Shown here in pieces: positions 1-64,000 of a stretch of DNA of 64,000 nt. How positions within the stretch are numbered: the first letter of the stretch is position 1; each line of letters begins with the position of its first letter. Source of the DNA: Dehalococcoidia bacterium (GTDB taxonomy: Bacteria > Chloroflexota > Dehalococcoidia > Lucifugimonadales > UBA3495); assembly GCA_022823505.1 (NCBI GenBank), contig JAJEIA010000001.1, positions 1 through 64,000 of the forward strand, given 5' to 3'. Below the pieces are notes generated by a model. That model searched no databases. It had not been told where the DNA came from and saw only the letters and a program-made list of their open reading frames with translations. Position numbers and translations under genes: made by a program.

Positions 1-834
1 TGCAACCGTCACCGGCGGAAACACCAGGTAGTCGCCGCTCGACGTCGGCTCGGCGAGGACTCCGCCCAGAATGCCTCGGGTACCGAGGCCACCGTCAGGT
101 GGATCAGGCTCGTGGAATGCTTGCGCGGTTCGCAGGAAGGCCTCGGCGGTGAAGGCCTGCAGGGTTGGCTCGGGCAGTTCAATGTCCCGCTCGGACGCCA
201 GTTCGCCGTTGACCAGGGCGAAAGATGGAGAGACGCTAAACGGCAGCCCGAATTGCTCGCCCTCGTGACGGCCGCTCTCCAGGACGCCGGGCCAGAATGC
301 TCCGGGATCGAAGTCCGGATCGGCAGCCAGAAAGTCGCCCAGCGGCGTGAGTTGGTCGTGGGCGACCAGGTCTTCAAGATCGATGTCGAAATAGGCGACG
401 AGTTCGGGAGCCGAAGCTTCAACAGCCGCAAGCGTGCGGCTCATGCTCCAATCCTCAGTAACAGAAAAATCGAGAGGCACATCGCTGAACTTGTAGCGGC
501 CCTCGGACTGGCGGCCGGCCTCCAGCAGGCCATTGGCAAATAACGCGAGAATCCTGGGGCCTGCGACTTCCAACGACATGACGGCTACGGGCACCTCGCG
601 TCGCTCCCCGGGGTGCGGAAGTGACGGACCCGGCGCCGGCGCGCGCTCGGTCACGGTCGCCGCGGCAGTGCGAGCCCGCTGCAGCGCGGCATCCAGATCA
701 CGACGGCCGGTGCTGGGCGGCGGCGTCCGTTGCTCCGGTGCCGACTCGCCGCACGCGGCGGCAAAGACGCCCAGGCTTCCGCTGCCCAGCATGCGCAGCA
801 CGCTGCGCCGCGTGATGCCCGGTCTGACTCTCAC
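1..834 (-). CDS. extracellular solute-binding lipoprotein, C-terminus outside window
   Basis: The frame is open from a GTG at 834 to the left edge, 278 codons without a stop. The N-terminus has twin arginines (TRRSVLRMLG, about residues 8-17), a short hydrophobic stretch and a lipobox-like AAAC with Cys28. It therefore looks like a Tat-exported lipoprotein. What follows resembles an ABC solute-binding protein of the family 1 type: residues about 95-278 include LTPLGDFLAADPDFD and EQFGLPFSVSP. The function call rests on this general resemblance. A TTG nine bases upstream is an alternative start. The gene lies 117 bases downstream of the PhyH gene on the same strand, so the two may be cotranscribed. 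Permease genes would be expected to the left. Confidence 0.7.
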   Translation of the reverse strand, partial: MRVRPGITRRSVLRMLGSGSLGVFAAACGESAPEQRTPPPSTGRRDLDAALQRARTAAATVTERAPAPGPSLPHPGERREVPVAVMSLEVAGPRILALFANGLLEAGRQSEGRYKFSDVPLDFSVTEDWSMSRTLAAVEASAPELVAYFDIDLEDLVAHDQLTPLGDFLAADPDFDPGAFWPGVLESGRHEGEQFGLPFSVSPSFALVNGELASERDIELPEPTLQAFTAEAFLRTAQAFHEPDPPDGGLGTRGILGGVLAEPTSSGDYLVFPPVTVA

Positions 835-951
835 GCGGACCAACGCGTCATTTCGACGAGACCCTCAGGTTCGAGCCGCAGCGACCTCTCACAAACCATA
901 CCGACCCCACGCCCTGCCGACGCACACGGCCAGTCCGATCGCTACGGTCGG

Positions 952-1800
952 CTACCCGCGCGAGGGCTCGCTCATGTCCTCGCGCGCCTTGCGCGCCAGT
1001 TCCGGCAAGTGGCCATCGTTCGCCAGGCGCTGTTCCAGGTGACGCATGCGCTTTGGTCCGGCCGTTCGGATCATGGCGTCGCCGTAGGCGCGCTCGATCC
1101 AGAAGCGGGCCCCGTGCCCGATGTCCCGGCGCAGTTCGTCCAGGTCCTCCTCGGCAAAGCGCTCGGACACGTTGATGGTGAACATGCGCCGCCGCGTTCC
1201 GCCGCCAAAGGACGCGTGCTTGAGGTCCTGGTTGAACATCAGCAGGTCGCCGGGACGCGTCTCCAACGCCACGGCCGGCATCTCCTGGCCCGTGACGCCA
1301 ACGCGTTCCGCCATCGTCCAGGTCCGCTGGCTTGACATAATGTCCTGCAGGCTCTCCGCGTAGTCGTCGCCCCGATGGTGGCTGCCGGGAATGACCCGCA
1401 GGCAGCCCGTGTCGCGGTCGACCGGATCCAGGTAAAACGCGAACTTGATGTTCCGGTACTGGCTGCGCGCGTAGCCGTCGGAGTGCCAGCGGGTGTCGCC
1501 CACGTAGAAGTTGCCGTCGCTGCCGGTGTAGTTGTAGTCGTCGCCCAACAGGTCGCTGGCAACGTTGTCGATCCGCGGATCGTCCAGCAGCGCGCTCAGG
1601 TACTCACTCTGGTCGATAAAGGGAACCAGCGCCGAGCGCTGCTCATGATCGTGCGCCTGCCCGTGATGCCCGCCGCCATGCTCGGCCCAGAGGCGCTCGA
1701 ATTCCGCGGTGATGGCCTCGGCTTCCTCCGCGAAGCACCCGGGAAATCCCAGGTAGCCAAACGTCTCGAAGAATGTTCGCTGCTGGGTGGTGAGCTTCAT
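952..1800 (-). CDS. phytanoyl-CoA dioxygenase (PhyH) family protein
   Basis: A 282-residue Fe(II)/2-oxoglutarate dioxygenase of the PhyH family. The iron-binding HxD is visible in TRWHSDGY (H106, D108), the distal histidine in QDLKHASFGG (H195), and Arg203-205 just after it would bind 2-oxoglutarate. Length is normal for the family. Substrates vary widely in bacteria (lipids, osmolytes, secondary metabolites), so the substrate is unknown. The gene precedes the solute-binding lipoprotein on the same strand, which hints that the imported compound is hydroxylated. ATG at 1800 is the only good start. Confidence 0.85.
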   Translation of the reverse strand: MKLTTQQRTFFETFGYLGFPGCFAEEAEAITAEFERLWAEHGGGHHGQAHDHEQRSALVPFIDQSEYLSALLDDPRIDNVASDLLGDDYNYTGSDGNFYVGDTRWHSDGYARSQYRNIKFAFYLDPVDRDTGCLRVIPGSHHRGDDYAESLQDIMSSQRTWTMAERVGVTGQEMPAVALETRPGDLLMFNQDLKHASFGGGTRRRMFTINVSERFAEEDLDELRRDIGHGARFWIERAYGDAMIRTAGPKRMRHLEQRLANDGHLPELARKAREDMSEPSRG

Positions 1801-1905
1801 ACCCCGGCTCCAGACGAGGTGCGACCGCGCACCGCAAGTCTAGGCAAGCGCAAGGCGGGCCGCGTATCGGGGGACTGACTCCAGGATCCGTCCCAGACTC
1901 AAGAG

Positions 1906-2418
1906 CTACAGCCTGGCTTTCTTCACGACGTCCAGGATCCGCCCTCGCAACGGCCGTGACGCCGCCAGCAGTTCGTAGAGCTGAGCTTCAACTGCCGCCT
2001 TGTCCGGCACCTTCCAGTCGGGATAAACGCCAATCCGCCAGTGAAGGTATTCGCGCAGCTGACCGGGTCCTCTAAACGTCGCCTTGGCGGCCAGCAACTC
2101 AATCAGAATCGCTCGTCGGTGCGCGTACGCGTGACTCCGTCCCGCCAGCTTGTGGCTGATCTCCACCTGTTCGTGCAGCGCTACGAGCTCGGCACGTTGA
2201 GGGCGCCCGCCCGCGAAACGCTCCGGGAGATAGATGTTGCCGTCCTCGTCATACATGGCCAGGTCGGCCTCAGCGGCCCATGGCTCGCAAACGAAGTAGC
2301 GGACCGCGACCCCGTCCACCTCGCAGGTGCGCTCGTCAGTGACGCTCGTCTTGATCGCGTCGACAATCCGGATCAACTCCGGGTGCGGCAACCTGAGGCG
2401 CTTCTTGGACTGGGACAT
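1906..2418 (-). CDS. hypothetical protein, 170 aa
   Basis: Not recognised. The start was set at the ATG ending at 2418 (MSQSKKRLRLPHPEL) because the 26 residues before it in the open frame look noncoding. The protein is soluble and mixed alpha/beta. It has a segment around ALHEQVEISHKL that contains HE and a nearby H but not a true HExxH, so a metallopeptidase call is not justified. The C-terminal third is helical and basic. It diverges from the ABC transporter genes at 2597 with about 180 bases between them. Confidence 0.55.
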   Translation of the reverse strand: MSQSKKRLRLPHPELIRIVDAIKTSVTDERTCEVDGVAVRYFVCEPWAAEADLAMYDEDGNIYLPERFAGGRPQRAELVALHEQVEISHKLAGRSHAYAHRRAILIELLAAKATFRGPGQLREYLHWRIGVYPDWKVPDKAAVEAQLYELLAASRPLRGRILDVVKKARL

Positions 2419-2596
2419 ATGGGATGTCCGGCTGTTCAGGCTAGCGCTCGAATTATCCCCGCAGGGCGCTGTGGCCCAGTCTAACGATGTCCGCATCTGA
2501 GGTGCGTTAGGTTGGTGTCGAGTTTCGGCTGATTACGGAGGCGTGGGGCATGGGCCTTCGGCTTCGCCAATCTGCGCGCCGCACCGGCTCAGAACA

Positions 2597-3490
2597 GTGA
2601 GTGTCAGCGACCGCCCTCCGCCCGTCGAGGTCCGAAACCTCAACAAGCAGTACAAAGACGGCCCGCACGCCAACCAGGAAATCTCGCTGACCCTCAATTG
2701 GGGCGAGGCGCTGGGGGTGTTGGGGCCCAACGGCGCGGGTAAGACCACGCTGGTCCGGCAGATCACGACAGAGTTGCTCCCAACCTCCGGCGACGTGCGG
2801 GTGGTCGGCATCGACGCCGTGGCGAATCCGGACGACGCTAAGGCGCGGATTGGCGTGGTTCCGCAGGAGGCGCGCCTGTTCCAGGGGCTGTCGGTGTACC
2901 GGCACCTGCGCATCTTCGGCGTGCTGCGCGGGCTGTCGCGGCGGGATGCGCGGGAGCGGGCGGACGAGCTGATCGAGGAACTCGACCTGACGGCCCACCG
3001 CGACTTCAACAGCGAACGCCTGTCAGGCGGCTTGCGCCGCCGCCTCCTGGTGGGCATAGCCATGCTGGCGCAGCCGGACGTGCTAATCCTCGACGAACCC
3101 ACCGTCGGCCTGGACGTGGAGTCCCGCCAGCGGCTGTGGGTGGTCCTGCAGAGCTACCGGCAGCGCGACGCCGCCGTGCTCCTGACCACTCACTATATGG
3201 AGGAGGCCGAAACGCTCTGCGATCGCATCGGCATCATCCAGGACGGGCGCCTGATCTCGCTGGACACGATCACGAACCTGCGGGCCTCGATCGGCCACGA
3301 ATACAAGTTGGTCTACGAAACTCCCGAGGGTCCCCAGACCCTCTTCGGCGACGACCACCTGGCCCTGGCCGCCCAACTACGGTCCCAGGGCATCGACGAG
3401 TACGCGGTCATGCGCACGAGCCTGGAGGACGTCTACCTGGCGCTCACCCAGCAATCGCGGAACGAGAGCGGAACCGATGGCGCCGACTGA
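2597..3490 (+). CDS. ABC transporter ATP-binding protein (ABC-2 export type)
   Basis: ATPase of an ABC exporter, about 297 residues. Walker A is GPNGAGKTT, the signature is LSGGLRRRL, Walker B is VLILDEPTVGLD and the H-loop is TTHYMEEAE. This is the pattern of drug/antibiotic or polysaccharide ABC-2 exporters (DrrA-like). The GTG at 2597 was chosen because the 18 residues before it, back to a GTG at 2543, look noncoding; neither start has a convincing ribosome site. The end overlaps the permease start by 14 bases, so the two are translationally coupled. Confidence 0.9.
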   Translation: MSVSDRPPPVEVRNLNKQYKDGPHANQEISLTLNWGEALGVLGPNGAGKTTLVRQITTELLPTSGDVRVVGIDAVANPDDAKARIGVVPQEARLFQGLSVYRHLRIFGVLRGLSRRDARERADELIEELDLTAHRDFNSERLSGGLRRRLLVGIAMLAQPDVLILDEPTVGLDVESRQRLWVVLQSYRQRDAAVLLTTHYMEEAETLCDRIGIIQDGRLISLDTITNLRASIGHEYKLVYETPEGPQTLFGDDHLALAAQLRSQGIDEYAVMRTSLEDVYLALTQQSRNESGTDGAD

Positions 3491-4241
3491 CCGCCTCAAC
3501 CCACCCGGCCCGCGCAAGTTCCTGAGCGATTCGCTGGCCGTGCTGGAAATCCACGCGCTGCCGATGATCCGCCAGTGGTATCTCATCGTTCTGGGGACCC
3601 TCGTGTTCCCCATCCCCATGTTCTACGTATTCCAGTCCATCGCGCCGGACGACGCGGCCGTTTGGCAGCGGCTGCTGGCGGGAACCCTGATCTTCGGCGT
3701 GTCCTTCAGTACCGCCATGCTGGTCGGACAGCAGATCGTGGCGCAACGGTTCATGGGCCATCTCAAGCTCGTCATCACCATGCCCGTGTCCAAGGCCGCC
3801 TACGTCGTCGGCACGTTGGCCTATACGGCGATCTCAGGAACGCTTTCGGCCGTGTTTCTCTTGGGCTTTGCCTTCATCGCCGGCGTCGAGATCTCGCCCA
3901 CCTGGACGCTGGCTCCCGCCCTGCTGCTCACGGTCTTGGCGCTTGCCGGCATCGTCCTGTTCGTCATGAGCTTCGCCCCGTCCCTGCCGGTGGGCAACGT
4001 CATCGCCAGCCTCATCGCCATCGTGCTCGTCATCATCTCGCCGGTCTACTTCACCATGGAGTCGGCGCCGCTCCTCCTGCGGTGGTTCGGATATATCTCG
4101 CCGCTCCGCTACGCCGCCGACGCCATCGCCGCCTCGCTGGGTGGACGTGCGGATGTCTGGCTGGAACTGGGAATCCTGGCGGCCTACGCGCTCATCGCAA
4201 TGGGCCTGGGCTTGTGGCGGCTGCCCTGGCGGGAGAAGTAG
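3477..4241 (+). CDS. ABC-2 type transporter permease
   Basis: A 254-residue integral membrane protein with about six hydrophobic segments (for example LIVLGTLVFPIPMFYVF, LLLTVLALAGIVLFVMSF, VIASLIAIVLVIISPVYF). It ends in a basic tail, WRLPWREK. It is the membrane partner of the ATPase immediately upstream, whose reading frame it overlaps by 14 bases. The pair should form an exporter in the cytoplasmic membrane. The substrate cannot be read from sequence. Confidence 0.85.
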   Translation: MAPTDRLNPPGPRKFLSDSLAVLEIHALPMIRQWYLIVLGTLVFPIPMFYVFQSIAPDDAAVWQRLLAGTLIFGVSFSTAMLVGQQIVAQRFMGHLKLVITMPVSKAAYVVGTLAYTAISGTLSAVFLLGFAFIAGVEISPTWTLAPALLLTVLALAGIVLFVMSFAPSLPVGNVIASLIAIVLVIISPVYFTMESAPLLLRWFGYISPLRYAADAIAASLGGRADVWLELGILAAYALIAMGLGLWRLPWREK

Positions 4242-4369
4242 AACGCTTCGATTCCACACCTGACACATTCGCGGGCATGAGAACCGCGTAGCCTTCAGAC
4301 AACCACTGCCGAGCGGGCGCCCCCGCCGTGGAGCAAATCTGGATCCGCGTGCGTCCCAGTGTTCAACGG

Positions 4370-5308
4370 TCAGCGAAGAGACCGAATTCGAATCTCGTCA
4401 AGCTCATCTGCGGTAAACACACCGGCCCGGTACAGATTCAGATACTCATCCGAGACGCTCTGCCCAAAGATCATCAGGTCGTCGGTGTTGATCGTGACAT
4501 CCACCCCGTGGTCGTACAGCGTGCGGATTGGATGCGACGCCAGGTCGGCCGCGGCGCCCAGCATCACGTTGCTCGTCGGGCAGACGTTCAGCCGGATCTG
4601 GTTGTCGGCGAGCCAATGCATCACGGCCGTGGACTCCGCGGAGGCGATTCCATGTTGCACCTCGTCAAGCTGGAGAATCTCGACCGTCCGCTTCACCTCG
4701 TCGGCGCCCCCGAATTCCCCGACGTGCGCCTTGAGTTTCAGACCGTGCGACCGCGCGTGCTCGTAGAGGTCTTGTACGGCTTCAGGATCGCAGTCGCCCT
4801 CGAACGCGTACATGTCGATTGAACGAAAGACGTCTGACTCGATGGCCTCCCAGACCGAGGTCATCAGGTCATCCTTTGACACGTACGAGCGTGAAAACCC
4901 CACTTCCGGCCGAACGTCGACTTGGCCGCGGAACTGCGATTCCAGCGACGCGGCAAGAGCCGTAAGGCCGCGGAGCACATCTGGGTGGTGCCGGACGGCC
5001 CAGATGTCGAAGCTCGTTTCAAGCAGAACCACGCCGTCGCTCTGAGCGTGTCGCACTGCCGCGCCGGCCACGAATTCAAAGGCCGTCCAGTTGTCCATGT
5101 AGGGGCTGATTGCCTGCCGCGAGTAAGCCCGCATGCCGTCCAGCCCGTCCATCCTGGGCGGCGGACGGTCAATCGCGCGGCCGAGCCACTGTTCGACGTC
5201 GGCAATGGGTGCGGCGAAGTAGGAGTGCGAGTGGAGGTCGGCCTTGGCCGCGCGTCGGACCGCTGCGAAGTCTCCTGCTGCCAGGGTTTCAGCGAATGCG
5301 GATGACAT
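4370..5308 (-). CDS. adenosine deaminase-like amidohydrolase
   Basis: A 312-residue metal-dependent hydrolase of the adenosine/AMP deaminase family. Zinc-ligand motif ADLHSHSY (H26, H28) is near the N-terminus. Further motifs are HVGEFGG, VQHGIAS, CPTSNVML and the catalytic TINTDD. It would deaminate adenosine or a related aminopurine. The substrate is not certain, because relatives act on other nucleosides and folate breakdown products. It is convergent with the ABC exporter genes and has no obvious operon partner. Confidence 0.85.
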   Translation of the reverse strand: MSSAFAETLAAGDFAAVRRAAKADLHSHSYFAAPIADVEQWLGRAIDRPPPRMDGLDGMRAYSRQAISPYMDNWTAFEFVAGAAVRHAQSDGVVLLETSFDIWAVRHHPDVLRGLTALAASLESQFRGQVDVRPEVGFSRSYVSKDDLMTSVWEAIESDVFRSIDMYAFEGDCDPEAVQDLYEHARSHGLKLKAHVGEFGGADEVKRTVEILQLDEVQHGIASAESTAVMHWLADNQIRLNVCPTSNVMLGAAADLASHPIRTLYDHGVDVTINTDDLMIFGQSVSDEYLNLYRAGVFTADELDEIRIRSLR

Positions 5309-5464
5309 TCGCGCTACCGCCTGAGCGACAGCTCACTAGCGAAGGCAAGAGTCTCTGCAGTTCGCACGACGAATCTCAGCCTCCGCTTGGCAATCAATCG
5401 AGTGTAAGCGCCACTGCACCTGGCGAATTGACTCAAGGCAACGAACCGTCCCTGCGCCAGGCGC

Positions 5465-5470
5465 TAGACT
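5465..5470 (+). promoter_or_regulatory. -10-like box of microprotein copy 1
   Basis: TAGACT lies 45 bases before the ATG at 5510. The same box occurs as TACACT (5797-5802) and TAAACT (6109-6114) before copies 2 and 3, at 45 and 44 bases. It is followed each time by a nearly identical leader (tgaagcaatcatgggcggga) that ends in the purine-rich ribosome site GGGAAAGGG. No -35 box is clear. Confidence 0.45.
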
Positions 5471-5509
5471 GAGCCTGAAGCAATCATGGGCGGGAAAGGG
5501 TAAAACCGG

Positions 5510-5749
5510 ATGACGGTGGACTTAACCGCCATTGAAATCGAGCGGCGGCTGACCGCCATAGAGACCGCACTCCCGACCTTCGCTACCAAGGCCGACATTC
5601 AGTCGCTGAGAGCCGAAATCCAGGCCTCGCGCGCCGAATGGAAATCCGACCTCCACAGCTTGACCCGATGGATGGTGATCGCGGTGCTGGGGTCGGTAAC
5701 GGCCGCGGCGACCATTACCGGGTTGATCGTTCGGTTCGTCGGCGCGTGA
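5510..5749 (+). CDS. coiled-coil/membrane microprotein, tandem copy 1
   Basis: 79 residues: an N-terminal amphipathic region (MTVDLTAIEIERRLTAIE), a coiled coil (about residues 25-47), then one membrane segment (WMVIAVLGSVTAAATITGLI) and a short RFVGA tail. It resembles DUF1640/CCDC90-type short coiled-coil proteins with a C-terminal anchor. Function is unknown. It is the first of three tandem paralogues, each with its own conserved leader and -10-like box. Copy lengths are 79, 72 and 86 residues, so they differ by single heptads. Confidence 0.8.
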   Translation: MTVDLTAIEIERRLTAIETALPTFATKADIQSLRAEIQASRAEWKSDLHSLTRWMVIAVLGSVTAAATITGLIVRFVGA

Positions 5750-5841
5750 GGCGTCGTGGCAGGGCTGGTGCAAGGCGGGGTCTCCGGACAGGGCTCTACA
5801 CTGAGGCTGAAGCAATCATGGGCGGGAAAGGGTAAAACCGT

Positions 5842-6060
5842 ATGACGGTGGACTTGACCGCCATCGAGATTGAGCGGCGACTAACCGCTATTGAGACCAC
5901 GCTTCCGACGTTGGCAACCAAGGCCGACCTCCAGGCCATGCGCGCCGAGTGGAAGTCCGATCTCCACAGCTTGACCCGCTGGATGGTCGTCGCCGTGCTC
6001 GGTTCGGTAACAGCTGCGGCAACGATCACAGGGCTCATCGTTCGCTTCCTCGGCGCGTGA
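5842..6060 (+). CDS. coiled-coil/membrane microprotein, tandem copy 2
   Basis: 72 residues, the shortest copy. It is nearly identical to copy 1 outside the coiled coil, where KADLQAMRAEWKSDL replaces the longer KADIQSLRAEIQASRAEWKS. That is a loss of exactly one heptad. The membrane segment and the R-F-L-G-A tail are kept. It begins 92 bases after copy 1 ends, and that spacer contains the duplicated leader. Confidence 0.8.
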   Translation: MTVDLTAIEIERRLTAIETTLPTLATKADLQAMRAEWKSDLHSLTRWMVVAVLGSVTAAATITGLIVRFLGA

Positions 6061-6152
6061 AGCGGTCATGACAGCGCCGGTTCATGGCGGCGTCGCCACA
6101 CCAGAAGCTAAACTGAGCTTGAAGCAATCATGGGCGGGAAAGGGAAAACCGT

Positions 6153-6413
6153 ATGACGGTGGACTTGACCGCCATTGAGATCGAGCGGCGGCTAACCGCC
6201 ATTGAGACCATGCTTCCGACGTTCGCAACTAAGGCTGACATCCATTCGTTGAAGGCCGAAATGCACTCGGTGAAGGCCGAAATCCACGCCGCGCGGGCCG
6301 AGTGGAAATCTGACCTCCAAAGCTTGACCCGCTGGATGGTCATTGCCGTGCTTGGATCAATAACGGCCGCGACCACTATCACCGGGTTAATCGTTCGCTT
6401 CGTCGGTGCCTGA
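6153..6413 (+). CDS. coiled-coil/membrane microprotein, tandem copy 3
   Basis: 86 residues, the longest copy. The coiled coil contains three successive KAE-type heptads (LKAEMHS, VKAEIHA, ARAEWKS), one more than copy 1 and two more than copy 2. The membrane anchor and terminal RFVGA are unchanged. The leader has lost one T (gggaaaacc), so the -10-like box is 44 rather than 45 bases from the ATG. Confidence 0.8.
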   Translation: MTVDLTAIEIERRLTAIETMLPTFATKADIHSLKAEMHSVKAEIHAARAEWKSDLQSLTRWMVIAVLGSITAATTITGLIVRFVGA

Positions 6414-6454
6414 CGAAGCCTGAGCCGGGCAAGCGGTTCTCTGGGTTGGGCTGA

Positions 6455-8074
6455 CTATCCGTCGGTCGACCGCTCCACGGTGAAGGAATACAACTCCGCG
6501 TTCCGCATCACGAACCGCAGCCGACGATGCGGGATGAAACGGGTGTATACAGTCCCCGAGTCGGCATCGTGAGGTAGTGGCAGGTTCGCATCACCCCGCC
6601 ACCTGACGGTATGGCGGACGCTGTCGCCGGTAATCGCATCGCAATCGTCCAATCCACGTCCGGGCACCACCCGGTCCCTCACGTCACGCACTTCCACCTT
6701 CAGGTAGCCGCCCGGCCCACAGGCGGCATTAGCGACCAGCCGGTCCCCCTCCGACACCAACGGGTGCGTGGCCACTAGGCCCTCGCGCGTTGCGCCGGCT
6801 CCGACCGAGACAAACCCGTTGCGCCGCAGCTTGCCGACACCCAGCGCGTACCGAGGGTCGCTCGTGCTCCGCGATTCCGAGTCGTCCGAAGCCTCCTGGT
6901 CCTCCGCGTACCACAGATCGTGCTGCGAGGTCGCGCCGCCGAAGTACACCCATGTCTCGTCATCGCCAACGTCCACGATCCGCGGAATCCCGATCTGGTT
7001 GGCGCACCAGCTGCCCGGCTCGCCCAGCCCAATCCAGTCGTGCGTGGGAGCCAGCCGTTCCCAGCGTCGCCCGTCGCGGCTATGCGCCAGTTCCACCGTC
7101 GACGTGTTGGACACCTGGTGGAACACGCCCAGGAACCCGATCCAGTGACCGCCCAGGCGGAACGGCCGCATGCCGTAGAAGGCCGCGTCCAGGTTGTCCA
7201 GGTCTGGGTCCGGCGCCAGGATCAGCCGCGGCTCGCTCCAGTTCACGAAGTCGCGGCTCTCGCACATGAAGATGCGGCGCACCACCCGCCGGTTCGGTGT
7301 GGCCATCACCGCGTCAAAGCTGGGCGCCCCGCCAACCATCGGCGCGTGCGTCGGACGCGTGCGCGGCGCCAGTTCCATCAGCGGGTGGCGGGTGAGAATT
7401 CGATAAACGCCGCTGTCCGGATCGAACGTCGGGAAGATCGTGTCGCCGAGTCGATCTCCCAGGGACCCGAACGTAGGTATCTCCTTAGCCGGAGTCCACC
7501 GGACCCCGTCCGGCGAATAGGCCAGCCGGATGTGTGCGCCCGGCGTTTCCTCCGCCACCCGAAATCCGGGGGCGCCTAGCTCATAAAGCATCTTGTAGCG
7601 ACGCGCCGGATCTTTCTCCAGCGGGTCGTCCAGCACCGCCGGACCCCAGACGTTCCCGTACGTCTCGCTGCCAAAGACGATGTTGGTGTCGTGTCCGCCT
7701 TCCTGCACCATGCCCATCGCTGGCTTTTCCCAGTCCAGCCCGTCCGCCGACCGTGCATACATCACCCGGAAGCGGCTGATGTGCCAGTCGATCAGCGTCC
7801 CGCCCTCGCGCGCCAGCTTCTCCCGGTCCAGCGCCATGTCCGTGTACAGGCAGCGAAACTCACCGCCGTCGTCCCGCCACAGCGCCCAGTCGTCCGCCCC
7901 AAAGTTCGTGAAGTGCTCCCACGGCCGATCCAGTTGCAGCACCGGATTCTGCTCAAGCTGCCTGGGCGCATGCACCGTGCGCCTGATGTTCTGAATCTCT
8001 TCGATCAGCCCGCTGTCAAAGAAATACTGCGGCCGCTGGCCGATGATCAATTCGGTGGAGTCAAGCCCGCTCAC
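6455..8074 (-). CDS. beta-propeller glycosidase-like protein (GH32/43-like fold), paralogue A
   Basis: 539 residues without a clear signal peptide. Repeated blades carry motifs typical of five-bladed-propeller glycosidases: ARSADGLDWEKP, RRYKMLYEL, RLAYSPDGVRWTP, ESRDFVNWSEP and AHSRDGRRWERL. The C-terminal about 90 residues form a beta domain ending in LRFVMRNAELYSF. It resembles uncharacterised proteins related to glycoside hydrolase families 32/43/130. The substrate is unknown and catalytic acids cannot be assigned. A paralogue (475 aa) lies at 13030-14457. The context of sulfatase, esterase and PhyH suggests breakdown of complex organic matter. Confidence 0.7.
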   Translation of the reverse strand: MSGLDSTELIIGQRPQYFFDSGLIEEIQNIRRTVHAPRQLEQNPVLQLDRPWEHFTNFGADDWALWRDDGGEFRCLYTDMALDREKLAREGGTLIDWHISRFRVMYARSADGLDWEKPAMGMVQEGGHDTNIVFGSETYGNVWGPAVLDDPLEKDPARRYKMLYELGAPGFRVAEETPGAHIRLAYSPDGVRWTPAKEIPTFGSLGDRLGDTIFPTFDPDSGVYRILTRHPLMELAPRTRPTHAPMVGGAPSFDAVMATPNRRVVRRIFMCESRDFVNWSEPRLILAPDPDLDNLDAAFYGMRPFRLGGHWIGFLGVFHQVSNTSTVELAHSRDGRRWERLAPTHDWIGLGEPGSWCANQIGIPRIVDVGDDETWVYFGGATSQHDLWYAEDQEASDDSESRSTSDPRYALGVGKLRRNGFVSVGAGATREGLVATHPLVSEGDRLVANAACGPGGYLKVEVRDVRDRVVPGRGLDDCDAITGDSVRHTVRWRGDANLPLPHDADSGTVYTRFIPHRRLRFVMRNAELYSFTVERSTDG

Positions 8075-8104
8075 ACCCGCCGCTCCGGCGACTCCGATAC
8101 CAAC

Positions 8105-9043
8105 CTAAGAGTGAATCTGGACTTGGCGCTCGACAAACTGGTTTTGCCGTGCATCGAGTCCTACGAAACTTACAGCGTCCATCTCGGCAAAGCGCTTGGC
8201 CATGACCGCAACTGCTTCGTCGTTGTCGTCAATCAGCACGAATCGCCGACCAAGCTCGTAGGCGGCTTCTCCGAGCGTGCCGCTGCCGGCGAAAAAGTCC
8301 AGCACCGTATCGCCCGGTTTGGAGGAGGCCTGCACGATGCGTCGCACGACTCCCAGCGGTTTCTGCGTGGGGTATCCCGTTCGTTCCTTCCCATTCGTCG
8401 GGACGATCGTGTGCCACCAGGTATCTGTGGGCAATTTTCCGCGCGCCGCCTTCTCGGGCCCGACTAATCCCGGCGCTATGTACGGAATGCGTTCGACTTC
8501 CTCCACGTTGAAAAAATACTGCTCGGGATCGCGTACATAAACCAGTATGTTGTCGTGCTTGGCCGGCCACTTCTTCTTTGTGCGAGCCCCATAGTCGTAA
8601 GCCCAAATGACCTCGTTTAGAAAGCAATCACGACCGAATATGCCGTCCAAAAGCACTTTGGCGTAGTGAACCTCGCGATAGTCGAGATGAAGATACAGAG
8701 AACCTGAAATGGTAAGCACGCGATGCGCCTCCTCAAGTCGAGGCTCCAGGAATGACATGTAGTCGTCAAAGTCGTCATCAAACGCACGCTCGGCAACCTT
8801 GATTGAGCGATACCGCTGCCCCTTGAATCCAGTCCGGTCACCGTTGGGATCTCGGACGGTGCGCAGCCGTGTGCGCGCCTGCTTCTTTCCCGTGTTGAAC
8901 GGCGGGTCGGTGTAAATCAGATCGATGGATTGCGGCGCCATCCTCCGTAGGATCGGCAAGTTGTCTCCGTAGTAGACGACGCCTCGTTCCCCATCGCTAC
9001 TTTGCATCCCGCCTACATGCGCTGTGGCGAGGTCCCTCGTCAT
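8105..9043 (-). CDS. site-specific DNA methyltransferase (N4/N6, beta class)
   Basis: 312 residues from an ATG that overlaps the upstream stop as ATGA, so it is translationally coupled to the esterase gene. The catalytic motif DPPF is at about residues 46-49, with Y44 before it. The AdoMet motif FAGSGT lies near residues 251-256. The order, DPPF first and FxGxGT last, marks the beta class of amino-methyltransferases, which includes type III Mod and many solitary enzymes. No restriction gene is nearby. The open frame extends further upstream, but that part is a shadow of the esterase. Confidence 0.85.
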   Translation of the reverse strand: MTRDLATAHVGGMQSSDGERGVVYYGDNLPILRRMAPQSIDLIYTDPPFNTGKKQARTRLRTVRDPNGDRTGFKGQRYRSIKVAERAFDDDFDDYMSFLEPRLEEAHRVLTISGSLYLHLDYREVHYAKVLLDGIFGRDCFLNEVIWAYDYGARTKKKWPAKHDNILVYVRDPEQYFFNVEEVERIPYIAPGLVGPEKAARGKLPTDTWWHTIVPTNGKERTGYPTQKPLGVVRRIVQASSKPGDTVLDFFAGSGTLGEAAYELGRRFVLIDDNDEAVAVMAKRFAEMDAVSFVGLDARQNQFVERQVQIHS

Positions 9044-10143
9044 GTCCTCGGATGCTGTCCGGTCAACCGCTCCACCAGCCACGGCTCCGCGACCACCCCA
9101 TACCACTGGTGCTCCCCCGGCTGCACGTCGTGCACCAGGCCGTCGCCGGCGTCGTGCAACTCGTAGGCCTCCCGCGTAATCGTCACCTGCTCGTACACGT
9201 TGTCCATCCCGCGCGCGCCGTTCAGCGGGTCCTCGTCGCCGGTTTCCACCAGCAGCGGACGCGGCGCGATCAACGCCCCCAAATCGCCCATGTCCACCGC
9301 CTGCCACAGCCCGGGGACATAATTGCAGCCGCAGTTGCCATTCAGATCCAGCAGCGAGTCGCGGTTCCCATAGAAGTAGCCGCTCACCACCGCCGCGCAA
9401 ACTCGGTCGTCCATCGCGGCCAGCCAGAGCGTCTGCAGACCACCGCCGCTAAGCCCGGCGCACGCAATACGCTCGGGATCGCAGTCGCCGCGCGTCTGCA
9501 CGTAGTCCACCAGCCGCATCAGGTCCCATGTCCACATGCCGGTCACCGTTTGGCCCAGCGAGATTGCGGCGTGGTTCAGCGGCGTGCAGGTCGATCGCAT
9601 GAACGAGTCTTCGTCGTTCGCCTGCCCCACCGGCTCGCGCCGCTCCCCGAAGGCCCTCGCATCTGGCGCGAACACGATCAGCCCCGCCTGCGCAAAGCGC
9701 TCCGCGTAGGCGCCGTTGTACGTATCGATGGCGTCGGCCACGGCCGGAATGTCGCGCCGACCCGCCGTCATGTTCTTGCCCCCGCTGCCGTGACCGTGCG
9801 GCGCAATGACCACCGGCCGCCGCTCGCCAGCTTCCAGGTCGTCCGGCAGCAGCGCATACAGCGGCATCACCACGTCCGGCTCGGTATGAATCTCCATCCG
9901 CTGCCGCACGTAGCCGTCGCACTGGACCGACTCCGTAGCCACCGGCTGCGGATCGGCCGGCCGCAGGCTGTCCATGCCCGTGATGGCGGACAGGTGCCGA
10001 CGCGTCGCCTTCCGCCAGGTCTCGAAGGCCGACTGGCTGCTGACATCCACCGGCATCCGCCGCGCCTCGCGGTCAAACCGCGCCTGCAACTCCGCATGCG
10101 CCGGAAAGAAGCGCGTGACCCTGGGAACGCGAGGTGTCGCCAT
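9040..10143 (-). CDS. alpha/beta hydrolase, acetyl-xylan-esterase/dienelactone-hydrolase-like
   Basis: 367 residues. The nucleophile elbow is AGLSGGG (S232). The likely acid is in ETGDEDPLNG (D303 or D305) and the histidine in PGEHQWYG (H345). An oxyanion region PHGHGSGG precedes at about 115-122. This layout fits the abhydrolase_7/acetyl xylan esterase group, which removes acyl groups from carbohydrates or small esters. No signal peptide is seen, so it is probably cytoplasmic. Its stop overlaps the methyltransferase start by four bases. Confidence 0.8.
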   Translation of the reverse strand: MATPRVPRVTRFFPAHAELQARFDREARRMPVDVSSQSAFETWRKATRRHLSAITGMDSLRPADPQPVATESVQCDGYVRQRMEIHTEPDVVMPLYALLPDDLEAGERRPVVIAPHGHGSGGKNMTAGRRDIPAVADAIDTYNGAYAERFAQAGLIVFAPDARAFGERREPVGQANDEDSFMRSTCTPLNHAAISLGQTVTGMWTWDLMRLVDYVQTRGDCDPERIACAGLSGGGLQTLWLAAMDDRVCAAVVSGYFYGNRDSLLDLNGNCGCNYVPGLWQAVDMGDLGALIAPRPLLVETGDEDPLNGARGMDNVYEQVTITREAYELHDAGDGLVHDVQPGEHQWYGVVAEPWLVERLTGQHPRT

Positions 10144-10230
10144 GGCTCCGTACTTTAGGGCCGACCGCGACCTCGCGCGAACGGGAACCGGGCTGCTTGG
10201 CCCGCTCCGACCGATGCGGCCTGTACGGAG

Positions 10231-11244
10231 CTACGCGAGCAGCACCTCGCTCCGCGCGCGATCTGCGTTCAGCCGCGCCGTCAGGACCCCCAGCAGCATG
10301 TCCGCCAACTCATCCTGGTTCACCGGCGTCGCGGCCTGCACCTGCGCGGCCCATTTGGGCCGAATACCGCTGGCCCCGGCCATCGCCCCGGCCACCGGGC
10401 CGCCCATGGCGCCGATGGAGTCGGCGTCGCGGCCAAAGTTCGCGGACATCAGCGCCACCTCGTTCGGGTCGCCGTCGGCTAGCAATAGCAGCGCCAGCGC
10501 CACGGACGCTGACTCGCGCGGGTCCACCGCGTTGCTGTGGCCCTCTTCGGGTTGCTGCGGCCAGTCCCACAGATGGTCGGCGTAGTAGGCCGCGCGGAAC
10601 TCGGCAAAGTCACCAGTCGACCGCGCCAGGCTCACCGCCGTATCGATGGCTGCGGGCACGTCGCTTTCGCTATCCAGGTTGCTGACCGCCGCCTCTATGA
10701 CTGATTCGGCATTGGCGTTCGGGTCGAACGCCGCGGCGGTGGCGGCGGCCATGGCCAGCGCGCCGTCCTGCGGCGAGCCGCGATGAATCAGGCTCGTGAC
10801 CTCGTACGCCTCCAGCACCGCCCGGCGCGGATCACCCGCGTTGATGATGCCGATCGGCGAGATGCACATCGCCGTGCTGTTGGAAATCATGTTGCCAATG
10901 CCGGCCTCCCGGGCCCTGATCCCGCCGGTCGAGATCTTGTAAAACGAACTGGCCACCGGCGGATAGAACTTGAACGGGTTCATACGCTCGCGCCACACCT
11001 GCGCCCAGTCCGACGCCATCACGTTGCCCTTGGTCCGCGCAATCGCCTCGCACAGCATGTGCTTCAGCGCCGAGTCGTCCGTCCCGGCCCCCGGCTGCAG
11101 ACCGCGGTGCTCCTTCAGATCCGTGATCTCGCCGTGGCGCTGCTGGATGAACTCGTAGTGCAGCCCTTCGACAGGCCCGCCCATCGCATCGCCCAGCAGC
11201 CCGCCGGTCAGGCAGCCCAGGATCTTGTCGCGCAAATCGTTCAT
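10231..11244 (-). CDS. ADP-ribosylglycohydrolase family protein
   Basis: 337 residues from the ATG ending at 11244, which has GAGAGGA upstream. The open frame continues to 12273, but that extension is antisense to the next gene and has no family resemblance. Motifs of the DraG/ARH fold are the N-terminal GCLTGGLLGDAMGGPVEG, GTDDSALKH (Mg ligands) at about residue 55, and NFGRDADSIGAMGGPVAGA near residue 275. It would remove ADP-ribose from proteins or small molecules. It is divergent from the gene at 11380 across a 135-base gap. Confidence 0.85.
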   Translation of the reverse strand: MNDLRDKILGCLTGGLLGDAMGGPVEGLHYEFIQQRHGEITDLKEHRGLQPGAGTDDSALKHMLCEAIARTKGNVMASDWAQVWRERMNPFKFYPPVASSFYKISTGGIRAREAGIGNMISNSTAMCISPIGIINAGDPRRAVLEAYEVTSLIHRGSPQDGALAMAAATAAAFDPNANAESVIEAAVSNLDSESDVPAAIDTAVSLARSTGDFAEFRAAYYADHLWDWPQQPEEGHSNAVDPRESASVALALLLLADGDPNEVALMSANFGRDADSIGAMGGPVAGAMAGASGIRPKWAAQVQAATPVNQDELADMLLGVLTARLNADRARSEVLLA

Positions 11245-11379
11245 GGTCTCGTCCTCTCTGGTCCGACTGGTTTGGCCCGGCCGCCGCGTCCCGAACGATG
11301 GGCGCCGATCCGCAGACGTTCGCCGAGTGTATTGTGAGCCACCGAAACGCCGCCGCGTCGCCCCACCAAGGCCGGTCCA

Positions 11380-12228
11380 ATGCTCGACTTCACCCGCTCC
11401 TTCATCACCTGGACCACCCATCCCAGGAAACCCCATCCGTACTACCGCTGGGATGGCGGTTTCGTCGGCGACCTTGGCGACGTCTACCGCGTGCGAATGC
11501 AGGTCGACTCGACCATGGACATCATCGATCCGTCCGGCTCGTCGATCACTCACTACCTCAACTATCCCTGCCGCGCCGAGCTCACCATCGCGACCGAGCA
11601 GTTCTTCATGATCCCCAGCGGCGAGTGGCGGGCGGTCTTTACCCGCGAGCACGGCGTGCCGATCGCGCGGGGTTTGTCGGACGTCCCCGAGCCCGTCGCC
11701 CGCAGGCCGTGGCCCGAGCGCTACGCGGACATGGATTTCCGCCCCGTCACGCTCCCCGGCGCCGATCGTCTCCTCGACGGCCACGCCGTCAACGAAGCCA
11801 CTCAGTCCGGCGCGGTCATCAACGGCCAGACCACCTACCGCGACAAGGCCACCGGACTCGATGTTCGCATCGAGTTTCCCATCCGCCTCATGAACCTCCA
11901 CCCCGACTCCGGCAAATTCCAGCTCTGCTGCGGACCGGTCATCCTTCCCGACATGGCCACCTGGGACGGCGAAGGCGTCGACCGCGTCTTCCTGGCCGAG
12001 GTTGCCTTGAGCGAATTCGACTACGTCGAGTTCATCCTCCGCCGCGAAATCGAGCCGGCCGAGAGCGAAAAAGAGTGGTTCCACCAGGTCCGCGGCCGCG
12101 ACCGCCTCGAACTCTGGGACCCCGACAACCCGCCGCCCACGCCGCTCAAGCTCCAACGACCCCGCCCCCACGTCTACCACGAAACCTGGGAGTTGGAGGC
12201 GCGAAATGTAATCCTGCGTGCGCCCTAG
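11380..12228 (+). CDS. hypothetical protein, 282 aa
   Basis: Not recognised. It is soluble, without signal peptide or membrane segment, and rich in Trp, Tyr and Pro. It opens with MLDFTRSFITWTTHPRKPHP and includes RAELTIATEQFFMIPSGEW and RLMNLHPDSGKFQLCCGPV. The composition suggests a beta-rich fold. It is divergently transcribed from the ADP-ribosylglycohydrolase, so the 11245-11379 gap should hold two promoters. No clear boxes were seen there. Confidence 0.6.
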   Translation: MLDFTRSFITWTTHPRKPHPYYRWDGGFVGDLGDVYRVRMQVDSTMDIIDPSGSSITHYLNYPCRAELTIATEQFFMIPSGEWRAVFTREHGVPIARGLSDVPEPVARRPWPERYADMDFRPVTLPGADRLLDGHAVNEATQSGAVINGQTTYRDKATGLDVRIEFPIRLMNLHPDSGKFQLCCGPVILPDMATWDGEGVDRVFLAEVALSEFDYVEFILRREIEPAESEKEWFHQVRGRDRLELWDPDNPPPTPLKLQRPRPHVYHETWELEARNVILRAP

Positions 12229-12261
12229 CCCTGCACTGCAGGGCCTGAAACAGTCTGAGCC

Positions 12262-12474
12262 ATGATTGAACATGCTGGATATCGAGCCGGAATCCGATAC
12301 GACGATGACGCCGGCTTATTCCACGGCGAGGTGATCGACACCCGTGACGTGATCACCTTTCAGGGCACGTCGGTTGCGGAGTTGCGCCAGGCATTCAACG
12401 ACTCTGTGGACGAGTACCTGAAGGTCTGCGCCGAGCGAGGCCGCAATCCCGACAGGGAGGCGTCGGCACGCTAG
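12262..12474 (+). CDS. HicB-like antitoxin, solitary
   Basis: 70 residues with the HicB partial RNase H-like fold signature: YRAGIRYDDDAGLFHGEV, then VITFQGTSVAELRQAF and DSVDEYLKVCAERG. The usual C-terminal DNA-binding part is missing, and the protein ends at REASAR. No HicA gene lies on either side, so it is an orphan. A six-base-stem palindrome, ccctgcactgcaggg (12230-12244), sits upstream and could be an operator or the end of the preceding transcript. Confidence 0.75.
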   Translation: MIEHAGYRAGIRYDDDAGLFHGEVIDTRDVITFQGTSVAELRQAFNDSVDEYLKVCAERGRNPDREASAR

Positions 12475-12520
12475 GGGTGCGGATTGCTGGCCTGGCAGGC
12501 GCCGCAATAGCCGAGCGGAG

Positions 12521-12922
12521 CTAGCAGCAGCGCCTGTTCACGTACGCCTCCGCCTCGATCTCCAGCACCGACTCGTCGCCGACCAGGCTCGTGCAGCCAA
12601 TAAAGGCCGACACCGGCATGGCATTTCCGAACGACTCCAGGTGCGCCCGGCCAACGGCATCCGCGTCGCGGTCGATGTCGGTCAGGAACACCCGCGTCCG
12701 CACCACGTCATCCAGCGTCGCGCCCGCCTCGCCCAGCGCCTTCTCGATGATCCCGATCGCGTGCTTCGCCTGCGCATAGGCGTCCCCTGGCGCGTCGGGA
12801 TGCTCGGGCGGCAGCGGGCCCGTCGTTCCGGCGATCCACACGTGCGGACCCACCCGAACCGCCCGCGAATACCCGATCACCGCCTCCGTCGGCTTGCCTG
12901 ACGAGATGCACTGACGTTCCAT
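12521..12922 (-). CDS. RidA family protein
   Basis: 133 residues from the ATG ending at 12922, chosen because AGGAGGA lies at ideal spacing upstream; the open frame begins 11 codons earlier. RidA-type features are RAVRVGPHVWIAGTTGP, AKHAIGIIEKALGEAGATLDD and VVRTRVFLTDI with its conserved Arg. RidA proteins deaminate reactive enamine/imine intermediates from PLP enzymes. The divergent C-terminal part (INRRCC-like end) means this could be a related YjgF subfamily rather than RidA itself. Confidence 0.85.
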   Translation of the reverse strand: MERQCISSGKPTEAVIGYSRAVRVGPHVWIAGTTGPLPPEHPDAPGDAYAQAKHAIGIIEKALGEAGATLDDVVRTRVFLTDIDRDADAVGRAHLESFGNAMPVSAFIGCTSLVGDESVLEIEAEAYVNRRCC

Positions 12923-13029
12923 GCCCGTCCTCCTGAAGATTCCGCTTCCGCGCATCGTGGCCGTCGAACCGTCCGGCGCGCAATCCGGGTCAGGCCGCGT
13001 TTCGTACGAATCCGGATCGATCGACCCCG

Positions 13030-14457
13030 CTACGTCAGCGAATAGGCGTGCAACCGGGCCGCCCCATGAATGTGGAATCTCAGGCGAACCTGCCGCCGAT
13101 CGCAGGCGCCGAGTTCCATGCCCTGCCAGGTAGCCCGCGCCCGCACGTTATCGACCGCCAGCGGCACGCAGTCCTCGCGGCTGAATCCCGGAATCACCTT
13201 GCCCGTCTCCGCGTCAAGCACATCCACGTCCACCCAGCTCCGCCGCGCGATCACCTCCGCCACGTTCGCGGTCAGCCGCGTGTCCGCTTCTACTTCCAGC
13301 GGCGTCGTCTCCAGCGACCCCGAGATCTCCCGGTCCACCGTCTGCATGCACGTGAAGCCGTCCAGCCGCAGCGTCGCCAGTCCCAGCTGCGTCAGGCGAA
13401 CCGACCCACTCTTCCCGCCCCCGAACTCTTTGGGATAGTTGCCCGGCGGCCAGAGGCTCCAGTCCTCGCCCTGACCGCTGTAGTAGATGTAGATCGTGTC
13501 GTCCTTGACGATGATCCGGTCCCCTATCACCAGGAATCCGGCGTCCCACGTGCCCCGCTCGCCGCGTGAGACCACTTTGTCGGTCAGGCAGATGCGCGAG
13601 AAATGTTCGCCGTCCTTGCTGACGGCCAGCCGCAGGTCCGCCGCGTACTGTCCGAACACCCCGAGCCCGTTGGGCACGTACCAGCCGAACTCGTACACCG
13701 AGATCCAGCCGTTGCCATATCGGTCCAGCGTCAGGAAGTGGTTCTCCTGCTCCAGCCCGTCCTTGGGATCCAGAAACGGGTTGTCTGGACTGGCCGTGAA
13801 CTTCTCGATGCTTGGCCCGTAGGCGATGAACTTGCCTCGGACCGTCCGTGGCCCCGGCTTGGCCGCCGGCACGCGTTCCTGCCAGATCAGGATGTACCGG
13901 CGATCCGGGTCCGTGGCCTCCTCGTCCAGCGCCAGGACCACAATGTCCGGACCGTGCGCCAGCGCCGGCAGGTCGACGGCCGGGCCCACGGTCCAGTTAA
14001 TGCCGTCGGGCGAGTACGCGGCACGGGCCGGCCCAACCACTTCGAGATTCTTCGTGACCATCTTGAACCGACGCGCAGGGTCGGGCTCCGTCGGATCGCG
14101 AATCACCGCCCCCAGCATGTCCAGGCAGATGTTGTTGTCCGTGGACCCGTTGTACTCGAAGAGCCCCAGCTTCGGCTTGATCCAGCGGATGCCGTCCTCG
14201 CTGTAGGCGTAGCCCATGCGCCGCCAGCGCAGGCGCTCCTGGTCGGCCCCCGTGTACCAGCACTTGAACAGCCCGTCGTCCGGGTCGTACAGCACGGTCC
14301 GCACCGACCAGACGCTGGCCCGAACCGCGTCCCACTCGTCCAGCCGCCCCACCGGCAACACCGGGTTCGCCGGATGCTTCGTCGCCTCGCACACCCGCTG
14401 CTCCACGTTATGCGTGGCTGCAACCTCGTCCAGGTCAAGAAACAGGTGCTTGTCCAT
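13030..14457 (-). CDS. beta-propeller glycosidase-like protein, paralogue B
   Basis: 475 residues with AGGAGGTC well placed upstream of the ATG. It shares blade motifs with the protein at 6455-8074: YAYSEDGIRWIKP, RRFKMVTKN, RAAYSPDGINWTV, and the C-terminal RLRFHIHGAARLHAYSL beta domain. It is probably a glycosidase-like or sugar-binding five-bladed propeller. No signal peptide was seen. The two copies flank the esterase, methyltransferase and ADP-ribosylglycohydrolase genes, so they are dispersed paralogues rather than a fresh tandem duplication. Confidence 0.7.
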   Translation of the reverse strand: MDKHLFLDLDEVAATHNVEQRVCEATKHPANPVLPVGRLDEWDAVRASVWSVRTVLYDPDDGLFKCWYTGADQERLRWRRMGYAYSEDGIRWIKPKLGLFEYNGSTDNNICLDMLGAVIRDPTEPDPARRFKMVTKNLEVVGPARAAYSPDGINWTVGPAVDLPALAHGPDIVVLALDEEATDPDRRYILIWQERVPAAKPGPRTVRGKFIAYGPSIEKFTASPDNPFLDPKDGLEQENHFLTLDRYGNGWISVYEFGWYVPNGLGVFGQYAADLRLAVSKDGEHFSRICLTDKVVSRGERGTWDAGFLVIGDRIIVKDDTIYIYYSGQGEDWSLWPPGNYPKEFGGGKSGSVRLTQLGLATLRLDGFTCMQTVDREISGSLETTPLEVEADTRLTANVAEVIARRSWVDVDVLDAETGKVIPGFSREDCVPLAVDNVRARATWQGMELGACDRRQVRLRFHIHGAARLHAYSLT

Positions 14458-14566
14458 CCGGCTTGACCTCCTACAGGCGATGCCGCCTGTCAGCTACGGA
14501 GAAACCTATGCATAACCCAAGGAGCGAGTGCGCGATGTCAATCTGATCAAGGCGCCGCCCCTCTTC

Positions 14567-14629
14567 ACCCTCTCCCAGGGGAGAGGCAGATGCCGCCGTA
14601 CCCGGCGGCAATCGGTGAGGGGTCTTCCG
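14567..14629. repeat. compound palindromic repeat
   Basis: Contains ctctcccaggggagag and gccgccgtacccggcggc, two hairpins, flanked by cccctcttcacc on the left and the nearly complementary ggtgaggggtc on the right. Together they can fold as one branched stem. Similar CTCTCCC/GGGAGAG elements are common dispersed repeats in GC-rich bacteria. It lies between two minus-strand genes and may end the small lipoprotein transcript. Confidence 0.55.
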
Positions 14630-14659
14630 CGCACCCAAGCCCGAGTTACGCAACGCTCT

Positions 14660-14869
14660 CTACGGAGCGGGCGTGGGCGTGGACTGGTACCCCGCGCAGC
14701 TCACCGCGCTCACCCCGCCGCAGCGCTCCGGCGCGATGACCGAGTAATAGTCCTGCCGCACCAACTTCTCGTCCCCGCCGCAGGCGGCAACCATCAGGCC
14801 AACCACCACCGCGGCAATCGCCATACGCACGCCCCGGCGGCTCCAGCGTGTCGACCGATAAGCAGTCAT
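14660..14869 (-). CDS. small lipoprotein, 69 aa
   Basis: From the ATG ending at 14869. It has a basic N-terminus (MTAYRSTRWSRRGVR), a hydrophobic run (MAIAAVVVGLMVAAC) and a lipobox VAAC followed by GGDEKL. The mature part is only about 38 residues with two further cysteines (ERCGGVSAVSCAG) and ends in PTPTPAP. Function is unknown. The signal sequence is the main support, since the protein is too short for family recognition. Confidence 0.5.
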   Translation of the reverse strand: MTAYRSTRWSRRGVRMAIAAVVVGLMVAACGGDEKLVRQDYYSVIAPERCGGVSAVSCAGYQSTPTPAP

Positions 14870-15019
14870 TGATCGCTCGTTCTGCGGCGCCCGCTGCCTC
14901 TGTGAAGCTATCACGGCCCGCGCCGCGGGCGGACACCGGCGTGAGTGCCGCACTCGCGCACGATTGATTCCAGGCTGAATTCGCCTGGCTCAAAGGCACG
15001 TCCGGCCGGTCGGCTTCGG

Positions 15020-16381
15020 TTACGACAGCCCCGCAAAGAGGATTCGCCGACGCCGCTGGCTCTCGCGTACCTGCGCGCCAATTTCGTCCGGCGACCAATC
15101 CTCAAGAACCAGGGCGATGAGGGCATCTCGGACTCCGGCAAACGCCGGCTTCGAGGCCAGGTTCGTCATCTCGTGCGGATCCGCCTCCAGATCGAACAGC
15201 TCGGGTGGCTCTCCGTGGTAATAGTTCAGCTTGAACCGCCCCCGCCGGACCATTCGTCCCGGCCGGTCCGTACCATGCGCCGCGAATTCGGCAAACACCG
15301 CTCGGCCTTCATCCAGTTCCGGGTTCAACAGGTTGTCGCCCACGATGCCGTCGGAATCCGCGCCCGCTGCGTCGACAATCGTTCGGGTGAGATCCAACAG
15401 CGAAACCGGCGTGTCCACGCGCGAGCCGCCCTCGATCCGCCCCGGCCAGGCCGCGATCAGCGGAACCCGCACCGATGGCTCATGGAACGAACTCTTCCAC
15501 CACAACCCATGCTCGCCAATCATCTCGCCGTGGTCCGACGTGTAAACGACCAGCGTGTTTTCACTTGCCCCGCTCGACTCCAGGGCTTCCAGGACCCGCC
15601 CCACTTGCGTGTCCGTGAACGAAACCATGCCGTAGTACGCCGCGCGTGCGCGCCCGATTTCGTCATCTGAGAGTCCCTCCGCGCCAAGATACTCTCGAAA
15701 CCGTCGGCTCTGCGGATGCACCGCCTCAATCGGTTTCGCCGGCGCGTTCGGCTGATCCGCATGTGCGGGATAATACCGGTCGAAGTATTCCGAACGCACC
15801 GTCAGCGGCGTATGCGGCAGAAACCAGCCCACCACGGCCGCCCACGGACCGTCCCGGCGTGCCGGGTCCGAGAGAAAGGCCACGGCAGCCTCGGTTACGT
15901 CGTCGTCGTACTGCTGCTGCCACGTATCGCCCGCGCCCGCGGTCTCAAGCCGTTCCCGCGTTCCGGCATGCGCTCGAATCGGCGCATCCCAATTGGGAAA
16001 ACTCGAACCCATTTTGCCCGGACGCATTTCCGGGTGGATGCGTCGTGCGAATCCGTGCATCTGGTTCGGCCCGCCAATGCTCATCCGCCCGCACAGCGTC
16101 GTCTCGTACCCCACCGCATTGAGCCGGTGTGCCCACGTCGGTTCCGACACCGGCAGCGGACACGAGTTATCCCAGGCCCCGATGACGTGGACCGGCAGTC
16201 CCGTGAGAAACGCGGAACGCGAAGGCACACAGAGCGGCGAAGGACAGTACGCGCTCTCGAACGTCACCCCGCGATCGGCCAGGGTCTGGATCGCCGGGGT
16301 GCGGATGAAGGAATGACCGTACGGCGAACTCACCATCGGGTTGTGCTGGTCGCTCATCAGCACGAGCACATTTGGCCGCAT
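15020..16381 (-). CDS. type I sulfatase (alkaline-phosphatase superfamily)
   Basis: 453 residues from the ATG ending at 16381, preceded by GGGAGAGG. The sulfatase signature CVPSR, which becomes formylglycine at its cysteine, lies in SPLCVPSRSAFLTG. The N-terminal metal site is VLMSDQHNP, and later metal and catalytic motifs include VVYTSDHGEMIGEHGLW. It needs a formylglycine-generating enzyme, none of which is in the window. The substrate is unknown, and the absence of a signal peptide suggests a cytoplasmic enzyme acting on imported sulfate esters. It is divergent from the molybdenum hydroxylase gene. Confidence 0.88.
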   Translation of the reverse strand: MRPNVLVLMSDQHNPMVSSPYGHSFIRTPAIQTLADRGVTFESAYCPSPLCVPSRSAFLTGLPVHVIGAWDNSCPLPVSEPTWAHRLNAVGYETTLCGRMSIGGPNQMHGFARRIHPEMRPGKMGSSFPNWDAPIRAHAGTRERLETAGAGDTWQQQYDDDVTEAAVAFLSDPARRDGPWAAVVGWFLPHTPLTVRSEYFDRYYPAHADQPNAPAKPIEAVHPQSRRFREYLGAEGLSDDEIGRARAAYYGMVSFTDTQVGRVLEALESSGASENTLVVYTSDHGEMIGEHGLWWKSSFHEPSVRVPLIAAWPGRIEGGSRVDTPVSLLDLTRTIVDAAGADSDGIVGDNLLNPELDEGRAVFAEFAAHGTDRPGRMVRRGRFKLNYYHGEPPELFDLEADPHEMTNLASKPAFAGVRDALIALVLEDWSPDEIGAQVRESQRRRRILFAGLS

Positions 16382-16608
16382 GTCCGCCCTCTCCCAGTCT
16401 TGTCCGGTACCGGTCCCGATTCGGCCGCGGACAGCGGTACCTCGCCGGGCCACCGAGCCGAGAGCCCGATTATGCGTCGGACGCGCAGCTGGCCGGCTCT
16501 GGCACCAGGTTGCATCAGGTCATCGGGTTCCCCTCTGGCGCGACGGCGCACGTCTCGCTGCGCCGCATGCGAAAATCGGATACGACTCCGCGACCGGATG
16601 AAATACGC

Positions 16609-18870
16609 ATGGCAGTCACCGCGCCTGAACTGAATGTCGTCGGCACCAGCCCTATCCGCCATGACGGCGTCGACAAGGTCACAGGACACGCGGTCTTCGG
16701 CGTGGACGTCAGCATTCCCGGCATGCTGCATGCCCAGGTCCTGCGCAGCCCCCACGCCCACGCGCGCATCACCCGTATCGACACCTCGCGCGCCGAGGCT
16801 CTTCCTGGCGTCCTGGCCGCCATGACGTCGGCCGACATGCCGATGGCGCCTGCTCAGGGCCCCCAGGCCTTCGGCAACGCCGTCCGTCTCAAGGCCATGA
16901 ACGTCATGGCGCGCGACAAGGCCCTCTACCACGGCCACGCCGTGGCCGCCGTGGCCGCGACCTCTTCCCACGTTGCCACTGAAGCCCTTCGCCTGATACA
17001 GGTCGACTACGAGGTCCTCGACCCCGTCCTCGACGCCAAATCCGCCATCGCCCCCGACGCACCCATCCTGCACCCCGACCTGCGCATGGAGACCGCCGGC
17101 GCGTTCGCTGACACCCCCGGCAACATCGCCAAGCACATCGTCCTTGAGGAAGGCGACATCCAAGCCGGCTTCGCCGCCGCCGACCTGGTCCTGGAACGCG
17201 ACTTCAGCACCTCCACCATCCACCAGGGCTACATCGAACCCCACAACGCCACCGCCTTCTGGCGCGCCGACGGCACCCTCGAAATCCACTGCAGCACCCA
17301 GGGCCACTTCGGCGTCCGCAACGAGATCAGCCAGATGCTCGGCATCCCGATCTCCAACATCCGCGTCGTCCCCGCCGAAATCGGCGGCGGCTTCGGCGGC
17401 AAGCTCACCAACTACGTCGCGCCCATCGCGGTCGTCCTCGCCCGCAAGGCCGGTCGTCCCGTCAAGATCACCATGGACCGCACCGAGACCCTGCTCGGCA
17501 CCGGCCCTGCCCCCGCCGCATTCATCCGCTGCAAGATCGGCGCCACCTCGGCCGGTGACCTCACCGCCGCGCAGCTCGAAATGCACTTCGAGGCCGGCGC
17601 TTTCCCCGGCTCCTCCGTCGGTGGCGCCGCCAACTGCGGCCTCGCCCCCTACAAGCTCCGGAACTTCCGCGTCGACGGCTACGACGTCGTCGTCAATAAG
17701 CCCAAGTCCCAGGCCTTCCGTGCGCCCGGCGCCCCCCAGGCGGCCTTCGCCGTCGAGGGCGTGATCGACGAGCTTTGCGAATCCCTCGGCATGGATCCCC
17801 TCGAATTCCGTCTCCGCAACGCCTCGGGCGAAGGCGACCTCCGCCCCAACGGCACCCGTTTCAACGACATCGGCAACAGCGAGCAACTCCGCGTCGCCAG
17901 CGCCACAACCCACTACCAGTCGCCGGTTGCGCAGAAGAACGGCCGCCTCTGCGGCCGCGGCGTCGCCTCCGGCTTCTGGGGTAACGGTGGCGGAACCTCG
18001 TCCGCCACCGCCCGCCTCAACGGCGACGGCTCCGTCACCCTCCTCGAGTCCTCGCCCGACATCGGCGGTACCCGCACGTCCATCGCCATGCAACTGGCCG
18101 AGACCCTCGGCATCGGCGTGGATCGGGTCCACCCGCGCATCCCCGACACCGACGCCATCGCCGAGGGCGGCAACGCCGCCGGCAGCCGCACCACCTTCGC
18201 CACCGGCTGGGCCGCCATCGAGGCCGCCCGCGATCTCCAAAGCAAGATGCGCGACGCCCTGGCCGACATCTGGGACGTGGCCGAATCCACCATTGACGTA
18301 TCGCTGAATGGCTTCGCCGCCAACGGCTATTCGGTCGACTTCGCCCAGGCCGCCTGCCTGATTGTCAGCGAGGGCGAGGCCCCCGTCGGCGTGGCCACCA
18401 CCACCCCAACGCTCCCCGGCCCCTCATTCGCCACCCACATCGTGGACGTCGCCGTCGATCCCGAGACCGGCAAGGTAGACGTGCTCCGCTACACCGCCGT
18501 CCAGGACGTGGGCAAAGCCGTCTATCCGCCCTACGCCAGCAGTCAGATCGAGGGCGGGATTGCCCAGGGCATCGGCTGGGGAATCACCGAGGGCTACACC
18601 TACGACGACGCCGGCCGCATGACCAACACCTCGTTCCTGGACTACCGCATGCCCACTGCGCTCGACGTCCCCAACCTGGAAATCGTCATGGTCGAATACC
18701 CGAATCCCGGCCACCCCTACGGTGTCCGCGGCGTCGGCGAACTGCCGATCGTCCCGCCCCTGGCCGCCCTCGCCAACGCCATCCACAACGCCACCGGCGT
18801 GCGGATGACCAACCTGCCCATGAACCCCGGCGCAGTGCTGGAAGCACTGTGGGAGCAGAACGGCGGCTGA
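16609..18870 (+). CDS. xanthine dehydrogenase-family molybdenum-binding subunit
   Basis: About 753 residues. It has the aldehyde oxidase/xanthine dehydrogenase a/b hammerhead (HAVFGVDVSIPGMLHAQVLR), the Mo-pterin motif GGGFGGK, FRAPGAPQAAFAVEGVIDEL, and a C-terminal GVGELP whose Glu is the catalytic base. The start is uncertain: ATG 16609 was preferred, with ATG 16567 and a longer open frame upstream. The FAD-binding and 2Fe-2S subunits that normally form one operon with it are absent nearby. Codon use is strongly C-ending. Confidence 0.85.
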   Translation: MAVTAPELNVVGTSPIRHDGVDKVTGHAVFGVDVSIPGMLHAQVLRSPHAHARITRIDTSRAEALPGVLAAMTSADMPMAPAQGPQAFGNAVRLKAMNVMARDKALYHGHAVAAVAATSSHVATEALRLIQVDYEVLDPVLDAKSAIAPDAPILHPDLRMETAGAFADTPGNIAKHIVLEEGDIQAGFAAADLVLERDFSTSTIHQGYIEPHNATAFWRADGTLEIHCSTQGHFGVRNEISQMLGIPISNIRVVPAEIGGGFGGKLTNYVAPIAVVLARKAGRPVKITMDRTETLLGTGPAPAAFIRCKIGATSAGDLTAAQLEMHFEAGAFPGSSVGGAANCGLAPYKLRNFRVDGYDVVVNKPKSQAFRAPGAPQAAFAVEGVIDELCESLGMDPLEFRLRNASGEGDLRPNGTRFNDIGNSEQLRVASATTHYQSPVAQKNGRLCGRGVASGFWGNGGGTSSATARLNGDGSVTLLESSPDIGGTRTSIAMQLAETLGIGVDRVHPRIPDTDAIAEGGNAAGSRTTFATGWAAIEAARDLQSKMRDALADIWDVAESTIDVSLNGFAANGYSVDFAQAACLIVSEGEAPVGVATTTPTLPGPSFATHIVDVAVDPETGKVDVLRYTAVQDVGKAVYPPYASSQIEGGIAQGIGWGITEGYTYDDAGRMTNTSFLDYRMPTALDVPNLEIVMVEYPNPGHPYGVRGVGELPIVPPLAALANAIHNATGVRMTNLPMNPGAVLEALWEQNGG

Positions 18871-18906
18871 TTTCCCTACCAGACGCGACTCGTCAGGTAA
18901 GATATA

Positions 18907-18946
18907 GAGGCGAACCCGCCGCGACGGGTTCGCCTCTACTCCATTT
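18907..18946 (+). terminator. intrinsic terminator after the molybdenum hydroxylase
   Basis: A perfect 12-base stem, gaggcgaacccg/cgggttcgcctc (18907-18918, 18925-18936), with a six-base loop, followed by tactccatttt. It belongs to the same palindrome style found at 24911, 39151, 61442 and 63041. Confidence 0.7.
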
Positions 18947-18964
18947 TATCGCTGTGGGGACACC

Positions 18965-19321
18965 ATGAATTACCACCCGCTGGAGTTGCTTGACCTGGCT
19001 GACCAGGCGATTTCCCTAGGTGACCATGATGGGGGGTCAATTCTGCTGTGGCGGGCAGCCGAGACGGCGCTATGCGACCTGGCCGATTACTACGGCCAAC
19101 CCCATGGCAATGAGGAAGAGTTAATGCGCTTCGCCAAGTGGCTGGACGTGAAGCACAATCGCGGCGTCGAGAACTGGCACCTGGTCGCTTATTTCGCGGC
19201 AGGGGCTTTCCAAGACAATGCCAAGTGGCACTACGAGGATTGGGAGGAGATGAAGTACTCCGTACCAAACGTCCGCAAATTTGTAGAGATCCTGCAAAGC
19301 TATTGTGAAGCCGCGCCATGA
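18965..19321 (+). CDS. small HEPN/PaREP1-like protein, pair 1 type A
   Basis: 118 residues, all-helical. It begins LELLDLADQAISLGD and carries ILLWRAAETALCDLADYYG, a helix with the W-x-A-x-x-x-A pattern shared by the type A members at 19719 and 39957. The second half, FAAGAFQDNAKWHYEDWEEM, replaces the LHxxFY motif of the type B partners. The HEPN assignment is inference from helix pattern and neighbours. The stop overlaps the next start by four bases (ATGA), so the two proteins are made together. Confidence 0.65.
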   Translation: MNYHPLELLDLADQAISLGDHDGGSILLWRAAETALCDLADYYGQPHGNEEELMRFAKWLDVKHNRGVENWHLVAYFAAGAFQDNAKWHYEDWEEMKYSVPNVRKFVEILQSYCEAAP

Positions 19322-19686
19322 CGTTTCAGGAGCGCATCAGCGTAGCGGAAGAATATCTGGCGTTGACCAATCAGCTAATCAGCGTGGGTGAATTCGCTGC
19401 TGCCGGCGAAATGCTTTGGGGCGCCGTGCATAACGCTATACAGGCCATCGGCATACGACATGACCTGCTGGCGGACCGGGAAGAGGTTAGGCGAGCAGTC
19501 GTGATAAACCATCTAGTGGTTGTTCATGGGTATAGCGACGTGCTGGTCGATGAACTACAAGCTGCGGGACGGCTGCACGGGCATTTCTACAATCGGAACG
19601 TAGCGGAGCCCCGTCTGCTGCGGGAGCTGATACCCACCACGCAGCAATACATTGGCAGCCTGTTGAGCATAGCCGGAACTCGATGA
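19318..19686 (+). CDS. small HEPN/PaREP1-like protein, pair 1 type B
   Basis: 122 residues. The helix AAGEMLWGAVHNAIQAIG and the later RLHGHFYN are the two marks of the PaREP1-like group (E-M/K-x-W-G-A and L-H-x-x-F-Y). HEPN ribonucleases often have an R-x4-6-H motif; here RLHGHF is the nearest equivalent, so catalytic activity is uncertain. The start overlaps the upstream stop as ATGA. The next pair starts 32 bases further on. Confidence 0.7.
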   Translation: MTFQERISVAEEYLALTNQLISVGEFAAAGEMLWGAVHNAIQAIGIRHDLLADREEVRRAVVINHLVVVHGYSDVLVDELQAAGRLHGHFYNRNVAEPRLLRELIPTTQQYIGSLLSIAGTR

Positions 19687-19718
19687 TCACGCCCTGATCC
19701 GAAAGGCGCAGGACAACC

Positions 19719-20072
19719 ATGTCCACAAAAAGCACAATCCCACAGGATATCCAGTCGCTGCTGGACCAAGCCGATTTGAGCCTGCTGCGGGGCAAGCACG
19801 GTGAGGCGTCAACTTTTTTCTGGAAGGCTACCGAGGCGGCGATACGGCAGGCGGCACTGGCGCACGGGCACAAGCTGCGCTCTTTGGATTACGACGACGT
19901 GGAGCCGTTCATCGACAGTCTTGAGCGCCAAACCGGCGTCCCACTGGTATCGGGCTACCTGATTACCCTCGAATACGAGGCCAACGGCGACGGTGATTTG
20001 CTAGATTTGGCTGATGTAGCGTTCTACGAGCCGGTGGTGCGCGCGTTTATATCGCGTTTGCTGGCAGCCTGA
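19719..20072 (+). CDS. small HEPN/PaREP1-like protein, pair 2 type A
   Basis: 117 residues, helical. The core helix is TFFWKATEAAIRQAALAHGH, followed by LRSLDYDDVEPFIDSL. It is close in layout to the protein at 39957 (MWQATQATFAALADMHG, LKSLDEDD), which marks type A as a real family. The stop and the next start share one base (TGATG), so it is coupled to the type B gene. Confidence 0.68.
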   Translation: MSTKSTIPQDIQSLLDQADLSLLRGKHGEASTFFWKATEAAIRQAALAHGHKLRSLDYDDVEPFIDSLERQTGVPLVSGYLITLEYEANGDGDLLDLADVAFYEPVVRAFISRLLAA

Positions 20073-20422
20073 TGACGCGCGCGGCAAATCATTACGAACT
20101 ATCGTTGCGGTGCCGCCGCAAAGCGGAGCAGGAGTTTGAGCTAGACGACCTGCTAACCGCCGCTGAAATGATGTGGGGCGCCATCGTACATGCCATCAAG
20201 CATATCGCTCCGCAATACACATCGACGAGGCTGAACTCGCACCTCGAGATAAAACTGGCGGTGCCGGAAATAGATGGGCAGCTCTCGGACATAGATTTGC
20301 GAGAAGGATTCGGTAACGCCGAAGCGCTACATCGGTACTTCTACCGTGTCCACTTTGCCGACCACCAAGTGAGGAACAGTTTTCGTAGATGCCAGCGGCT
20401 GCTGGATGCGCTGCTGGTCTGA
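20072..20422 (+). CDS. small HEPN/PaREP1-like protein, pair 2 type B
   Basis: 116 residues. It has the type B marks AAEMMWGAIVHAIKHI and ALHRYFYRVHF. It starts on the last base of the upstream stop (TGATG). A PD-(D/E)XK protein follows after 20 bases on the same strand. The four small genes and the nuclease-like gene are thus likely one transcript, starting after the terminator at 18907. Confidence 0.7.
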   Translation: MTRAANHYELSLRCRRKAEQEFELDDLLTAAEMMWGAIVHAIKHIAPQYTSTRLNSHLEIKLAVPEIDGQLSDIDLREGFGNAEALHRYFYRVHFADHQVRNSFRRCQRLLDALLV

Positions 20423-20442
20423 CTCAAGGAGAAGATTACAAA

Positions 20443-21450
20443 ATGACAACGCCGGAATCGAGCCAATCGGAACCCGTTTCCCTGCGGAAGATTTGGCCGC
20501 ATGAAGAATATGACTTCACGCGGTGGTTGGCCAAGTCCGAGAACTTGAACCTGTTGGGAGAAGTGCTCGGCGTAAAACTGGCACCGATTCAGAGAGAAGT
20601 GTCTGGCTGGTCCGGTGAGTTGGACATCTTGGCGGAAAGGGCGGATGGAGCCAAGGTTGCTATCGAGAACCAGTTGGAAGCTTCGGATAGCGACCACTTT
20701 GCCAGGCTCATCGGCTACGCTGCGGAGCATGACGCTCGCGATCTGATTTGGGTGGCGCCCCAGTTCTGGGAATATCACTTGAGGCAGGTTGCCTGGCTCA
20801 AGAAAGCGATGGCCGGCAATGTAGAAATTCATGCCGTTGCGGTGCGTCTTCTCCCCGGCGGGGATTTACGTCCGGTTGGCAGCGATGAAACTGCACCGGG
20901 CTTCCATGCGGAATTCTCACCAATGGACTTGAACAAGGATGTGCCGGAGTGGGCAGTCCTCAGGTTCGGAGAACTATCGGAAACGGATCAAAAGTACCGG
21001 GATTTCTTTCTACAACTGCTGGGAGGCTTGCGCAGTGCAGGGTTCACCGACACAGAGCGCGTTAAAGCCAGTAACGATCAGGAATTCCCCAGCGGTTTTC
21101 CTGACGTCACATACCACGCAGGATTCTGGGGCGGGCCAAGCCTCGACTTGTACCTGTGGATTGCCACGTGGGACCGGGACCGCAACAAGCAGATTTTCGA
21201 TGAGCTGTATCAGCAGCGGAAGGAAATCGAAAAGGAATTGCCAGGAGTTGGCTGGGGGCGTAGGGATGGTCAGCGGATGTCGGCAATATACCTCCAAAAC
21301 CCCGGTTCGATCTCGGACTCAGATGAAAAACTGGTCGAGCTCCGGGCGTGGGCATCACATATGCTGCCCAAACTCAAATCTACCATCCAACCTCGACTGG
21401 AAAAGATCATGAGCGAATTGCAATCCGACGCTCCGAAGGCGACGCAATGA
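20443..21450 (+). CDS. PD-(D/E)XK nuclease-superfamily protein, DUF4268-like
   Basis: 335 residues from ATG 20443, preceded by AAGGAGAAG; the open frame starts earlier at 20389 without support. The nuclease core is visible as GWSGELDILAER (D61) and KVAIENQLEASDSDHFARL (E75, Q77), the E-x-Q variant common in this family. The C-terminal half (about 170-335) matches the DUF4268 style with SLDLYLWIAT and GWGRRDGQRMSAIYLQ. Such proteins are often linked to phage defence. The stop overlaps the next, frameshifted gene as ATGA. Confidence 0.8.
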   Translation: MTTPESSQSEPVSLRKIWPHEEYDFTRWLAKSENLNLLGEVLGVKLAPIQREVSGWSGELDILAERADGAKVAIENQLEASDSDHFARLIGYAAEHDARDLIWVAPQFWEYHLRQVAWLKKAMAGNVEIHAVAVRLLPGGDLRPVGSDETAPGFHAEFSPMDLNKDVPEWAVLRFGELSETDQKYRDFFLQLLGGLRSAGFTDTERVKASNDQEFPSGFPDVTYHAGFWGGPSLDLYLWIATWDRDRNKQIFDELYQQRKEIEKELPGVGWGRRDGQRMSAIYLQNPGSISDSDEKLVELRAWASHMLPKLKSTIQPRLEKIMSELQSDAPKATQ

Positions 21451-21807
21451 AGCTTACTGACCTGATCGCTGCCGCCCCCTGGGCGCGAGGCCGTAACCTA
21501 CCGCGAAACCTGGCCGCACGAGTATGTGCTGTTGCAGAAGGACGGGCAGCGGGAGTTGCTGGAAGCCGTGTGTGAGCGGTTTCGTAGCGGAGAGGGCGTT
21601 CCATGCCGGTTCTTCTCGATGGACAACCTGTACCTGTTTGTCGGTGAGTACAAGTATTGGCTGATGACTCATTACGACGAGGTGGACTGGGCCGACGAGG
21701 TGGTGCTCAACCGGGCGCGGCTGTATCGCGACCGCCGCGACTTCATCATCCAGGACGGCGACACCGGCATGCGGGAGGACTATCCCGGCCCGCCCCTGGC
21801 ATCCTGA
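21447..21807 (+). pseudogene. frameshifted small gene (MKLTDLIAAAPW...YRETWPHEY family)
   Basis: An ATG overlapping the nuclease stop opens MKLTDLIAAAPW. The frame then breaks at the GGG run 21481-21483. Removing one G gives WREAVTYRETWPHEYVLLQ and a continuous 119-residue protein ending in YPGPPLAS. The downstream part reads RFFSMDNLYLFVGEYKYW and NRARLYRDRRDFIIQDGD. It is therefore a real gene carrying a one-base insertion, or an assembly error. Function is unknown; I recall similar uncharacterised proteins from Chloroflexota. A decayed fragment of a paralogue lies at 24352. Confidence 0.7.
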
Positions 21808-21871
21808 AACGTTGGGTGCGTTCGCCCGCTGCGACACGTTACTCGCCGAGGCGAAGGCGCGCTACCGGCAG

Positions 21872-22273
21872 CTAATCCGGCGGGCGGCCCACCACCAAGT
21901 CGTGCAGGGTTGCGAAGCCCACGGGGTCCCGCTGGTCGTTCACCACGATGGCACAGTGGATTTCGAACTGCACCAGCAACCGGACGGCGTAGCGGACCAA
22001 CATATCCAGGGGCAAGGTCAGCGTGGGCTTTGACATTATCTCGTACACGTTGACGCGCTCCGGAGAGCGGTGCCGCGCGATGACGTCCCGGGCGATGTCG
22101 GATACCAGCAGCAGCCCCACCTCGTCCGTTTCGTCGCGCCGGTTGACCGCCAGCGCGTCGACGTCGTGCCGCTGCATCAGGGCCATGGCCTCGGCCACGG
22201 TCGCCAACCCGTCGATGCTGTAGAGGTTGGGGGCCATCACGTCCCCCACCCGGACCGGGACTCGCGCGCTCAT
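21872..22273 (-). CDS. CBS-domain protein of the DUF1538 operon
   Basis: 133 residues with two CBS motifs: VGDVMAPNLYSIDGLATVAEA (about 9-60) and VYEIMSKPTLTLPLDML (about 76-130). CBS pairs sense adenine nucleotides, which suggests energy-dependent control of the transporter-like proteins upstream. It is the last gene of a four-gene operon, and its ATG overlaps the stop of the PII-like gene (ATGA). Confidence 0.85.
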   Translation of the reverse strand: MSARVPVRVGDVMAPNLYSIDGLATVAEAMALMQRHDVDALAVNRRDETDEVGLLLVSDIARDVIARHRSPERVNVYEIMSKPTLTLPLDMLVRYAVRLLVQFEIHCAIVVNDQRDPVGFATLHDLVVGRPPD

Positions 22274-22620
22274 AGGTCGTATTCCAATTCTTCCTGTATG
22301 GCGGGCAGTTGGGTGACCAGGCCGACCGCGTCCTCGATATCCAATTGGAAGGCGATCCCCGCGCCGTGTTCGGTGTCGAATCGCGCCGTGTCCCGGATGC
22401 GCTCCAGGATGTCGCGGGCCCGGGTTTCCACTACCAGAAACAGCAGCACGTCCCGCATGGCCTCCAGGCGCAGACCGAAGAAGGTTTTTCCCGGCCGCAG
22501 ACCCTCGCCGCGGACGCTGTGAATTATGGTTGCGCCGGTGGCGCCGCCGGCCCGGGCGGCCTCCACCACAAGATCGGTTTTTTCATCGCTGACCAGTGCG
22601 ACGATCAGCTTCAGTCTCAT
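22270..22620 (-). CDS. PII-like signalling protein of the DUF1538 operon
   Basis: 116 residues with ferredoxin-like PII character: KLIVALVSDEKTDLVVEAAR, AGATGATIIHSVRGEG and KTFFGLRLEAMRDVLLFLV. The T-loop region is unusual and the uridylylation Tyr of GlnB is not evident. It resembles PII-like proteins placed beside membrane transporters rather than nitrogen regulators. It overlaps both neighbours by four bases and so is coupled to them. Confidence 0.8.
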   Translation of the reverse strand: MRLKLIVALVSDEKTDLVVEAARAGGATGATIIHSVRGEGLRPGKTFFGLRLEAMRDVLLFLVVETRARDILERIRDTARFDTEHGAGIAFQLDIEDAVGLVTQLPAIQEELEYDL

Positions 22621-23411
22621 ACCTCCGCCTCCTCCCTACCGCCGGCGGTTCTCCACCTGACCCACCAGGACGCAACGATGGCGTACCCCAATACGGTCAT
22701 TATAGGAAAAACGCTGGCGAACGCAATCAGACCGAAACCGTCGATCAGCGGGTTGCGGCCCGGAATACTGCTGGCAAGCCCGAGGCCCAGCGCCGCCACC
22801 ACCGGCACCGTCACGGTGGACGTGGTGACCCCTCCGCTGTCGTAGGCCAGGGGGATGATGGTCCGGCTGGACCGGAATGTCTGCACGATCACGACGGCAT
22901 AGGCCGCGATGATGTACCAGGGCAGCGGTGTTCCGGTGACGATGCGGAAGCATCCGAGGGACACGCCGATGGCCACGCCCACGGCCACCGCGATGCGCAG
23001 GCCCCAGGCGCGGACCGCTCCGCCCGATACCTCCTCGGCCTTGATGGCCACGGCGATCAGCGATGGCTCGGCCACGGTGGTGGCAAAGCCGATGGCCGCG
23101 CCGAAGGCGTACACCAGCAGGTAGTCCCGCCAGTCCACTCCTCCGGTTGCGCTGAGCGCGCTGGTCGCCGCATGGGCGGTGAGTTGGCGCGCCATGGTCT
23201 CGCCAATGGGGAACAGCGCGTTTTCAAGGCCGACCAGGAAAAGGGCCAGGCCGAGCAGCACGCAGACCAGTCCGGCCACCGTGCGGCGCAGGTTGGGGAG
23301 CCGACGACGCAGGACGAATACCTGGAACAGCGTCAGGACGGCGACGATGGGTGCCACGTCAAACACCGTTGACAGGATGGCCGGCGGCAGGGTGTGCAGG
23401 AAGCTTATCAT
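22617..23411 (-). CDS. DUF1538 membrane protein, second subunit
   Basis: 264 residues from the ATG ending at 23411, which overlaps the upstream stop; the longer open frame upstream is a shadow. About seven hydrophobic segments surround two DUF1538 marks, [15 protein letters not shown] and [14 protein letters not shown], and [16 protein letters not shown] near the end. DUF1538 pairs have been described as a two-component Na+(K+)/H+ antiporter (UmpAB) in Halomonas; this is recalled knowledge. It is homologous to its upstream neighbour. Confidence 0.82.
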
Positions 23412-24154
23412 CGTGTGACCATGCCGTAGGCCATAACGCAGATCATGGGGGTCAGGCTGGCGAAGGCGATCAACCCGAATCCGTCCACCATGGGGTTGCG
23501 CCCGCGGATTGACGCGGCGAGCCCCACGCCCAGGGCGGTGACCAGGGGTACGGTGATGGTGCTGGTGGTCACCCCGCCGGAATCGTAAGCGACACCGATG
23601 ATCTCGTCGGGCGCGACCAGAGTCATGGCGGTCACCAGGACGTAACCCGCAATGATCAGCCAGTGGATGGGCCAACCCTTCAGGATGCGCAGCACGCCCA
23701 GCACTATGGCGGCTCCCACCGAGAGCGCCACGACCATGCGCAACTGCAGGGCGTAGGAGCCGCGGGCCTGTTCGCTGTCGGGGATTGCGCCGGCCTCAGA
23801 CGCAACCTCCGCAGCCTCGGCGGTGACGGCGATCAGCGCGGGCTCGGCTACGGTTGCGCCGAAACCCAGGCAGAAGGCGAAGGCGAGCAGCGCGGACAGG
23901 CTGCCCTTGTTGGCGAATCCCCGCGCCAGCACTTCCCCGAGGGGGAACAGTCCGCTTTCCAGTCCCTGGACGAAAAGCGCCAGACCGGCGCACACGCAGA
24001 GCAGTCCAACGATCACATTCCCCAGGTTGGGGAAGGGCTGCTGCAGCACCACTATCTGGAAAAACGCGATGACCAGGACGATGGGGGCGAGGTCACGCAG
24101 CGTATCGGTGGTCCGCCGCAACACCGGGGACAGGAGCCGGGCGGAAAACCTCAT
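23408..24154 (-). CDS. DUF1538 membrane protein, first subunit
   Basis: 248 residues, homologous to the next gene. It has [29 protein letters not shown] and [16 protein letters not shown], plus about six to seven membrane spans. It is the first gene of the operon with the second DUF1538 subunit, a PII-like protein and a CBS protein, all joined by ATGA overlaps. A fixed ratio of membrane pair and two nucleotide sensors is implied. The ion it carries cannot be told from sequence. Confidence 0.82.
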
Positions 24155-24490
24155 TCCAACTCCGCTAATCGAGACCGGCGGGTAGCGTGTTGGGAAGTTT
24201 GCATTCGCATCATCGACCGATCGTGCGACCGGATTGTACCATGCCAGGGTTCCGGTGCCCCGTGATCACGGAGCGTGTGGGCTCACGCGCCTGCCGGAGG
24301 GGAGCGCATGGGGATCGGGGTACTGTCAAAGCAGCCCTCAACGACGCGCACAATCAGGAGGTGGTGTAGAACCGGGCGCGGCTGTATCATGATCGACGAG
24401 ATTTTCCATCCGGCTTGGCGACACTCGGTTTGCGAGGTATTCCAGCCTCGCCCCGGTGGATGAAGCGCGACGATGCAAGGAGTACCAGCG
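24155..24490. other. intergenic region between DUF1538 operon and cupin gene
   Basis: 336 bases between divergent genes. It should hold the promoters of both. TTGTACC (24234-24240) is the only -10-like run noticed, and no full promoter is clear. A relic gene scrap occupies 24352-24405. Confidence 0.5.
24352..24405 (+). pseudogene. decayed fragment of the YRETWPHEY-family gene
   Basis: Read in frame, 24355-24405 gives QEVV, a TAG stop, then NRARLYHDRRDF. This matches DEVVLNRARLYRDRRDF in the gene at 21447-21807. Eighteen bases (aaccgggcgcggctgtat) are identical between the two. The rest of the gene is gone on both sides. It is a clear remnant of a duplicated or recombined copy, with a stop replacing the Leu codon. 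Confidence 0.7.
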
Positions 24491-24886
24491 ATGACGACAA
24501 CCGACCAGCAGACCGGCATGAAGCCCTACGTGGTCCACACGGTGGGCGACGCCTCCGAGACCATCCAGACGCCGGGTATGGTGCGCCAGCCGGCCATCGT
24601 GCCGGGCAAGGGCGACACCACCAAGATCTGGATGGGCAAGGTGACCGCCGCGCCGCGCGAAAAGGGCCCGCCGCACACCCACCTGGAAGCGGAAACCGCC
24701 GCCTACGTGCTGCGGGGCCACGTCCGCGTGTACTTCGGCGAGAATTTCGAGGAGTGGATCGAGGCCGGGCCTGGGGACTTCATCTTCGTGCCGGCCAACA
24801 CGCCGCACATCGAGGAGAACCCCTACGACGAGGAGCAGGAAGGCATCCTCTGCCGCGCGCCGGACAACCTGGTGGTGAACCTGTAG
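24491..24886 (+). CDS. cupin-domain protein
   Basis: 131 residues from ATG 24491, preceded by AAGGAG. A single cupin barrel: motif 1 is PPHTHLEAETAAYVLRGHV with H62, H64 and E66/E68 as likely metal ligands, and motif 2 is GDFIFVPANTPHIEEN. Such small cupins bind a metal and may be dioxygenases, isomerases or sensors, and the substrate is unknown. It stands alone and is followed by a terminator-like hairpin. Confidence 0.85.
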   Translation: MTTTDQQTGMKPYVVHTVGDASETIQTPGMVRQPAIVPGKGDTTKIWMGKVTAAPREKGPPHTHLEAETAAYVLRGHVRVYFGENFEEWIEAGPGDFIFVPANTPHIEENPYDEEQEGILCRAPDNLVVNL

Positions 24887-24910
24887 GGCGCGCACCATTG
24901 CAACCGGACA

Positions 24911-24937
24911 GGGGCGGGTGTTCATCCGCCCCCGTTT
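24911..24937 (+). terminator. terminator hairpin after the cupin gene
   Basis: GGGGCGG (24911-24917) and CCGCCCC (24926-24932) form a seven-base stem around gtgttcat, followed by cgttt. It is of the same style as the perfect palindromes at 39151 and 61442. Confidence 0.55.
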
Positions 24938-25063
24938 CTGTGGGATTCTTCGCAGTTGCATTTGACCGACGCCCGCATTTGGTGAATAATCAGCGGGCCG
25001 GCTGCGTTTGCCGCTAACGACCGCAGCGTGCGCATTGACAGTCAAAACCGAGGAGGAACCAGA

Positions 25064-25270
25064 ATGGCGGACGTCAAGGTAGAAATTCGGGGCAACGGCC
25101 CGCTGCGGGTCATTGGCGAGATCGAGATCGTTGACCAGAGCGGCAACAACTACACCATTCCCGAGGGGCAGTGGGTCTCCTTCTGCCGCTGTGGGCAGTC
25201 GGACAACAAGCCGTTCTGCGACGGCACGCACCGCGACTGCGGGTTCGAGGCTGCCAGCGAGGCCCGGTAG
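25064..25270 (+). CDS. CDGSH-type iron-sulfur protein
   Basis: 68 residues from ATG 25064 with AGGAGGAACC upstream. The 2Fe-2S signature is complete: FCRCGQSDNKPFCDGTH, with C41, C43, C52 and H56 as ligands. This is the mitoNEET-like three-Cys, one-His cluster, used in redox or Fe-S transfer. Bacterial single-domain forms are cytoplasmic. It is followed by a strong terminator and has no operon partner. Confidence 0.92.
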   Translation: MADVKVEIRGNGPLRVIGEIEIVDQSGNNYTIPEGQWVSFCRCGQSDNKPFCDGTHRDCGFEAASEAR

Positions 25271-25300
25271 AACCTGCACCGCTGAAATCCAGCGCATTGC

Positions 25301-25342
25301 GCCGCCAGCCGCCGGTTTTTGATCCGGCAGCTGGCGGCTTTT
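25301..25342 (+). terminator. intrinsic terminator of the CDGSH gene
   Basis: Fifteen-base arms (25301-25315 and 25324-25338) pair with one mismatch around tttttgat and are followed by TTTT. This is the most classical rho-independent terminator in the window. Confidence 0.8.
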
Positions 25343-25451
25343 GCTAATATGTGCGGGCGGCGATCTTTGAAGACCGGCATCCCCTGCATCGGTTAGCATG
25401 ATGGCGCCGCGACGACACGTACACTAACGGCAGAGCCCCAGGAGGCGCACC

Positions 25452-26252
25452 ATGGCAACCACTACACCGGCCCGCGCGGCCGCCGAGCTGATCTTCGAGA
25501 GCTACAAAGCGGTGCAGCCTTTTGAGCGACTGCCGGCCGACCTGTTCCCCAAGACGCTGGACGAGGCCTACGCCATTCAGCTGGAGCTCCACTGCATGCT
25601 GTCCAGCCTGTGGGGTCCGTTGTCGGGATACAAGCTGGCGTACACCACGCCGGTGATGCAGGAGCGGGCCGGGCTGGACCACCCGGTGCTGGGTGGCGTG
25701 TTCGAGAAGACCATCCTGCGCTCGCCGGTGGTGCTGAACTTCACCGAGTACGTGAACCTGGGCATCGAGCTGGAGGTCGGCGTCACGCTGGGCAAGGACC
25801 TGCCGGCGTCGGGCGCGCCGTACACCAGGGACTCGGTGGAGGATGCGATTGCCGAGGTGGCAACGGCCTTTGAGATCGTGGACATGCGGACGCCGGCCGA
25901 CCTGAACACCGAGGAGCGCACGCTGATGAGCGTGGCGGTCAACATCCTGAACTCCGGCGTGGTGCTGGGCGATCCGGTGACCAACTGGCGGGATGTGGAC
26001 CTGGTGGGATGCAAGGGCGTGATGAGCATCAACCACGAGCAGGTGGGCGAGGGCTATGGCCGGGACGTGATGGGCCACCCCTTCGAGCCGCTGGTTTGGC
26101 TGGCCAACGAACTGTCCAGACGGAACCATCCGCTGAAGGCCGGCGACACGGTGATCACCGGGAGCCTGATCCCGCCGACGGCGCTGGGCTTCGCGTCGGA
26201 AGGCCGCATTTCGATTGAGGGCCTGGGCGAGGCGGTGGTGGTCTGCGCCTAG
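25452..26252 (+). CDS. hydratase/decarboxylase of the MhpD (FAH-fold) family
   Basis: 266 residues with CAGGAGGCGC before the ATG. It matches 2-keto-4-pentenoate hydratases and 4-oxalocrotonate decarboxylases in length and layout: GYKLAYTTPVMQ, LGGVFEKTIL, GIELEVGVTLG (acidic metal ligands), EIVDMR and the C-terminal GDTVITGSLIPP. It would act on a 2-oxo acid from aromatic meta-cleavage or a similar path. The exact substrate is open. Its stop and that of the convergent rsmI share the palindrome CTAG. Confidence 0.82.
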   Translation: MATTTPARAAAELIFESYKAVQPFERLPADLFPKTLDEAYAIQLELHCMLSSLWGPLSGYKLAYTTPVMQERAGLDHPVLGGVFEKTILRSPVVLNFTEYVNLGIELEVGVTLGKDLPASGAPYTRDSVEDAIAEVATAFEIVDMRTPADLNTEERTLMSVAVNILNSGVVLGDPVTNWRDVDLVGCKGVMSINHEQVGEGYGRDVMGHPFEPLVWLANELSRRNHPLKAGDTVITGSLIPPTALGFASEGRISIEGLGEAVVVCA

Positions 26253-27157
26253 GATTGATCGCGCTGATCTGGGGTTGAGGCGCCGGTCTCGACCCACAGG
26301 GCATAGACGGCGCGGCGCGGCAGGCCGGTGGAGGCGACGACTTCGGCCACCGCGTCGCGCCCGCGTTTCCCGGCGGCGCGGTGTGCCATGAGGGCCTGGC
26401 GCGCCGCTTCCATTCGCTCTTCCTCGCTCGACGAGTCTTCTTGGTCGTCGAGGCGGGTCGGGCCGATGACGATGGTGAACTCCCCTCGCGGCGCGATGAA
26501 GTAGTCCAGAGCGTGGGATGCAGACCCCCGCCATACCTCCTCGTGGATCTTGGTGAGCTCGCGGCAGACGGCGACGGGCGGATCGTTCAAGGCGCTGGCG
26601 ATGTCGGTCAGCGTTGCCCGCACGCGGTGTGGCGCTTCGAATAGCACGACGGTCTGATCGTGCCGCGCGGCCTGGGTCAGCGCCTCAACGCGATCTGAGC
26701 GACGGCGGGGCAGGAAGCCCAGGAATGCAAAGCGGTCGGCGGGAAATCCGGCCACGGACAGGGCCGCGGTGACCGCAGACACGCCGGGGACGCTGGCCAC
26801 CGAATGGCCGGCCTCGGCTATTGCGCCGACCAGGCCGGCGCCCGGGTCGCTGACGGCAGGGGAGCCGGCGTCGGTGGTCAGGGCGACGTCGCCCTCGGCC
26901 AGAGCTTCGAGGATGCGGGGCAACTGCCGTTGCCAGTTGTGCTCATGGCAACTGAGCAGACGCGGGTGGGCGCCGAGATGGGCCAGCAGCCGGCGGGTGA
27001 CGCGAGTGTCCTCGGCGGCGACCAGCGGTACGGAGCACAGGATGCGACTGGCGCGGAGGGTGAGGTCCTCCAAGTTGCCGATGGGGGTGCCGATTACGTA
27101 GAGGGTGCCCACGGGGGTGCATAATGATACTGCATTGCCATCAATGCAAGCCGGCAT
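26249..27157 (-). CDS. rsmI: 16S rRNA (cytidine-1402-2'-O)-methyltransferase
   Basis: About 300 residues of the tetrapyrrole-methylase fold. Diagnostic motifs are GTLYVIGTPIGNLEDLTLRA, AAEDTRVTRRLLAHLG, TTDAGSPAVSDPG and FPADRFAFLGFLPRR. RsmI methylates the ribose of C1402 in the ribosomal decoding centre. The start is uncertain: ATG ending at 27157, or GTG ending at 27112, which would give the usual family N-terminus. Neither has a ribosome site. It is convergent with the hydratase gene, with overlapping stops. Confidence 0.9.
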   Translation of the reverse strand: MPACIDGNAVSLCTPVGTLYVIGTPIGNLEDLTLRASRILCSVPLVAAEDTRVTRRLLAHLGAHPRLLSCHEHNWQRQLPRILEALAEGDVALTTDAGSPAVSDPGAGLVGAIAEAGHSVASVPGVSAVTAALSVAGFPADRFAFLGFLPRRRSDRVEALTQAARHDQTVVLFEAPHRVRATLTDIASALNDPPVAVCRELTKIHEEVWRGSASHALDYFIAPRGEFTIVIGPTRLDDQEDSSSEEERMEAARQALMAHRAAGKRGRDAVAEVVASTGLPRRAVYALWVETGASTPDQRDQS

Positions 27158-27291
27158 GATTGCTTGGCGCCAATGCACTCGATCTTGGCGTCAACGGCTT
27201 CCAGCGTGGGCACAGTCGTCTTTGCTTTATCGGACAACGCCGGCAAAGTTGAGCACGACATGTTGACGCCAGGCGCGACAATTGCCAGCAG

Positions 27292-28245
27292 TTATTTCAA
27301 CGTCATGGGCACTGATCGACTCCAGCCATCGTCCTCGAGTAGATCGTAGCCGATTATAGTATATCCCGGCTTGCCAGTGCCGGCCTGACGGATGCGGACG
27401 CGAAGGGTAACGGGGAGTTCCAGTATATCGTTTATGCGGTCGACATTGCGCATTGAGGGGGGGACGCTGCCGGACAGACGCTCTCCAGTTTGGGAGTTGA
27501 CGAATTCAGCCCTGCGGCTCTCCGGCAGATAGCCCAAGAAATGGCCACCAAACTCTCTTTGTTCCATGCGGACGTTAGCCGGGTTCAGGAGGTCCACACT
27601 TCTCCTCACATGTGTGGTATCTCGAAACCGGAAACGGTCGCCGTCAAAGGCAACGGAGCAAATCGCCTGGTTATCGGCAACTATTTTCAAAAACCCGTGT
27701 ACATTCGAAAGTACGCGGGGATGGGCCGACGCAATGAAATCGTCGTCATCGATAATACGATCACCATCGGTTGACGCTGACGATTTTATGAGGTTGTGGA
27801 CGTGCTCGATGCCACGCTCCGTGGGCGACGGATTGGGGCCGATCGGGGGATTGGCTTCCTCAATCTCAAAACCGAATGAACCGGTTGCAACGTTGGTAAT
27901 GAGCAGGCGGTAGTTTTCGCGGTTGGGAATACGGCCTGTGTTCCTCAGTGGCCCTACTAGACTAGCTCCGGCGGATGCCACGGCGCTTTCGTACTTCTTC
28001 AGGGCTTGGTAAGCAAAGGCGGCGTCGATGCCGCGACGGTGGGCTACGGGCGCGCCGTCGAAGGTGATGCGGGCGGTAGCTGGCCAGCGCGCCGGCGGAG
28101 TGAAGGCGGCCAGTTTCTCGGCAATCCGTTCCCGCTCAGACTCCAGGCTCGTACGGGAGATTACAGCGGACTCCGGTGTCATCGCTAGCAAGCTGTCCAG
28201 TTCTCCCAGCCCTGAGAGGAGCCATTCGTATTCCTGACGGTCCAT
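27292..28245 (-). CDS. hypothetical partner of a nucleotidyltransferase-like protein, 317 aa
   Basis: Not recognised. The ATG has a strong AGGAGGCGG site. The N-terminal about 55 residues look helical (YEWLLSGLGELDSLLAM, ESERERIAEKLAAF). The remainder is mixed, with FGFEIEEANPP and a C-terminal beta-rich part (LPVTLRVRIRQAGTGKPGYTI). The gene starts 12 bases after the nucleotidyltransferase-like gene ends, so they are cotranscribed. A toxin/antitoxin or defence role is inference from the partner. Codons are less GC-biased than the neighbours, with many AT-ending codons, suggesting transfer. Confidence 0.65.
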   Translation of the reverse strand: MDRQEYEWLLSGLGELDSLLAMTPESAVISRTSLESERERIAEKLAAFTPPARWPATARITFDGAPVAHRRGIDAAFAYQALKKYESAVASAGASLVGPLRNTGRIPNRENYRLLITNVATGSFGFEIEEANPPIGPNPSPTERGIEHVHNLIKSSASTDGDRIIDDDDFIASAHPRVLSNVHGFLKIVADNQAICSVAFDGDRFRFRDTTHVRRSVDLLNPANVRMEQREFGGHFLGYLPESRRAEFVNSQTGERLSGSVPPSMRNVDRINDILELPVTLRVRIRQAGTGKPGYTIIGYDLLEDDGWSRSVPMTLK

Positions 28246-28256
28246 AACACCGCCTC

Positions 28257-28847
28257 CTATATGCCGGCCATTTGTCCCAGAGCAATTTGTGCGTCCGTAT
28301 CGTCGCGGTCGAACAGGTCAAGCTCCAGATAGCCTTTCCACTGCGGTTCGCCCGTCTCCTCTCGGCGGGTGTGTGACCATAAGCCGTTGAAGTATGCAAA
28401 GCTATGCGCCAGATCGTATATGCTATAACTTTCGAGGCCAACAAATATATTATCAATGCGGTGCAAGTTTTTGCCCCTATCGCGATTAAAGATCGCCGGA
28501 ATTTGATTGTGCAAATCCTCTTCCGTGTAACCGTGCGGTAAATGAAAGAATGTCACCACGTCAATGTCGCGCGGTTCGCGGTTGGCGATTTGCATTATAT
28601 CGGTGACGAAGCTGCCGTTCACCCACTGGAATCCCCGAGTGAGCCCAGCTTGGTGCAGTTCAGCGCGAAAGTCCAGCAATCCGGCAAGCAACTCGCGTCG
28701 CGCGGCTGTGTTCCCAAAGCGACGTATCACGTCGGTAGTCGAAGCGCGGTACGGAGAACGGTTACCCAATTCTACCCCTGTGAGAAGGTAAGGAGGCAGC
28801 AAGCCCCGGTTGCCCCACTCAGGGATAGGGTTGGGATTGGCGGTCAT
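28257..28847 (-). CDS. nucleotidyltransferase-fold protein (DUF6932-like)
   Basis: 196 residues. The nucleotidyltransferase motif is seen as QWVNGSFVTD (G78, S79) followed by EPRDIDVVTFF (D94, D96), the G-S...D-x-D pattern of MNT-type enzymes. The C-terminal part includes YDLAHSFAYFNGLWSHTRREE. Such proteins occur as parts of toxin-antitoxin or abortive-infection modules where they add nucleotides to RNA or protein. It leads a two-gene cassette with the unknown 317-residue protein. Low GC by local standards. Confidence 0.7.
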   Translation of the reverse strand: MTANPNPIPEWGNRGLLPPYLLTGVELGNRSPYRASTTDVIRRFGNTAARRELLAGLLDFRAELHQAGLTRGFQWVNGSFVTDIMQIANREPRDIDVVTFFHLPHGYTEEDLHNQIPAIFNRDRGKNLHRIDNIFVGLESYSIYDLAHSFAYFNGLWSHTRREETGEPQWKGYLELDLFDRDDTDAQIALGQMAGI

Positions 28848-29024
28848 TGCTTGAAAGAACCCCTATTGGTACGGCAATTATACTGACCTTCGGAGCCGCG
28901 ACAATCCCATCAGCCTTGGCAATGACCGAGAGGCGTGCGCATGACCTTCTCCATCACCCTGACGGGCGCTCCTGCTAAAATGACGGTCACCAAGTAGAGC
29001 GGTATGCGGCATGGAGCGGTAATC

Positions 29025-29291
29025 ATGGCATTCAAAGAAGAAGACGCGCCGGCCATTGGCCGCGCCATCTACCGAGACAAGATACACCCGACCCTGGGGC
29101 CGGAGCACAAGGGCAAGATTGTAGTCATCGACGTCAAGAGCGGTGACTACGAGATTGCCGACCGGCACATAACCGCGGCAAGGCAGCTGCGAAAGCGACG
29201 CCCGGACGCTTTTACCTGGGAGGAATGGGTTGACGTGCCGGTGACTTACCGGGTACATCCCAGCGTCGTGACCAGACCTTTATCCTTATGA
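29025..29291 (+). CDS. small protein preceding a retropepsin-like protease, 88 aa
   Basis: From ATG 29025 with GGAG upstream; an earlier ATG at 29004 is unsupported. The sequence AFKEEDAPAIGRAIYRDKI, KGKIVVIDVKSGDYEIAD and HITAARQLRKRRPDAFTW looks like a compact conserved domain. Its function is unknown, although the lysine-rich KGKIVVIDVKSGDYEI strand pair recalls DUF-type antitoxins. The stop overlaps the protease start as ATGA, so the two are coupled. Confidence 0.7.
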   Translation: MAFKEEDAPAIGRAIYRDKIHPTLGPEHKGKIVVIDVKSGDYEIADRHITAARQLRKRRPDAFTWEEWVDVPVTYRVHPSVVTRPLSL

Positions 29292-29653
29292 TCAGGGGTA
29301 TGGTGGCGCGGAACTCCGACGGTGGTTTGGAGGCTTGGGTAGTCGTGTCTGTAATGGACGCCGCTGGCGAACCGCGACAGTGCGAAGTTATCGTGGACAC
29401 CGGATTCACCGGCTGGCTCACCCTCCCGGAAAACGAAATCCGGCGGCTTGGATTGGTCAGAGCCGGCAGTCGGTTCAGTGTCATAGCCAGCGGGAACGAA
29501 GCAGAGTTCGACTACTATGAAACGTCGGTGTTGTGGCACGGCCGGCTTCATGAGATAGAGGTTTTCCAGTCCATAGACCAGCCGCTCCTGGGCATGGAGC
29601 TGTTGGAAGGCAGCCCCGGGTTGCCGTGGACGCCTGGGACAGCGGGGACGTAA
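29288..29653 (+). CDS. clan AA (retropepsin-like) aspartic protease
   Basis: 121 residues, the size of a single retropepsin monomer. The active-site motif is EVIVDTGFTGWLTLP with D37-T38-G39, and the second half holds QPLLGMELLEG, which matches the conserved hydrophobic-hydrophobic-G region. It would act as a homodimer. Soluble, with no signal peptide. It is coupled by four-base overlap to the 88-residue gene, which may be its substrate or inhibitor; that is inference. Confidence 0.78.
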   Translation: MIRGMVARNSDGGLEAWVVVSVMDAAGEPRQCEVIVDTGFTGWLTLPENEIRRLGLVRAGSRFSVIASGNEAEFDYYETSVLWHGRLHEIEVFQSIDQPLLGMELLEGSPGLPWTPGTAGT

Positions 29654-29805
29654 CCATCCAGGAAGCGTGACCGAACCGCTAACGCGTCGCCGGGTTCCGT
29701 TTCGTTGCTGGCCCGTATCCAGTGCCGGGGCAGATTGGGCCTCTGTGATAGCATGGGGGTGCCTCTGACCGGAGGCGATCCATATTTGTCGAGGAGTTTC
29801 GTTTT

Positions 29806-31473
29806 ATGCCGGAGTTGAATGGTGGGCATCTGTTCATTCGCTGCCTGAAGCAGGAAGGGGTGCAGAAGGTCTTTACGATCGTCGGGGACACGATACTGCC
29901 CCTGGTGGACGCGGCGGCTGACGAGGGGATCGAGTTCATCGACACGCGGCACGAGGGCGCGGCGATGCACATGGCCGACGGCTACGCCCGCATCACCGGC
30001 CAGCCGGCGGTGGCCCTGTTCACCGGCGGTCCAGGCTTCGCCAATGCCATCTCCGGCCTGCCCGCCATCTACACCTCCGAGAGTCCCGTGATCTTCGTGG
30101 CCGGCTGCGCCGAGTTGCCCGAGAAGGGGCAGGCGACCTTCCAGGAGATCGACCAGGTGGCCATGGCCGCGCCGGTCTCGAAAGGCGCGTGGATGATTCA
30201 CGACAAGAACCGCATCCCCGAGTTCGTCGCCACCGCTTTCCGCACGGCCATGAGCGGCCGCCCGGGACCGGTGCACCTGACCCTGCCCATCGACCTGCAG
30301 GAGGCGCCCATCAGCGAGGAGGACCTGCCGCCGTTCCTGCCGCAGGAATACCGCAACATGGGCCGCTCCCAGGGCGACCCGAAGCTCATCGAGCAGGCCG
30401 CGAACCTGCTGGCCAACGCCCAGCGTCCCGTCATCATCGTGGGCAATCCGGCGCGCTACTCCGTGGAGCCGGCGCAGCTGGAGGCGCTGGCGGAGGCCAC
30501 CGGCGCGCCCATCTTCACCGTGGAGCAGGCGCGGGGTCTCATTGATGACCTGCATCCCCTGTGCTTCGGCTACGCCGACGGCGCGCTGAACCGCACGGCG
30601 CGCAAGTTCCGCGAGGCCGACGTGGTGCTGCTGCTGGGCAAGCGGCTGGACCATCGATACCGCTACGGCGGCATCTTCGACGCTGACGCCAAGCTGATCC
30701 AGGCCGACCCGTCCGAGGCGGAGATTGGGCGCAATCGTGGTGTTGCGGTGGGCCTGCTGGGCGACCTGGGCGCCATCGTGGACCAGTTGACCGGCGCGGC
30801 GCAGCACAACGGGAACCTGGGCCCCTGGCTCAGCGAGCTGAAGCGGGAGCAGGAGGCCTGGCTGGACAGCCTGCGCAGCAACGTCGCCAACGAGGCGCCG
30901 ATGCATCCGCTGGACGTGTACACGCGCATCGAGCACCTGGTGGACGAGGAGACGTTTATCATCCTGGACGGGGGCGACTACGTGCAGTGGGGCCGCTGCT
31001 ACCTGCCGGCGCGTTCGCCGGGCCACTTCATGCGCCTGGGACCGTTGAGCCACCTGGGCGGGGCCATTCCCTACGCCATGGCGGCCAAGCTGGCCTATCC
31101 GGACAGCAAGGTGCTGGCGTTCATGGGCGACGGCTCCTTCGGGTTCTACTCCATGGAGTACGACACGTGCATCCGGCACAACCTGAACATCACGGGCATC
31201 ATGGGCAACGACGGGAACTGGGGCATCGACCGCACCTTCCAGCTGGCCTACTTCGGCCGCGACGTGGGCACGGCGCTGCGCCCGGGCGTGCGCTACGACC
31301 AGGTGGTCGAGGGCATCGGCGGCTATGCGGAACTGGTGGAGCAGCCGGATGAGGTTGCGCCGGCGGTGGAGCGGGCCATCAACTCAGGCCGGCCGTCGCT
31401 GGTGAACATAACGGTAAAATCGGGAGCCAGCCCGCTGGCGGATGCGATGATCGCGCGGCGAACGGGAGGGTGA
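29806..31473 (+). CDS. thiamine-diphosphate-dependent enzyme (acetolactate synthase/oxalyl-CoA decarboxylase-like)
   Basis: 555 residues with GAGGAG upstream. The three-domain layout of the ThDP family is present: the N-terminal catalytic Glu in TRHEGAAMHMADGYAR, GGPGFANAISGL, a central NAD/FAD-like domain, and the C-terminal ThDP-binding GDGSFGF...NDGNWG. It could be acetolactate synthase, a 2-oxo acid decarboxylase or an oxalyl-CoA decarboxylase-like enzyme. No regulatory subunit gene is adjacent, which argues against biosynthetic IlvB. Confidence 0.85.
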   Translation: MPELNGGHLFIRCLKQEGVQKVFTIVGDTILPLVDAAADEGIEFIDTRHEGAAMHMADGYARITGQPAVALFTGGPGFANAISGLPAIYTSESPVIFVAGCAELPEKGQATFQEIDQVAMAAPVSKGAWMIHDKNRIPEFVATAFRTAMSGRPGPVHLTLPIDLQEAPISEEDLPPFLPQEYRNMGRSQGDPKLIEQAANLLANAQRPVIIVGNPARYSVEPAQLEALAEATGAPIFTVEQARGLIDDLHPLCFGYADGALNRTARKFREADVVLLLGKRLDHRYRYGGIFDADAKLIQADPSEAEIGRNRGVAVGLLGDLGAIVDQLTGAAQHNGNLGPWLSELKREQEAWLDSLRSNVANEAPMHPLDVYTRIEHLVDEETFIILDGGDYVQWGRCYLPARSPGHFMRLGPLSHLGGAIPYAMAAKLAYPDSKVLAFMGDGSFGFYSMEYDTCIRHNLNITGIMGNDGNWGIDRTFQLAYFGRDVGTALRPGVRYDQVVEGIGGYAELVEQPDEVAPAVERAINSGRPSLVNITVKSGASPLADAMIARRTGG

Positions 31474-31517
31474 CGATTTACTGTACCGCGTCAGGCCGTT
31501 GTGCGTTGACAACGTAA

Positions 31518-31796
31518 ATGATACGTAACTTTCGACACAATGGCCTGCGCCGCTTTTGGGAACGCGGGGAGCGGCGGCACGTTCCATCGGAATATACAGC
31601 CAAGATACAGCGAATTTTGGACAGCTTGGACGAAGCGATGATGCCGGATGATATGAACCGTGGGGGATTTGGGCTGCACCGACTGACCGGCGACCGTGCC
31701 GGGTATTGGGCAGTTACCGTTTCCGCCAACTGGCGCATAGTATTTCGGTTTCAAGAGAGCGATGTGTGTGACGTGGATTTGATCGATTACCATTAG
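31518..31796 (+). CDS. higB: HigB/RelE-type toxin
   Basis: 92 residues with HigB-type features: FRHNGLRRFWERGE, LHRLTGDRAGYWAVTVSANWRIVFRF and DVDLIDYH at the end. This family cleaves mRNA on the ribosome. The antitoxin-like gene follows after 11 bases, the toxin-first order usual for higBA. The conserved Trp-Arg-Ile-Val-Phe core is intact, so the toxin looks functional. Confidence 0.88.
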   Translation: MIRNFRHNGLRRFWERGERRHVPSEYTAKIQRILDSLDEAMMPDDMNRGGFGLHRLTGDRAGYWAVTVSANWRIVFRFQESDVCDVDLIDYH

Positions 31797-31807
31797 GGGG
31801 CTGTGAA

Positions 31808-32485
31808 ATGTCGATGAGAAACGCCACTCACCCAGGCAAGGGTATTTTGCACGATGACATCGAGCCCTCGGGAGTGAGCGTTTCGGAAGCGGCGCGGCAT
31901 ATCGGTGTCAGTTGTGAGGAGTTGAACGACGTGGTGAACGGCAAAGCGCCCGTTTCGCCGGAAATGTCCATTCGGCTATACAAGGCATTTGGCGCCAGCA
32001 TCTCGATCCGGCGCCGGTTGCAGGCTTCTTATGACCTCGCCCAGGTTTTTCACAGCGACCACGGCATCAAGGTCAAGCGCCTGGGAGATCCGTTGGGCGA
32101 AGTCGGCCTGCCGGTAAGCGACCCCCTCCATCCCGGGCAGGTGCTGCTCCACGAATGCCTGGAACCCTTGGGCCTCACCGTCGCCGAGGCCGCCGAGCAT
32201 CTGGGCGTCAGCTATGAGGAACTGGACGATCTGGTGAACTGCCGGACTTCGCTGACGCCGGAAATGATTATCCGCATCGACCAGGCTTTCGGCGGCCACC
32301 CACAGAAATGGTCGGCTCTCCAGGCCAACTACGACGTCGCCAAGGTGGCCATGGAGCGCGCCCACGAAATCAAGGTGCGCCGGCTCTGGCGGCAGGACCC
32401 GGACACCCACGAGCCCATCCTGCTGGACACGTCAGGCGTGGAAGCGACAACCGCAACGGCTGACGGCGAAAACCTCGTCAAGTAA
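31808..32485 (+). CDS. higA: double-length HigA-type antitoxin
   Basis: 225 residues, about twice the usual HigA size. Two similar HTH units occur in tandem: HPGKGILHDDIEPSGVSVSE to about residue 75, and HPGQVLLHECLEPLGLTVAE from about residue 100. Each is followed by a similar helix (ASYDLAQV, ANYDVAKV). A C-terminal tail of about 40 residues (KVRRLWRQDPDTHEP) is extra. It should bind DNA as a pseudo-dimer and neutralise HigB. The internal duplication looks old, since the units differ at many positions. Confidence 0.82.
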   Translation: MSMRNATHPGKGILHDDIEPSGVSVSEAARHIGVSCEELNDVVNGKAPVSPEMSIRLYKAFGASISIRRRLQASYDLAQVFHSDHGIKVKRLGDPLGEVGLPVSDPLHPGQVLLHECLEPLGLTVAEAAEHLGVSYEELDDLVNCRTSLTPEMIIRIDQAFGGHPQKWSALQANYDVAKVAMERAHEIKVRRLWRQDPDTHEPILLDTSGVEATTATADGENLVK

Positions 32486-32514
32486 CCGTATCAAGCGAGC
32501 CAAGGAGGCGCATT

Positions 32515-33600
32515 ATGCAGTTCGGAATCTTCACCATAGTTCCGTATCACCAGGACTTCACGCCGCCGCAGGCGTTGAACGATGCCCTGGAACAGATCCG
32601 GTTCGCTGACGAGGCGGGTCTCGACGAGGCCTGGCTGGGGGAGCACCGTTTCTCGAGGCATGGGCTGCTGTCGGGCATCTGGTCGTTCCTGGGGGCGGTG
32701 GCCGGAAGCACCAAGCAGATCCGCATCGGCACGGCGGTGATCGTGCTGCCGCTGCACAACCCGGTGTTGGTCGCCGAGGAAGTGGCCATGCTGGACGTGA
32801 TCAGCGGGGGCCGCATCAACTTTGGCATCGGGGCCGGCTACCAGCAGCAGGAGTTCGACGGCGTGGGCGTCGATATCGACACCAGCCGTGAGCGGTTCCA
32901 GGAAGCCGTCGACGTGATGATCAAGGCGTGGACGGAGGAGACGCTGACCTTCCACGGCAAGTACACCAACGTCGACGACGTGTGGGTGCTGCCCAAGCCG
33001 GTGCAAAAACCGTATCCGCCCCTGTTCCAGGCGGTGAGCACCAGCCCGGCCAGCATCGACTTCGCCGCCAGCCGGAACATCCAGGTGATCACCGGCGGGC
33101 CGACGGACATCCTGGGCCAGGCTCCGCAGGTGATCCAGCTATGGCGGGAGAAGATGGACGAGTACGGCCATCCCCACGCGCACCTGGACCCGCCGATGTC
33201 CAAGTCGATCTACGTTGCGCCCACCATGGAAGAGGCGGAGCGAGACCCCATCGGGCTCGAGGACTTCTCGTCGCGGGTGCTGCGCTCCATCGGCAGCAAC
33301 GGCGCGCCCATCGGAATGCCCATGGACCGGAACGGCAACATCGCCAAGGGTTACGAGCACTGGGCCAACCGCCAGGCGGACCGGGACCGACGGGACGACG
33401 TGGGCCACGCCGGCCTGCCGCCGCTGCGCGGAACTCCCGAGGTGGTCGCCGAGCGGCTGAAGGAAGTGCAGGCGGCGGGCATCAACCACGTCTTCGGCAA
33501 CTTCGGGTTCGCCGGCCTGCCGCATGCCAAGGTGATGCGCTCCATCGAGTTGTTTGCCACGGAAGTCATGCCGCACTTCCAGGAGGCGGCGGTGGCGTAG
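32515..33600 (+). CDS. LLM-class flavin-dependent oxidoreductase
   Basis: 361 residues of the luciferase-like monooxygenase TIM-barrel family, with AAGGAGG before the ATG. Visible marks are FADEAGLDEAWLGEHRF, RIGTAVIVLPLHNPVLVAEE and LDVISGGRINFGIGAGYQQQEF. It would use FMNH2 or F420. The substrate is unknown. It is one of three distinct members in the window (others at 46803 and 54926), which fits lineages that use many such monooxygenases on recalcitrant organic matter. Confidence 0.88.
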   Translation: MQFGIFTIVPYHQDFTPPQALNDALEQIRFADEAGLDEAWLGEHRFSRHGLLSGIWSFLGAVAGSTKQIRIGTAVIVLPLHNPVLVAEEVAMLDVISGGRINFGIGAGYQQQEFDGVGVDIDTSRERFQEAVDVMIKAWTEETLTFHGKYTNVDDVWVLPKPVQKPYPPLFQAVSTSPASIDFAASRNIQVITGGPTDILGQAPQVIQLWREKMDEYGHPHAHLDPPMSKSIYVAPTMEEAERDPIGLEDFSSRVLRSIGSNGAPIGMPMDRNGNIAKGYEHWANRQADRDRRDDVGHAGLPPLRGTPEVVAERLKEVQAAGINHVFGNFGFAGLPHAKVMRSIELFATEVMPHFQEAAVA

Positions 33601-33707
33601 GAATTCAATCCCGCGGGTCGAAATTGCTGACAGGTTTTCGGATGGGGATTGACCATGCGGATGGTACGCTGGTCAGTCCCTATTGCTAGTGCTATTGGTG
33701 AATAGCC

Positions 33708-34517
33708 ATGACCATCAAGACGCCCTACGCGCCGTCCGACGGCGTCAAAATTCCGAACCTTGACCCATTCTTCGGACCGAATGCGCCGCCGCTGCCGGAT
33801 CCGGAACCGATGCCGGATGGTATGCAGCAGAACCCGCACATCCTGTACGTCATGCAGATCCTCGCCGACGTGCTCACCGACCGCCTGGACACGTTCGCCG
33901 ACACCAACACCATCGTCTACTACGACCCCACCGACCGTAACCGCCGCCTGCAACCGGACGTGTACGTGGCGTTTGACGTCGACGCCGACGCAATCCGGCG
34001 TCGGAACGGCTACCTGATCTGGGAGGTGGGCAAGCCGCCGGATGTGGTGCTGGAGGTGGCATCGGAGACAACCGCGTCCAATGACGTCGGCGGCAAACGT
34101 GACCTCTACACGCGGATGGGGGTGGCGGAATACTGGCGGTTTGACGCCAGCGGAGGCGATATGTACGGCGCCGCCCTGGTCGGCGAGTACCTCAAACGAG
34201 GAGAGTATCGAGAGTTTCCGGTGCATACCATGGCTGACGGCGTGATATGGAGTTACAGCCCGCTTTTGCGGCTTAACCTGCGCTGGAACGACGGCGAGAT
34301 CGAGTTGCAGGACCCGGAGACCGGCGAGATCCTGCTGGATCGACGCGGCGTGCGGCTGGCCATGGCGTCCGCAGTGGAGTCGGAGCGCCGTGCGTTAGAG
34401 GCAGAAAGGCGAGCGTCGTCGGCGGAACGTCAGGCGCGGTTGGCGGCGGAACGCGAACTGGAAGAGTACCGCCAACTGGTGCGGCAACTGCGAGAACAAG
34501 GCCGGGAGACACAGTAG
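33708..34517 (+). CDS. Uma2 family endonuclease with C-terminal coiled coil
   Basis: 269 residues. The PD-(D/E)XK core reads LQPDVYVAF, PPDVVLEVASETT and KRDLYTRMGVAEYWRFD. A coiled coil (ALEAERRASSAERQARLAA) makes up the last about 50 residues. Uma2 (DUF820) proteins are amplified in Cyanobacteria and Chloroflexota and their role is unsettled. This copy has all expected active-site residues. Confidence 0.85.
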   Translation: MTIKTPYAPSDGVKIPNLDPFFGPNAPPLPDPEPMPDGMQQNPHILYVMQILADVLTDRLDTFADTNTIVYYDPTDRNRRLQPDVYVAFDVDADAIRRRNGYLIWEVGKPPDVVLEVASETTASNDVGGKRDLYTRMGVAEYWRFDASGGDMYGAALVGEYLKRGEYREFPVHTMADGVIWSYSPLLRLNLRWNDGEIELQDPETGEILLDRRGVRLAMASAVESERRALEAERRASSAERQARLAAERELEEYRQLVRQLREQGRETQ

Positions 34518-34535
34518 ACAGGCTCCCGGCGCGCA

Positions 34536-35681
34536 TCAACGACCCTCGGTCAGCGCCTCCCGCAGGCGGCGGATGATGACGTCAATTTCGTCCTCGGTGA
34601 CGTTGAGAGGGTCGACCATGAGCTCATCGGGGGCGCGGAGCTGCTGGAGGTAGATGGGCGGATCGCCCTGCTGCAACGCGGCAGCGACCTCCGGAGCGGA
34701 TGGGCCGGACCAGTCACCGCCCAGGCGCAGCACTGCGTTGGGTAGCAGGTAGTCGATGCCGTCGTGTTCCAGGGTGATGTTGAGGCCGGGTACTTCGATG
34801 AGGCTGTCCACCACGCGCTGAGCCATCTCCCGGTACCAGGCCATTTCGGCCTCCTCGTCCTCCTCGACAAACATGGACAAGGCGGTGACCAAGCCCACGA
34901 TCTCCTCCTTGGCCACCTTGGCGGAGCGTCCGATGAACTGGGCCGGGCTGGCGTTGGCCAGGGCAGCGTCGATGAGGTCGGCGCGGCCGCAGAGGATGCC
35001 GGTGCCCTGGGGCCCGCGGACGCCCTTGCCGCCGCTGAAGATCACCATGTCGGCGCCGTCGCGCAGATAGCGGTGCAGGTTGGCCCGGGGCGGCAGCATC
35101 GAGGCGGCGTCGACGATCACCGGCACGTCATGGGCGTGCGCGATCTCGCAGACCTGGGCCAGGGGCATCACTCGCTTGCTGGTGAAGGGCGCGCACAGGT
35201 AGGCGACGGCGGCGGTGCGCTCGTTGATGGCGCCTTCCAGCTCCCAGGGATGGTTGAACAGGTAGTTGCCGATCTCGACGATCTTCGCGCCGACGGCCCG
35301 GTAGGCATGGTCATACGGGAAACGGTGCATGGTCTGCATGATGATTTCGTTCTTCATGCCCTCGGTGTCGGGCAGCCGCAGCATCTTGTTGGGGTCGTTG
35401 CCGGCGATACAGGCGGCGGCCTGGAGCAGGAGGCCCCCGGCCGCGCCGCTGCTGACCATGGCGGCCTCGGATCCCACCAGGCGGGCGATCTCCTCGCCAG
35501 CCCTGCGGTTCAACTCGTCGATGTTGACCATGACGCGCGCGGTGCCGGCCATCTGCTCCAGCACCTCGGGCCGGGTGCGCGAGCCGCCCAACCTAGTGAC
35601 CGAGCCGCTGGCGTTGATGATGGGAGTGACGCCCAGGTTGCGGTAGGCCTGTTCCGCGTCAGAGATGTTCTGCTGGTTCAA
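34536..35681 (-). CDS. SelA-like PLP-dependent enzyme
   Basis: About 381 residues. A TTG ending at 35681 with GGGAGG just upstream is preferred; GTG ending at 35714 gives 11 more residues. The PLP lysine is in FSGGKGVRGPQGTG, with VDAASMLPP before it as the Asp motif. It resembles L-seryl-tRNA selenium transferase/DgaE-type proteins, but no selD, selB or tRNA-Sec is nearby. A role in catabolism of amino sugars or hydroxy amino acids is more likely. The convergent neighbour is Uma2. Confidence 0.8.
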   Translation of the reverse strand: MNQQNISDAEQAYRNLGVTPIINASGSVTRLGGSRTRPEVLEQMAGTARVMVNIDELNRRAGEEIARLVGSEAAMVSSGAAGGLLLQAAACIAGNDPNKMLRLPDTEGMKNEIIMQTMHRFPYDHAYRAVGAKIVEIGNYLFNHPWELEGAINERTAAVAYLCAPFTSKRVMPLAQVCEIAHAHDVPVIVDAASMLPPRANLHRYLRDGADMVIFSGGKGVRGPQGTGILCGRADLIDAALANASPAQFIGRSAKVAKEEIVGLVTALSMFVEEDEEAEMAWYREMAQRVVDSLIEVPGLNITLEHDGIDYLLPNAVLRLGGDWSGPSAPEVAAALQQGDPPIYLQQLRAPDELMVDPLNVTEDEIDVIIRRLREALTEGR

Positions 35682-35815
35682 GATGTCCTCCCGATGTGAG
35701 GCTTTGGTGAACACGCTGCCGCGTCAGGTGCGGGCGCGTGGGTATCGGATTATAGCAAGGGTCGAACTTGGCCTGTGGTACCATCGACGGCATCAACAGA
35801 CTTGGAGGCAGCAAC

Positions 35816-36442
35816 GTGACCACCGCAGACCGATTGAACGCAATTCCTCTGGGCGAGGCCATGTTCACCCAGCGGGCCATCCGCCGGTTCAGGCCGGACC
35901 CGATCCCCGCCGACGTGATGCAGGACATCATGCAGGCCGCGATACGCGCGCCCAATGGCGGGAACAACCAGGGCTGGCATTTCATTGTGGTTCAGGACGA
36001 GGAGATGCGGCGCAAGCTGGGGGAGTTGTACCACGAGGCCTGGTGGGCGAAGCGCGCCGACGCTGGCATCATGGGCCCGCAGGACATCCCGCCCGGTCCC
36101 AGCTCGATGCGGTCGGCGATGCGGCTAGCCAACGAGATCGGCGACGCGCCGGTGATGGTGCTGGTGTGCGCCACCGCTCAGGGCGCGCAGGCGGCCGGCT
36201 CGGTGATCCCGTCAGCGCAGAACATGCTGCTGGCCGCGCGGGCCTTCGGCATCGGCGGGACCATCGCCACGCTGCACCCGGTGGTGGAAGAGCGGGTCCA
36301 CGAACTGTTCGGCATACCGGACGAGGCGCAGGTGGTTTATTGCATGCCCTTCGGGTATCCCCGGGGCAACTTCGGGCCGGTAACCCGACGGCCGCTGAGC
36401 GAGGTGTGCAGCTACGACCGATGGGGTGCGCCGCCGGACTAG
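35816..36442 (+). CDS. nitroreductase family protein
   Basis: 208 residues from GTG 35816, which has GGAGG seven bases upstream; an earlier start lacks support. FMN-binding marks are TQRAIRRFRPDPIP, AAIRAPNGGNNQGWHF and the C-terminal GYPRGNFGPVTRRPL. It reduces nitro groups, quinones or flavins, or acts as a dehalogenase-like enzyme. Its stop overlaps the convergent gene stop through a shared CTAG. Confidence 0.88.
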   Translation: MTTADRLNAIPLGEAMFTQRAIRRFRPDPIPADVMQDIMQAAIRAPNGGNNQGWHFIVVQDEEMRRKLGELYHEAWWAKRADAGIMGPQDIPPGPSSMRSAMRLANEIGDAPVMVLVCATAQGAQAAGSVIPSAQNMLLAARAFGIGGTIATLHPVVEERVHELFGIPDEAQVVYCMPFGYPRGNFGPVTRRPLSEVCSYDRWGAPPD

Positions 36443-37182
36443 ATTGCCAGCCTCGGCACAATGATCGTGCTTACGCCGAGGCTGTCGGCGAGCTCCTGTT
36501 GCGCCGGCTCGATGTTGCCGCCGACCGTCAACGCAAGGGCCGGCGTCCCCATGATGGCGGACAGCGTATCCGCTCGCTCCCGGGCCCGCGTTATGTCGTA
36601 GTCGGCGACATTTATCGACACCTCGGCCACTGCATGAACCGCCTGCCGGTCGTTACGGCGGCGAGCTGCGAGGATAACGTCGGCCCGTTCCAGGTGGTCT
36701 CCCTGTTCCTCGGTAATGATGCTTTGATCTTCGGCGTCGTTAATGAGGTCCTGAAATTCCGGTGTCCGGGCGACAATTCGGCTCTGAATGATACGGGCAC
36801 GGGTAAGCCCCAGGCGGCGACTGGCGATATTCACAATGTCGCTATGTACCTGCCGTTCGGCCTCCGCCCCTTCCAGGTTGCCCAACCGGCCTTCGATCCG
36901 ATCCAGTCGCTGAGTGGTCTCCGTCCGCCAATCTTTCATGTCGGCCATGTCGGTTTGGAGCTGAGTGACGCCGGATTGGAGGTGCGACACATCCGATTCC
37001 AACCGGCCCAGCCTTTCGGCGACGAGCCGGTTGTTCTCCTCCGTGACCCGCACGAACTCGGCGAAGCGCTGGGGAAGTTCCAGCAGTTCGCGGCCGAGCA
37101 GGATACCGCGAATGGTGTCGTTCCATTCGGGCTGTTCGTTGATGATCCGAACGAAGTCGGCAATGTCCCGGATTGTCGTCAT
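36439..37182 (-). CDS. coiled-coil protein with PD-(D/E)XK-like C-terminal domain
   Basis: 247 residues. The N-terminus MTTIRDIADFVRIINEQPEW is followed by GRELLELPQRFAEFV, then a coiled coil of heptads (VSHLQSGVTQLQTDMADM, about residues 60-105). The C-terminal part ADVILAARRRNDRQAVHAVAEVSINV looks like the D...E-x-S strand pair of a PD-(D/E)XK nuclease fold. I recall similar proteins as common in SAR202-type genomes. Function is unknown. The heptads may vary in number between relatives. Confidence 0.7.
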   Translation of the reverse strand: MTTIRDIADFVRIINEQPEWNDTIRGILLGRELLELPQRFAEFVRVTEENNRLVAERLGRLESDVSHLQSGVTQLQTDMADMKDWRTETTQRLDRIEGRLGNLEGAEAERQVHSDIVNIASRRLGLTRARIIQSRIVARTPEFQDLINDAEDQSIITEEQGDHLERADVILAARRRNDRQAVHAVAEVSINVADYDITRARERADTLSAIMGTPALALTVGGNIEPAQQELADSLGVSTIIVPRLAI

Positions 37183-37200
37183 GAGGCCATTATAGCCGAC

Positions 37201-38217
37201 CTACCGGGTTCGCTCGTAGCGGTAGTCGCTGGCGGTGCCGCGCTCGGGCGTCGCCGTCGGATTGTTGGGCAGGTAGGCGTAGTTCGGGTCGACGCCGACC
37301 TTGGGGGCCAGCGTGTTGCGGAGGACGCCGATGTTCTCGACCTCCAGCTCGACGGTGTCGCCCGGCTCCAGCCAACGGGATGCTTCGTATCCCTTGCGGA
37401 TCGACTCGCGGACGGAGCCGCCGCCCACGGTTCCGCTGCCGATGACGTCGCCGGGAGCGATGCGGCTGTCCTTGGCCGCCCGCTCGATGATCTCGCCCCA
37501 GGTGTACCAGGCGTTGACGGTCTCGCCGTCGCGGAGCCAGTCGTCGCCGTTGACCCGCGCGTGAGCTTTGAGGTCCAGGCGGCCATCCCTGATGTGGGGC
37601 ATCATCTCGTCAGTGGTGACGATCCAGGGCCCGATGGAGGACGCCGAGTCCTTGCCCTTGGCCGGGCCGAGGCCGAACGTCATCTCGTCGAATTGCAGGT
37701 CGCGGGCGCTCCAGTCGTTGAAGATGCAGAAACCGGCGACGTATTGCAGGGCCTCGGAGGCTGCGACGTTGGTGCCCGACTTGCCTATGACGCAGCCGAT
37801 CTCCAGCTCGTAGTCCAGCTGCTCGGAGGCGGCGGGATACGGCACATCTTCGTCGGGGCCGTAGATGACCAGCGGGTTGGAGAAGTAGAACACGGGCATG
37901 CGGTACCAGACCGGGTCGATCTGGCGGGTGCCCTGGGATGTGGCGTGCTCCTCGTAGACGATGTAGTCGCGCACGGTGGGTGGCTGGAGAACCGGTGCGC
38001 GGAGGCGCACGTCGGCCAGGGCGACCGTCGGAGCGGCGACATTGCCAGCCAGGGCGTCGCCCACGCGGTCGACGGCGTTTTCGCCAGTATCCAGCAGGGC
38101 GCGGACATCGGCCAGTGGACGGTCGGAGCCGATCAGGGCGGCAACGTCCACCACGGCGTCATTCTGGAGCACACCACAGCGGGGGCCGTTGCCGTTGTCG
38201 TAGGTCAGGAGTTTCAT
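37201..38217 (-). CDS. fumarylacetoacetate hydrolase (FAH) family protein
   Basis: 338 residues from the ATG ending at 38217 with GAGGAAG upstream. FAH-type marks are YIVYEEHATSQ, QLDYELEIGCVIGKSG (metal Glu residues), FNDWSARDLQ and GDVIGSGTVGGGS. It would hydrolyse or isomerise a beta-diketone from aromatic or sugar-acid breakdown. Two HEPN-like genes lie just upstream on the same strand. Confidence 0.87.
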   Translation of the reverse strand: MKLLTYDNGNGPRCGVLQNDAVVDVAALIGSDRPLADVRALLDTGENAVDRVGDALAGNVAAPTVALADVRLRAPVLQPPTVRDYIVYEEHATSQGTRQIDPVWYRMPVFYFSNPLVIYGPDEDVPYPAASEQLDYELEIGCVIGKSGTNVAASEALQYVAGFCIFNDWSARDLQFDEMTFGLGPAKGKDSASSIGPWIVTTDEMMPHIRDGRLDLKAHARVNGDDWLRDGETVNAWYTWGEIIERAAKDSRIAPGDVIGSGTVGGGSVRESIRKGYEASRWLEPGDTVELEVENIGVLRNTLAPKVGVDPNYAYLPNNPTATPERGTASDYRYERTR

Positions 38218-38248
38218 GGTCGTGCTTCCTCTTTGGTTGCGTTGTTGA

Positions 38249-38647
38249 TCAGGCTCCGTCAGCGTAGCCGGCCAGTCCGGCGGCGTCGCTGATGTAGTCA
38301 GACGTCTCACGAATTCGCCGATGGATCTCATCCACAGGTTCACAGATGCCCATGTAGAAACAGGTTCCGTGCAGGTGTCCTTGCCGTGAGTAATAGCGGC
38401 CAACCAAGGGGCCGACGGCGCTGTCTGCTCCGGCTAATGTGACCAGGCCGCACGTAGTATCTGGTGAGAATTCCGGCTCCTCGCCCGTGCGGGCCAGGAT
38501 GAGCGCGTCGGTGGCCTGCTTGGTGGCGCACCATGCCTTTTCCGCGGCGTCGCGGACGTCGCCGGCCTCCAGCAGCAGCAGGGCATCGGCGTGGACGTGG
38601 CGGGCGTCGGCAAAGATGGCGGATACACGGTCGGTAGTGGTTGTCAT
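38249..38647 (-). CDS. small HEPN/PaREP1-like protein, pair 3, second copy
   Basis: 132 residues, clearly paralogous to the next gene. Marks are RDAAEKAWCATKQATDALILA and SRQGHLHGTCFYMGICEP, the same E-K-x-W...L-H-G...F-Y pattern as the type B proteins at 19318 and 55987. Function is unknown; small helical HEPN-type proteins may be RNases or partners of nucleotidyltransferases. No nucleotidyltransferase is adjacent. It lies 31 bases upstream of the FAH gene. Confidence 0.75.
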   Translation of the reverse strand: MTTTTDRVSAIFADARHVHADALLLLEAGDVRDAAEKAWCATKQATDALILARTGEEPEFSPDTTCGLVTLAGADSAVGPLVGRYYSRQGHLHGTCFYMGICEPVDEIHRRIRETSDYISDAAGLAGYADGA

Positions 38648-38669
38648 ATGGTGAAGGTGCCTTCCTGTT

Positions 38670-39065
38670 TCAGGCGGCGTCGGAATAGCCGGCCAGTCTG
38701 GCAGCGTCGCTGATGTAGTCGGCGGTCTGGCGGATGCGGCGTTCTACTTCGTCAGCGGGTTCGCAGATGCCATGGTAGAAGCATTCACCATGCAGGTGGC
38801 CCTGTCTTGAGTAGTAGCGTCCGATCAAAGGATTGACCGCGCCGTCTGCTTCGGCCAGCCTGAGCAGGCCGCGAGAGGTATCCGAGGAAAACTGGGGCGC
38901 TTCGCCCGTGCGGGCCAGGATCAGCGCGTCGGTGGCCCGCTTGGTGGCGCACCATGCCTTTTCCGCGGCGTCGCGGATGTCGCCGGCCTCCAGCAGCCGC
39001 AGCGCGTCGGCGTGGACGGCGCGGGCGTCGGAGAAGATGGCGGATACGCGGTCGGTGGCTACCAT
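38670..39065 (-). CDS. small HEPN/PaREP1-like protein, pair 3, first copy
   Basis: 131 residues from the ATG ending at 39065; the long open frame upstream is noncoding. It is highly similar over its whole length to the downstream copy: EKAWCATKRATDALILA, RYYSRQGHLHGECFYHG, RQTADYISDAARLAGY. Only 22 bases separate them, so this is a recent tandem duplication. Both are downstream of the 39151 palindrome, which probably separates them from the NIPSNAP gene. Confidence 0.75.
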   Translation of the reverse strand: MVATDRVSAIFSDARAVHADALRLLEAGDIRDAAEKAWCATKRATDALILARTGEAPQFSSDTSRGLLRLAEADGAVNPLIGRYYSRQGHLHGECFYHGICEPADEVERRIRQTADYISDAARLAGYSDAA

Positions 39066-39150
39066 GGGGAGTTGGATCTCTCTGGTCGCGGTAATCTCGT
39101 GGCGGGGATCAAATGGCAGACAGCGGTGCGATCGGCAAAAAACAGCCAAT

Positions 39151-39180
39151 GCGGGGGGCGAATGATCATTCGCCCCCCGC
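39151..39180. terminator. perfect 30-base palindrome after the NIPSNAP gene
   Basis: GCGGGGGGCGAATGA and its exact reverse complement adjoin with no loop (39151-39180). It belongs to the same family as 61442-61469 (core GGGGCGAAT/ATTCGCCCC). It is placed as a bidirectional terminator between the NIPSNAP gene and the HEPN-like pair. Confidence 0.65.
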
Positions 39181-39190
39181 GGTGTTTGCG

Positions 39191-39808
39191 TCAGTGCATC
39201 GGCGAGAAGCTGGCCGGGATCATGATTTTGTTTTCCTGTTTCACGCGGCCGGGAGCGCCGGAAGGCCACTGGGGGATCTTGCTGGCGGCGGCGCGGACCT
39301 CGGCGCGGTGGTTCAGGTCCTGGTAGGGCCAGACGTGCATCCACTTGTTCAGGTCGCCGAACTCGGTGAACATGCCGGCGGCCAGCGGCGAGAACTCCTC
39401 GCGGTAGGGCAGGGATTCCTCCCAGCGGCGCAGCAGTTCGGGCATGGAGCCGTTCTCATAGGTGTAGACGCGCATCTCGTAGATGTTGCCCAGCGCCTGG
39501 TCGCCGCCCATGGGACGCATGAAGGGCGCGGGGTTCCAGATCTCCGAGTTCATGTTGAGGATGTTGCCGGGGGTGATCTTCGGCGGCCAGTTGGGGTCCT
39601 GGCCGGCCTCGGCGCGAATGCGGTTGCGCTCCTCCATGTTTTCATAGCCCCAGACGTGGATGATCTGGTTCAGCGGGCCGATCTCGGTGTGCCAGAAGGC
39701 GGCGATGGGCGAGTACTTCTCGCGGTGGGGAAGGGCCTCGGCGAAGGCTTCTTCGGCCTGGGGGACGGCGCCGGGCTTGAGGTCGTAGGTGCGTACTTCG
39801 TAGATCAT
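39191..39808 (-). CDS. NIPSNAP family protein, two domains
   Basis: 205 residues made of two repeated NIPSNAP units: MIYEVRTYDLKPGAVP...FWHTEIGPLNQIIHVWGYEN and YEMRVYTYENGSMP...FTEFGDLNKWMHVWPYQD. The fold is a ferredoxin-like dimeric barrel. The role in bacteria is unclear. It is clearly a single-gene internal duplication. Confidence 0.9.
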   Translation of the reverse strand: MIYEVRTYDLKPGAVPQAEEAFAEALPHREKYSPIAAFWHTEIGPLNQIIHVWGYENMEERNRIRAEAGQDPNWPPKITPGNILNMNSEIWNPAPFMRPMGGDQALGNIYEMRVYTYENGSMPELLRRWEESLPYREEFSPLAAGMFTEFGDLNKWMHVWPYQDLNHRAEVRAAASKIPQWPSGAPGRVKQENKIMIPASFSPMH

Positions 39809-39917
39809 GGCTCTCTCCTGGTGCGCTTTTGGCGTGTTGTGGTTCGGGGTAAAGACGCGGCCAGTGTAGCAACGGCGCCGAACAGGGGCAACCGGAACGG
39901 GCGACGAGGTGCGTTGC

Positions 39918-39923
39918 TATAAT
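39918..39923 (+). promoter_or_regulatory. -10 box upstream of HEPN-like pair 4
   Basis: A consensus TATAAT 33 bases before the ATG at 39957, in gttgcTATAATgctggg. No -35 element is evident at 17 bases. A similar box, TATACT (55938-55943), precedes the PaREP1 pair at 55987. Confidence 0.5.
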
Positions 39924-39956
39924 GCTGGGTACGAGCCGAGTGCTGGAGCGATTGAG

Positions 39957-40328
39957 ATGAGCGCGCCGGAAATGGGCAAGACTGCTTTGGAATACGTGGA
40001 CGCCTCCAAGCTTGAGCAGGCGGCTGGCAACCACATCAAGGCTGCTGCGCTGATGTGGCAGGCGACGCAGGCGACTTTTGCCGCGTTGGCCGATATGCAC
40101 GGGATTGAGCTTAAGAGCCTGGACGAAGACGACCTGATCATGCTGGCCAGAGCGCTGGAAGCGGACGGCTCCGTGCCCAAGTGGCGCTATCGGGGTGGGC
40201 TTTCCCCAGGTTCTCTCTTGAAAGACCACGCCGAGATGGAAGTGTTGGAAAGTTATCAACTGGATCTGGCTTACGAAACGGCGGAACAATTCATTCGGGG
40301 GTGCTTTGACAACCAACAATCCCCCTGA
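39957..40328 (+). CDS. small HEPN/PaREP1-like protein, pair 4 type A
   Basis: 123 residues from ATG 39957 with GGAG upstream. Core helix AAALMWQATQATFAALADMHG and LKSLDEDDLIMLARAL match the type A proteins at 18965 and 19719. It overlaps the next reading frame by 23 bases, so expression of the two is linked. Confidence 0.7.
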   Translation: MSAPEMGKTALEYVDASKLEQAAGNHIKAAALMWQATQATFAALADMHGIELKSLDEDDLIMLARALEADGSVPKWRYRGGLSPGSLLKDHAEMEVLESYQLDLAYETAEQFIRGCFDNQQSP

Positions 40329-40707
40329 ACAGTACAGGCAGAGAGCCGTTCGCCATGAAGCGCGAGCGCGTAATTATCGTCGCCAGGCCAATCTGATGCT
40401 GGAACGTGATAACGACACCGACTGTGCCGGGGCTCTCCTGTACGAAGCCGCCAAGCAGTGTATTAATGCAGTCGCTAACCAGCGTGGGAGGAACCCTGGA
40501 ACTACCAGTGGTAAAGTCAACGTGGTGCGAGAGTTAGCGAGGGAAGAGACGAGCCGCACACCTCTGATGCAAAACTGGCAACGCACCGACCGACTTCATA
40601 TCCACGCAGACCGTGGAAACCTAAACGCCATCGAATATGCTGAAGCTTGGGAACAGACCCAGGCATTCATCGACGCAATGCTGACGATCTACCACCGCCA
40701 CGCCTGA
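40306..40707 (+). CDS. small helical protein, pair 4 type B-like
   Basis: 133 residues from a TTG at 40306 inside the end of the type A gene. The helix AGALLYEAAKQCINAVANQRG and RTDRLHIHADRGNL correspond in position to the W-G-A and L-H-x-x-F-Y motifs of other type B proteins, but the W and F-Y are lost. It is thus a diverged B member. The ribosome site is weak (gggggtgc), and the 23-base overlap implies reinitiation. Confidence 0.6.
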   Translation: MTTNNPPEQYRQRAVRHEARARNYRRQANLMLERDNDTDCAGALLYEAAKQCINAVANQRGRNPGTTSGKVNVVRELAREETSRTPLMQNWQRTDRLHIHADRGNLNAIEYAEAWEQTQAFIDAMLTIYHRHA

Positions 40708-40722
40708 CCAAGGAGGACCAAC

Positions 40723-41118
40723 ATGGAATACCGCATCAACCACGTCCACATCCGCGCCGCCGACCCTCACGCCACAGCGGCGTGGTACGAGAAGCACTTC
40801 AACGCGCGCATCGTATCGGAGCGGGAGGTGATGCCGCGCACCATTACCATCGGCATGGAGATGGGCGGGGCCTGCCGGCTCAACGTGTCGTCCAAGCCTC
40901 CCGGATCGTCCGATGAGCGCGCCGTGGCCGAGCTGAACCGGTTGGGGCTGGAGCACTTCGGGTTCGACGTGGAGGACATCGAGGCGGAGATGGAACGGCT
41001 CACGGCCGCCGGCATCCGCACCGTGCTGCCCATCACTGAGACGCCCACGGGTTCGAAGCTGTCCTACATCGAAGGGCCGGACGACGTATTGATCGAACTG
41101 GTGCAGCCGGCGCCATAG
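40723..41118 (+). CDS. VOC (glyoxalase-fold) family protein
   Basis: 131 residues with AAGGAGG before ATG. Metal-ligand marks of the vicinal oxygen chelate fold are INHVHIRAADPHATAAWYEKHF at the start, FDVEDIEAEMERLTAAGI and SYIEGPDDVLIELV (C-terminal Glu). Substrate unknown. It is followed by the amidase after 17 bases and probably cotranscribed with it. Confidence 0.88.
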   Translation: MEYRINHVHIRAADPHATAAWYEKHFNARIVSEREVMPRTITIGMEMGGACRLNVSSKPPGSSDERAVAELNRLGLEHFGFDVEDIEAEMERLTAAGIRTVLPITETPTGSKLSYIEGPDDVLIELVQPAP

Positions 41119-41135
41119 TCCCAAGGAGCCTCACC

Positions 41136-42533
41136 ATGGCGGACGCGCCGCTGCACTACCAGACCATCACCGACGTTTCCGAGCGGATCCGGGCGCGGGA
41201 GATCTCGCCGGTCGAGTTGACACGGGCGATCCTGGACCGGATCGCCGCGCTGGACGGCGATCTGAAAAGCTACGCCACCGTCATGGCCGAGCCGGCCATG
41301 GCGGCGGCACGGGTCGCAGAGGAGGAGATTGTCGCCAGACGATACCGCGGTCCGCTGCACGGAGTACCCATTGCGGTGAAGGACCTCTGTTTCACCACCG
41401 GCGTGGCCACCATGGGTGGGGCGCAGGTGCTGCGCGACTTCGTGCCCGATTTCGACGGAACCGTAGTCCGCCGGTTGAACGACGCCGGCGCGGTAATCCT
41501 GGGCAAACTGAACCTCACCGAGGGTGCGATGGCCGGCTACAACCCGTCCTTCGACATCCCCATCAACCCGTGGGGCGCGGACCGCTGGGCCGGCGCCTCT
41601 TCCAGCGGTTCGGGCGTGGCCACCGCCGCCGGCCTGTGCTACGGCTCGTTGGGCAGCGACACCGGCGGGTCGATCCGGTTCCCGGCTTCGGCGTGCGGCA
41701 CGGTGGGAATCAAGCCGACGTGGGGTCGCGTGAGCCGATACGGCGTGCTGGCCCTGGCCGAGTCCCTGGACCACGTGGGCCCCATGACCCGCAGCGCCGC
41801 GGATGCCGGGATCATGATGCAGGTTTTGGCCGGTCACGATCCCAACGACCCCACATCGCTCCATGCGCCTGTCCCGGCGATGCTGTCGGGGTTGGGCAAA
41901 AGCGTCGGCGGCCTCCGCATCGGTGTGGACGAACGGTATATCGGCGACGATGTGGACGGCGACATGGCCGAGGCCACGCTGTCCGGAGCGCGACTGCTGG
42001 AAAGCATGGGCGCACGGCTGGTGCCGGTGGAGATGCCGGACACCCTGCCGTTTTCCCACGCCTGGGCCGTGTTGTGCTCCGCGGAGGCCGCGGCCGCTCA
42101 CCGGGATACCTATCCCTCGCGTGCCGATGAGTACGGCCCCTGGTTCCGGGGCTGGCTCGCGAAGGGCCAAGGGTACACCGCCGTGGACTATGCCCGAGCC
42201 AACCAGGCCCGGCTGGCGTGCAACGGGACCCTGGCGGACGTGTTCGAGAATATCGACGTGCTCGTCTGCCCGTCGATGACGACGCCTCCGGGACGGGTCA
42301 CGCCGGAGGAACTGTACGGACCCATGGGCGAGGACGAGTGGACCTGGGGAAGGTTCACGATCCCCTACGACTTCAACGGCGCGCCGACCATCTCGCTGCC
42401 TGCTGGCCTGAACAGTGAGGGCCTGCCCCTCAGCATCCAGTTCGTCGGCAAGCACCTGGCCGAGCCGCTGCTGGTGCAGGTGGGCGATGCCTACGAAAGG
42501 GCGACGGAGCACAGACTGCAGCCGCCGGTTTAG
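41136..42533 (+). CDS. amidase (amidase-signature family)
   Basis: 465 residues with AAGGAG upstream. The Ser-cisSer-Lys triad can be read from GVPIAVKDLCF (Lys), SSSGSGVATAAGLCYGSLG and SDTGGSIRFPASACGTVGIK (nucleophile Ser in the GGSIR region). It resembles GatA-type amidases, but no GatB/GatC is near, so a catabolic amide hydrolase is likely. It follows the VOC gene in one transcript and ends before a strong terminator. Confidence 0.88.
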   Translation: MADAPLHYQTITDVSERIRAREISPVELTRAILDRIAALDGDLKSYATVMAEPAMAAARVAEEEIVARRYRGPLHGVPIAVKDLCFTTGVATMGGAQVLRDFVPDFDGTVVRRLNDAGAVILGKLNLTEGAMAGYNPSFDIPINPWGADRWAGASSSGSGVATAAGLCYGSLGSDTGGSIRFPASACGTVGIKPTWGRVSRYGVLALAESLDHVGPMTRSAADAGIMMQVLAGHDPNDPTSLHAPVPAMLSGLGKSVGGLRIGVDERYIGDDVDGDMAEATLSGARLLESMGARLVPVEMPDTLPFSHAWAVLCSAEAAAAHRDTYPSRADEYGPWFRGWLAKGQGYTAVDYARANQARLACNGTLADVFENIDVLVCPSMTTPPGRVTPEELYGPMGEDEWTWGRFTIPYDFNGAPTISLPAGLNSEGLPLSIQFVGKHLAEPLLVQVGDAYERATEHRLQPPV

Positions 42534-42550
42534 GCCGGGATTGCGTCAAC

Positions 42551-42586
42551 AACGGCCATTGGCACGACAAAAGCCAATGGCCGTTT
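42551..42586 (+). terminator. intrinsic terminator of the amidase gene
   Basis: aacggccattgg and ccaatggccgtt form a perfect 12-base stem around an 11-base loop, followed by TTT. It serves the amidase and possibly the convergent coiled-coil pair. Confidence 0.75.
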
Positions 42587-42620
42587 GAACGTTTACGCCA
42601 GCGGTCGGAACGCTGCCCGT

Positions 42621-42875
42621 CTAATCGCCGCCGCTGGGCACAGTGGGTGCCTTACTGCCGTTGATGCCCGGGCGACGGTTCGCCAGAGCCAGGACGGTCT
42701 CGTTGGTTTGTCGGACCTCGGCCGTCAATTGCCGGACTTCGTCGGCCAGTTGGTCGAGCTGTTTCAATATTGCGTGCACACGCCGGAACAGCCTGCTGAA
42801 CCCAAATGTACCAACCAGCAGGCAGAGCGCGAACGTGACCCAGACGGCGATCGGCGCGTAGGTTTGCGGATCCAT
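42621..42875 (-). CDS. membrane-anchored coiled-coil protein, tandem copy 2
   Basis: 84 residues from the internal ATG (MDPQTYAPIAVWVTFALC), ending at 42875. An N-terminal membrane segment (IAVWVTFALCLLVGTFGF) is followed by a coiled coil (LKQLDQLADEVRQLTAEV) and ends in TVPSGGD. It is paralogous to the protein at 42920. The topology, membrane then coil, is the opposite of the microproteins at 5510-6413. Confidence 0.72.
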   Translation of the reverse strand: MDPQTYAPIAVWVTFALCLLVGTFGFSRLFRRVHAILKQLDQLADEVRQLTAEVRQTNETVLALANRRPGINGSKAPTVPSGGD

Positions 42876-42919
42876 GAGACACCTTTTAAATGCCGTATCC
42901 GTAGTCAAAGTCAGGTGGA

Positions 42920-43216
42920 TTAATCACCGCTGCTGGGTACAGTGAACACGGTGTTGCCATCGACGTCATGACGATGATTCGCCAGAGCAACTACGATCTC
43001 GTTGGTTCGTCGAACTTCGGTCGCCAGTTGCCTGACCTCAGCGGCCAGTTGGCTGACTTCGCCTGCTAGCGTATTTATACTGGGTTCCAGCGTATCCATG
43101 CGCTGTTGCAGCGTATCGACGCGCTGAAACAGCTTGCCGAGGCCAAAGGCGCCGGCCAGCAGAGAAAGGACGAGCGTGACGGAAACGCCAATCAGCATGT
43201 AGGTCTGCGGATCCAT
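42920..43216 (-). CDS. membrane-anchored coiled-coil protein, tandem copy 1
   Basis: 98 residues: MDPQTYMLIGVSVTLVLSLL is the anchor, then heptads VDTLQQRMDTLEPSINTLAGEVSQLAAEVRQ, and the same TVPSSGD end as copy 2. It is longer than copy 2 by two heptads in the coiled coil, as in the 5.5-6.4 kb microproteins. An AAGGT precedes the ATG. Confidence 0.75.
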   Translation of the reverse strand: MDPQTYMLIGVSVTLVLSLLAGAFGLGKLFQRVDTLQQRMDTLEPSINTLAGEVSQLAAEVRQLATEVRRTNEIVVALANHRHDVDGNTVFTVPSSGD

Positions 43217-43271
43217 AACATACCTTGTATTCTAGCTACTTGTAGGTATGTTAGCTATGTTATCACGGATA

Positions 43272-44807
43272 CTATGACCCCGCTATCCAGTCGGCGACGC
43301 GCTCGCCGATCATGATGGCCGTGGCGTTGGTGTTGGCGCGGGTGACCTGCGGCATGATGGACGAGTCGGCCACCCAGAGACCGTGGACTCCGCGGACGCG
43401 GCACTGTTGGTCGGTCACGGCCATGGGGTCGTCGTCCGGCCCGATGCGACAGGTGCCCGAGACGTGACGCGAGGTGCCCACCGTCTGGCGGATCCAGGCG
43501 TCCAGCGCGTCGTTGTCGGACAACACGTCATCCGCAGGGGCGGTGCGGTGGTCAATCACGTCCCGGTAGCTTTCGGATTCGAGCATGTCGGCGGCCAGGC
43601 GCACGGCATCGCGCATCCGGCGCATGTCGTTCTCGTTGTGGAAGTAGCGGTAGTTGATCTCCGGCTGCCGCGTCGGATCGGAAGACGCCAGACGCACCCA
43701 GCCGGAGCCGTCCGGCAGTTCCAGGGCGCAGGCGATGCGGGCGGTGCGGTCCGGCAGGTGCTCGCCGGTCATGACGTTGAACACGCCCAGGGTGTGCAGC
43801 ATGACGTCGTTGGGGTACGAGGGTTCCTCCGATGTGATGCGCAGGCCGAAGCGCAGGGCGCCGGCGTTGGCGTGGAGTTCGACGTGGTCCTTGACGCGGA
43901 AGGAGACGTTGCCCATGGGGTGGTTGAACAGGTTCTGACCCACGCCGGGCAGCTCCTGGATGACCGGGATGCCAAATGACGTGAGCTGATCCCGCGGGCC
44001 CACGCCGGAGAGCATCAGGATGTGCGGCGACTTCAACGCGCCGGCGCTGAGCACCACCCGGTCGGCTTCCACGGTGAATATCTCGCCGCCGCTCTCCACC
44101 TCAACGCCGGCGACCTGGTTGCCTTCGAACAGCACGCGGCGGACGAACACGTTGCCCTTGACGGTCAGATTGAGGCGGTGGCGCACCGGGTTGAGGTGCG
44201 TGATGGCCGTGCTCATGCGGACTCCGGCCTGGTTGTTCATCGGGATGGCGCCAATGCCGTCGGAGTCAGGCCCGTTGAGGTCGGGGTTATAGGCGTAGCC
44301 GCGCTCCATGGCGGCGGCGTGGAAGGCCTGCTGCACATCGGGCCAGGGCTGGTTCTCGCGGCGGATGATGGGTATTGGACCCTCGCTGCCGTGGAAGTCG
44401 TCCTGGATGTCCAGATCGGTTTCGGCCTTGCGGAAGAAGGGCAGGACCTTGAGGTAGGTCCACTCCTCGTTGCCGAAGGACGCCCACCGCTCGAAGTCCT
44501 CGGGAAGCCCGCGCAGGTAGACCTGGCCGTTGATGGAGCCCGAACCGCCGATAACCTTGCCCTGGGCGATGTTGATCTCGCCCTGCTGGTCGTTGATGGT
44601 CCCGCGCAGGTTCCAGGAGACCGGCGAGCCGGGCTGTTCTCCCTCGTTGGAGTAGCCGTCGCGGACGACGTCGGGAAGATGGTCCGCGTTGGGATAGTCC
44701 TGGCCGGCCTCCAGGAGCAGGACCGACCGCTTGGGATCCTCGGACAATCGGCTGGCAACCACGGATCCGGCGGAACCGGAACCCACAACAATCACGTCAT
44801 ATCTCAT
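43272..44807 (-). CDS. GMC family oxidoreductase (choline-dehydrogenase-like)
   Basis: 511 residues. The FAD-binding dinucleotide motif VVGSGSAGSVVASRLSED is at the N-terminus, followed by the GMC signature in GKVIGGSGSINGQVYLRG and SAGALKSPHILMLSGVG. The catalytic His region is TVGTSRHVSGTCRIG near the C-terminus. It oxidises an alcohol to an aldehyde; choline or other alcohols are possible. It is divergent from a Uma2 gene with a gap of about 75 bases. Confidence 0.9.
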   Translation of the reverse strand: MRYDVIVVGSGSAGSVVASRLSEDPKRSVLLLEAGQDYPNADHLPDVVRDGYSNEGEQPGSPVSWNLRGTINDQQGEINIAQGKVIGGSGSINGQVYLRGLPEDFERWASFGNEEWTYLKVLPFFRKAETDLDIQDDFHGSEGPIPIIRRENQPWPDVQQAFHAAAMERGYAYNPDLNGPDSDGIGAIPMNNQAGVRMSTAITHLNPVRHRLNLTVKGNVFVRRVLFEGNQVAGVEVESGGEIFTVEADRVVLSAGALKSPHILMLSGVGPRDQLTSFGIPVIQELPGVGQNLFNHPMGNVSFRVKDHVELHANAGALRFGLRITSEEPSYPNDVMLHTLGVFNVMTGEHLPDRTARIACALELPDGSGWVRLASSDPTRQPEINYRYFHNENDMRRMRDAVRLAADMLESESYRDVIDHRTAPADDVLSDNDALDAWIRQTVGTSRHVSGTCRIGPDDDPMAVTDQQCRVRGVHGLWVADSSIMPQVTRANTNATAIMIGERVADWIAGS

Positions 44808-44880
44808 GGCTAAGCCCCCGCTTGCGGTTTGGGTTGCCCGATTCTACACTATCGGCACAATCGGCCTGTCCGGGAGCTCG

Positions 44881-45690
44881 ATGATGACGTCCCCCAAGAC
44901 ACCCAGCGGCGCAAAGATGCTGCCCTACCGGCGGCAGGGCGAGATTGACTACGCCAGCTTGGAGTTCGATCCCAATGAGAAGGAGCTTCCGCCGGACCAC
45001 ATGGAACAGAGCCGCGAGATAAGGGAGATTACCGGTCTGCTGGCCGCCCGATACACCGATTTTGACACCCGCCCCGACGTGTTTTTGGACGACGGAACTT
45101 TCATCTGTTACGACCCCGGCAACCTCAACGCGCGCATCGCGCCGGACGTATACCTGAGCTTCGGGGTGGACGCCGAAGCAATACGGCCCCGCAAGCTATA
45201 CCTGCCGTGGGAGGCGGGCAAGGCGCCGGACTTTGCCCTGGAAGTCGCATCAGAGAGCACCGCGTCCAGGGATGTCCGTCGCAAGACCGAGATCTACGCA
45301 AGGATCGGCGTGCGGGAGTATTGGCGTTTTGACCCCACCGGCGGGCGGTATCACGGACAGCCCATATGGGGCGGCGAACTTGTTGAAGGAAGCTATCGCG
45401 AACTGCCGCAATCCCGTGAACCTGACGGCATCCTGAAGGTGTACAGCCCGCTGCTGGGCATCAGCCTGTGCTGGGATGACGGCTGGCCTCGGGTGTATGA
45501 CCCGACCGATGGAACGTACCAACGGAACTGGCGGGCGGAACAAGCGTATGCAATCGCGGTCCGGGATCAGCGGGACGCGGCGCGCGAAGAACGCGATGCT
45601 GCCCAGGCGGAAGTCGAACGGCTGCAGGAACTACTCCGCCGGAGAAACGGCGAAGAAAATGAAACACAAGGAGATGCCGGCCCATGCTGA
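44881..45690 (+). CDS. Uma2 family endonuclease with C-terminal coiled coil
   Basis: 269 residues from ATG 44881 with GGGAG upstream; ATG 44884 is possible. Core motifs are IAPDVYLSF, PDFALEVASESTASRD and RKTEIYARIGVREYWRFD, with the expected Asp, Glu and Lys. The last about 55 residues are a coiled coil (RDQRDAAREERDAAQAEVE). It is close to the copy at 33708. The DinB gene starts seven bases inside its end. Confidence 0.85.
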   Translation: MMTSPKTPSGAKMLPYRRQGEIDYASLEFDPNEKELPPDHMEQSREIREITGLLAARYTDFDTRPDVFLDDGTFICYDPGNLNARIAPDVYLSFGVDAEAIRPRKLYLPWEAGKAPDFALEVASESTASRDVRRKTEIYARIGVREYWRFDPTGGRYHGQPIWGGELVEGSYRELPQSREPDGILKVYSPLLGISLCWDDGWPRVYDPTDGTYQRNWRAEQAYAIAVRDQRDAAREERDAAQAEVERLQELLRRRNGEENETQGDAGPC

Positions 45691-46220
45691 ACGACCCACA
45701 GGCATTCCTGAGTTACTTCGAAGGCATACACCGTCGCACCGTCCGCGACATTCATGCGTTGCCCAAGCCGGCCGAGTCGTGGGCGCCGCCGGCGGGCGAG
45801 GGCGAAAATGCGTGGAGCATCGCCCAGATCGTGCACCACATCTGCGAGTCGCGGATGTATTTCGCCCGGGCCTACCGCAACGAGGGCTGGCTGTACGACT
45901 GGGAGGTTCCCAGCACCGCGTCCATTGACGACTGGATTCCGGCGCTACAGACGTCGCTGGAGGAGTTCCGCAGCCGCATCGACGGCACGCCGGCCGAGTG
46001 GCTGACCCGGCGCATCAAGATGATCGACACCGACGGTATGCTCAGCGGGTGGCGGGTCCTGATGATGATGGTGGAACACGAGGTGCACCACCGGTCGCAG
46101 ATCGACACCTACGCCGGGATGCAGGGCTGGGACGTGCCGCAGATCTACGGGCGAACCCGCGAGCAGATTGACGAGCTTCAAGAAGGGCAGCGGGAACGGG
46201 CCGGCTCGACCGACGATTAG
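45684..46220 (+). CDS. DinB-family protein
   Basis: 178 residues with AAGGAGATG upstream inside the Uma2 gene. A four-helix bundle with His ligands: SIAQIVHHICESRMYF (about 47-60) and VEHEVHHRSQIDTYAG (about 130-145). Members bind zinc or nickel and include thiol-dependent S-transferases. Function here is unknown. It overlaps the Uma2 gene, so the pair is coupled. Confidence 0.85.
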   Translation: MLNDPQAFLSYFEGIHRRTVRDIHALPKPAESWAPPAGEGENAWSIAQIVHHICESRMYFARAYRNEGWLYDWEVPSTASIDDWIPALQTSLEEFRSRIDGTPAEWLTRRIKMIDTDGMLSGWRVLMMMVEHEVHHRSQIDTYAGMQGWDVPQIYGRTREQIDELQEGQRERAGSTDD

Positions 46221-46229
46221 CCGCTGCGA

Positions 46230-46799
46230 TCAGGGGTTGATGGCGCCGCTGCGGTTCTGCACGATGAAGGTCTCGCGCCTTTCGAGATAATCCTCAACGA
46301 GGTTCAGCAGCGCCTGCGGGCGTTCGGCTGCGATATCGTGGCCGGCGCCGTAGACGAAAGCGACGTTGCAATTGGGGATGCGGCCCCGGTAAAGGCTGGG
46401 AACTGCCGGGTCGATCGTGCCGTCCGCCTGTCCGAACACTGCGAGGGTCGGGCACCGGATTTCGGAGAGTTGGGCCTCCAAGTCTTGGGTGGCGCCGGCC
46501 GACGCTCCGGCAGGTCGTACCGCCAGGGGCGAAACCAGCACCAACGCCGCGATGCTCTCCGGTGATCTCAGGGCGTGGCGGATGGCCACCGATGCGGCGG
46601 AGGAAACGCCAATGAGCCCGTATGGTCCTGAGGCCAGCGGTGCAACTGCGGCGCCGACCTGGTCTTCCGCCCCGGGTCCAAAGTCGTCCAGGCGCGGTTC
46701 CAGCACCACCCAGCGTTGCGCCAGGCTGTCCCGCAGGGCGGAAGAGCGCTCCGGCTCGCCGATGATGACGACGGTGTCACGTACCTGATCAGAAGCCAC
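46230..46799 (-). CDS. alpha/beta hydrolase
   Basis: 189 residues, short for the family. The nucleophile motif is GVSSAAS, the acid is in VFGQADGTID and the histidine in VYGAGHDIAAERP. It begins with a GTG three bases after the monooxygenase stop, and AAGGAGC lies upstream. It is probably cotranscribed with the flavin monooxygenase. Substrate unknown. Confidence 0.8.
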   Translation of the reverse strand: MASDQVRDTVVIIGEPERSSALRDSLAQRWVVLEPRLDDFGPGAEDQVGAAVAPLASGPYGLIGVSSAASVAIRHALRSPESIAALVLVSPLAVRPAGASAGATQDLEAQLSEIRCPTLAVFGQADGTIDPAVPSLYRGRIPNCNVAFVYGAGHDIAAERPQALLNLVEDYLERRETFIVQNRSGAINP

Positions 46800-46802
46800 G
46801 GG

Positions 46803-47906
46803 TTACAGCTCCTTGAGGCGAGGAAGGACCTCGCGACCGAACAGGTCGATCTCGGCCATGACGTCACGGTGGGTCAGACTGGGCTGCTGGAAAAACAGGT
46901 CGATCACGCCGGTGCCGCACCGGTCATGATAGGCCTTGATCTGTTCGAAAACGGTGTCGGGCCCGCCGACGAAGGTGAGCCCGGGAGCGCCGCCCACGAT
47001 GTCGCCGCTGGCGCTGCCGGCGAACACGTTGCGATAGTCAACGTCCTGGCCGGCCCGGGAGGCCTGGATCACCTGGGAAACGGAGGAGCGCAGCGCCATG
47101 CCGGGCGCGCGGCCCTGGTCGGTCTGCGCCTTGAACCAGTCCTGGGCCTGCTGGTCAGTTTCGGCGAGATAGATGCTGCCGCGAAACACCAGCTGGTCCG
47201 GTTCCGGCTGCCAGCCGGCCTCGTCGCACCAGCCCAGGTATTTTTCGGTGATGCCCGCCACCTGTTCCGAGGGCACGAAGGATACGCCGAGGCCCAACCC
47301 GTGCGCGGCGGCGTATTGCACCGCGTCGTCGCTGCGGGTGGCAACCAGGGCGGACGGAAACGGCTGCTGCACCGGGCGGGGCCACACGGCCACGGTGCGG
47401 TACTGGTAGTAGCGGCCCTCCCAGGAGAAGGGTTCGGGCTCGGTCATCGCCTTCAGGATCAGGTCCATCCCTTCGAGCAGGCGTTCCCGACCCTCCGAAG
47501 GGTGTACGCCATACACCTGGTCCTCGTTGGGGGTGCCGCGCAGGAAGCCCATGACCAGGCGGCCGTTGGTGATGTTGTCCAGCAGGGTCAGCTCTTCGGC
47601 AGCCCGCACGGGGTTGTTGAGGGGCAGCAGGGGGCCCAGCATGGCGATCTTAACCGACTTGCAACGCTCGGCCACTGCTGCCGCCATGACCGCCGGCGTA
47701 CCGGTGGCGATGCGGCCGGAGTAGTGGTGCTCGGAGAAGCTGACCCACTCAAAGCCCATCTCCTCGGCGAACTCGCATTCCTCAATGCCGTCCTGGTAGC
47801 TCTGCACCGAGGTGGCGGGGTCACTATACGATGGTGGCGTGGGCCAGGTGGGCGGGAAGTCCCGCCGGTGGGCGTATCCCATGGCGCCGAGATAGGATGC
47901 TTTCAT
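46803..47906 (-). CDS. LLM-class flavin-dependent oxidoreductase
   Basis: 367 residues of the luciferase-like family: CEFAEEMGFEWVSFSEHHY, VKIAMLGPLLPLNNPVRAAEE and LLDNITNGRLVMGFLRGTP. The extended insert (EQIKAYHDRCGTGVIDLFF) is normal. It leads the hydrolase gene after it and follows the coiled-coil gene at 47986 on the same strand, with a gap of about 80 bases. Confidence 0.88.
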   Translation of the reverse strand: MKASYLGAMGYAHRRDFPPTWPTPPSYSDPATSVQSYQDGIEECEFAEEMGFEWVSFSEHHYSGRIATGTPAVMAAAVAERCKSVKIAMLGPLLPLNNPVRAAEELTLLDNITNGRLVMGFLRGTPNEDQVYGVHPSEGRERLLEGMDLILKAMTEPEPFSWEGRYYQYRTVAVWPRPVQQPFPSALVATRSDDAVQYAAAHGLGLGVSFVPSEQVAGITEKYLGWCDEAGWQPEPDQLVFRGSIYLAETDQQAQDWFKAQTDQGRAPGMALRSSVSQVIQASRAGQDVDYRNVFAGSASGDIVGGAPGLTFVGGPDTVFEQIKAYHDRCGTGVIDLFFQQPSLTHRDVMAEIDLFGREVLPRLKEL

Positions 47907-47985
47907 GCTGCGATGCTCCTGCGATCCTTTCTGGCGTTGCCGCCAACGTTGCTATACGGATGTGTGTCGGGCGGGACTGACGGCG

Positions 47986-48447
47986 CTAACGCTGGCCGCG
48001 CCGCTCCTCGAAACTGGCGGTGATCGCCTGCTCGGCGCGCTTGCTGTGCTCGGCGATGAACTGTTCGAGGCGACGGATTTCCGTCGCAGTGTCCGATGAC
48101 GAATCATGGCGGGCGGACTGCTGCTTGAGCTGCGCCAACTCCTTGCGAGCCTTGTCGACCTGCTCCACCGATTCCAGCGCTGCCAGTTCGTCCAATGCGG
48201 CCTTCTTGATCGTCATCAGCCGACGATGGTTTTCCTCGGCGTCCCGCAACCGCTCTTCGACCTCGCCCATCGCCGACAGGGCCATGTCCAACGGGGCGCG
48301 GCCATAGATGGTCTGCCGGGGCAGCCGGCGCAATTGGGTACGGAACTGGGCGATGCTCGCGTCCAGCTGTTCTTCCTTGTGGCGGATTTCAGCCAGGGAC
48401 AGGCGAAGCGCCGCCATTGCCTGTTGGAGTTGCGAAATCGATGACAT
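47986..48447 (-). CDS. coiled-coil protein, 153 aa
   Basis: Not recognised. It is almost entirely helical with long coiled-coil stretches (QQAMAALRLSLAEIRHKEEQ, VEERLRDAEENHRRLMTIKK, QVDKARKELAQLKQQSARH). It is soluble with no membrane segment. It lies between the aminotransferase and the monooxygenase on the same strand. A structural or scaffolding role is a guess. Confidence 0.6.
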   Translation of the reverse strand: MSSISQLQQAMAALRLSLAEIRHKEEQLDASIAQFRTQLRRLPRQTIYGRAPLDMALSAMGEVEERLRDAEENHRRLMTIKKAALDELAALESVEQVDKARKELAQLKQQSARHDSSSDTATEIRRLEQFIAEHSKRAEQAITASFEERRGQR

Positions 48448-48506
48448 AACGACGGATAAACGTGGTGGCGAATAGCTTTCGCCCCCACTTGCATTTGGTG
48501 CGCGAA

Positions 48507-49622
48507 CTAGCCTTTGAAGCCGACCTTGGGAAGCACGCGTTCCAGGGCTTCCAGCACCTCCGTGATGTCTTCCCTGGTTACCCAGCCCAGGTGACCGATG
48601 CGGAAGCAGTGGCCGGTGAGTTTGCCCTGACCGCCGGCCAGGACGACGCCTTCATCCTCGCGCATCATGGACATGAACCGGCCTCCGTCGATGTCCTCCG
48701 GCATCTTGATGCCGGTAACGGTGTTGGAGGCGCGTGACTCGTCGTTGGCCAGGAGTTCCAGCCCCAGGGCCTTGACGCCGGCCCGGCAGTAGGCGGCAAC
48801 ATCGGCGTGACGCTCGTACACGTTTTCCAGGCCCTCGTCGAGGATGTGGTCCAGGCCCAGGCGAAGGCCGTAGAGCAGCGCGACGTTGGGGGTCCATGGA
48901 GTTTGTCCACGAGACAGGGAGCGCTCGGCGGCCATCAGGTCGAAGTAGAAGCGGGGCATCTTGGCGTCCTGATAGGCCTCCCAGCCCCGGGCGCTGATGC
49001 TGATGAACGCGAGGCCGGGCGGGATCATGAAACCCTTCTGGGAGCCGGTGGCCACCAGGTCGCAGTTCCAGCCGTCCACCGGAAGCGGGATGCAGCCCAG
49101 GCTGCTGACGGCGTCGACCAGGAGCAGCTTGTCGAACTCGCCCTTGACCACGCGGGCGATGGATTCCAGGTCGTGGGTTACGCCCGTGGAGGTTTCGTTG
49201 TGGGTGACGAGGACGGCCTTGATGTCCGGGTCCTTCCGTAGTTCGGCCCGGATGGCCTCGGGGTCGATGGCGTCGCCCCACTCGAAGTCCATGCGGGTGA
49301 CGTCGGCGCCGTAGCCCTCGGCGATCTGCACGAAGCGGTCGCCGAAGGAGCCGGCGGTGGCGGCGATAACCTTGTCGCCGGGGGACAGCGTGTTGACCAC
49401 CGCGGCCTCCAGGGCGCCGGTGCCGCTGGAGGTGAGGATGTAGAGGTCGTTGGTGGTCATGAAGACCTGCTTCAGACCGGCGGTGGTGGCCTCGATCAGC
49501 TCCTTGAACTCGGGACCCCGGTGGTTGATCATGGGCAGGGACATCTCGTCGACGATGTCGTCGGGGATGGGAGTAGGACCGGGGGTACGCAGGTTCTGGG
49601 GCTCGATCTTGGTCAGGGTCAT
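48507..49622 (-). CDS. class V aminotransferase (alanine-glyoxylate/serine-type)
   Basis: 371 residues from the ATG ending at 49622 with AGGAGC upstream. It starts with LRTPGPTPIPDDIVDEM, typical of serine-pyruvate/alanine-glyoxylate aminotransferases. The PLP Lys is in VATGSQKGFMIPPG, with the Asp of LLVDAVSSLG before it. It probably handles glyoxylate, serine or alanine, or 2-aminoethylphosphonate. Confidence 0.87.
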   Translation of the reverse strand: MTLTKIEPQNLRTPGPTPIPDDIVDEMSLPMINHRGPEFKELIEATTAGLKQVFMTTNDLYILTSSGTGALEAAVVNTLSPGDKVIAATAGSFGDRFVQIAEGYGADVTRMDFEWGDAIDPEAIRAELRKDPDIKAVLVTHNETSTGVTHDLESIARVVKGEFDKLLLVDAVSSLGCIPLPVDGWNCDLVATGSQKGFMIPPGLAFISISARGWEAYQDAKMPRFYFDLMAAERSLSRGQTPWTPNVALLYGLRLGLDHILDEGLENVYERHADVAAYCRAGVKALGLELLANDESRASNTVTGIKMPEDIDGGRFMSMMREDEGVVLAGGQGKLTGHCFRIGHLGWVTREDITEVLEALERVLPKVGFKG

Positions 49623-49759
49623 CGGGAAAGCTCCTGGTGGGCGCGCGAGGGCGCATATCATTAGTCTGTGGGACGACGCTGGTCGTCAGCGCTGTGCCTC
49701 ATGGGACGGCGGATAACAGCGTGATTTTGTTCACACGCGGCCAGTATTATAGCAAGGAT

Positions 49760-50392
49760 TTACGAATCCGTTCCGGGAGTGCCCGTATCGTCGCCTTCGC
49801 CGGCGGGGTCGCCGAGCAGGAATTCGCCCACGGTCAGCACGATGTCGGGGAAAGCCCGGGGACTGATCCGGCCGTCGGCGGAGACTATCCGGCTGCTCTG
49901 GTAAACGCCGTCGACGGGGTCATGGAAGGCTTCCACCTGCCGGGCCGCCACGTTGGCAATCCAAACCTCAGGGATGCCGGCTGCGGCATAGCGGGATAAC
50001 CTGGCGTTACGGTCGAATTGTTTCGGGTTGTCGTATGCCTCTACGATCAGGAATATGTCGGCGGGGGTTGGATGTGCCCGGCGGTAGTCGTCGCGCAACC
50101 GCAGTACCGCGCTATCCGGAATGGGCAGGTTTAGATCATCCAGTTGAACCAGGCCTCGCACCCGCACCAGCGCTCGCTCGTGCAGTTGGTAGACCAATTC
50201 GCGGCCAACTATGTCGATGCCATGGGCGCTTGCTACCCCAATCGGCGCTATTTCGCACACATCTCCGTCCAGCAGTTCCAAACGCTCCTCCGGATGAAAA
50301 ATGCCGGCTTGGTCCATGGCAAGAAATTCGTCCACGGTGAAGCGACGCCGGGTCGGCGTGAAGGTTTGTGCGGGGACGGCGGTTGTCGTCAC
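49760..50392 (-). CDS. Uma2-family protein with altered active site, tandem copy 2
   Basis: 210 residues, clearly paralogous to the protein at 50402 (MTTTAVPAQTF, TRRRFTVDEF, PEVWIANV, AFHDPVDGVYQS). The PD is kept in PIPDSAVLRL, but the usual E-V-S becomes IVEAYDNP and the catalytic Lys position reads DRNARLSRY (Arg). The nuclease activity is therefore doubtful. The C-terminus is extended (GEGDDTGTPGTDS). Confidence 0.8.
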   Translation of the reverse strand: MTTTAVPAQTFTPTRRRFTVDEFLAMDQAGIFHPEERLELLDGDVCEIAPIGVASAHGIDIVGRELVYQLHERALVRVRGLVQLDDLNLPIPDSAVLRLRDDYRRAHPTPADIFLIVEAYDNPKQFDRNARLSRYAAAGIPEVWIANVAARQVEAFHDPVDGVYQSSRIVSADGRISPRAFPDIVLTVGEFLLGDPAGEGDDTGTPGTDS

Positions 50393-50401
50393 GGCGGCTC
50401 C

Positions 50402-50983
50402 TTATTCGAACAGGAAATCGCCCACGGTCAGTTCGACGTCGGGGAAGGCGCGGGGGCTGATTTGGCCGTCGGCGGGGACGATGCGGCGGCTTTGATAGAC
50501 CCCATCCACCGGGTCGTGGAAGGCTTCAACGTGGCAGGCTGGCACGTTGGCGATCCACACCTCGGGGATGCCGGCGGCATAGCGGGATAATTTGGCATCA
50601 CGGTCGCGCCGTATCGAGCTGTCTGATACCTCAATGACCAGGAGTACATCCTCCGGTTCGGGCAGACGGCGACGGTAGTCCGTCCGCGGCCGGAGCACCG
50701 CGAGGTCCGGAAACAGTAATGTGGTGTCATCGATTCTCAGCGGCCCCTGTACCGGCACGCGAGCGCGACCCCGCAACGATGCCTTGAAAAAGTCATCGAA
50801 GAGGTCTGTGATGTCCGCGTGAGCCGCTCCCATAGGCGCCATTACAAAAACCTCTCCGTTCAGCAGTTCGACGCGCTCTTCCTCATCGAGGATGCCGGCC
50901 TCGGCCATGGCGTAGAACTCTTCCACGGTGAAGCGGCGCCGGGTCGGCGCGAAGGTTTGTGCGGGGACGGCGGTTGTGGTCAT
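50402..50983 (-). CDS. Uma2 family endonuclease, tandem copy 1
   Basis: 193 residues. Active-site pattern is complete: LFPDLAVLRP, LLVIEVSDSSIRRDRDAKLSRYA with Glu, Ser and Lys. The N-terminus (AVPAQTFAPTRRRFTVEEF) and end match copy 2. Only nine bases separate the copies. This short type lacks the coiled coil of the copies at 33708, 44881 and 59128. Confidence 0.85.
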   Translation of the reverse strand: MTTTAVPAQTFAPTRRRFTVEEFYAMAEAGILDEEERVELLNGEVFVMAPMGAAHADITDLFDDFFKASLRGRARVPVQGPLRIDDTTLLFPDLAVLRPRTDYRRRLPEPEDVLLVIEVSDSSIRRDRDAKLSRYAAGIPEVWIANVPACHVEAFHDPVDGVYQSRRIVPADGQISPRAFPDVELTVGDFLFE

Positions 50984-50999
50984 GGCGTCACCTCGCAGG

Positions 51000-52283
51000 C
51001 TAGATGCTGCCGGAGAGCTGGTTGATCACCAGGCCGGTGGGTAGTTTGGGGTAGAAGAAGGTCGATTTGGGCGGAAGGCGGTTGCCGGCGCTGACGATCT
51101 GACGGAAGGGTTCCAGTGGGAAGGGCTTGAGCAGGATGGCCGCCTGCTGCTCGCCGACGTTGACCTGCTGGACGATGGCCTCGTGGTTGGGGCTGTAGTC
51201 GACGTGCTGGGCCAGCGCGTCTCCCAGCACCGGCTCCAGCACTCGGTCCTGCAGCACCCACGCCTCGGAGACCGCCAGCTGACCCCAGGCGGCCCAGTCT
51301 ACGCCGTCGCGCAGCGTGTGGATGGTGGGCGGGCCGTCACCCCAGAAGACGGCGAAGCAGTGGCCGTTCTCGCCGACGCGGGCGACATCGGACACCGCCG
51401 CGGCGGGAGTAATGTCGGGGTTCAACGGACGTGCGTCGAAGTACTCGTCCATTTTGGAACGTACGGCGTCGAGCTGCTCGGCCGACATGCCGCCGGCGAC
51501 CCGATGGTAGGGCAGCAGCAGCAGACCGGGGTCGTCGAACTCGACCAGGGACATCATCACGTAGTTGCTGGCGGCGCGGTCATCGGACTGCTCGGCGCCG
51601 GGCCGGCTGCGCCGGTAACGCAGGGCGGCCTCGTAGCGGTGGTGGCCGTCGGCGAGGAAAATGGCCCGGCCGGCAAAGGTATCGATGATGCTGGCCTGCG
51701 TGGCGTCATCGGCGATGCGCCAGAACTCCGCGTTGCCCCCGGCGGGAGTCGCCGCCGAGGCGTCCGGCGGCTCGGAGATGATCCGGTCGAACACGCGCTG
51801 GAGGCTGCCCTCCGAGTCGCGGTACAGCGACAGGATGGGGCTGAACTGGGCCTGGCAGGCATCCAGCAATGCCACCCGGTCCAGCACCGACGGTTCACGG
51901 GTGAACTCGTGAGGCAGAACCGACCCGGCGTCGTAGTCCTCCACCAGCACGTCGGCGAACAGGCCCAGGTGCTGGTAGCGGCGGCCGCCGAAGTCGTAGG
52001 CGTGGCGCATCAGGTAGAACGATGCCGCGTCGTCCTGGCGTATGACGCCGTCGGCCAGCCAGCGCTGGAACAGTCCCGCAGCCTGCTGGTAGCCGGCCTG
52101 GGGATCCACCGGGTCCGGCTGTTCGCCGCCCTCCAGGTGGACGGCGTTGTAGGGGCTACGCTGCTGGAGCTCGGTTTTGAGCTCCGGTCCGATCATGTCG
52201 TAGGGCGGGCAGATGACGGAGGACAGGTTGCCCACGGCGGCGGGGTCGTAGCGGCAACCGCGGAAGGGTTTGATGGTGGCCAT
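51000..52283 (-). CDS. DUF1015 family protein
   Basis: 427 residues. The family marks are CPPYDMIGPE at about residue 25 and AIFLADGHHRYEAALRYRR at about residue 210. DUF1015 is conserved in many bacteria, often near serine or phosphoglycerate metabolism genes, but its activity is not established. It follows the Uma2 pair in the same direction. Confidence 0.88.
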   Translation of the reverse strand: MATIKPFRGCRYDPAAVGNLSSVICPPYDMIGPELKTELQQRSPYNAVHLEGGEQPDPVDPQAGYQQAAGLFQRWLADGVIRQDDAASFYLMRHAYDFGGRRYQHLGLFADVLVEDYDAGSVLPHEFTREPSVLDRVALLDACQAQFSPILSLYRDSEGSLQRVFDRIISEPPDASAATPAGGNAEFWRIADDATQASIIDTFAGRAIFLADGHHRYEAALRYRRSRPGAEQSDDRAASNYVMMSLVEFDDPGLLLLPYHRVAGGMSAEQLDAVRSKMDEYFDARPLNPDITPAAAVSDVARVGENGHCFAVFWGDGPPTIHTLRDGVDWAAWGQLAVSEAWVLQDRVLEPVLGDALAQHVDYSPNHEAIVQQVNVGEQQAAILLKPFPLEPFRQIVSAGNRLPPKSTFFYPKLPTGLVINQLSGSI

Positions 52284-52596
52284 GGCTGGTTTGGCTCCGG
52301 GAGTTCGGGTTTGGCAGCATTATACGATAGCGAGGTTCGACGTCCGGCATTCGGGCCGGGCACGGATCAAGGAACGGGCCGGCAGATAGCGAGAAACTTT
52401 CAATACAAACGGCATGTATTTCCGGCAAGAGCCGGTAATCTGTCGCATTCAGTCACATATCGTGTCGATCCGGTCAGCTGAATACCGAATAGCGATCAGC
52501 CTGTTACACTGCAGACAGGTTTCAATAGCTTATCCCTTTCACTGTGTCGACATACCTTAACGGAGTCCGGTCATTACCGGGGAAGAGCGGGGTGAT
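52284..52596. other. intergenic region before the repeat-protein gene
   Basis: 313 bases with no supported gene. The left end must carry the DUF1015 promoter (ATTATACGATAG at 52318-52329 could be a -10 on either strand). The right end leads the secreted repeat protein. A ttacactgcagacaggt run at 52503 was noticed but no confident element was found. Confidence 0.4.
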
Positions 52597-53658
52597 ATGG
52601 GAAAGAGTTTTGGTTCGAGTGTTGTCGCGCTGGTGATGGCGCTGGCTCTGGTGTGGGGAGGCGTGGCCTCTGCGGTGGGCGCGGCTGGCGTTGAACACGC
52701 TGCGAACGCTGCCGTCATTTCCCGATCCGTCCTGTCGCCGGTGGATGAAGCGGATGACGATGAAGAGGACGACGGCGACGCCATTGTTCCCGTAACAGAC
52801 GACGACGGCTTCGTCACACCATATACCGATGGCGGCGCGGATACCATAAACGGCGAGGGCATCGACACGCCCGAAACGGAAAATGAGGGGGCAGACGCAC
52901 CTTCCGTTTCGCAGGGCCTCGCCGACGTGCCCGACAACGACGGTGCGGCCAGGGACGCCGTAGGCGCTCCTGAGACCAGCGATCAAGCGGTTGCCGCCCT
53001 CTACACGGACAACGACGGAGTGGATACCACCGACAACGACAACATCGACACGCCGTACACGGATAACGACGGGAACGAGACGGTCAGCGAGACGGACAAC
53101 GACGGGACGGATACGGATGGCATAGACACGCCGACCACGGATAACGACGGGGTGGAAACCCCGTACACCGATAACGATGGCGTGGACACCACGGATAACG
53201 ATGGAGTGGAAACGCCCTACACGGACAACGACGGAGTGGATACCACCGACAACGACAACATCGACACGCCGTACACGGATAACGACGGGAATGAGACGGT
53301 CAGCGAGACGGACAACGATGGGACGGATACGGACGGCATAGACACGCCGACCACGGACAACGACGGGGTGGAAACTCCCTACACCGATAACGATGGCGTT
53401 GATACTACCGACCGTGACGGTATAGACACTCCGACGCCGACAGACAACGACGGGGTAGACACTCCGGAGGTTGCGTTCACCGCAGGCACGGACGATACGG
53501 CCACAGCGCCGACGCCGTCGCCGGTGACCCCATCGCCGGCAACGCCATCGCCGGTGACCCCATCGCCGGCAACGCCGTCGCCGGTCACGCCATCGCCGGC
53601 AACGCCATCGCCGGCAACGCCCAGCCCGGATACACCGGATACTGGCAACAGCAGCTAG
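52597..53658 (+). CDS. secreted acidic DNDG-repeat protein with TPSP stalk
   Basis: 353 residues. A signal peptide (SVVALVMALALVWGGVASAV, cleavage near residue 30) is followed by a strongly acidic region (DEADDDEEDDGD). Residues about 75-305 are repeats such as YTDNDGVDTTDNDN, YTDNDG and ETDNDGTDTDGID, recalling calcium-binding DxDxDG loops of thrombospondin type 3 or dockerin. The end is a PTPSPVTPSPATPSP stalk followed by a short PDTPDTGNSS tail. There is no membrane anchor or clear LPxTG, so it is secreted or loosely held. No known family recognised. Confidence 0.7.
   Translation: MGKSFGSSVVALVMALALVWGGVASAVGAAGVEHAANAAVISRSVLSPVDEADDDEEDDGDAIVPVTDDDGFVTPYTDGGADTINGEGIDTPETENEGADAPSVSQGLADVPDNDGAARDAVGAPETSDQAVAALYTDNDGVDTTDNDNIDTPYTDNDGNETVSETDNDGTDTDGIDTPTTDNDGVETPYTDNDGVDTTDNDGVETPYTDNDGVDTTDNDNIDTPYTDNDGNETVSETDNDGTDTDGIDTPTTDNDGVETPYTDNDGVDTTDRDGIDTPTPTDNDGVDTPEVAFTAGTDDTATAPTPSPVTPSPATPSPVTPSPATPSPVTPSPATPSPATPSPDTPDTGNSS
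53002..53406 (+). repeat. 216-base direct repeat in the DNDG gene
   Basis: The segment beginning tacacggacaacgacggag at 53002 recurs at 53218, an offset of 216 bases (72 codons). The two copies stay nearly identical for about 190 bases, with only synonymous-looking changes. This is an in-frame tandem duplication within a lower-order D-N-D-G repeat. Confidence 0.75.
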
Positions 53659-53664
53659 AGCACT

Positions 53665-54852
53665 ATGACTGCTGCAGCTGTTTCATGGGATTCTCTGGCG
53701 GGGACTGGTGACCTCCATAATCCCGATTGGGCCTGGCAGGTTTATTGCCATGCGTACGGGCGACCGGAGGAAGAGCCGCTGAACGTGGAGGTCCTGGAGG
53801 TCTCACGGGTTCGAGGTCGGCGCTCACGGGCAACTTACGAGGCGGAATGGCCCGAGGACGTCTACGTCCCCAACCAGCGGTTCACCCTGCTGCGGGATGA
53901 GGGTGGAGCGGCACAGGTCTTTCGATTCCCCGAAGATCCGGACCTGCCGGGACTGGGCGGCGCCGCAGATCCCGAGTCCGCACTGGGGCTGGTCAAGAAA
54001 CACGTCATGTCCATTCCGCCGCGGCGGATACGCGTTGAGGTGGTGCGGTACCGTCCCGGGAGCCACGCGGTGCTTCGGCACCGGCTTGGTAGGGCCAGGT
54101 TCTACGCGAGGGCGATGAAGCCAACCGCGGTCCAACCCCTGCTGGATGCCACCAGGCTGGTCGCCCGCTCCAGCTTTTCGGTTCCCAGGATTGCCGGCTG
54201 CTGGCACGATGGCGCTGTGGTTTGGACGTCGGAGATCCCGGGCGAGAACCTGCGTCAATATATCCGGGCCGGCAAGCAGCCCGACACCGATGCGCTGCTG
54301 GCAGGGCTGGAAAGCATCTGGGCCATCCCGGCGGAAGCCGGCAGCAGCCGCCCGTTCGATCTGGCCGGGCGCTACCGCGGCGCGAGGCGGGAGATCCAGC
54401 ACGCGGCGCGGGACCACGACGGTGTCCGCAGCGAATTGGATCGCGCGGTTTCGTCCCTGGAGCCGTTTATCCGGTCGTGGCAGCCCCGGGGCACGGCGCA
54501 CAACGACTTCTACGACGACCAGATGCTGGTTTTGCCGGACGGACGCCTGGTGCTGGTCGATTACGAGGAGGCGGGACCCGGAGACCCGATGCTGGACGTG
54601 GGCAACTTCCTCGCCCATCTGCGGTGGAGCGCCATGACGGGAACAGAGAAGCGTGCGACGATCAGGATGGAGTACCACGGTATCTTCAAGAGCGTTGCCC
54701 TGGACCGCTTCGGCTGGGACGAGCATGAACTTGCCCTGCGCGAAGGGATCTGCCTGTTCCGGACGTGCATCTTTCCCGTGATACGGCCCAGGCCAGACTG
54801 GGCCGAGAGACTGCGAAGCGGCCTCGGCTTGGTCAACGAGGCCATAGGCTGA
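53665..54852 (+). CDS. aminoglycoside-phosphotransferase-like kinase
   Basis: 395 residues. The kinase catalytic loop reads TAHNDFYDDQMLVL, with the Mg-binding motif in LVDYEEAGPGDPMLDVGNFLAHL, both near residues 285-320. This is the pattern of APH/choline kinase-like proteins, which phosphorylate small molecules. HND replaces the usual HGD. The N-terminal about 80 residues resemble no known domain. It starts seven bases after the repeat protein gene. Confidence 0.8.
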   Translation: MTAAAVSWDSLAGTGDLHNPDWAWQVYCHAYGRPEEEPLNVEVLEVSRVRGRRSRATYEAEWPEDVYVPNQRFTLLRDEGGAAQVFRFPEDPDLPGLGGAADPESALGLVKKHVMSIPPRRIRVEVVRYRPGSHAVLRHRLGRARFYARAMKPTAVQPLLDATRLVARSSFSVPRIAGCWHDGAVVWTSEIPGENLRQYIRAGKQPDTDALLAGLESIWAIPAEAGSSRPFDLAGRYRGARREIQHAARDHDGVRSELDRAVSSLEPFIRSWQPRGTAHNDFYDDQMLVLPDGRLVLVDYEEAGPGDPMLDVGNFLAHLRWSAMTGTEKRATIRMEYHGIFKSVALDRFGWDEHELALREGICLFRTCIFPVIRPRPDWAERLRSGLGLVNEAIG

Positions 54853-54925
54853 AACGGATCACCCCCGTGCGGAACTCCATGCTGGGCGCGAGGAGCATCG
54901 GCACGGGGGCAAAAACCGGTCGCGG

Positions 54926-55879
54926 TCAGTCGTTCGGGATCAGGGGCATCACCTCGCGGGAGAAGCGTTCCATGGCTTCCTGCTGCTGCGCGGCGCTGTC
55001 GGCGGGGAAGCTGAAGATGAAGTGCTGCACGCCCAGGTCCTGGTACTGGCGCAGGTCGGCGGCGATCTGCTCGGGGATGCCGGACACCATGCGGCGCTCG
55101 GCCTGGGGCGCGTCGTGGAACACGCAGTCGGTGCTGAACACCAGGTCGACGGCGTCCTCGGCGCGGCCGGCCCTCGCGCTGACGCGGCGCAGGCGGGCGA
55201 TCTTCTCGGCAAGCTCCTCGGGCTCCAGGATGGCCGGCGGGCGCAGGCCGATGGGCATCCAGCCGTCGCCCAGGGTGGCGGCGCGGCGGATGGCCGGGTT
55301 GGTGTGGCCGCCGATCCAGATGGGCGGATGGGGCTTCTGCACGGGCTTGGGCAAGAATCCGGCGCCGCTGATGTCGTAGTGCTCGCCGTGGAACTCGGGG
55401 TTGTCGGAGGTCCAGAGCTCCTTGAATATCTGGATGTACTCGTCGGTGACCTGCCCGCGCTGGGCGTAGGTGTCCAGACCCATAGCCTGGAACTCCTCCT
55501 CCATCCAGCCGACGCCGGCGCCCAGGATCAGGCGGCCGCCGCTGAGGACGTCCAGGGTGGCCAGGATCTTGGCGGTGAGCACCGGGTTCCGATAGGGGAG
55601 GATGAGCACGTGGGTGCCCAATTTGACGCGGGTGGTGCAGCCGGCCAGGAAGTTCAGGGCGGCCAGGGGTTCGAAGTAGGTGTTGTCCCGCTGGAAAGGC
55701 GCCACGCCGTCGGCGGCATAGGGGTAGAAGGACGAGACCTCGTGGGGGATGATGATGTGGTCGCTGACCCACACGTGGTCGAAGGACAGGTCCTCGGCGC
55801 GCTGGGCGAGGGTGCGCAGGTTTTCAGGCGATGCCATGGCTCCGCGGCTGGGCAGGGAGCATCCGAAAGTTACGGGCAT
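54926..55879 (-). CDS. LLM-class (probably F420-dependent) oxidoreductase
   Basis: 317 residues of the luciferase-like family: MPVTFGCSLPSRG, RVKLGTHVLILPYRNPVLTA and LDVLSGGRLILGAGVGWMEEEF, then the C-terminal DLRQYQDLGVQHFIFSFP. The TPD-type N-terminus fits the F420 subgroup. Substrate unknown. It is convergent with the phosphotransferase gene. Confidence 0.88.
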   Translation of the reverse strand: MPVTFGCSLPSRGAMASPENLRTLAQRAEDLSFDHVWVSDHIIIPHEVSSFYPYAADGVAPFQRDNTYFEPLAALNFLAGCTTRVKLGTHVLILPYRNPVLTAKILATLDVLSGGRLILGAGVGWMEEEFQAMGLDTYAQRGQVTDEYIQIFKELWTSDNPEFHGEHYDISGAGFLPKPVQKPHPPIWIGGHTNPAIRRAATLGDGWMPIGLRPPAILEPEELAEKIARLRRVSARAGRAEDAVDLVFSTDCVFHDAPQAERRMVSGIPEQIAADLRQYQDLGVQHFIFSFPADSAAQQQEAMERFSREVMPLIPND

Positions 55880-55986
55880 GGGGTGCCTCCGTGTTGGCGT
55901 TCAGGTTCGGGTGGGGCTGGGTGAACGGGGCCGATGCTATACTACCTGCATACCTGCGGCAAGCAGACATTCACGCAGAACGTACT

Positions 55987-56439
55987 ATGCCACCCCGAAC
56001 CCGACGACAATCTCCCGAACGGCGGGATGCCGCCATAAGGAAGCATCTACCCAAGGCGCGGGAGTACTGGTCGAAATGGCCGGCATACCTTGCGGAGGCG
56101 GACCTTTGCCAGGCCGGGGAAAAGGCGTGGGGAGCCGTGGCACAGTTGACTAAAGCGATAGCTACGCATCGCGGTTGGCAGCATTCCGATCACGATCGGC
56201 TCCGAGAGGTCATTCGTGAACTGGCAAACGAGTCCAGCGACCATCGGGAGACCATCATTCGCGGCCTGACCTCCGCCGACATCCTGCATGGCAACTTCTA
56301 CGAAGTGTTCCTGGACCGTTACCAGACGGAGCTGGCGCTGAATGACACGGCCCTTCTGATGGAGGCGCTTTGGGCCGAACTTCCCGACGAGTACACGGGC
56401 GGGGCAGGTTTCGCCGAATGGGTTGAGAGGGAATACTAA
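55987..56439 (+). CDS. PaREP1-like small protein, pair 5 copy 1
   Basis: 150 residues from ATG 55987, preceded by a TATACT -10-like box at 55938. The N-terminus RTRRQSPERRDAAIRKHLPK is basic. Then come QAGEKAWGAVAQLTKAIA and ADILHGNFYEVFL, the two PaREP1/HEPN-type marks. A near-identical copy follows after two bases. Function is unknown. Confidence 0.8.
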   Translation: MPPRTRRQSPERRDAAIRKHLPKAREYWSKWPAYLAEADLCQAGEKAWGAVAQLTKAIATHRGWQHSDHDRLREVIRELANESSDHRETIIRGLTSADILHGNFYEVFLDRYQTELALNDTALLMEALWAELPDEYTGGAGFAEWVEREY

Positions 56440-56441
56440 CC

Positions 56442-56894
56442 ATGCCGCCGCGACAGCGACGCCAGTCTCCTGAACGGCGCGATGCCGCCATTCGCAAGCA
56501 TTTGCCGAAGGCAAAGGAGTACTGGTCCAAATGGCCAGCATACCTGGCCCAGGGCGACCTGTGCCAGGCCGGCGAGAAGGGCTGGGGAGCGGTGGCCCAA
56601 CTGGCGAAAGCAGTGGCGAGTCATCGAGGTTGGGTCCACTCGGGGCACGAGGAGATCCGAAGCATTATTCGCCAGATAGCCGACGAGTCTCCTGATGAAC
56701 CGGATATCCGGAGAGCATTGTTAGCCGCTGAATCGCTTCACGGGAACTTTTACGAAATCCATCTGGACTACCGGGGCACGCAATTGGCTCTTGAAGACGC
56801 TGCATATCTAATGGTTGTCCTTTGGGGGCTGCTCCCGGGAGAATATACCGACGAAGTTGCGTTTGACGAGTGGGCCGCCTCGAACGAGAATTGA
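56442..56894 (+). CDS. PaREP1-like small protein, pair 5 copy 2
   Basis: 150 residues, the same length as copy 1 and similar along its whole length (QSPERRDAAIRKHLPKAK, EKGWGAVAQLAKAV, ESLHGNFYEIHLDY). Two bases separate it from copy 1. mnmA begins only three bases after it, so the pair sits at the head of a housekeeping operon that includes rnhB and yraN. Confidence 0.8.
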   Translation: MPPRQRRQSPERRDAAIRKHLPKAKEYWSKWPAYLAQGDLCQAGEKGWGAVAQLAKAVASHRGWVHSGHEEIRSIIRQIADESPDEPDIRRALLAAESLHGNFYEIHLDYRGTQLALEDAAYLMVVLWGLLPGEYTDEVAFDEWAASNEN

Positions 56895-56897
56895 AGC

Positions 56898-58040
56898 ATG
56901 AGTGTCGCTGCCAGCCATACGATCCCCAACCGTGTCGTCGTCGCCATGAGCGGCGGCGTTGACTCTTCGGTGGCGGCCCTGCTGCTCCACCGGCGGGGCT
57001 ACGATGTCATCGGCGTTACGATGAAGCTTTACGACATCGACCAGGCCGACCTGCCGGAATACTACCGGGGCTGCTGCACGCTGGACGACGTGGAAGACGC
57101 CCGGGCGGTGTGCCGCATCCTGGGCGTGCCCCATTACGTGTTGAACGTGCAGCGGGAGTTCCGCGCCTTCGTCATCGACTACTTCCGCAGCGAATACGAG
57201 AACGGTCGGACGCCGCACCCGTGCATCGCCTGCAACGACAAGATCAAGTTCAGCTTCCTGGCGCAGCGGGCCCGGATGCTGCAGGCGTCGTACGTCGCCA
57301 CCGGCCACTACGCCCGCATCGAGGCCGATGGTGCCGGTGGGTGGGCATTGCGCCGCGGAGTTGACGCGGACAAGGACCAGTCCTACGTGCTGTTCGGCAT
57401 GCGGCAGGAGCAGTTGGCGGCGACTCTGATGCCGGTGGGGCACTACCCCAAGCCGGAGATCCGCCGCTTGGCCGAGGAGGCGGGGTTCCCCAACGCCGAC
57501 AAGCCGGACAGCCAGGACATCTGCTTCATTCCCACCGGCGATTACCGTGAGTTCCTGCGGGAGCGTACCGACGAACATCCCGGCGACATCGTGGACGCCG
57601 AGGGCAACGTGCTGGGTCAGCACGAAGGGGTCCAGTATTTCACCGTTGGCCAGCGCCGCGGCCTAGGCCTCTCCGGCGGTCCGCCGCGCTTCGTGATCCG
57701 CCTCGAGCCGGACACGCGTAAGGTGGTGGTGGGGTCTGAGACCGACCTGTATCAGGACACGCTGTACGCCGACCCGGTGTCGTGGGTGTCCGGCGTTCCT
57801 CCGGTTGGGCCGGTGGATGTGACCGTCAAGATACGCTACAAGTTCGCGGAAGCGCCGGCGACCGTTACCGCCCTGGGCGACGGCGCGCTGGTGCGGTTCC
57901 ACGAACCCCAACGGGCCATCACGCCGGGGCAGGCGGCGGTGTTCTACCGGGGCGATACCGTTCTGGGCGGCGGTGCCATCGCGGGCACCCGGCCGGCAGA
58001 GCACGCCACTTCCGCCGGCGCGGCGCTGGTCAATGCCTGA
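56898..58040 (+). CDS. mnmA: tRNA-specific 2-thiouridylase
   Basis: 380 residues. The PP-loop is SGGVDSS (18-24), the catalytic cysteines are C112 (PCIACN region) and C209 (DSQDICFIP), and the C-terminal beta-barrel carries GQHEGVQYFTVGQRRG. The enzyme thiolates U34 of Lys, Glu and Gln tRNAs using a persulfide sulfur. Its stop overlaps rnhB by eight bases. Confidence 0.94.
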   Translation: MSVAASHTIPNRVVVAMSGGVDSSVAALLLHRRGYDVIGVTMKLYDIDQADLPEYYRGCCTLDDVEDARAVCRILGVPHYVLNVQREFRAFVIDYFRSEYENGRTPHPCIACNDKIKFSFLAQRARMLQASYVATGHYARIEADGAGGWALRRGVDADKDQSYVLFGMRQEQLAATLMPVGHYPKPEIRRLAEEAGFPNADKPDSQDICFIPTGDYREFLRERTDEHPGDIVDAEGNVLGQHEGVQYFTVGQRRGLGLSGGPPRFVIRLEPDTRKVVVGSETDLYQDTLYADPVSWVSGVPPVGPVDVTVKIRYKFAEAPATVTALGDGALVRFHEPQRAITPGQAAVFYRGDTVLGGGAIAGTRPAEHATSAGAALVNA

Positions 58041-58674
58041 CCTTTCCCTGGAAGCGGAATTCCGCGCCCAGGGCTATCGTCTGGTCGCCGGCGTGGATGA
58101 GGCCGGACGCGGGCCGCTGGCCGGCCCGGTGTCCGCCGCCGCCGTCATCTTGCCGCCCAATCTCACTGGCCAGGAACCGTGGCTCGCGGCCATAGACGAC
58201 AGCAAGCGCCTGTCGGAACGACGACGGATCAAGGCCGCAGATCTGATACGCGAGAATGCCCTCACCTTTGCAGTCGAGCAGGTCTGCCCCGAGGACATCG
58301 ACCGCACGGGGATCGGAAACGCGGTGATACAGGCGATGCTGGCCGCCGTGGAGAGCTTGAAGCCCGCGCCGGACGCGCTGCTCCTGGACTGGGTCCCCAT
58401 GAAAGAGTGGCCGCTGCCGCATCAGGCTGTGGTCAAGGGCGATGCGAAGTCGCTGTCCATCGCGGCGGCCAGCATCCTGGCGAAAGTGGCCCGCGACGAG
58501 CTTATGGTGCAGGCGGATCGCTGCTACCCCGGGTACGGGTTCGCGAGTCACAAGGGGTATGCGACGGCCAAGCACCTGCGCTGCCTGTCCGAGCTGGGGC
58601 CGTCTCCGATACACCGCAGGTCATTCAGCCCGCTGCGACAGGCGAGGCTGCTCTCCGATGCCGAATCCCGATGA
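58033..58674 (+). CDS. rnhB: ribonuclease HII
   Basis: 213 residues from ATG 58033 inside the mnmA end. Catalytic acids are D22 and E23 in GVDEAGRGPLAGPV. The RNase HII-specific KGDAKSLSIAAASILAKVARD lies near 140-160, with the third Asp in LLLDWVPMKE. It cuts RNA in RNA-DNA hybrids, including single ribonucleotides. It overlaps yraN by 17 bases. Confidence 0.93.
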   Translation: MPDLSLEAEFRAQGYRLVAGVDEAGRGPLAGPVSAAAVILPPNLTGQEPWLAAIDDSKRLSERRRIKAADLIRENALTFAVEQVCPEDIDRTGIGNAVIQAMLAAVESLKPAPDALLLDWVPMKEWPLPHQAVVKGDAKSLSIAAASILAKVARDELMVQADRCYPGYGFASHKGYATAKHLRCLSELGPSPIHRRSFSPLRQARLLSDAESR

Positions 58675-59062
58675 TCCCCGGGAGGCTTCCGAGACCTCGT
58701 CGCGAAAGATCGGCGCAATCGGCGAGGAGTTGGCGCGGCATCACCTTGAGGCCAAGAGGTACCGCATTTGGGCGTCAAATTACCGGTGCCGATGGGGCGA
58801 GATCGACCTGATTGCCCGCGACGGGCAGGAGTGGGTCTTCGTGGAGGTTCGCACCCGCCGGAGCGGCGCCTACGGTGGACCGGAGGAATCGCTGACGGAA
58901 ACCAAGGCCCGGCGTCTGATTCTGGCGGCCCAGGACTTTCTCGCTCAGTGTGAAGAGGCCGACCAGGATGCCGACTGGCGGATCGATCTGGTCGCCATCC
59001 GGTTGGGCCTGGGCCGTCGGGTGGTCAGCATCAAACACCTGACAAGCGTGGTTTCGGAATAG
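58658..59062 (+). CDS. yraN: UPF0102/YraN-like nuclease-fold protein
   Basis: 134 residues from ATG 58658. Marks of the family are RKIGAIGEELARHHLEAKRYRI, GEIDLIARDGQEWVFVEVRTR and a C-terminal RIDLVAIRL. The fold is PD-(D/E)XK-like; the cellular role is unclear, though it is usually next to rnhB, as here. The usual VEVK is VEVR in this protein. Confidence 0.9.
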   Translation: MPNPDDPREASETSSRKIGAIGEELARHHLEAKRYRIWASNYRCRWGEIDLIARDGQEWVFVEVRTRRSGAYGGPEESLTETKARRLILAAQDFLAQCEEADQDADWRIDLVAIRLGLGRRVVSIKHLTSVVSE

Positions 59063-59127
59063 CAGTCGGCCGGTGCTACAATCTTGCCCGTCTCCACCGT
59101 GTGACTGATCGCGCCGAGAGGCCCACC

Positions 59128-59874
59128 ATGACAACCAAACCCGCTTCACAGATTGATCCGGCAGGCCGGTCTCCGCGCCTGACTTGGCTGCCGGACCCGC
59201 CAGTTTCGCCGGACATGCAGGAGCAATTCCCTTACATCAGCCGCGCCTATGTGATCCTGGAGGACCATTTCAGCGCGCGCCCGGACGTGTTCGTCGGCGG
59301 CGAGGGCTATCTCTGTTACTCCCCCAGCGACGTTCCAAACGCGCCCAAACCGGACTGCATGGTCGCGATAGGGTTGGAGATTCCGCCGGCGGAGATTACC
59401 GAATCCAACGGCTACGCCATCGGTGAAATCGGCAAGCCGCCCGACTTCGTGCTGGAGGTCGCGTCCAAGAGCACGGGCCGGCGGGACTACATGGAGAAGC
59501 GGGACATCTACGCCGGCTACGGCGTGGCGGAATACTGGCGGTTCGACCACACCGGCGGGCGTTATCACGACACGGCGCTGGCCGGCGACCGGCTGGTTGA
59601 CGGCATCTATGTACCAATCGAAGTGACCGCCGGAGCCGATGACGTCGTGCGCGGATACAGCGCCGCGTTGGGCCTGGAACTGCACTGGTACGACGGTACG
59701 CTCCGCTTCTGGGATCCCGGCACGGGGGAGTATCTGCCCGAGCTGACCGAAGCCAAGGCCCAGCGGGACGCGGCGATCGCCCAGCGGGACGTTGCCACGG
59801 CCCAGCGCGACGCGGCAGTGGAACGGGTGCGCCAGCTGGAAGAGGAACTGGCCCGTCGACAGTCGGGAGAGTAG
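59128..59874 (+). CDS. Uma2 family endonuclease with heptad-repeat tail
   Basis: 248 residues. Core: PKPDCMVAI, PDFVLEVASKSTGRRD and EKRDIYAGYGVAEYWRFD. The tail repeats AQRDAAIAQRDVATAQRDAAV, a strict seven-residue period. It lies between yraN and apt on the same strand and seems inserted in the housekeeping operon. Confidence 0.85.
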   Translation: MTTKPASQIDPAGRSPRLTWLPDPPVSPDMQEQFPYISRAYVILEDHFSARPDVFVGGEGYLCYSPSDVPNAPKPDCMVAIGLEIPPAEITESNGYAIGEIGKPPDFVLEVASKSTGRRDYMEKRDIYAGYGVAEYWRFDHTGGRYHDTALAGDRLVDGIYVPIEVTAGADDVVRGYSAALGLELHWYDGTLRFWDPGTGEYLPELTEAKAQRDAAIAQRDVATAQRDAAVERVRQLEEELARRQSGE

Positions 59875-59977
59875 TGCGGCGCGGTCGGCGGTTGACTGTA
59901 CCATCGGCTGCTAATAGACTAATTCGCGCCTCGCTGCGGACCGTCAGAACGCAGCGGCGGATACTGGCGTCAGTGCC

Positions 59978-60508
59978 ATGCCTATCGACCTCGCCGAACA
60001 TATCCGGAACGTGCCCAACTTCCCCATCCATGGGGTGCAGTTCAAGGACATCACGTCGCTGCTGCTGAACCCGGTTGTCTTTGACGAGACGGTTGACCGC
60101 ATGGTGGAGGCGGCGCAACGGACCAACCCGGATTGTCTCGCCGCCATCGATTCCCGCGGTTTCATCTTCGCCGCCCCGATGGCGACCCGAATGGGTCTCC
60201 CGTTGATCCTGCTGCGCAAGGCCGGCAAACTTCCGGGCGCGACCCTGTCATACGAATACAGCCTGGAATACGGCCAGGCCGCGTTGGAAGTCCACGCCGA
60301 AGACGTGCCGCAGGGAGCTCGTGTCCTGATAATAGACGACCTGATCGCGACGGGTGGCAGCCTCATCGCCGCAGCGAAGCTCATCGAAAAGGCCGGTGGC
60401 TACGCCGCCGGGATCGGCGTCGTTATTGAACTCATAGGTCTTGGAGGCAGGGAAGCGCTGTCCGACTACGACCTCTTCTCACTGGTCACGTTCGAAGTTG
60501 ACGAATAG
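59978..60508 (+). CDS. apt: adenine phosphoribosyltransferase
   Basis: 176 residues. PRPP-binding loop VLIIDDLIATGGSL (about 114-127), upstream LAAIDSRGFIFAAPMA and IRNVPNFPIHGVQFKDIT. These fit Apt, which recycles adenine to AMP. Start at ATG 59978 is standard for the family. It lies about 100 bases after the Uma2 gene. Confidence 0.93.
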   Translation: MPIDLAEHIRNVPNFPIHGVQFKDITSLLLNPVVFDETVDRMVEAAQRTNPDCLAAIDSRGFIFAAPMATRMGLPLILLRKAGKLPGATLSYEYSLEYGQAALEVHAEDVPQGARVLIIDDLIATGGSLIAAAKLIEKAGGYAAGIGVVIELIGLGGREALSDYDLFSLVTFEVDE

Positions 60509-60550
60509 GCCGCAACACCATTTTGCAGCGTACTCAGGAGGAATATCCCA

Positions 60551-61423
60551 ATGGCAGACCAAGCAACCATCGGTAACGTTAAAGTCACCGCCGTCATCGA
60601 CATGGTGCCGCCGCCGCGCGAGCCCTCGGCAATGTTCCCCGACGTCCCCGAGTCCGCCTGGGCGGATTACCAGGACACCCTGGAGAACGGCCAGCTCCAG
60701 CTTTACTACGGCGTCTTCCTTCTCAACACCTCCGAGCACGTCATCCTGGTGGACACCGGCATGGGCCCCGGCCCGCACCCCGACCGCGGCAACGTCACCG
60801 GCAACCTGTACGAGGAGTTGCGCCCGCACCTGGAATCCAACGTGGGCGTGAATAATACCAACGTCGGGCCGAGCGATTCAGTCAACTACATCATCCACAC
60901 CCACCTGCACGGCGACCACGTGGGCTGGAACCTGCGCTACTCCGGCGGCATGCCGGCGCCCAACTTCCGCCGCGCCCGTTACGTCATGTCGCGGCCCGAC
61001 TATGACTACTTCACGTCGGAGCAGGGCCGGCAGATGTATCCGTACATCGACCGCCAGGTGATGCCGCTGCGCCGTCTGCGTCTCCAGCAGATCCTGGAGG
61101 AGCCGGAACACACCATCAGCGATGAGATTTCCATCGCTCCCGCGCCCGGTCACACCCCGGGCCACCAGGTGGTGCTGATCAACTCCAACGGCCAGCGCGG
61201 CGTGGTCATGGGCGACGTGCTGCACACCATCGCCCAGGTATCCGAGCCGAGCTGGTGTGCCGGCGTCGACACCGACAAGGAGCAATCCGCCGCCTCCCGT
61301 GCCCGCCTGCTGGACGCCGCCGAGGAAGGGGACTGGACGATCTGCGCCGGCCACTTCCCGCCGGGCAAGCAGATCGGCAAGATCGCCCGCGTGGACGGCA
61401 AACGGGTCTGGCAACCGCTCTAA
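60551..61423 (+). CDS. MBL-fold metallo-hydrolase
   Basis: 290 residues with AGGAGG upstream. Zinc motif HTHLHGDHVGWN (H118, H120, D122, H123), then APGHTPGHQVV and GDVLH. Length and layout resemble N-acyl homoserine lactonase-like or methyl parathion hydrolase-like enzymes. Substrate unknown. It is followed by a palindromic terminator. Confidence 0.9.
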   Translation: MADQATIGNVKVTAVIDMVPPPREPSAMFPDVPESAWADYQDTLENGQLQLYYGVFLLNTSEHVILVDTGMGPGPHPDRGNVTGNLYEELRPHLESNVGVNNTNVGPSDSVNYIIHTHLHGDHVGWNLRYSGGMPAPNFRRARYVMSRPDYDYFTSEQGRQMYPYIDRQVMPLRRLRLQQILEEPEHTISDEISIAPAPGHTPGHQVVLINSNGQRGVVMGDVLHTIAQVSEPSWCAGVDTDKEQSAASRARLLDAAEEGDWTICAGHFPPGKQIGKIARVDGKRVWQPL

Positions 61424-61441
61424 CCCCACAATAGCACCGCG

Positions 61442-61469
61442 GTAGGGGCGAATGATTATTCGCCCCTAC
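61442..61469. terminator. palindromic terminator after the MBL-fold gene
   Basis: Twelve-base arms (gtaggggcgaat / attcgcccctac) around the centre gatt, without a T-tract. It is nearly the same core as at 39151-39180. The intergenic space around it is otherwise empty. Confidence 0.65.
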
Positions 61470-61491
61470 TTCACGTCAGGAAGACCTTGGC

Positions 61492-62214
61492 ATGACCCAA
61501 CTGCGCAGCCTTTTCGAACGGATTGAAGCCGGCAGCGGTCCGTCGCTGGGGTTCGGATCGGCCCAGTCTACGCGGCTGCCGGGCATGGCGCTGATCGCCC
61601 GCTGCTCCGGCGACGTCGATGCTGCGCTGGCTGCGGCTGCCGACTCCGCCGACGCGGTGGTCATCGCTTCTCCCACGATAACGCCGGATACCCTGCCCGA
61701 GGTGAAGTACAGCATCTGGGGACTGGGCGGCGTGCCCCTGGAACCGGAGGGCATCCGCGCCTGGCAGGCAACCGGCGCCGATTTCACGGTATCGCCGGTG
61801 GCAACCGCCCTGGTCGACGCCATCGACCTCGCAGATCGGCAGATGACCCACGGCGCGCGCATTCCCGACGACGTGGATGGCCATATGTGGCGCATCCTCG
61901 CCAGCATGCCCCTGGACTTCCTCGTGCTGGACAGGTCTGCCATGACCGGGCCCTGGACGCTGCCGGATCTGGGGCAGGTCGCGGACGCCGCCCGGCGGGC
62001 CGAGAAATACCTCGTGGTGCGCGTCGGTCCTCGCCCCTCCGCCAACGAGTTGCTGGGCCTGCGCCAGGCCGGCGCCGTGGCCATCGTCGCCGAAGCCAAC
62101 GATCACGGCGCCGAAGGGCTGGCAGCGATCAAGGCCGATTTGATGGCCATGCCCCGCGCACAGCCGGCGTCGCGACGCGGGGGGCGAACCGGGCTGGAAA
62201 GCTCTACGACGTGA
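61492..62214 (+). CDS. hypothetical protein coupled to a site-2 protease
   Basis: 240 residues. Not recognised. Repeated alpha/beta units (MALIARCSGDVDAALAAAAD, DAVVIASPT, VKYSIWGLGG, MPLDFLVLDRSAM, AEKYLVVRVGPRPS) suggest a TIM-barrel-like protein without an evident active site. Its stop overlaps the protease start (GTGA), so the two are made together. A role in signalling with the protease is inference. Confidence 0.65.
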   Translation: MTQLRSLFERIEAGSGPSLGFGSAQSTRLPGMALIARCSGDVDAALAAAADSADAVVIASPTITPDTLPEVKYSIWGLGGVPLEPEGIRAWQATGADFTVSPVATALVDAIDLADRQMTHGARIPDDVDGHMWRILASMPLDFLVLDRSAMTGPWTLPDLGQVADAARRAEKYLVVRVGPRPSANELLGLRQAGAVAIVAEANDHGAEGLAAIKADLMAMPRAQPASRRGGRTGLESSTT

Positions 62215-62909
62215 TCCTCCAGAGCCTCGATCTGCTCCGGGAAAACCCGGCAGCGTTCGTGCTGGTGATCGGTATCGGGCTGGTTGGCCTGATCATCGGT
62301 TTCACCGTCCACGAGTTCAGCCATGCGCTGACGTCCCATATCGAAGGGGACGACACCGCCCGGCGCATGGGGCGGCTGACCTTCAACCCGATCAAGCACA
62401 TCGACCTGCTCGGGTTTCTGCTGTTGCTGGTGGTTGGATTCGGCTGGGCCAAGCCGGTGCAGGTGGATCCGTATAACCTGCGTCACGGTCGTTTCGGGAT
62501 GTCGATGGTGGCGTTGGCCGGCCCGTTGTCCAACTTCGTGCTGGCGTTCGTGCTGGGGTTGGTATTCCGCCTCGATCTGCTGCCGGTGGTGACCGACACC
62601 CGGTTTGTGTCGGGGATCGTCGACATCCTGGGGTTCGCCGCGTTCCTGGCGATATTCTTCAACCTGATCCTGGGGATATTCAACATGATTCCCCTGCCGC
62701 CGCTGGATGGCAGCAAGGTGGTGGGCGGCCTGCTTCCCGGATCGCTCTACCGGTCTTACCTCCAGTTCGAGCGGTACGGCTGGATACCTCTGATCGGGCT
62801 GGTCGGCGTTAACCTGTTCCTGAGCTATGCCTTCGGCATCAACTTCCTGGGGCGGATACTTATACAGCCGGCGTTGTTTGTGTTCCGGCTTGCCACCGGG
62901 GTGGGTTAA
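62211..62909 (+). CDS. site-2 protease (M50 zinc metalloprotease)
   Basis: 232 residues from GTG 62211, coupled to the upstream stop by GTGA; the longer open frame from 61887 is a shadow. HEFSH (residues 34-38) is the zinc motif in the first membrane segment. NPIKHIDLLGFLLLL and NMIPLPPLDGSKVV (D166 as third ligand) complete the core. About five membrane segments. It is a minimal S2P without PDZ domain, of the Rv2869c-distant, FtsH-neighbour style. It may cut membrane-bound regulators. Confidence 0.9.
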   Translation: MILQSLDLLRENPAAFVLVIGIGLVGLIIGFTVHEFSHALTSHIEGDDTARRMGRLTFNPIKHIDLLGFLLLLVVGFGWAKPVQVDPYNLRHGRFGMSMVALAGPLSNFVLAFVLGLVFRLDLLPVVTDTRFVSGIVDILGFAAFLAIFFNLILGIFNMIPLPPLDGSKVVGGLLPGSLYRSYLQFERYGWIPLIGLVGVNLFLSYAFGINFLGRILIQPALFVFRLATGVG

Positions 62910-62911
62910 AT

Positions 62912-63022
62912 CGTCAGAATCAGGATTTTCAAGATTTTGGGATTTGCCGGATTGAAGCGTTTCAGCGGCGAAGATATCTCAATCCTGTAAATCTCAAAAT
63001 CCGAGAAATCCTGATTCTGACG
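62912..63022. repeat. long imperfect inverted repeat
   Basis: cgtcagaatcaggattt (62912-62928) and its exact complement aaatcctgattctgacg (63006-63022) are 17-base perfect arms. The inner about 75 bases also pair imperfectly (aagattttgggatt with aatctcaaaatcc). It is AT-richer than its surroundings and looks like a dispersed, MITE-like or hairpin element. Confidence 0.7.
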
Positions 63023-63040
63023 GTCCAATCAGTGCAAACT

Positions 63041-63069
63041 TCAGGGGCGGGTTTCAAACCCGCCCCTGA
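63041..63069. terminator. perfect palindromic terminator
   Basis: tcaggggcgggttt and aaacccgcccctga pair over 14 bases with one central C. It sits between two convergent genes (the site-2 protease and the PPOX gene) and can end both. Confidence 0.7.
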
Positions 63070-63094
63070 CAATTCCGGCTTTGTGCGTGCTGCG

Positions 63095-63688
63095 CTATGG
63101 GCGCAGCGGAATGGGCCGGTTCTCCTGGTTCTCGGCGATCTGGTCGGTGTCCCACAGCTTGGCGAAGTTGTAGGCGCGAGGGCAATGGCCGTAGGACTCC
63201 TCGACGTTGACGATGATGCCCTGGAGGTGCTTGGAGTTGTCGTCGGTCCAATAGAGCTCCAGCTCCACCTTCTGCCGCTCCAGTTCCTCTTTGTCCACGA
63301 TGGTGACCGTGCCGTTGACGCGCACCGTGTCGTTGACGCCGGGGATCATGAACAGCAGGCCGACGTGGGGGTTGGCGTCCATGTTCTGGTAGGACTGGAA
63401 CAGACGGTTTCCGGCAACGTCGGGAAACAGCAGGCGGGTGCTGTCGATGACCTTGACGAAGCCGGGTTTGCCGCCCTTGGGAGAGGCGTCGCAGTTGCCG
63501 TCCGGGTCGGACGAGGCCATGACCACGAAGGGAGAAGCGGCGATGAACTTCTGCACGAAGTCGGACATTTCACCCTTGACCTTGATCTTGGCCCTGGGGC
63601 TCATCTCGCCGAACTCGTCGTTGAAGCGACTGGGCTGCTGTTCGATGGTGCAGAGGTCGTCGGTTGTTACGGCAGCGGTGGTGGTCAT
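63095..63688 (-). CDS. pyridoxamine 5'-phosphate oxidase-like flavoprotein
   Basis: 197 residues from the ATG ending at 63688, with GGGAGGG nine bases upstream; a GTG two codons earlier is less likely. The split-barrel core is in PFVVMASSDPDGNCDASPKGG, RLLFPDVAGNRLFQSYQNM and a C-terminal ESYGHCPRAYNFAKLW. It resembles FMN-dependent MSMEG_1061-type PPOX proteins. Substrate unknown. Confidence 0.88.
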   Translation of the reverse strand: MTTTAAVTTDDLCTIEQQPSRFNDEFGEMSPRAKIKVKGEMSDFVQKFIAASPFVVMASSDPDGNCDASPKGGKPGFVKVIDSTRLLFPDVAGNRLFQSYQNMDANPHVGLLFMIPGVNDTVRVNGTVTIVDKEELERQKVELELYWTDDNSKHLQGIIVNVEESYGHCPRAYNFAKLWDTDQIAENQENRPIPLRP

Positions 63689-63813
63689 GGTCACAAACCC
63701 TCCCGGCGTTCGGTTCCGTTGGTGTGGCGCACAGAATACCGGATTCGGGCCCGTCGTGCCACCACACCGGGTGCAATTGACGGCCTGACGGGCCGACGAA
63801 ATTCGCCGTCACC

Positions 63814-63842
63814 TTGACATTTACCGTCCCGGCGAGTAGTAT
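63814..63842 (+). promoter_or_regulatory. sigma-70-type promoter of the SAM riboswitch
   Basis: TTGACA (63814-63819), a 17-base spacer and TAGTAT (63837-63842). The -35 matches the consensus fully. Transcription would start around 63849, a few bases before the riboswitch. Confidence 0.7.
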
Positions 63843-63876
63843 TGATAGCAGTTAAAAACTGCATACGCTGCTGGAA

Positions 63877-64000
63877 CCCTTATTCAGACAGGCGGAGGGA
63901 ACGGCCCTGTGAAGCCTGGCAACCTGTCCCGCTCACCCCGTGGGATGAGGTGCTAAATCCGGCGTCCCTGGTTTGCAACACGCGATGCGTGCGCACACCA
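63877..64000 (+). ncRNA. SAM-I (S-box) riboswitch, right end cut by window
   Basis: The core matches the SAM-I pattern: CTTATTCAGACAGG, GGAGGGAACGGCCCTGTGAA, GCCTGGCAACC and AGGTGCTAAATCC (63951 area). P1 is not closed inside the window, so the element or its expression platform continues to the right. SAM-I riboswitches turn off methionine or SAM synthesis and transport genes, so such a gene on the plus strand should follow. Confidence 0.85.

Follow-up and report, generated by a model that had tools for sequence, protein, structure and literature searches.

Four small genes in two tandem pairs, followed by a gene for a nuclease-like protein and a short sixth gene, raise the question of whether they encode a single defence or RNA-processing module, as proposed in a preliminary description, or whether the pairs are units of their own. 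The locus lies in the window, i.e., the whole 64,000-nucleotide stretch that was analyzed, which is contig C24 of an incomplete genome of a Dehalococcoidia bacterium. The nearest named relative at the locus is the MAG Chloroflexota bacterium RHO3_bin_54.

Gene content of the locus and protein families

The region from 18965 to 20422 contains two head-to-tail gene pairs, A1-B1 and then A2-B2 (Table 1). The coordinates confirmed the proposed organization of the quartet with an ATGA overlap in one pair and a TGATG overlap in the other, and the motifs that had been described, W-x-A-x3-A in A and E-M-x-W-G-A plus L-H-x-x-F-Y in B, were both present. The terminator-like repeat upstream of A1 is at best a putative terminator, because such sites were fewer than the mean of shuffled sequences. 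A scan of 18700-22000 for sigma-70 promoters yielded no match.

Table 1. Positions of the genes and of the repeat in the window
Feature	Position	Strand	Match or remark
Terminator-like 14-bp inverted repeat with T-rich tail, located between A1 and the xdh-type gene preceding it	18905..18938	+	
A1, HEPN-fold, 118 aa, FQDNA in place of the LHxxFY His	18965..19321	+	
B1, PaREP1-family HEPN, 122 aa, LHGHFY, ATGA overlap with A1	19318..19686	+	PF05942 1.4e-6
A2, His-less HEPN paralogue, 117 aa	19719..20072	+	
B2, PaREP1-family HEPN, 116 aa, LHRYFY, TGATG overlap with A2	20072..20422	+	PF05942 2.2e-7
Nuclease-fold gene, N-terminal PD-(D/E)XK-like and C-terminal DUF4268	20443..21450	+	PADLOC PDC-S11
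Sixth gene, ATGA overlap with the nuclease gene and a broken frame	21447..21807	+	conserved part 21466-21807
A3, third A-type gene in the window	39957..40328	+	
B3, third B-type gene, LHIHAD (His kept, FY replaced)	40306..40707	+	

B1 and B2 matched the PaREP1 family (PF05942) with 28.7 and 31.2 bits, respectively, versus a curated cut-off of 24.4; A1 and A2 alone had no family match in the profile search. An iterated profile that was seeded only with B1 and B2 recruited about 50 genes of the source genome in addition to A1 and A2. Because iterated searches can drift, the kinship of A and B was cross-checked by structure. For the A1 model (pLDDT 94), the top solved match was 2q00 (Z 15.7), and the subsequent matches included the HEPN-annotated structures 2hsb (Z 14.2), 1o3u, 3o10, and 1wol. 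For the B1 model (pLDDT 94), 2hsb (Z 13.2) and 2q00 (Z 13.1) were on top. The first clearly unrelated helical proteins appeared at Z 7.3 in the A1 search and at Z 9.6 in the B1 search; helical bundles reach middling Z-scores by chance, but the top matches were consistently HEPN proteins and covered the whole chain. With Foldseek, neither model had a match under E 0.001, and a B profile found 2jpu/2q00 among the PDB sequences at 1.4e-5. The HEPN assignment is based on TM-scores, Z-scores, and sequence together. 2q00 is a Sulfolobus protein that is given as the PaREP1/8 structure in PMC3710099. Taken together, the family match of B, the iterated profile for A, and the models, which were like and not unlike HEPN proteins, bore out the proposed HEPN/PaREP1-like nature of both gene types. 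The two types differ in their motifs as described, but they are not unrelated, being paralogues in one family.

The types were assigned by the residue at the column of the LHxxFY His in the fourth helix, since classification with an A profile alone is unreliable, as it also attracts some solitary His-bearing genes. The His was present in 68 of 68 paired B proteins. The canonical Rx4-6H motif was not found, i.e., the paired B set had no conserved Arg 4-8 residues upstream of the His. In the 58 readable A proteins, the column was occupied by Arg in 26 cases and by Lys in 8, and the A genes of the locus itself encode Gln (A1) and Glu (A2). Thus, Arg at this column is a tendency and not a rule.

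The nuclease-type gene, which stops at 21450, likely starts with the ATG at 20443, preceded by AAGGAG; the listed reading frame from 20389 is probably too long. The product of 335 residues matched the PADLOC model PDC-S11 over its full length (2.7e-54, query 10-322) and PF14088 (DUF4268) over the cut-off, in agreement with the earlier view that a DUF4268-like nuclease-fold gene follows the quartet. The Pfam PDDEXK_4 match was below the cut-off. Among 26 homologues, D62 and Q78 were present in all and E76 in 92%. This D..E-N-Q arrangement, with Gln replacing Lys, resembles a PD-(D/E)XK motif with a variant last residue. DUF4268 homologues were found on 63 plasmid records and one viral contig.

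The sixth gene had been regarded as ATGA-coupled to the nuclease gene. Its ATG at 21447 indeed overlaps the stop codon of the nuclease gene, but the frame is broken by one extra G near 21480-21483 (TGGGCG versus TGGCG in relatives), so that the frame of the ATG ends at 21575 and the conserved remainder lies in another frame. Either a genuine mutation or an error of the assembly may account for the extra G. In relatives, the gene is intact, e.g., MKLTELIAAAPWREAVTYRD in L083. Its family is unnamed in Pfam, NCBIfam, PHROGs, and PADLOC, and no plasmid record matched the sixth gene. The gene almost always follows the PDC-S11 nuclease.

The A-B pair in other genomes

Genomes of the genus had between 10 and 61 PaREP1 matches each, and several other genera of the family had none. 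The source genome contains about ten copies of the A-B two-gene unit. In the genus and three additional genera in the family (G019, G021, and G049 loci), 68 adjacent pairs of a His-less gene followed by a His-bearing gene were found; a His-bearing gene preceded a His-less gene only at the two joints inside quartets. With 68 A-then-B pairs and none reversed, pairing by chance is excluded. Most pairs are translationally coupled; the start of B was at most 10 nt from the stop of A in 49 of 66 pairs, including 18 pairs at -4 and 9 pairs at -1.

The distances in the A tree and the B tree were correlated (none of 2000 permutations was as high), and the A sequences formed almost one clade, with 4 changes versus 43 after shuffling. 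The exception was the fused A of contig C164 (L016), which clustered with its own B. The support of the trees was moderate, due to the short domain. Judged from these trees, A and B represent two old lineages with a joint diversification. At two fixed positions in the chromosome, both genes were present in 17 cases, neither in 10, only A in 1, and only B in none (Fisher p 8e-7, a value that is too optimistic because it is not corrected for shared ancestry). The pattern is clear despite shared ancestry and shows that A-B is present or absent as a unit. In summary, the gene order, the coupling, the tree correlation, and the gain and loss as a unit all upheld the suggestion that A and B are fixed partners, and the A-B pair is a genuine unit.

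A without B was found at five loci (L089, L116, L121, L126, and L140), and the L089 copy contains an in-frame stop. The B2 copies that were left after A2 loss were both broken (L086, L090), and no intact paired-type B without A was seen among the loci compared. This asymmetry of the orphans is small and not significant (p 0.058), and the counts lean to an inhibition of B by A. A fusion of B2 with the nuclease in G017 (L086) was considered and rejected, because this B2 is a frameshifted remnant without A2.

Several other arrangements of PaREP1-like genes were also observed. About 30 solitary or tandem His-bearing PaREP1 genes without A persist in the source genome. Tandem genes with the motif LHGxCFY are found at 38249-39065 of the window; they belong to a separate clade, both copies are His-bearing, and genes of this clade occur elsewhere in the genome as single copies. 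In genome G000, solitary His-bearing genes adjoin core genes (e.g., at L011 3231-3641 and at 55831-56894 of the window), such as the genes of an MnmA-type tRNA enzyme and of proteins of the small ribosomal subunit. At L016 2400-3101, L141, L143, and L131, a single frame encodes two fused A-type domains, and a B gene follows at L016 and L131.

HEPN RNases act as dimers, with paired motifs at the interface, and the strict co-evolution of a His-less and a His-bearing paralogue suggests a heterodimer. The explanation that we tentatively prefer is that the quartet consists of two copies of a two-gene unit, each encoding two PaREP1-family HEPN paralogues. B, which keeps the invariant His, would likely be the active, RNase-type subunit, and A, which has lost the His, usually to Arg or Lys, would be the non-catalytic partner. 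Whereas HEPN proteins usually form homodimers, the two products would assemble into a heterodimer, in which A may keep B harmless or tuned, in the manner of an antitoxin whose fold is that of its toxin. The nuclease (DUF4268/PDC-S11) would, together with the sixth gene, constitute a cassette of its own at this variable site. The suggested role of A as an antitoxin in place of an MNT protein is possible but weakly indicated. A more far-reaching version is doubtful, namely, that the pairs represent an undescribed two-component class, in which an HEPN RNase-like protein is under the control of its own paralogue, a HEPN protein without catalytic activity, and in which the active site might be a composite of the His of B and the Arg or Lys of A; this class would number about ten copies in one genome. 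Several observations speak against the preferred explanation. The numerous solitary His-bearing PaREP1 genes indicate that there is no general dependence on A and that the fold is not toxic as such. In contrast to most mobile toxin-antitoxin loci, the pairs keep stable positions with metabolic genes around them. In addition, B lacks the canonical Rx4-6H, and A1 and A2 have Gln and Glu instead of Arg at the His column.

Genomic settings and alternative explanations

The neighbors of the pairs were mostly metabolic genes, at conserved positions across the genus. Among 80 neighbor representatives, defence-model matches were few, chiefly PDC-S11 itself and two DNA methylases. A defence-island setting for the pairs in general was thus unsupported. 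A plasmid or phage origin was also rejected, as a PaREP1 protein matched no plasmid or phage record. At the NIPSNAP/VOC site (39191-41118 of the window; L197, L198, L200, and L207), a third A-B pair was present in 8 of 14 genomes of the genus. In G007, the slot is empty, and a TATAAT-like box directly precedes the VOC gene; in occupied slots, a similar box precedes A. Uma2-type putative nucleases fill the slot in G014 and G017, and by eye G016 has the same sequence. A-B pairs and Uma2-type genes are swapped in and out of the same places.

These settings would also fit a constitutive heterodimeric enzyme for RNA binding or processing, or a housekeeping regulator, which would be neither a toxin-antitoxin nor a defence system. 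The pairs keep the same metabolic loci throughout the genus, their neighbors are overwhelmingly metabolic with few defence matches, and at one site the pair lies between the promoter-like box and the VOC gene, as if in the same operon. We nevertheless consider such a role rather unlikely, because the pair is missing as a unit in 10 of 28 cases at the same sites, and a copy number of 10 to 61 PaREP1 genes per genome is unusual for an essential processing enzyme.

Close homologues of the nuclease were found in ten genomes at one syntenic site, between an xdh-type gene and a cupin-CDGSH-hydratase group; in the window, the sixth gene and the cupin gene are separated by an additional gene group of the CBS/DUF1538 type. 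The G008 site contains A1-B1 and A2-B2 with a further REase-like gene in between. Upstream of the nuclease, only A2-B2 was found in G014 and G015, only A1-B1 in G011, A2 without B2 in G012, a decayed B2 in G006 and G017, extra nuclease copies in G017 and G018, and nothing in G016. The sixth gene was present at all these variants of the site except G011. The comparison shows a stable part of the site, made up of the nuclease and the sixth gene, and a variable part, the A-B pairs. In relatives, two further genes were noted at this site. One (L087 2584-3456) matches PDC-S11 weakly, and the other (L049 4438-5265) encodes a coiled-coil protein whose PDDEXK_10 match is below the threshold; they recall the DUF1626-PaREP1 link noted in 2013 (PMC3710099).

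A single defence operon made up of the A-B pairs, the nuclease, and the sixth gene is improbable. The PDC-S11 match extends over the whole nuclease, A-B genes or remnants lie directly upstream of the site nuclease in 8 of 10 genomes, and relatives have the REase-like gene or the coiled-coil gene with the weak PDDEXK_10 match inserted at the same site. In a second, independent association, a different DUF4268 gene is directly followed by A and B in three genomes (G009, G011, and G014; L102, L107, and L108); the B of L102 is possibly truncated. By chance, a pair would be expected next to a given nuclease gene in roughly 0.1-0.2%, and thus the two associations are suggestive. However, the ten closer nuclease loci represent one syntenic site and hence one association, G016 and G018 have the nuclease and the sixth gene but no A-B, G006 and G017 have them with a decayed B2 as the sole remnant, other nuclease homologues are entirely without A-B, and most A-B pairs have no adjoining nuclease gene. 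The linkage of nuclease, A, and B rests on one shared, highly variable site and one other locus, so that the defence part of the proposal is weaker. In summary, the nuclease belongs to a candidate defence family, but the quartet and the nuclease could not be maintained as one defence operon. The postulated linkage in homologous neighborhoods exists at the site and at the second locus type, but the nuclease persists without the pairs and is probably a separate neighbor of A-B.

Finally, the PaREP1 pairs could be selfish genes of a repeat-like kind that spread within the chromosome and have no role in the cell. This view would agree with their high and variable copy number, their lower G+C content (55-58% versus 64%), their presence or absence at fixed sites, and the Uma2 gene that takes the same slot in other genomes, but it is hardly probable, as the His in 68 of 68 B proteins despite low overall identity points to selection on function, and transposases or terminal repeats were not noticed in passing.

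Comparison with known systems

The explanation favored here, a HEPN heterodimer of a His-bearing and a His-less paralogue, would represent a toxin-antitoxin-like design with one fold common to both halves. PaREP1 is an old and widespread family that is strongly expanded in some lineages, and the fixed pair offers a concrete, testable handle on its function. No description of such a pair was found in the available parts of the PaREP1 and HEPN literature, a coverage that mostly excludes subscription journals, and the A-B pairing itself appears to be undescribed.

Like HEPN-MNT systems (HepT-MntA), the pair consists of two small coupled genes, one of which encodes a HEPN protein in which a Tyr lies close to the conserved His. 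Unlike in these systems, there is no adjoining MNT gene, the partner is a HEPN paralogue, and the Rx4HxY motif is missing. The genome contains nine PF01909 matches, none of them on the contig of the window and the nearest about 2.2 kb from a pair; this genome-wide search agrees with the earlier remark that the usual MNT antitoxin partner is missing.

The window nuclease is like PDC-S11/DUF4268 proteins in its full-length match and in the conserved D and E-N-Q. DUF4268 is also present in GmrSD type IV restriction proteins (PMC4619093). PDC-S11 elsewhere is a single-gene candidate, whereas here A-B pairs precede it and a short unnamed gene follows.

PaREP1/PaREP8 were placed in the HEPN-T clade by Anantharaman et al. 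2013, with the His and no Arg, and the available text describes tandem operons as well as operons with a REase (DUF1626) (PMC3710099). The accessible part of a further article reports PaREP1 genes outside MNT operons, an RHH fusion, and large lineage-specific copy numbers in Pyrobaculum (PMC2701414). As far as these texts go, the genes analyzed here agree with PaREP1/PaREP8 in that B is a member, the His is conserved, the canonical Arg is missing, and the copy number is large and lineage-specific. They differ in that the expansion is bacterial (Chloroflexota), the neighbor is DUF4268 and not DUF1626, and, in contrast to the tandems of PaREP1/PaREP8, a His-less A and a His-bearing B form a fixed, ordered, and co-evolving pair.
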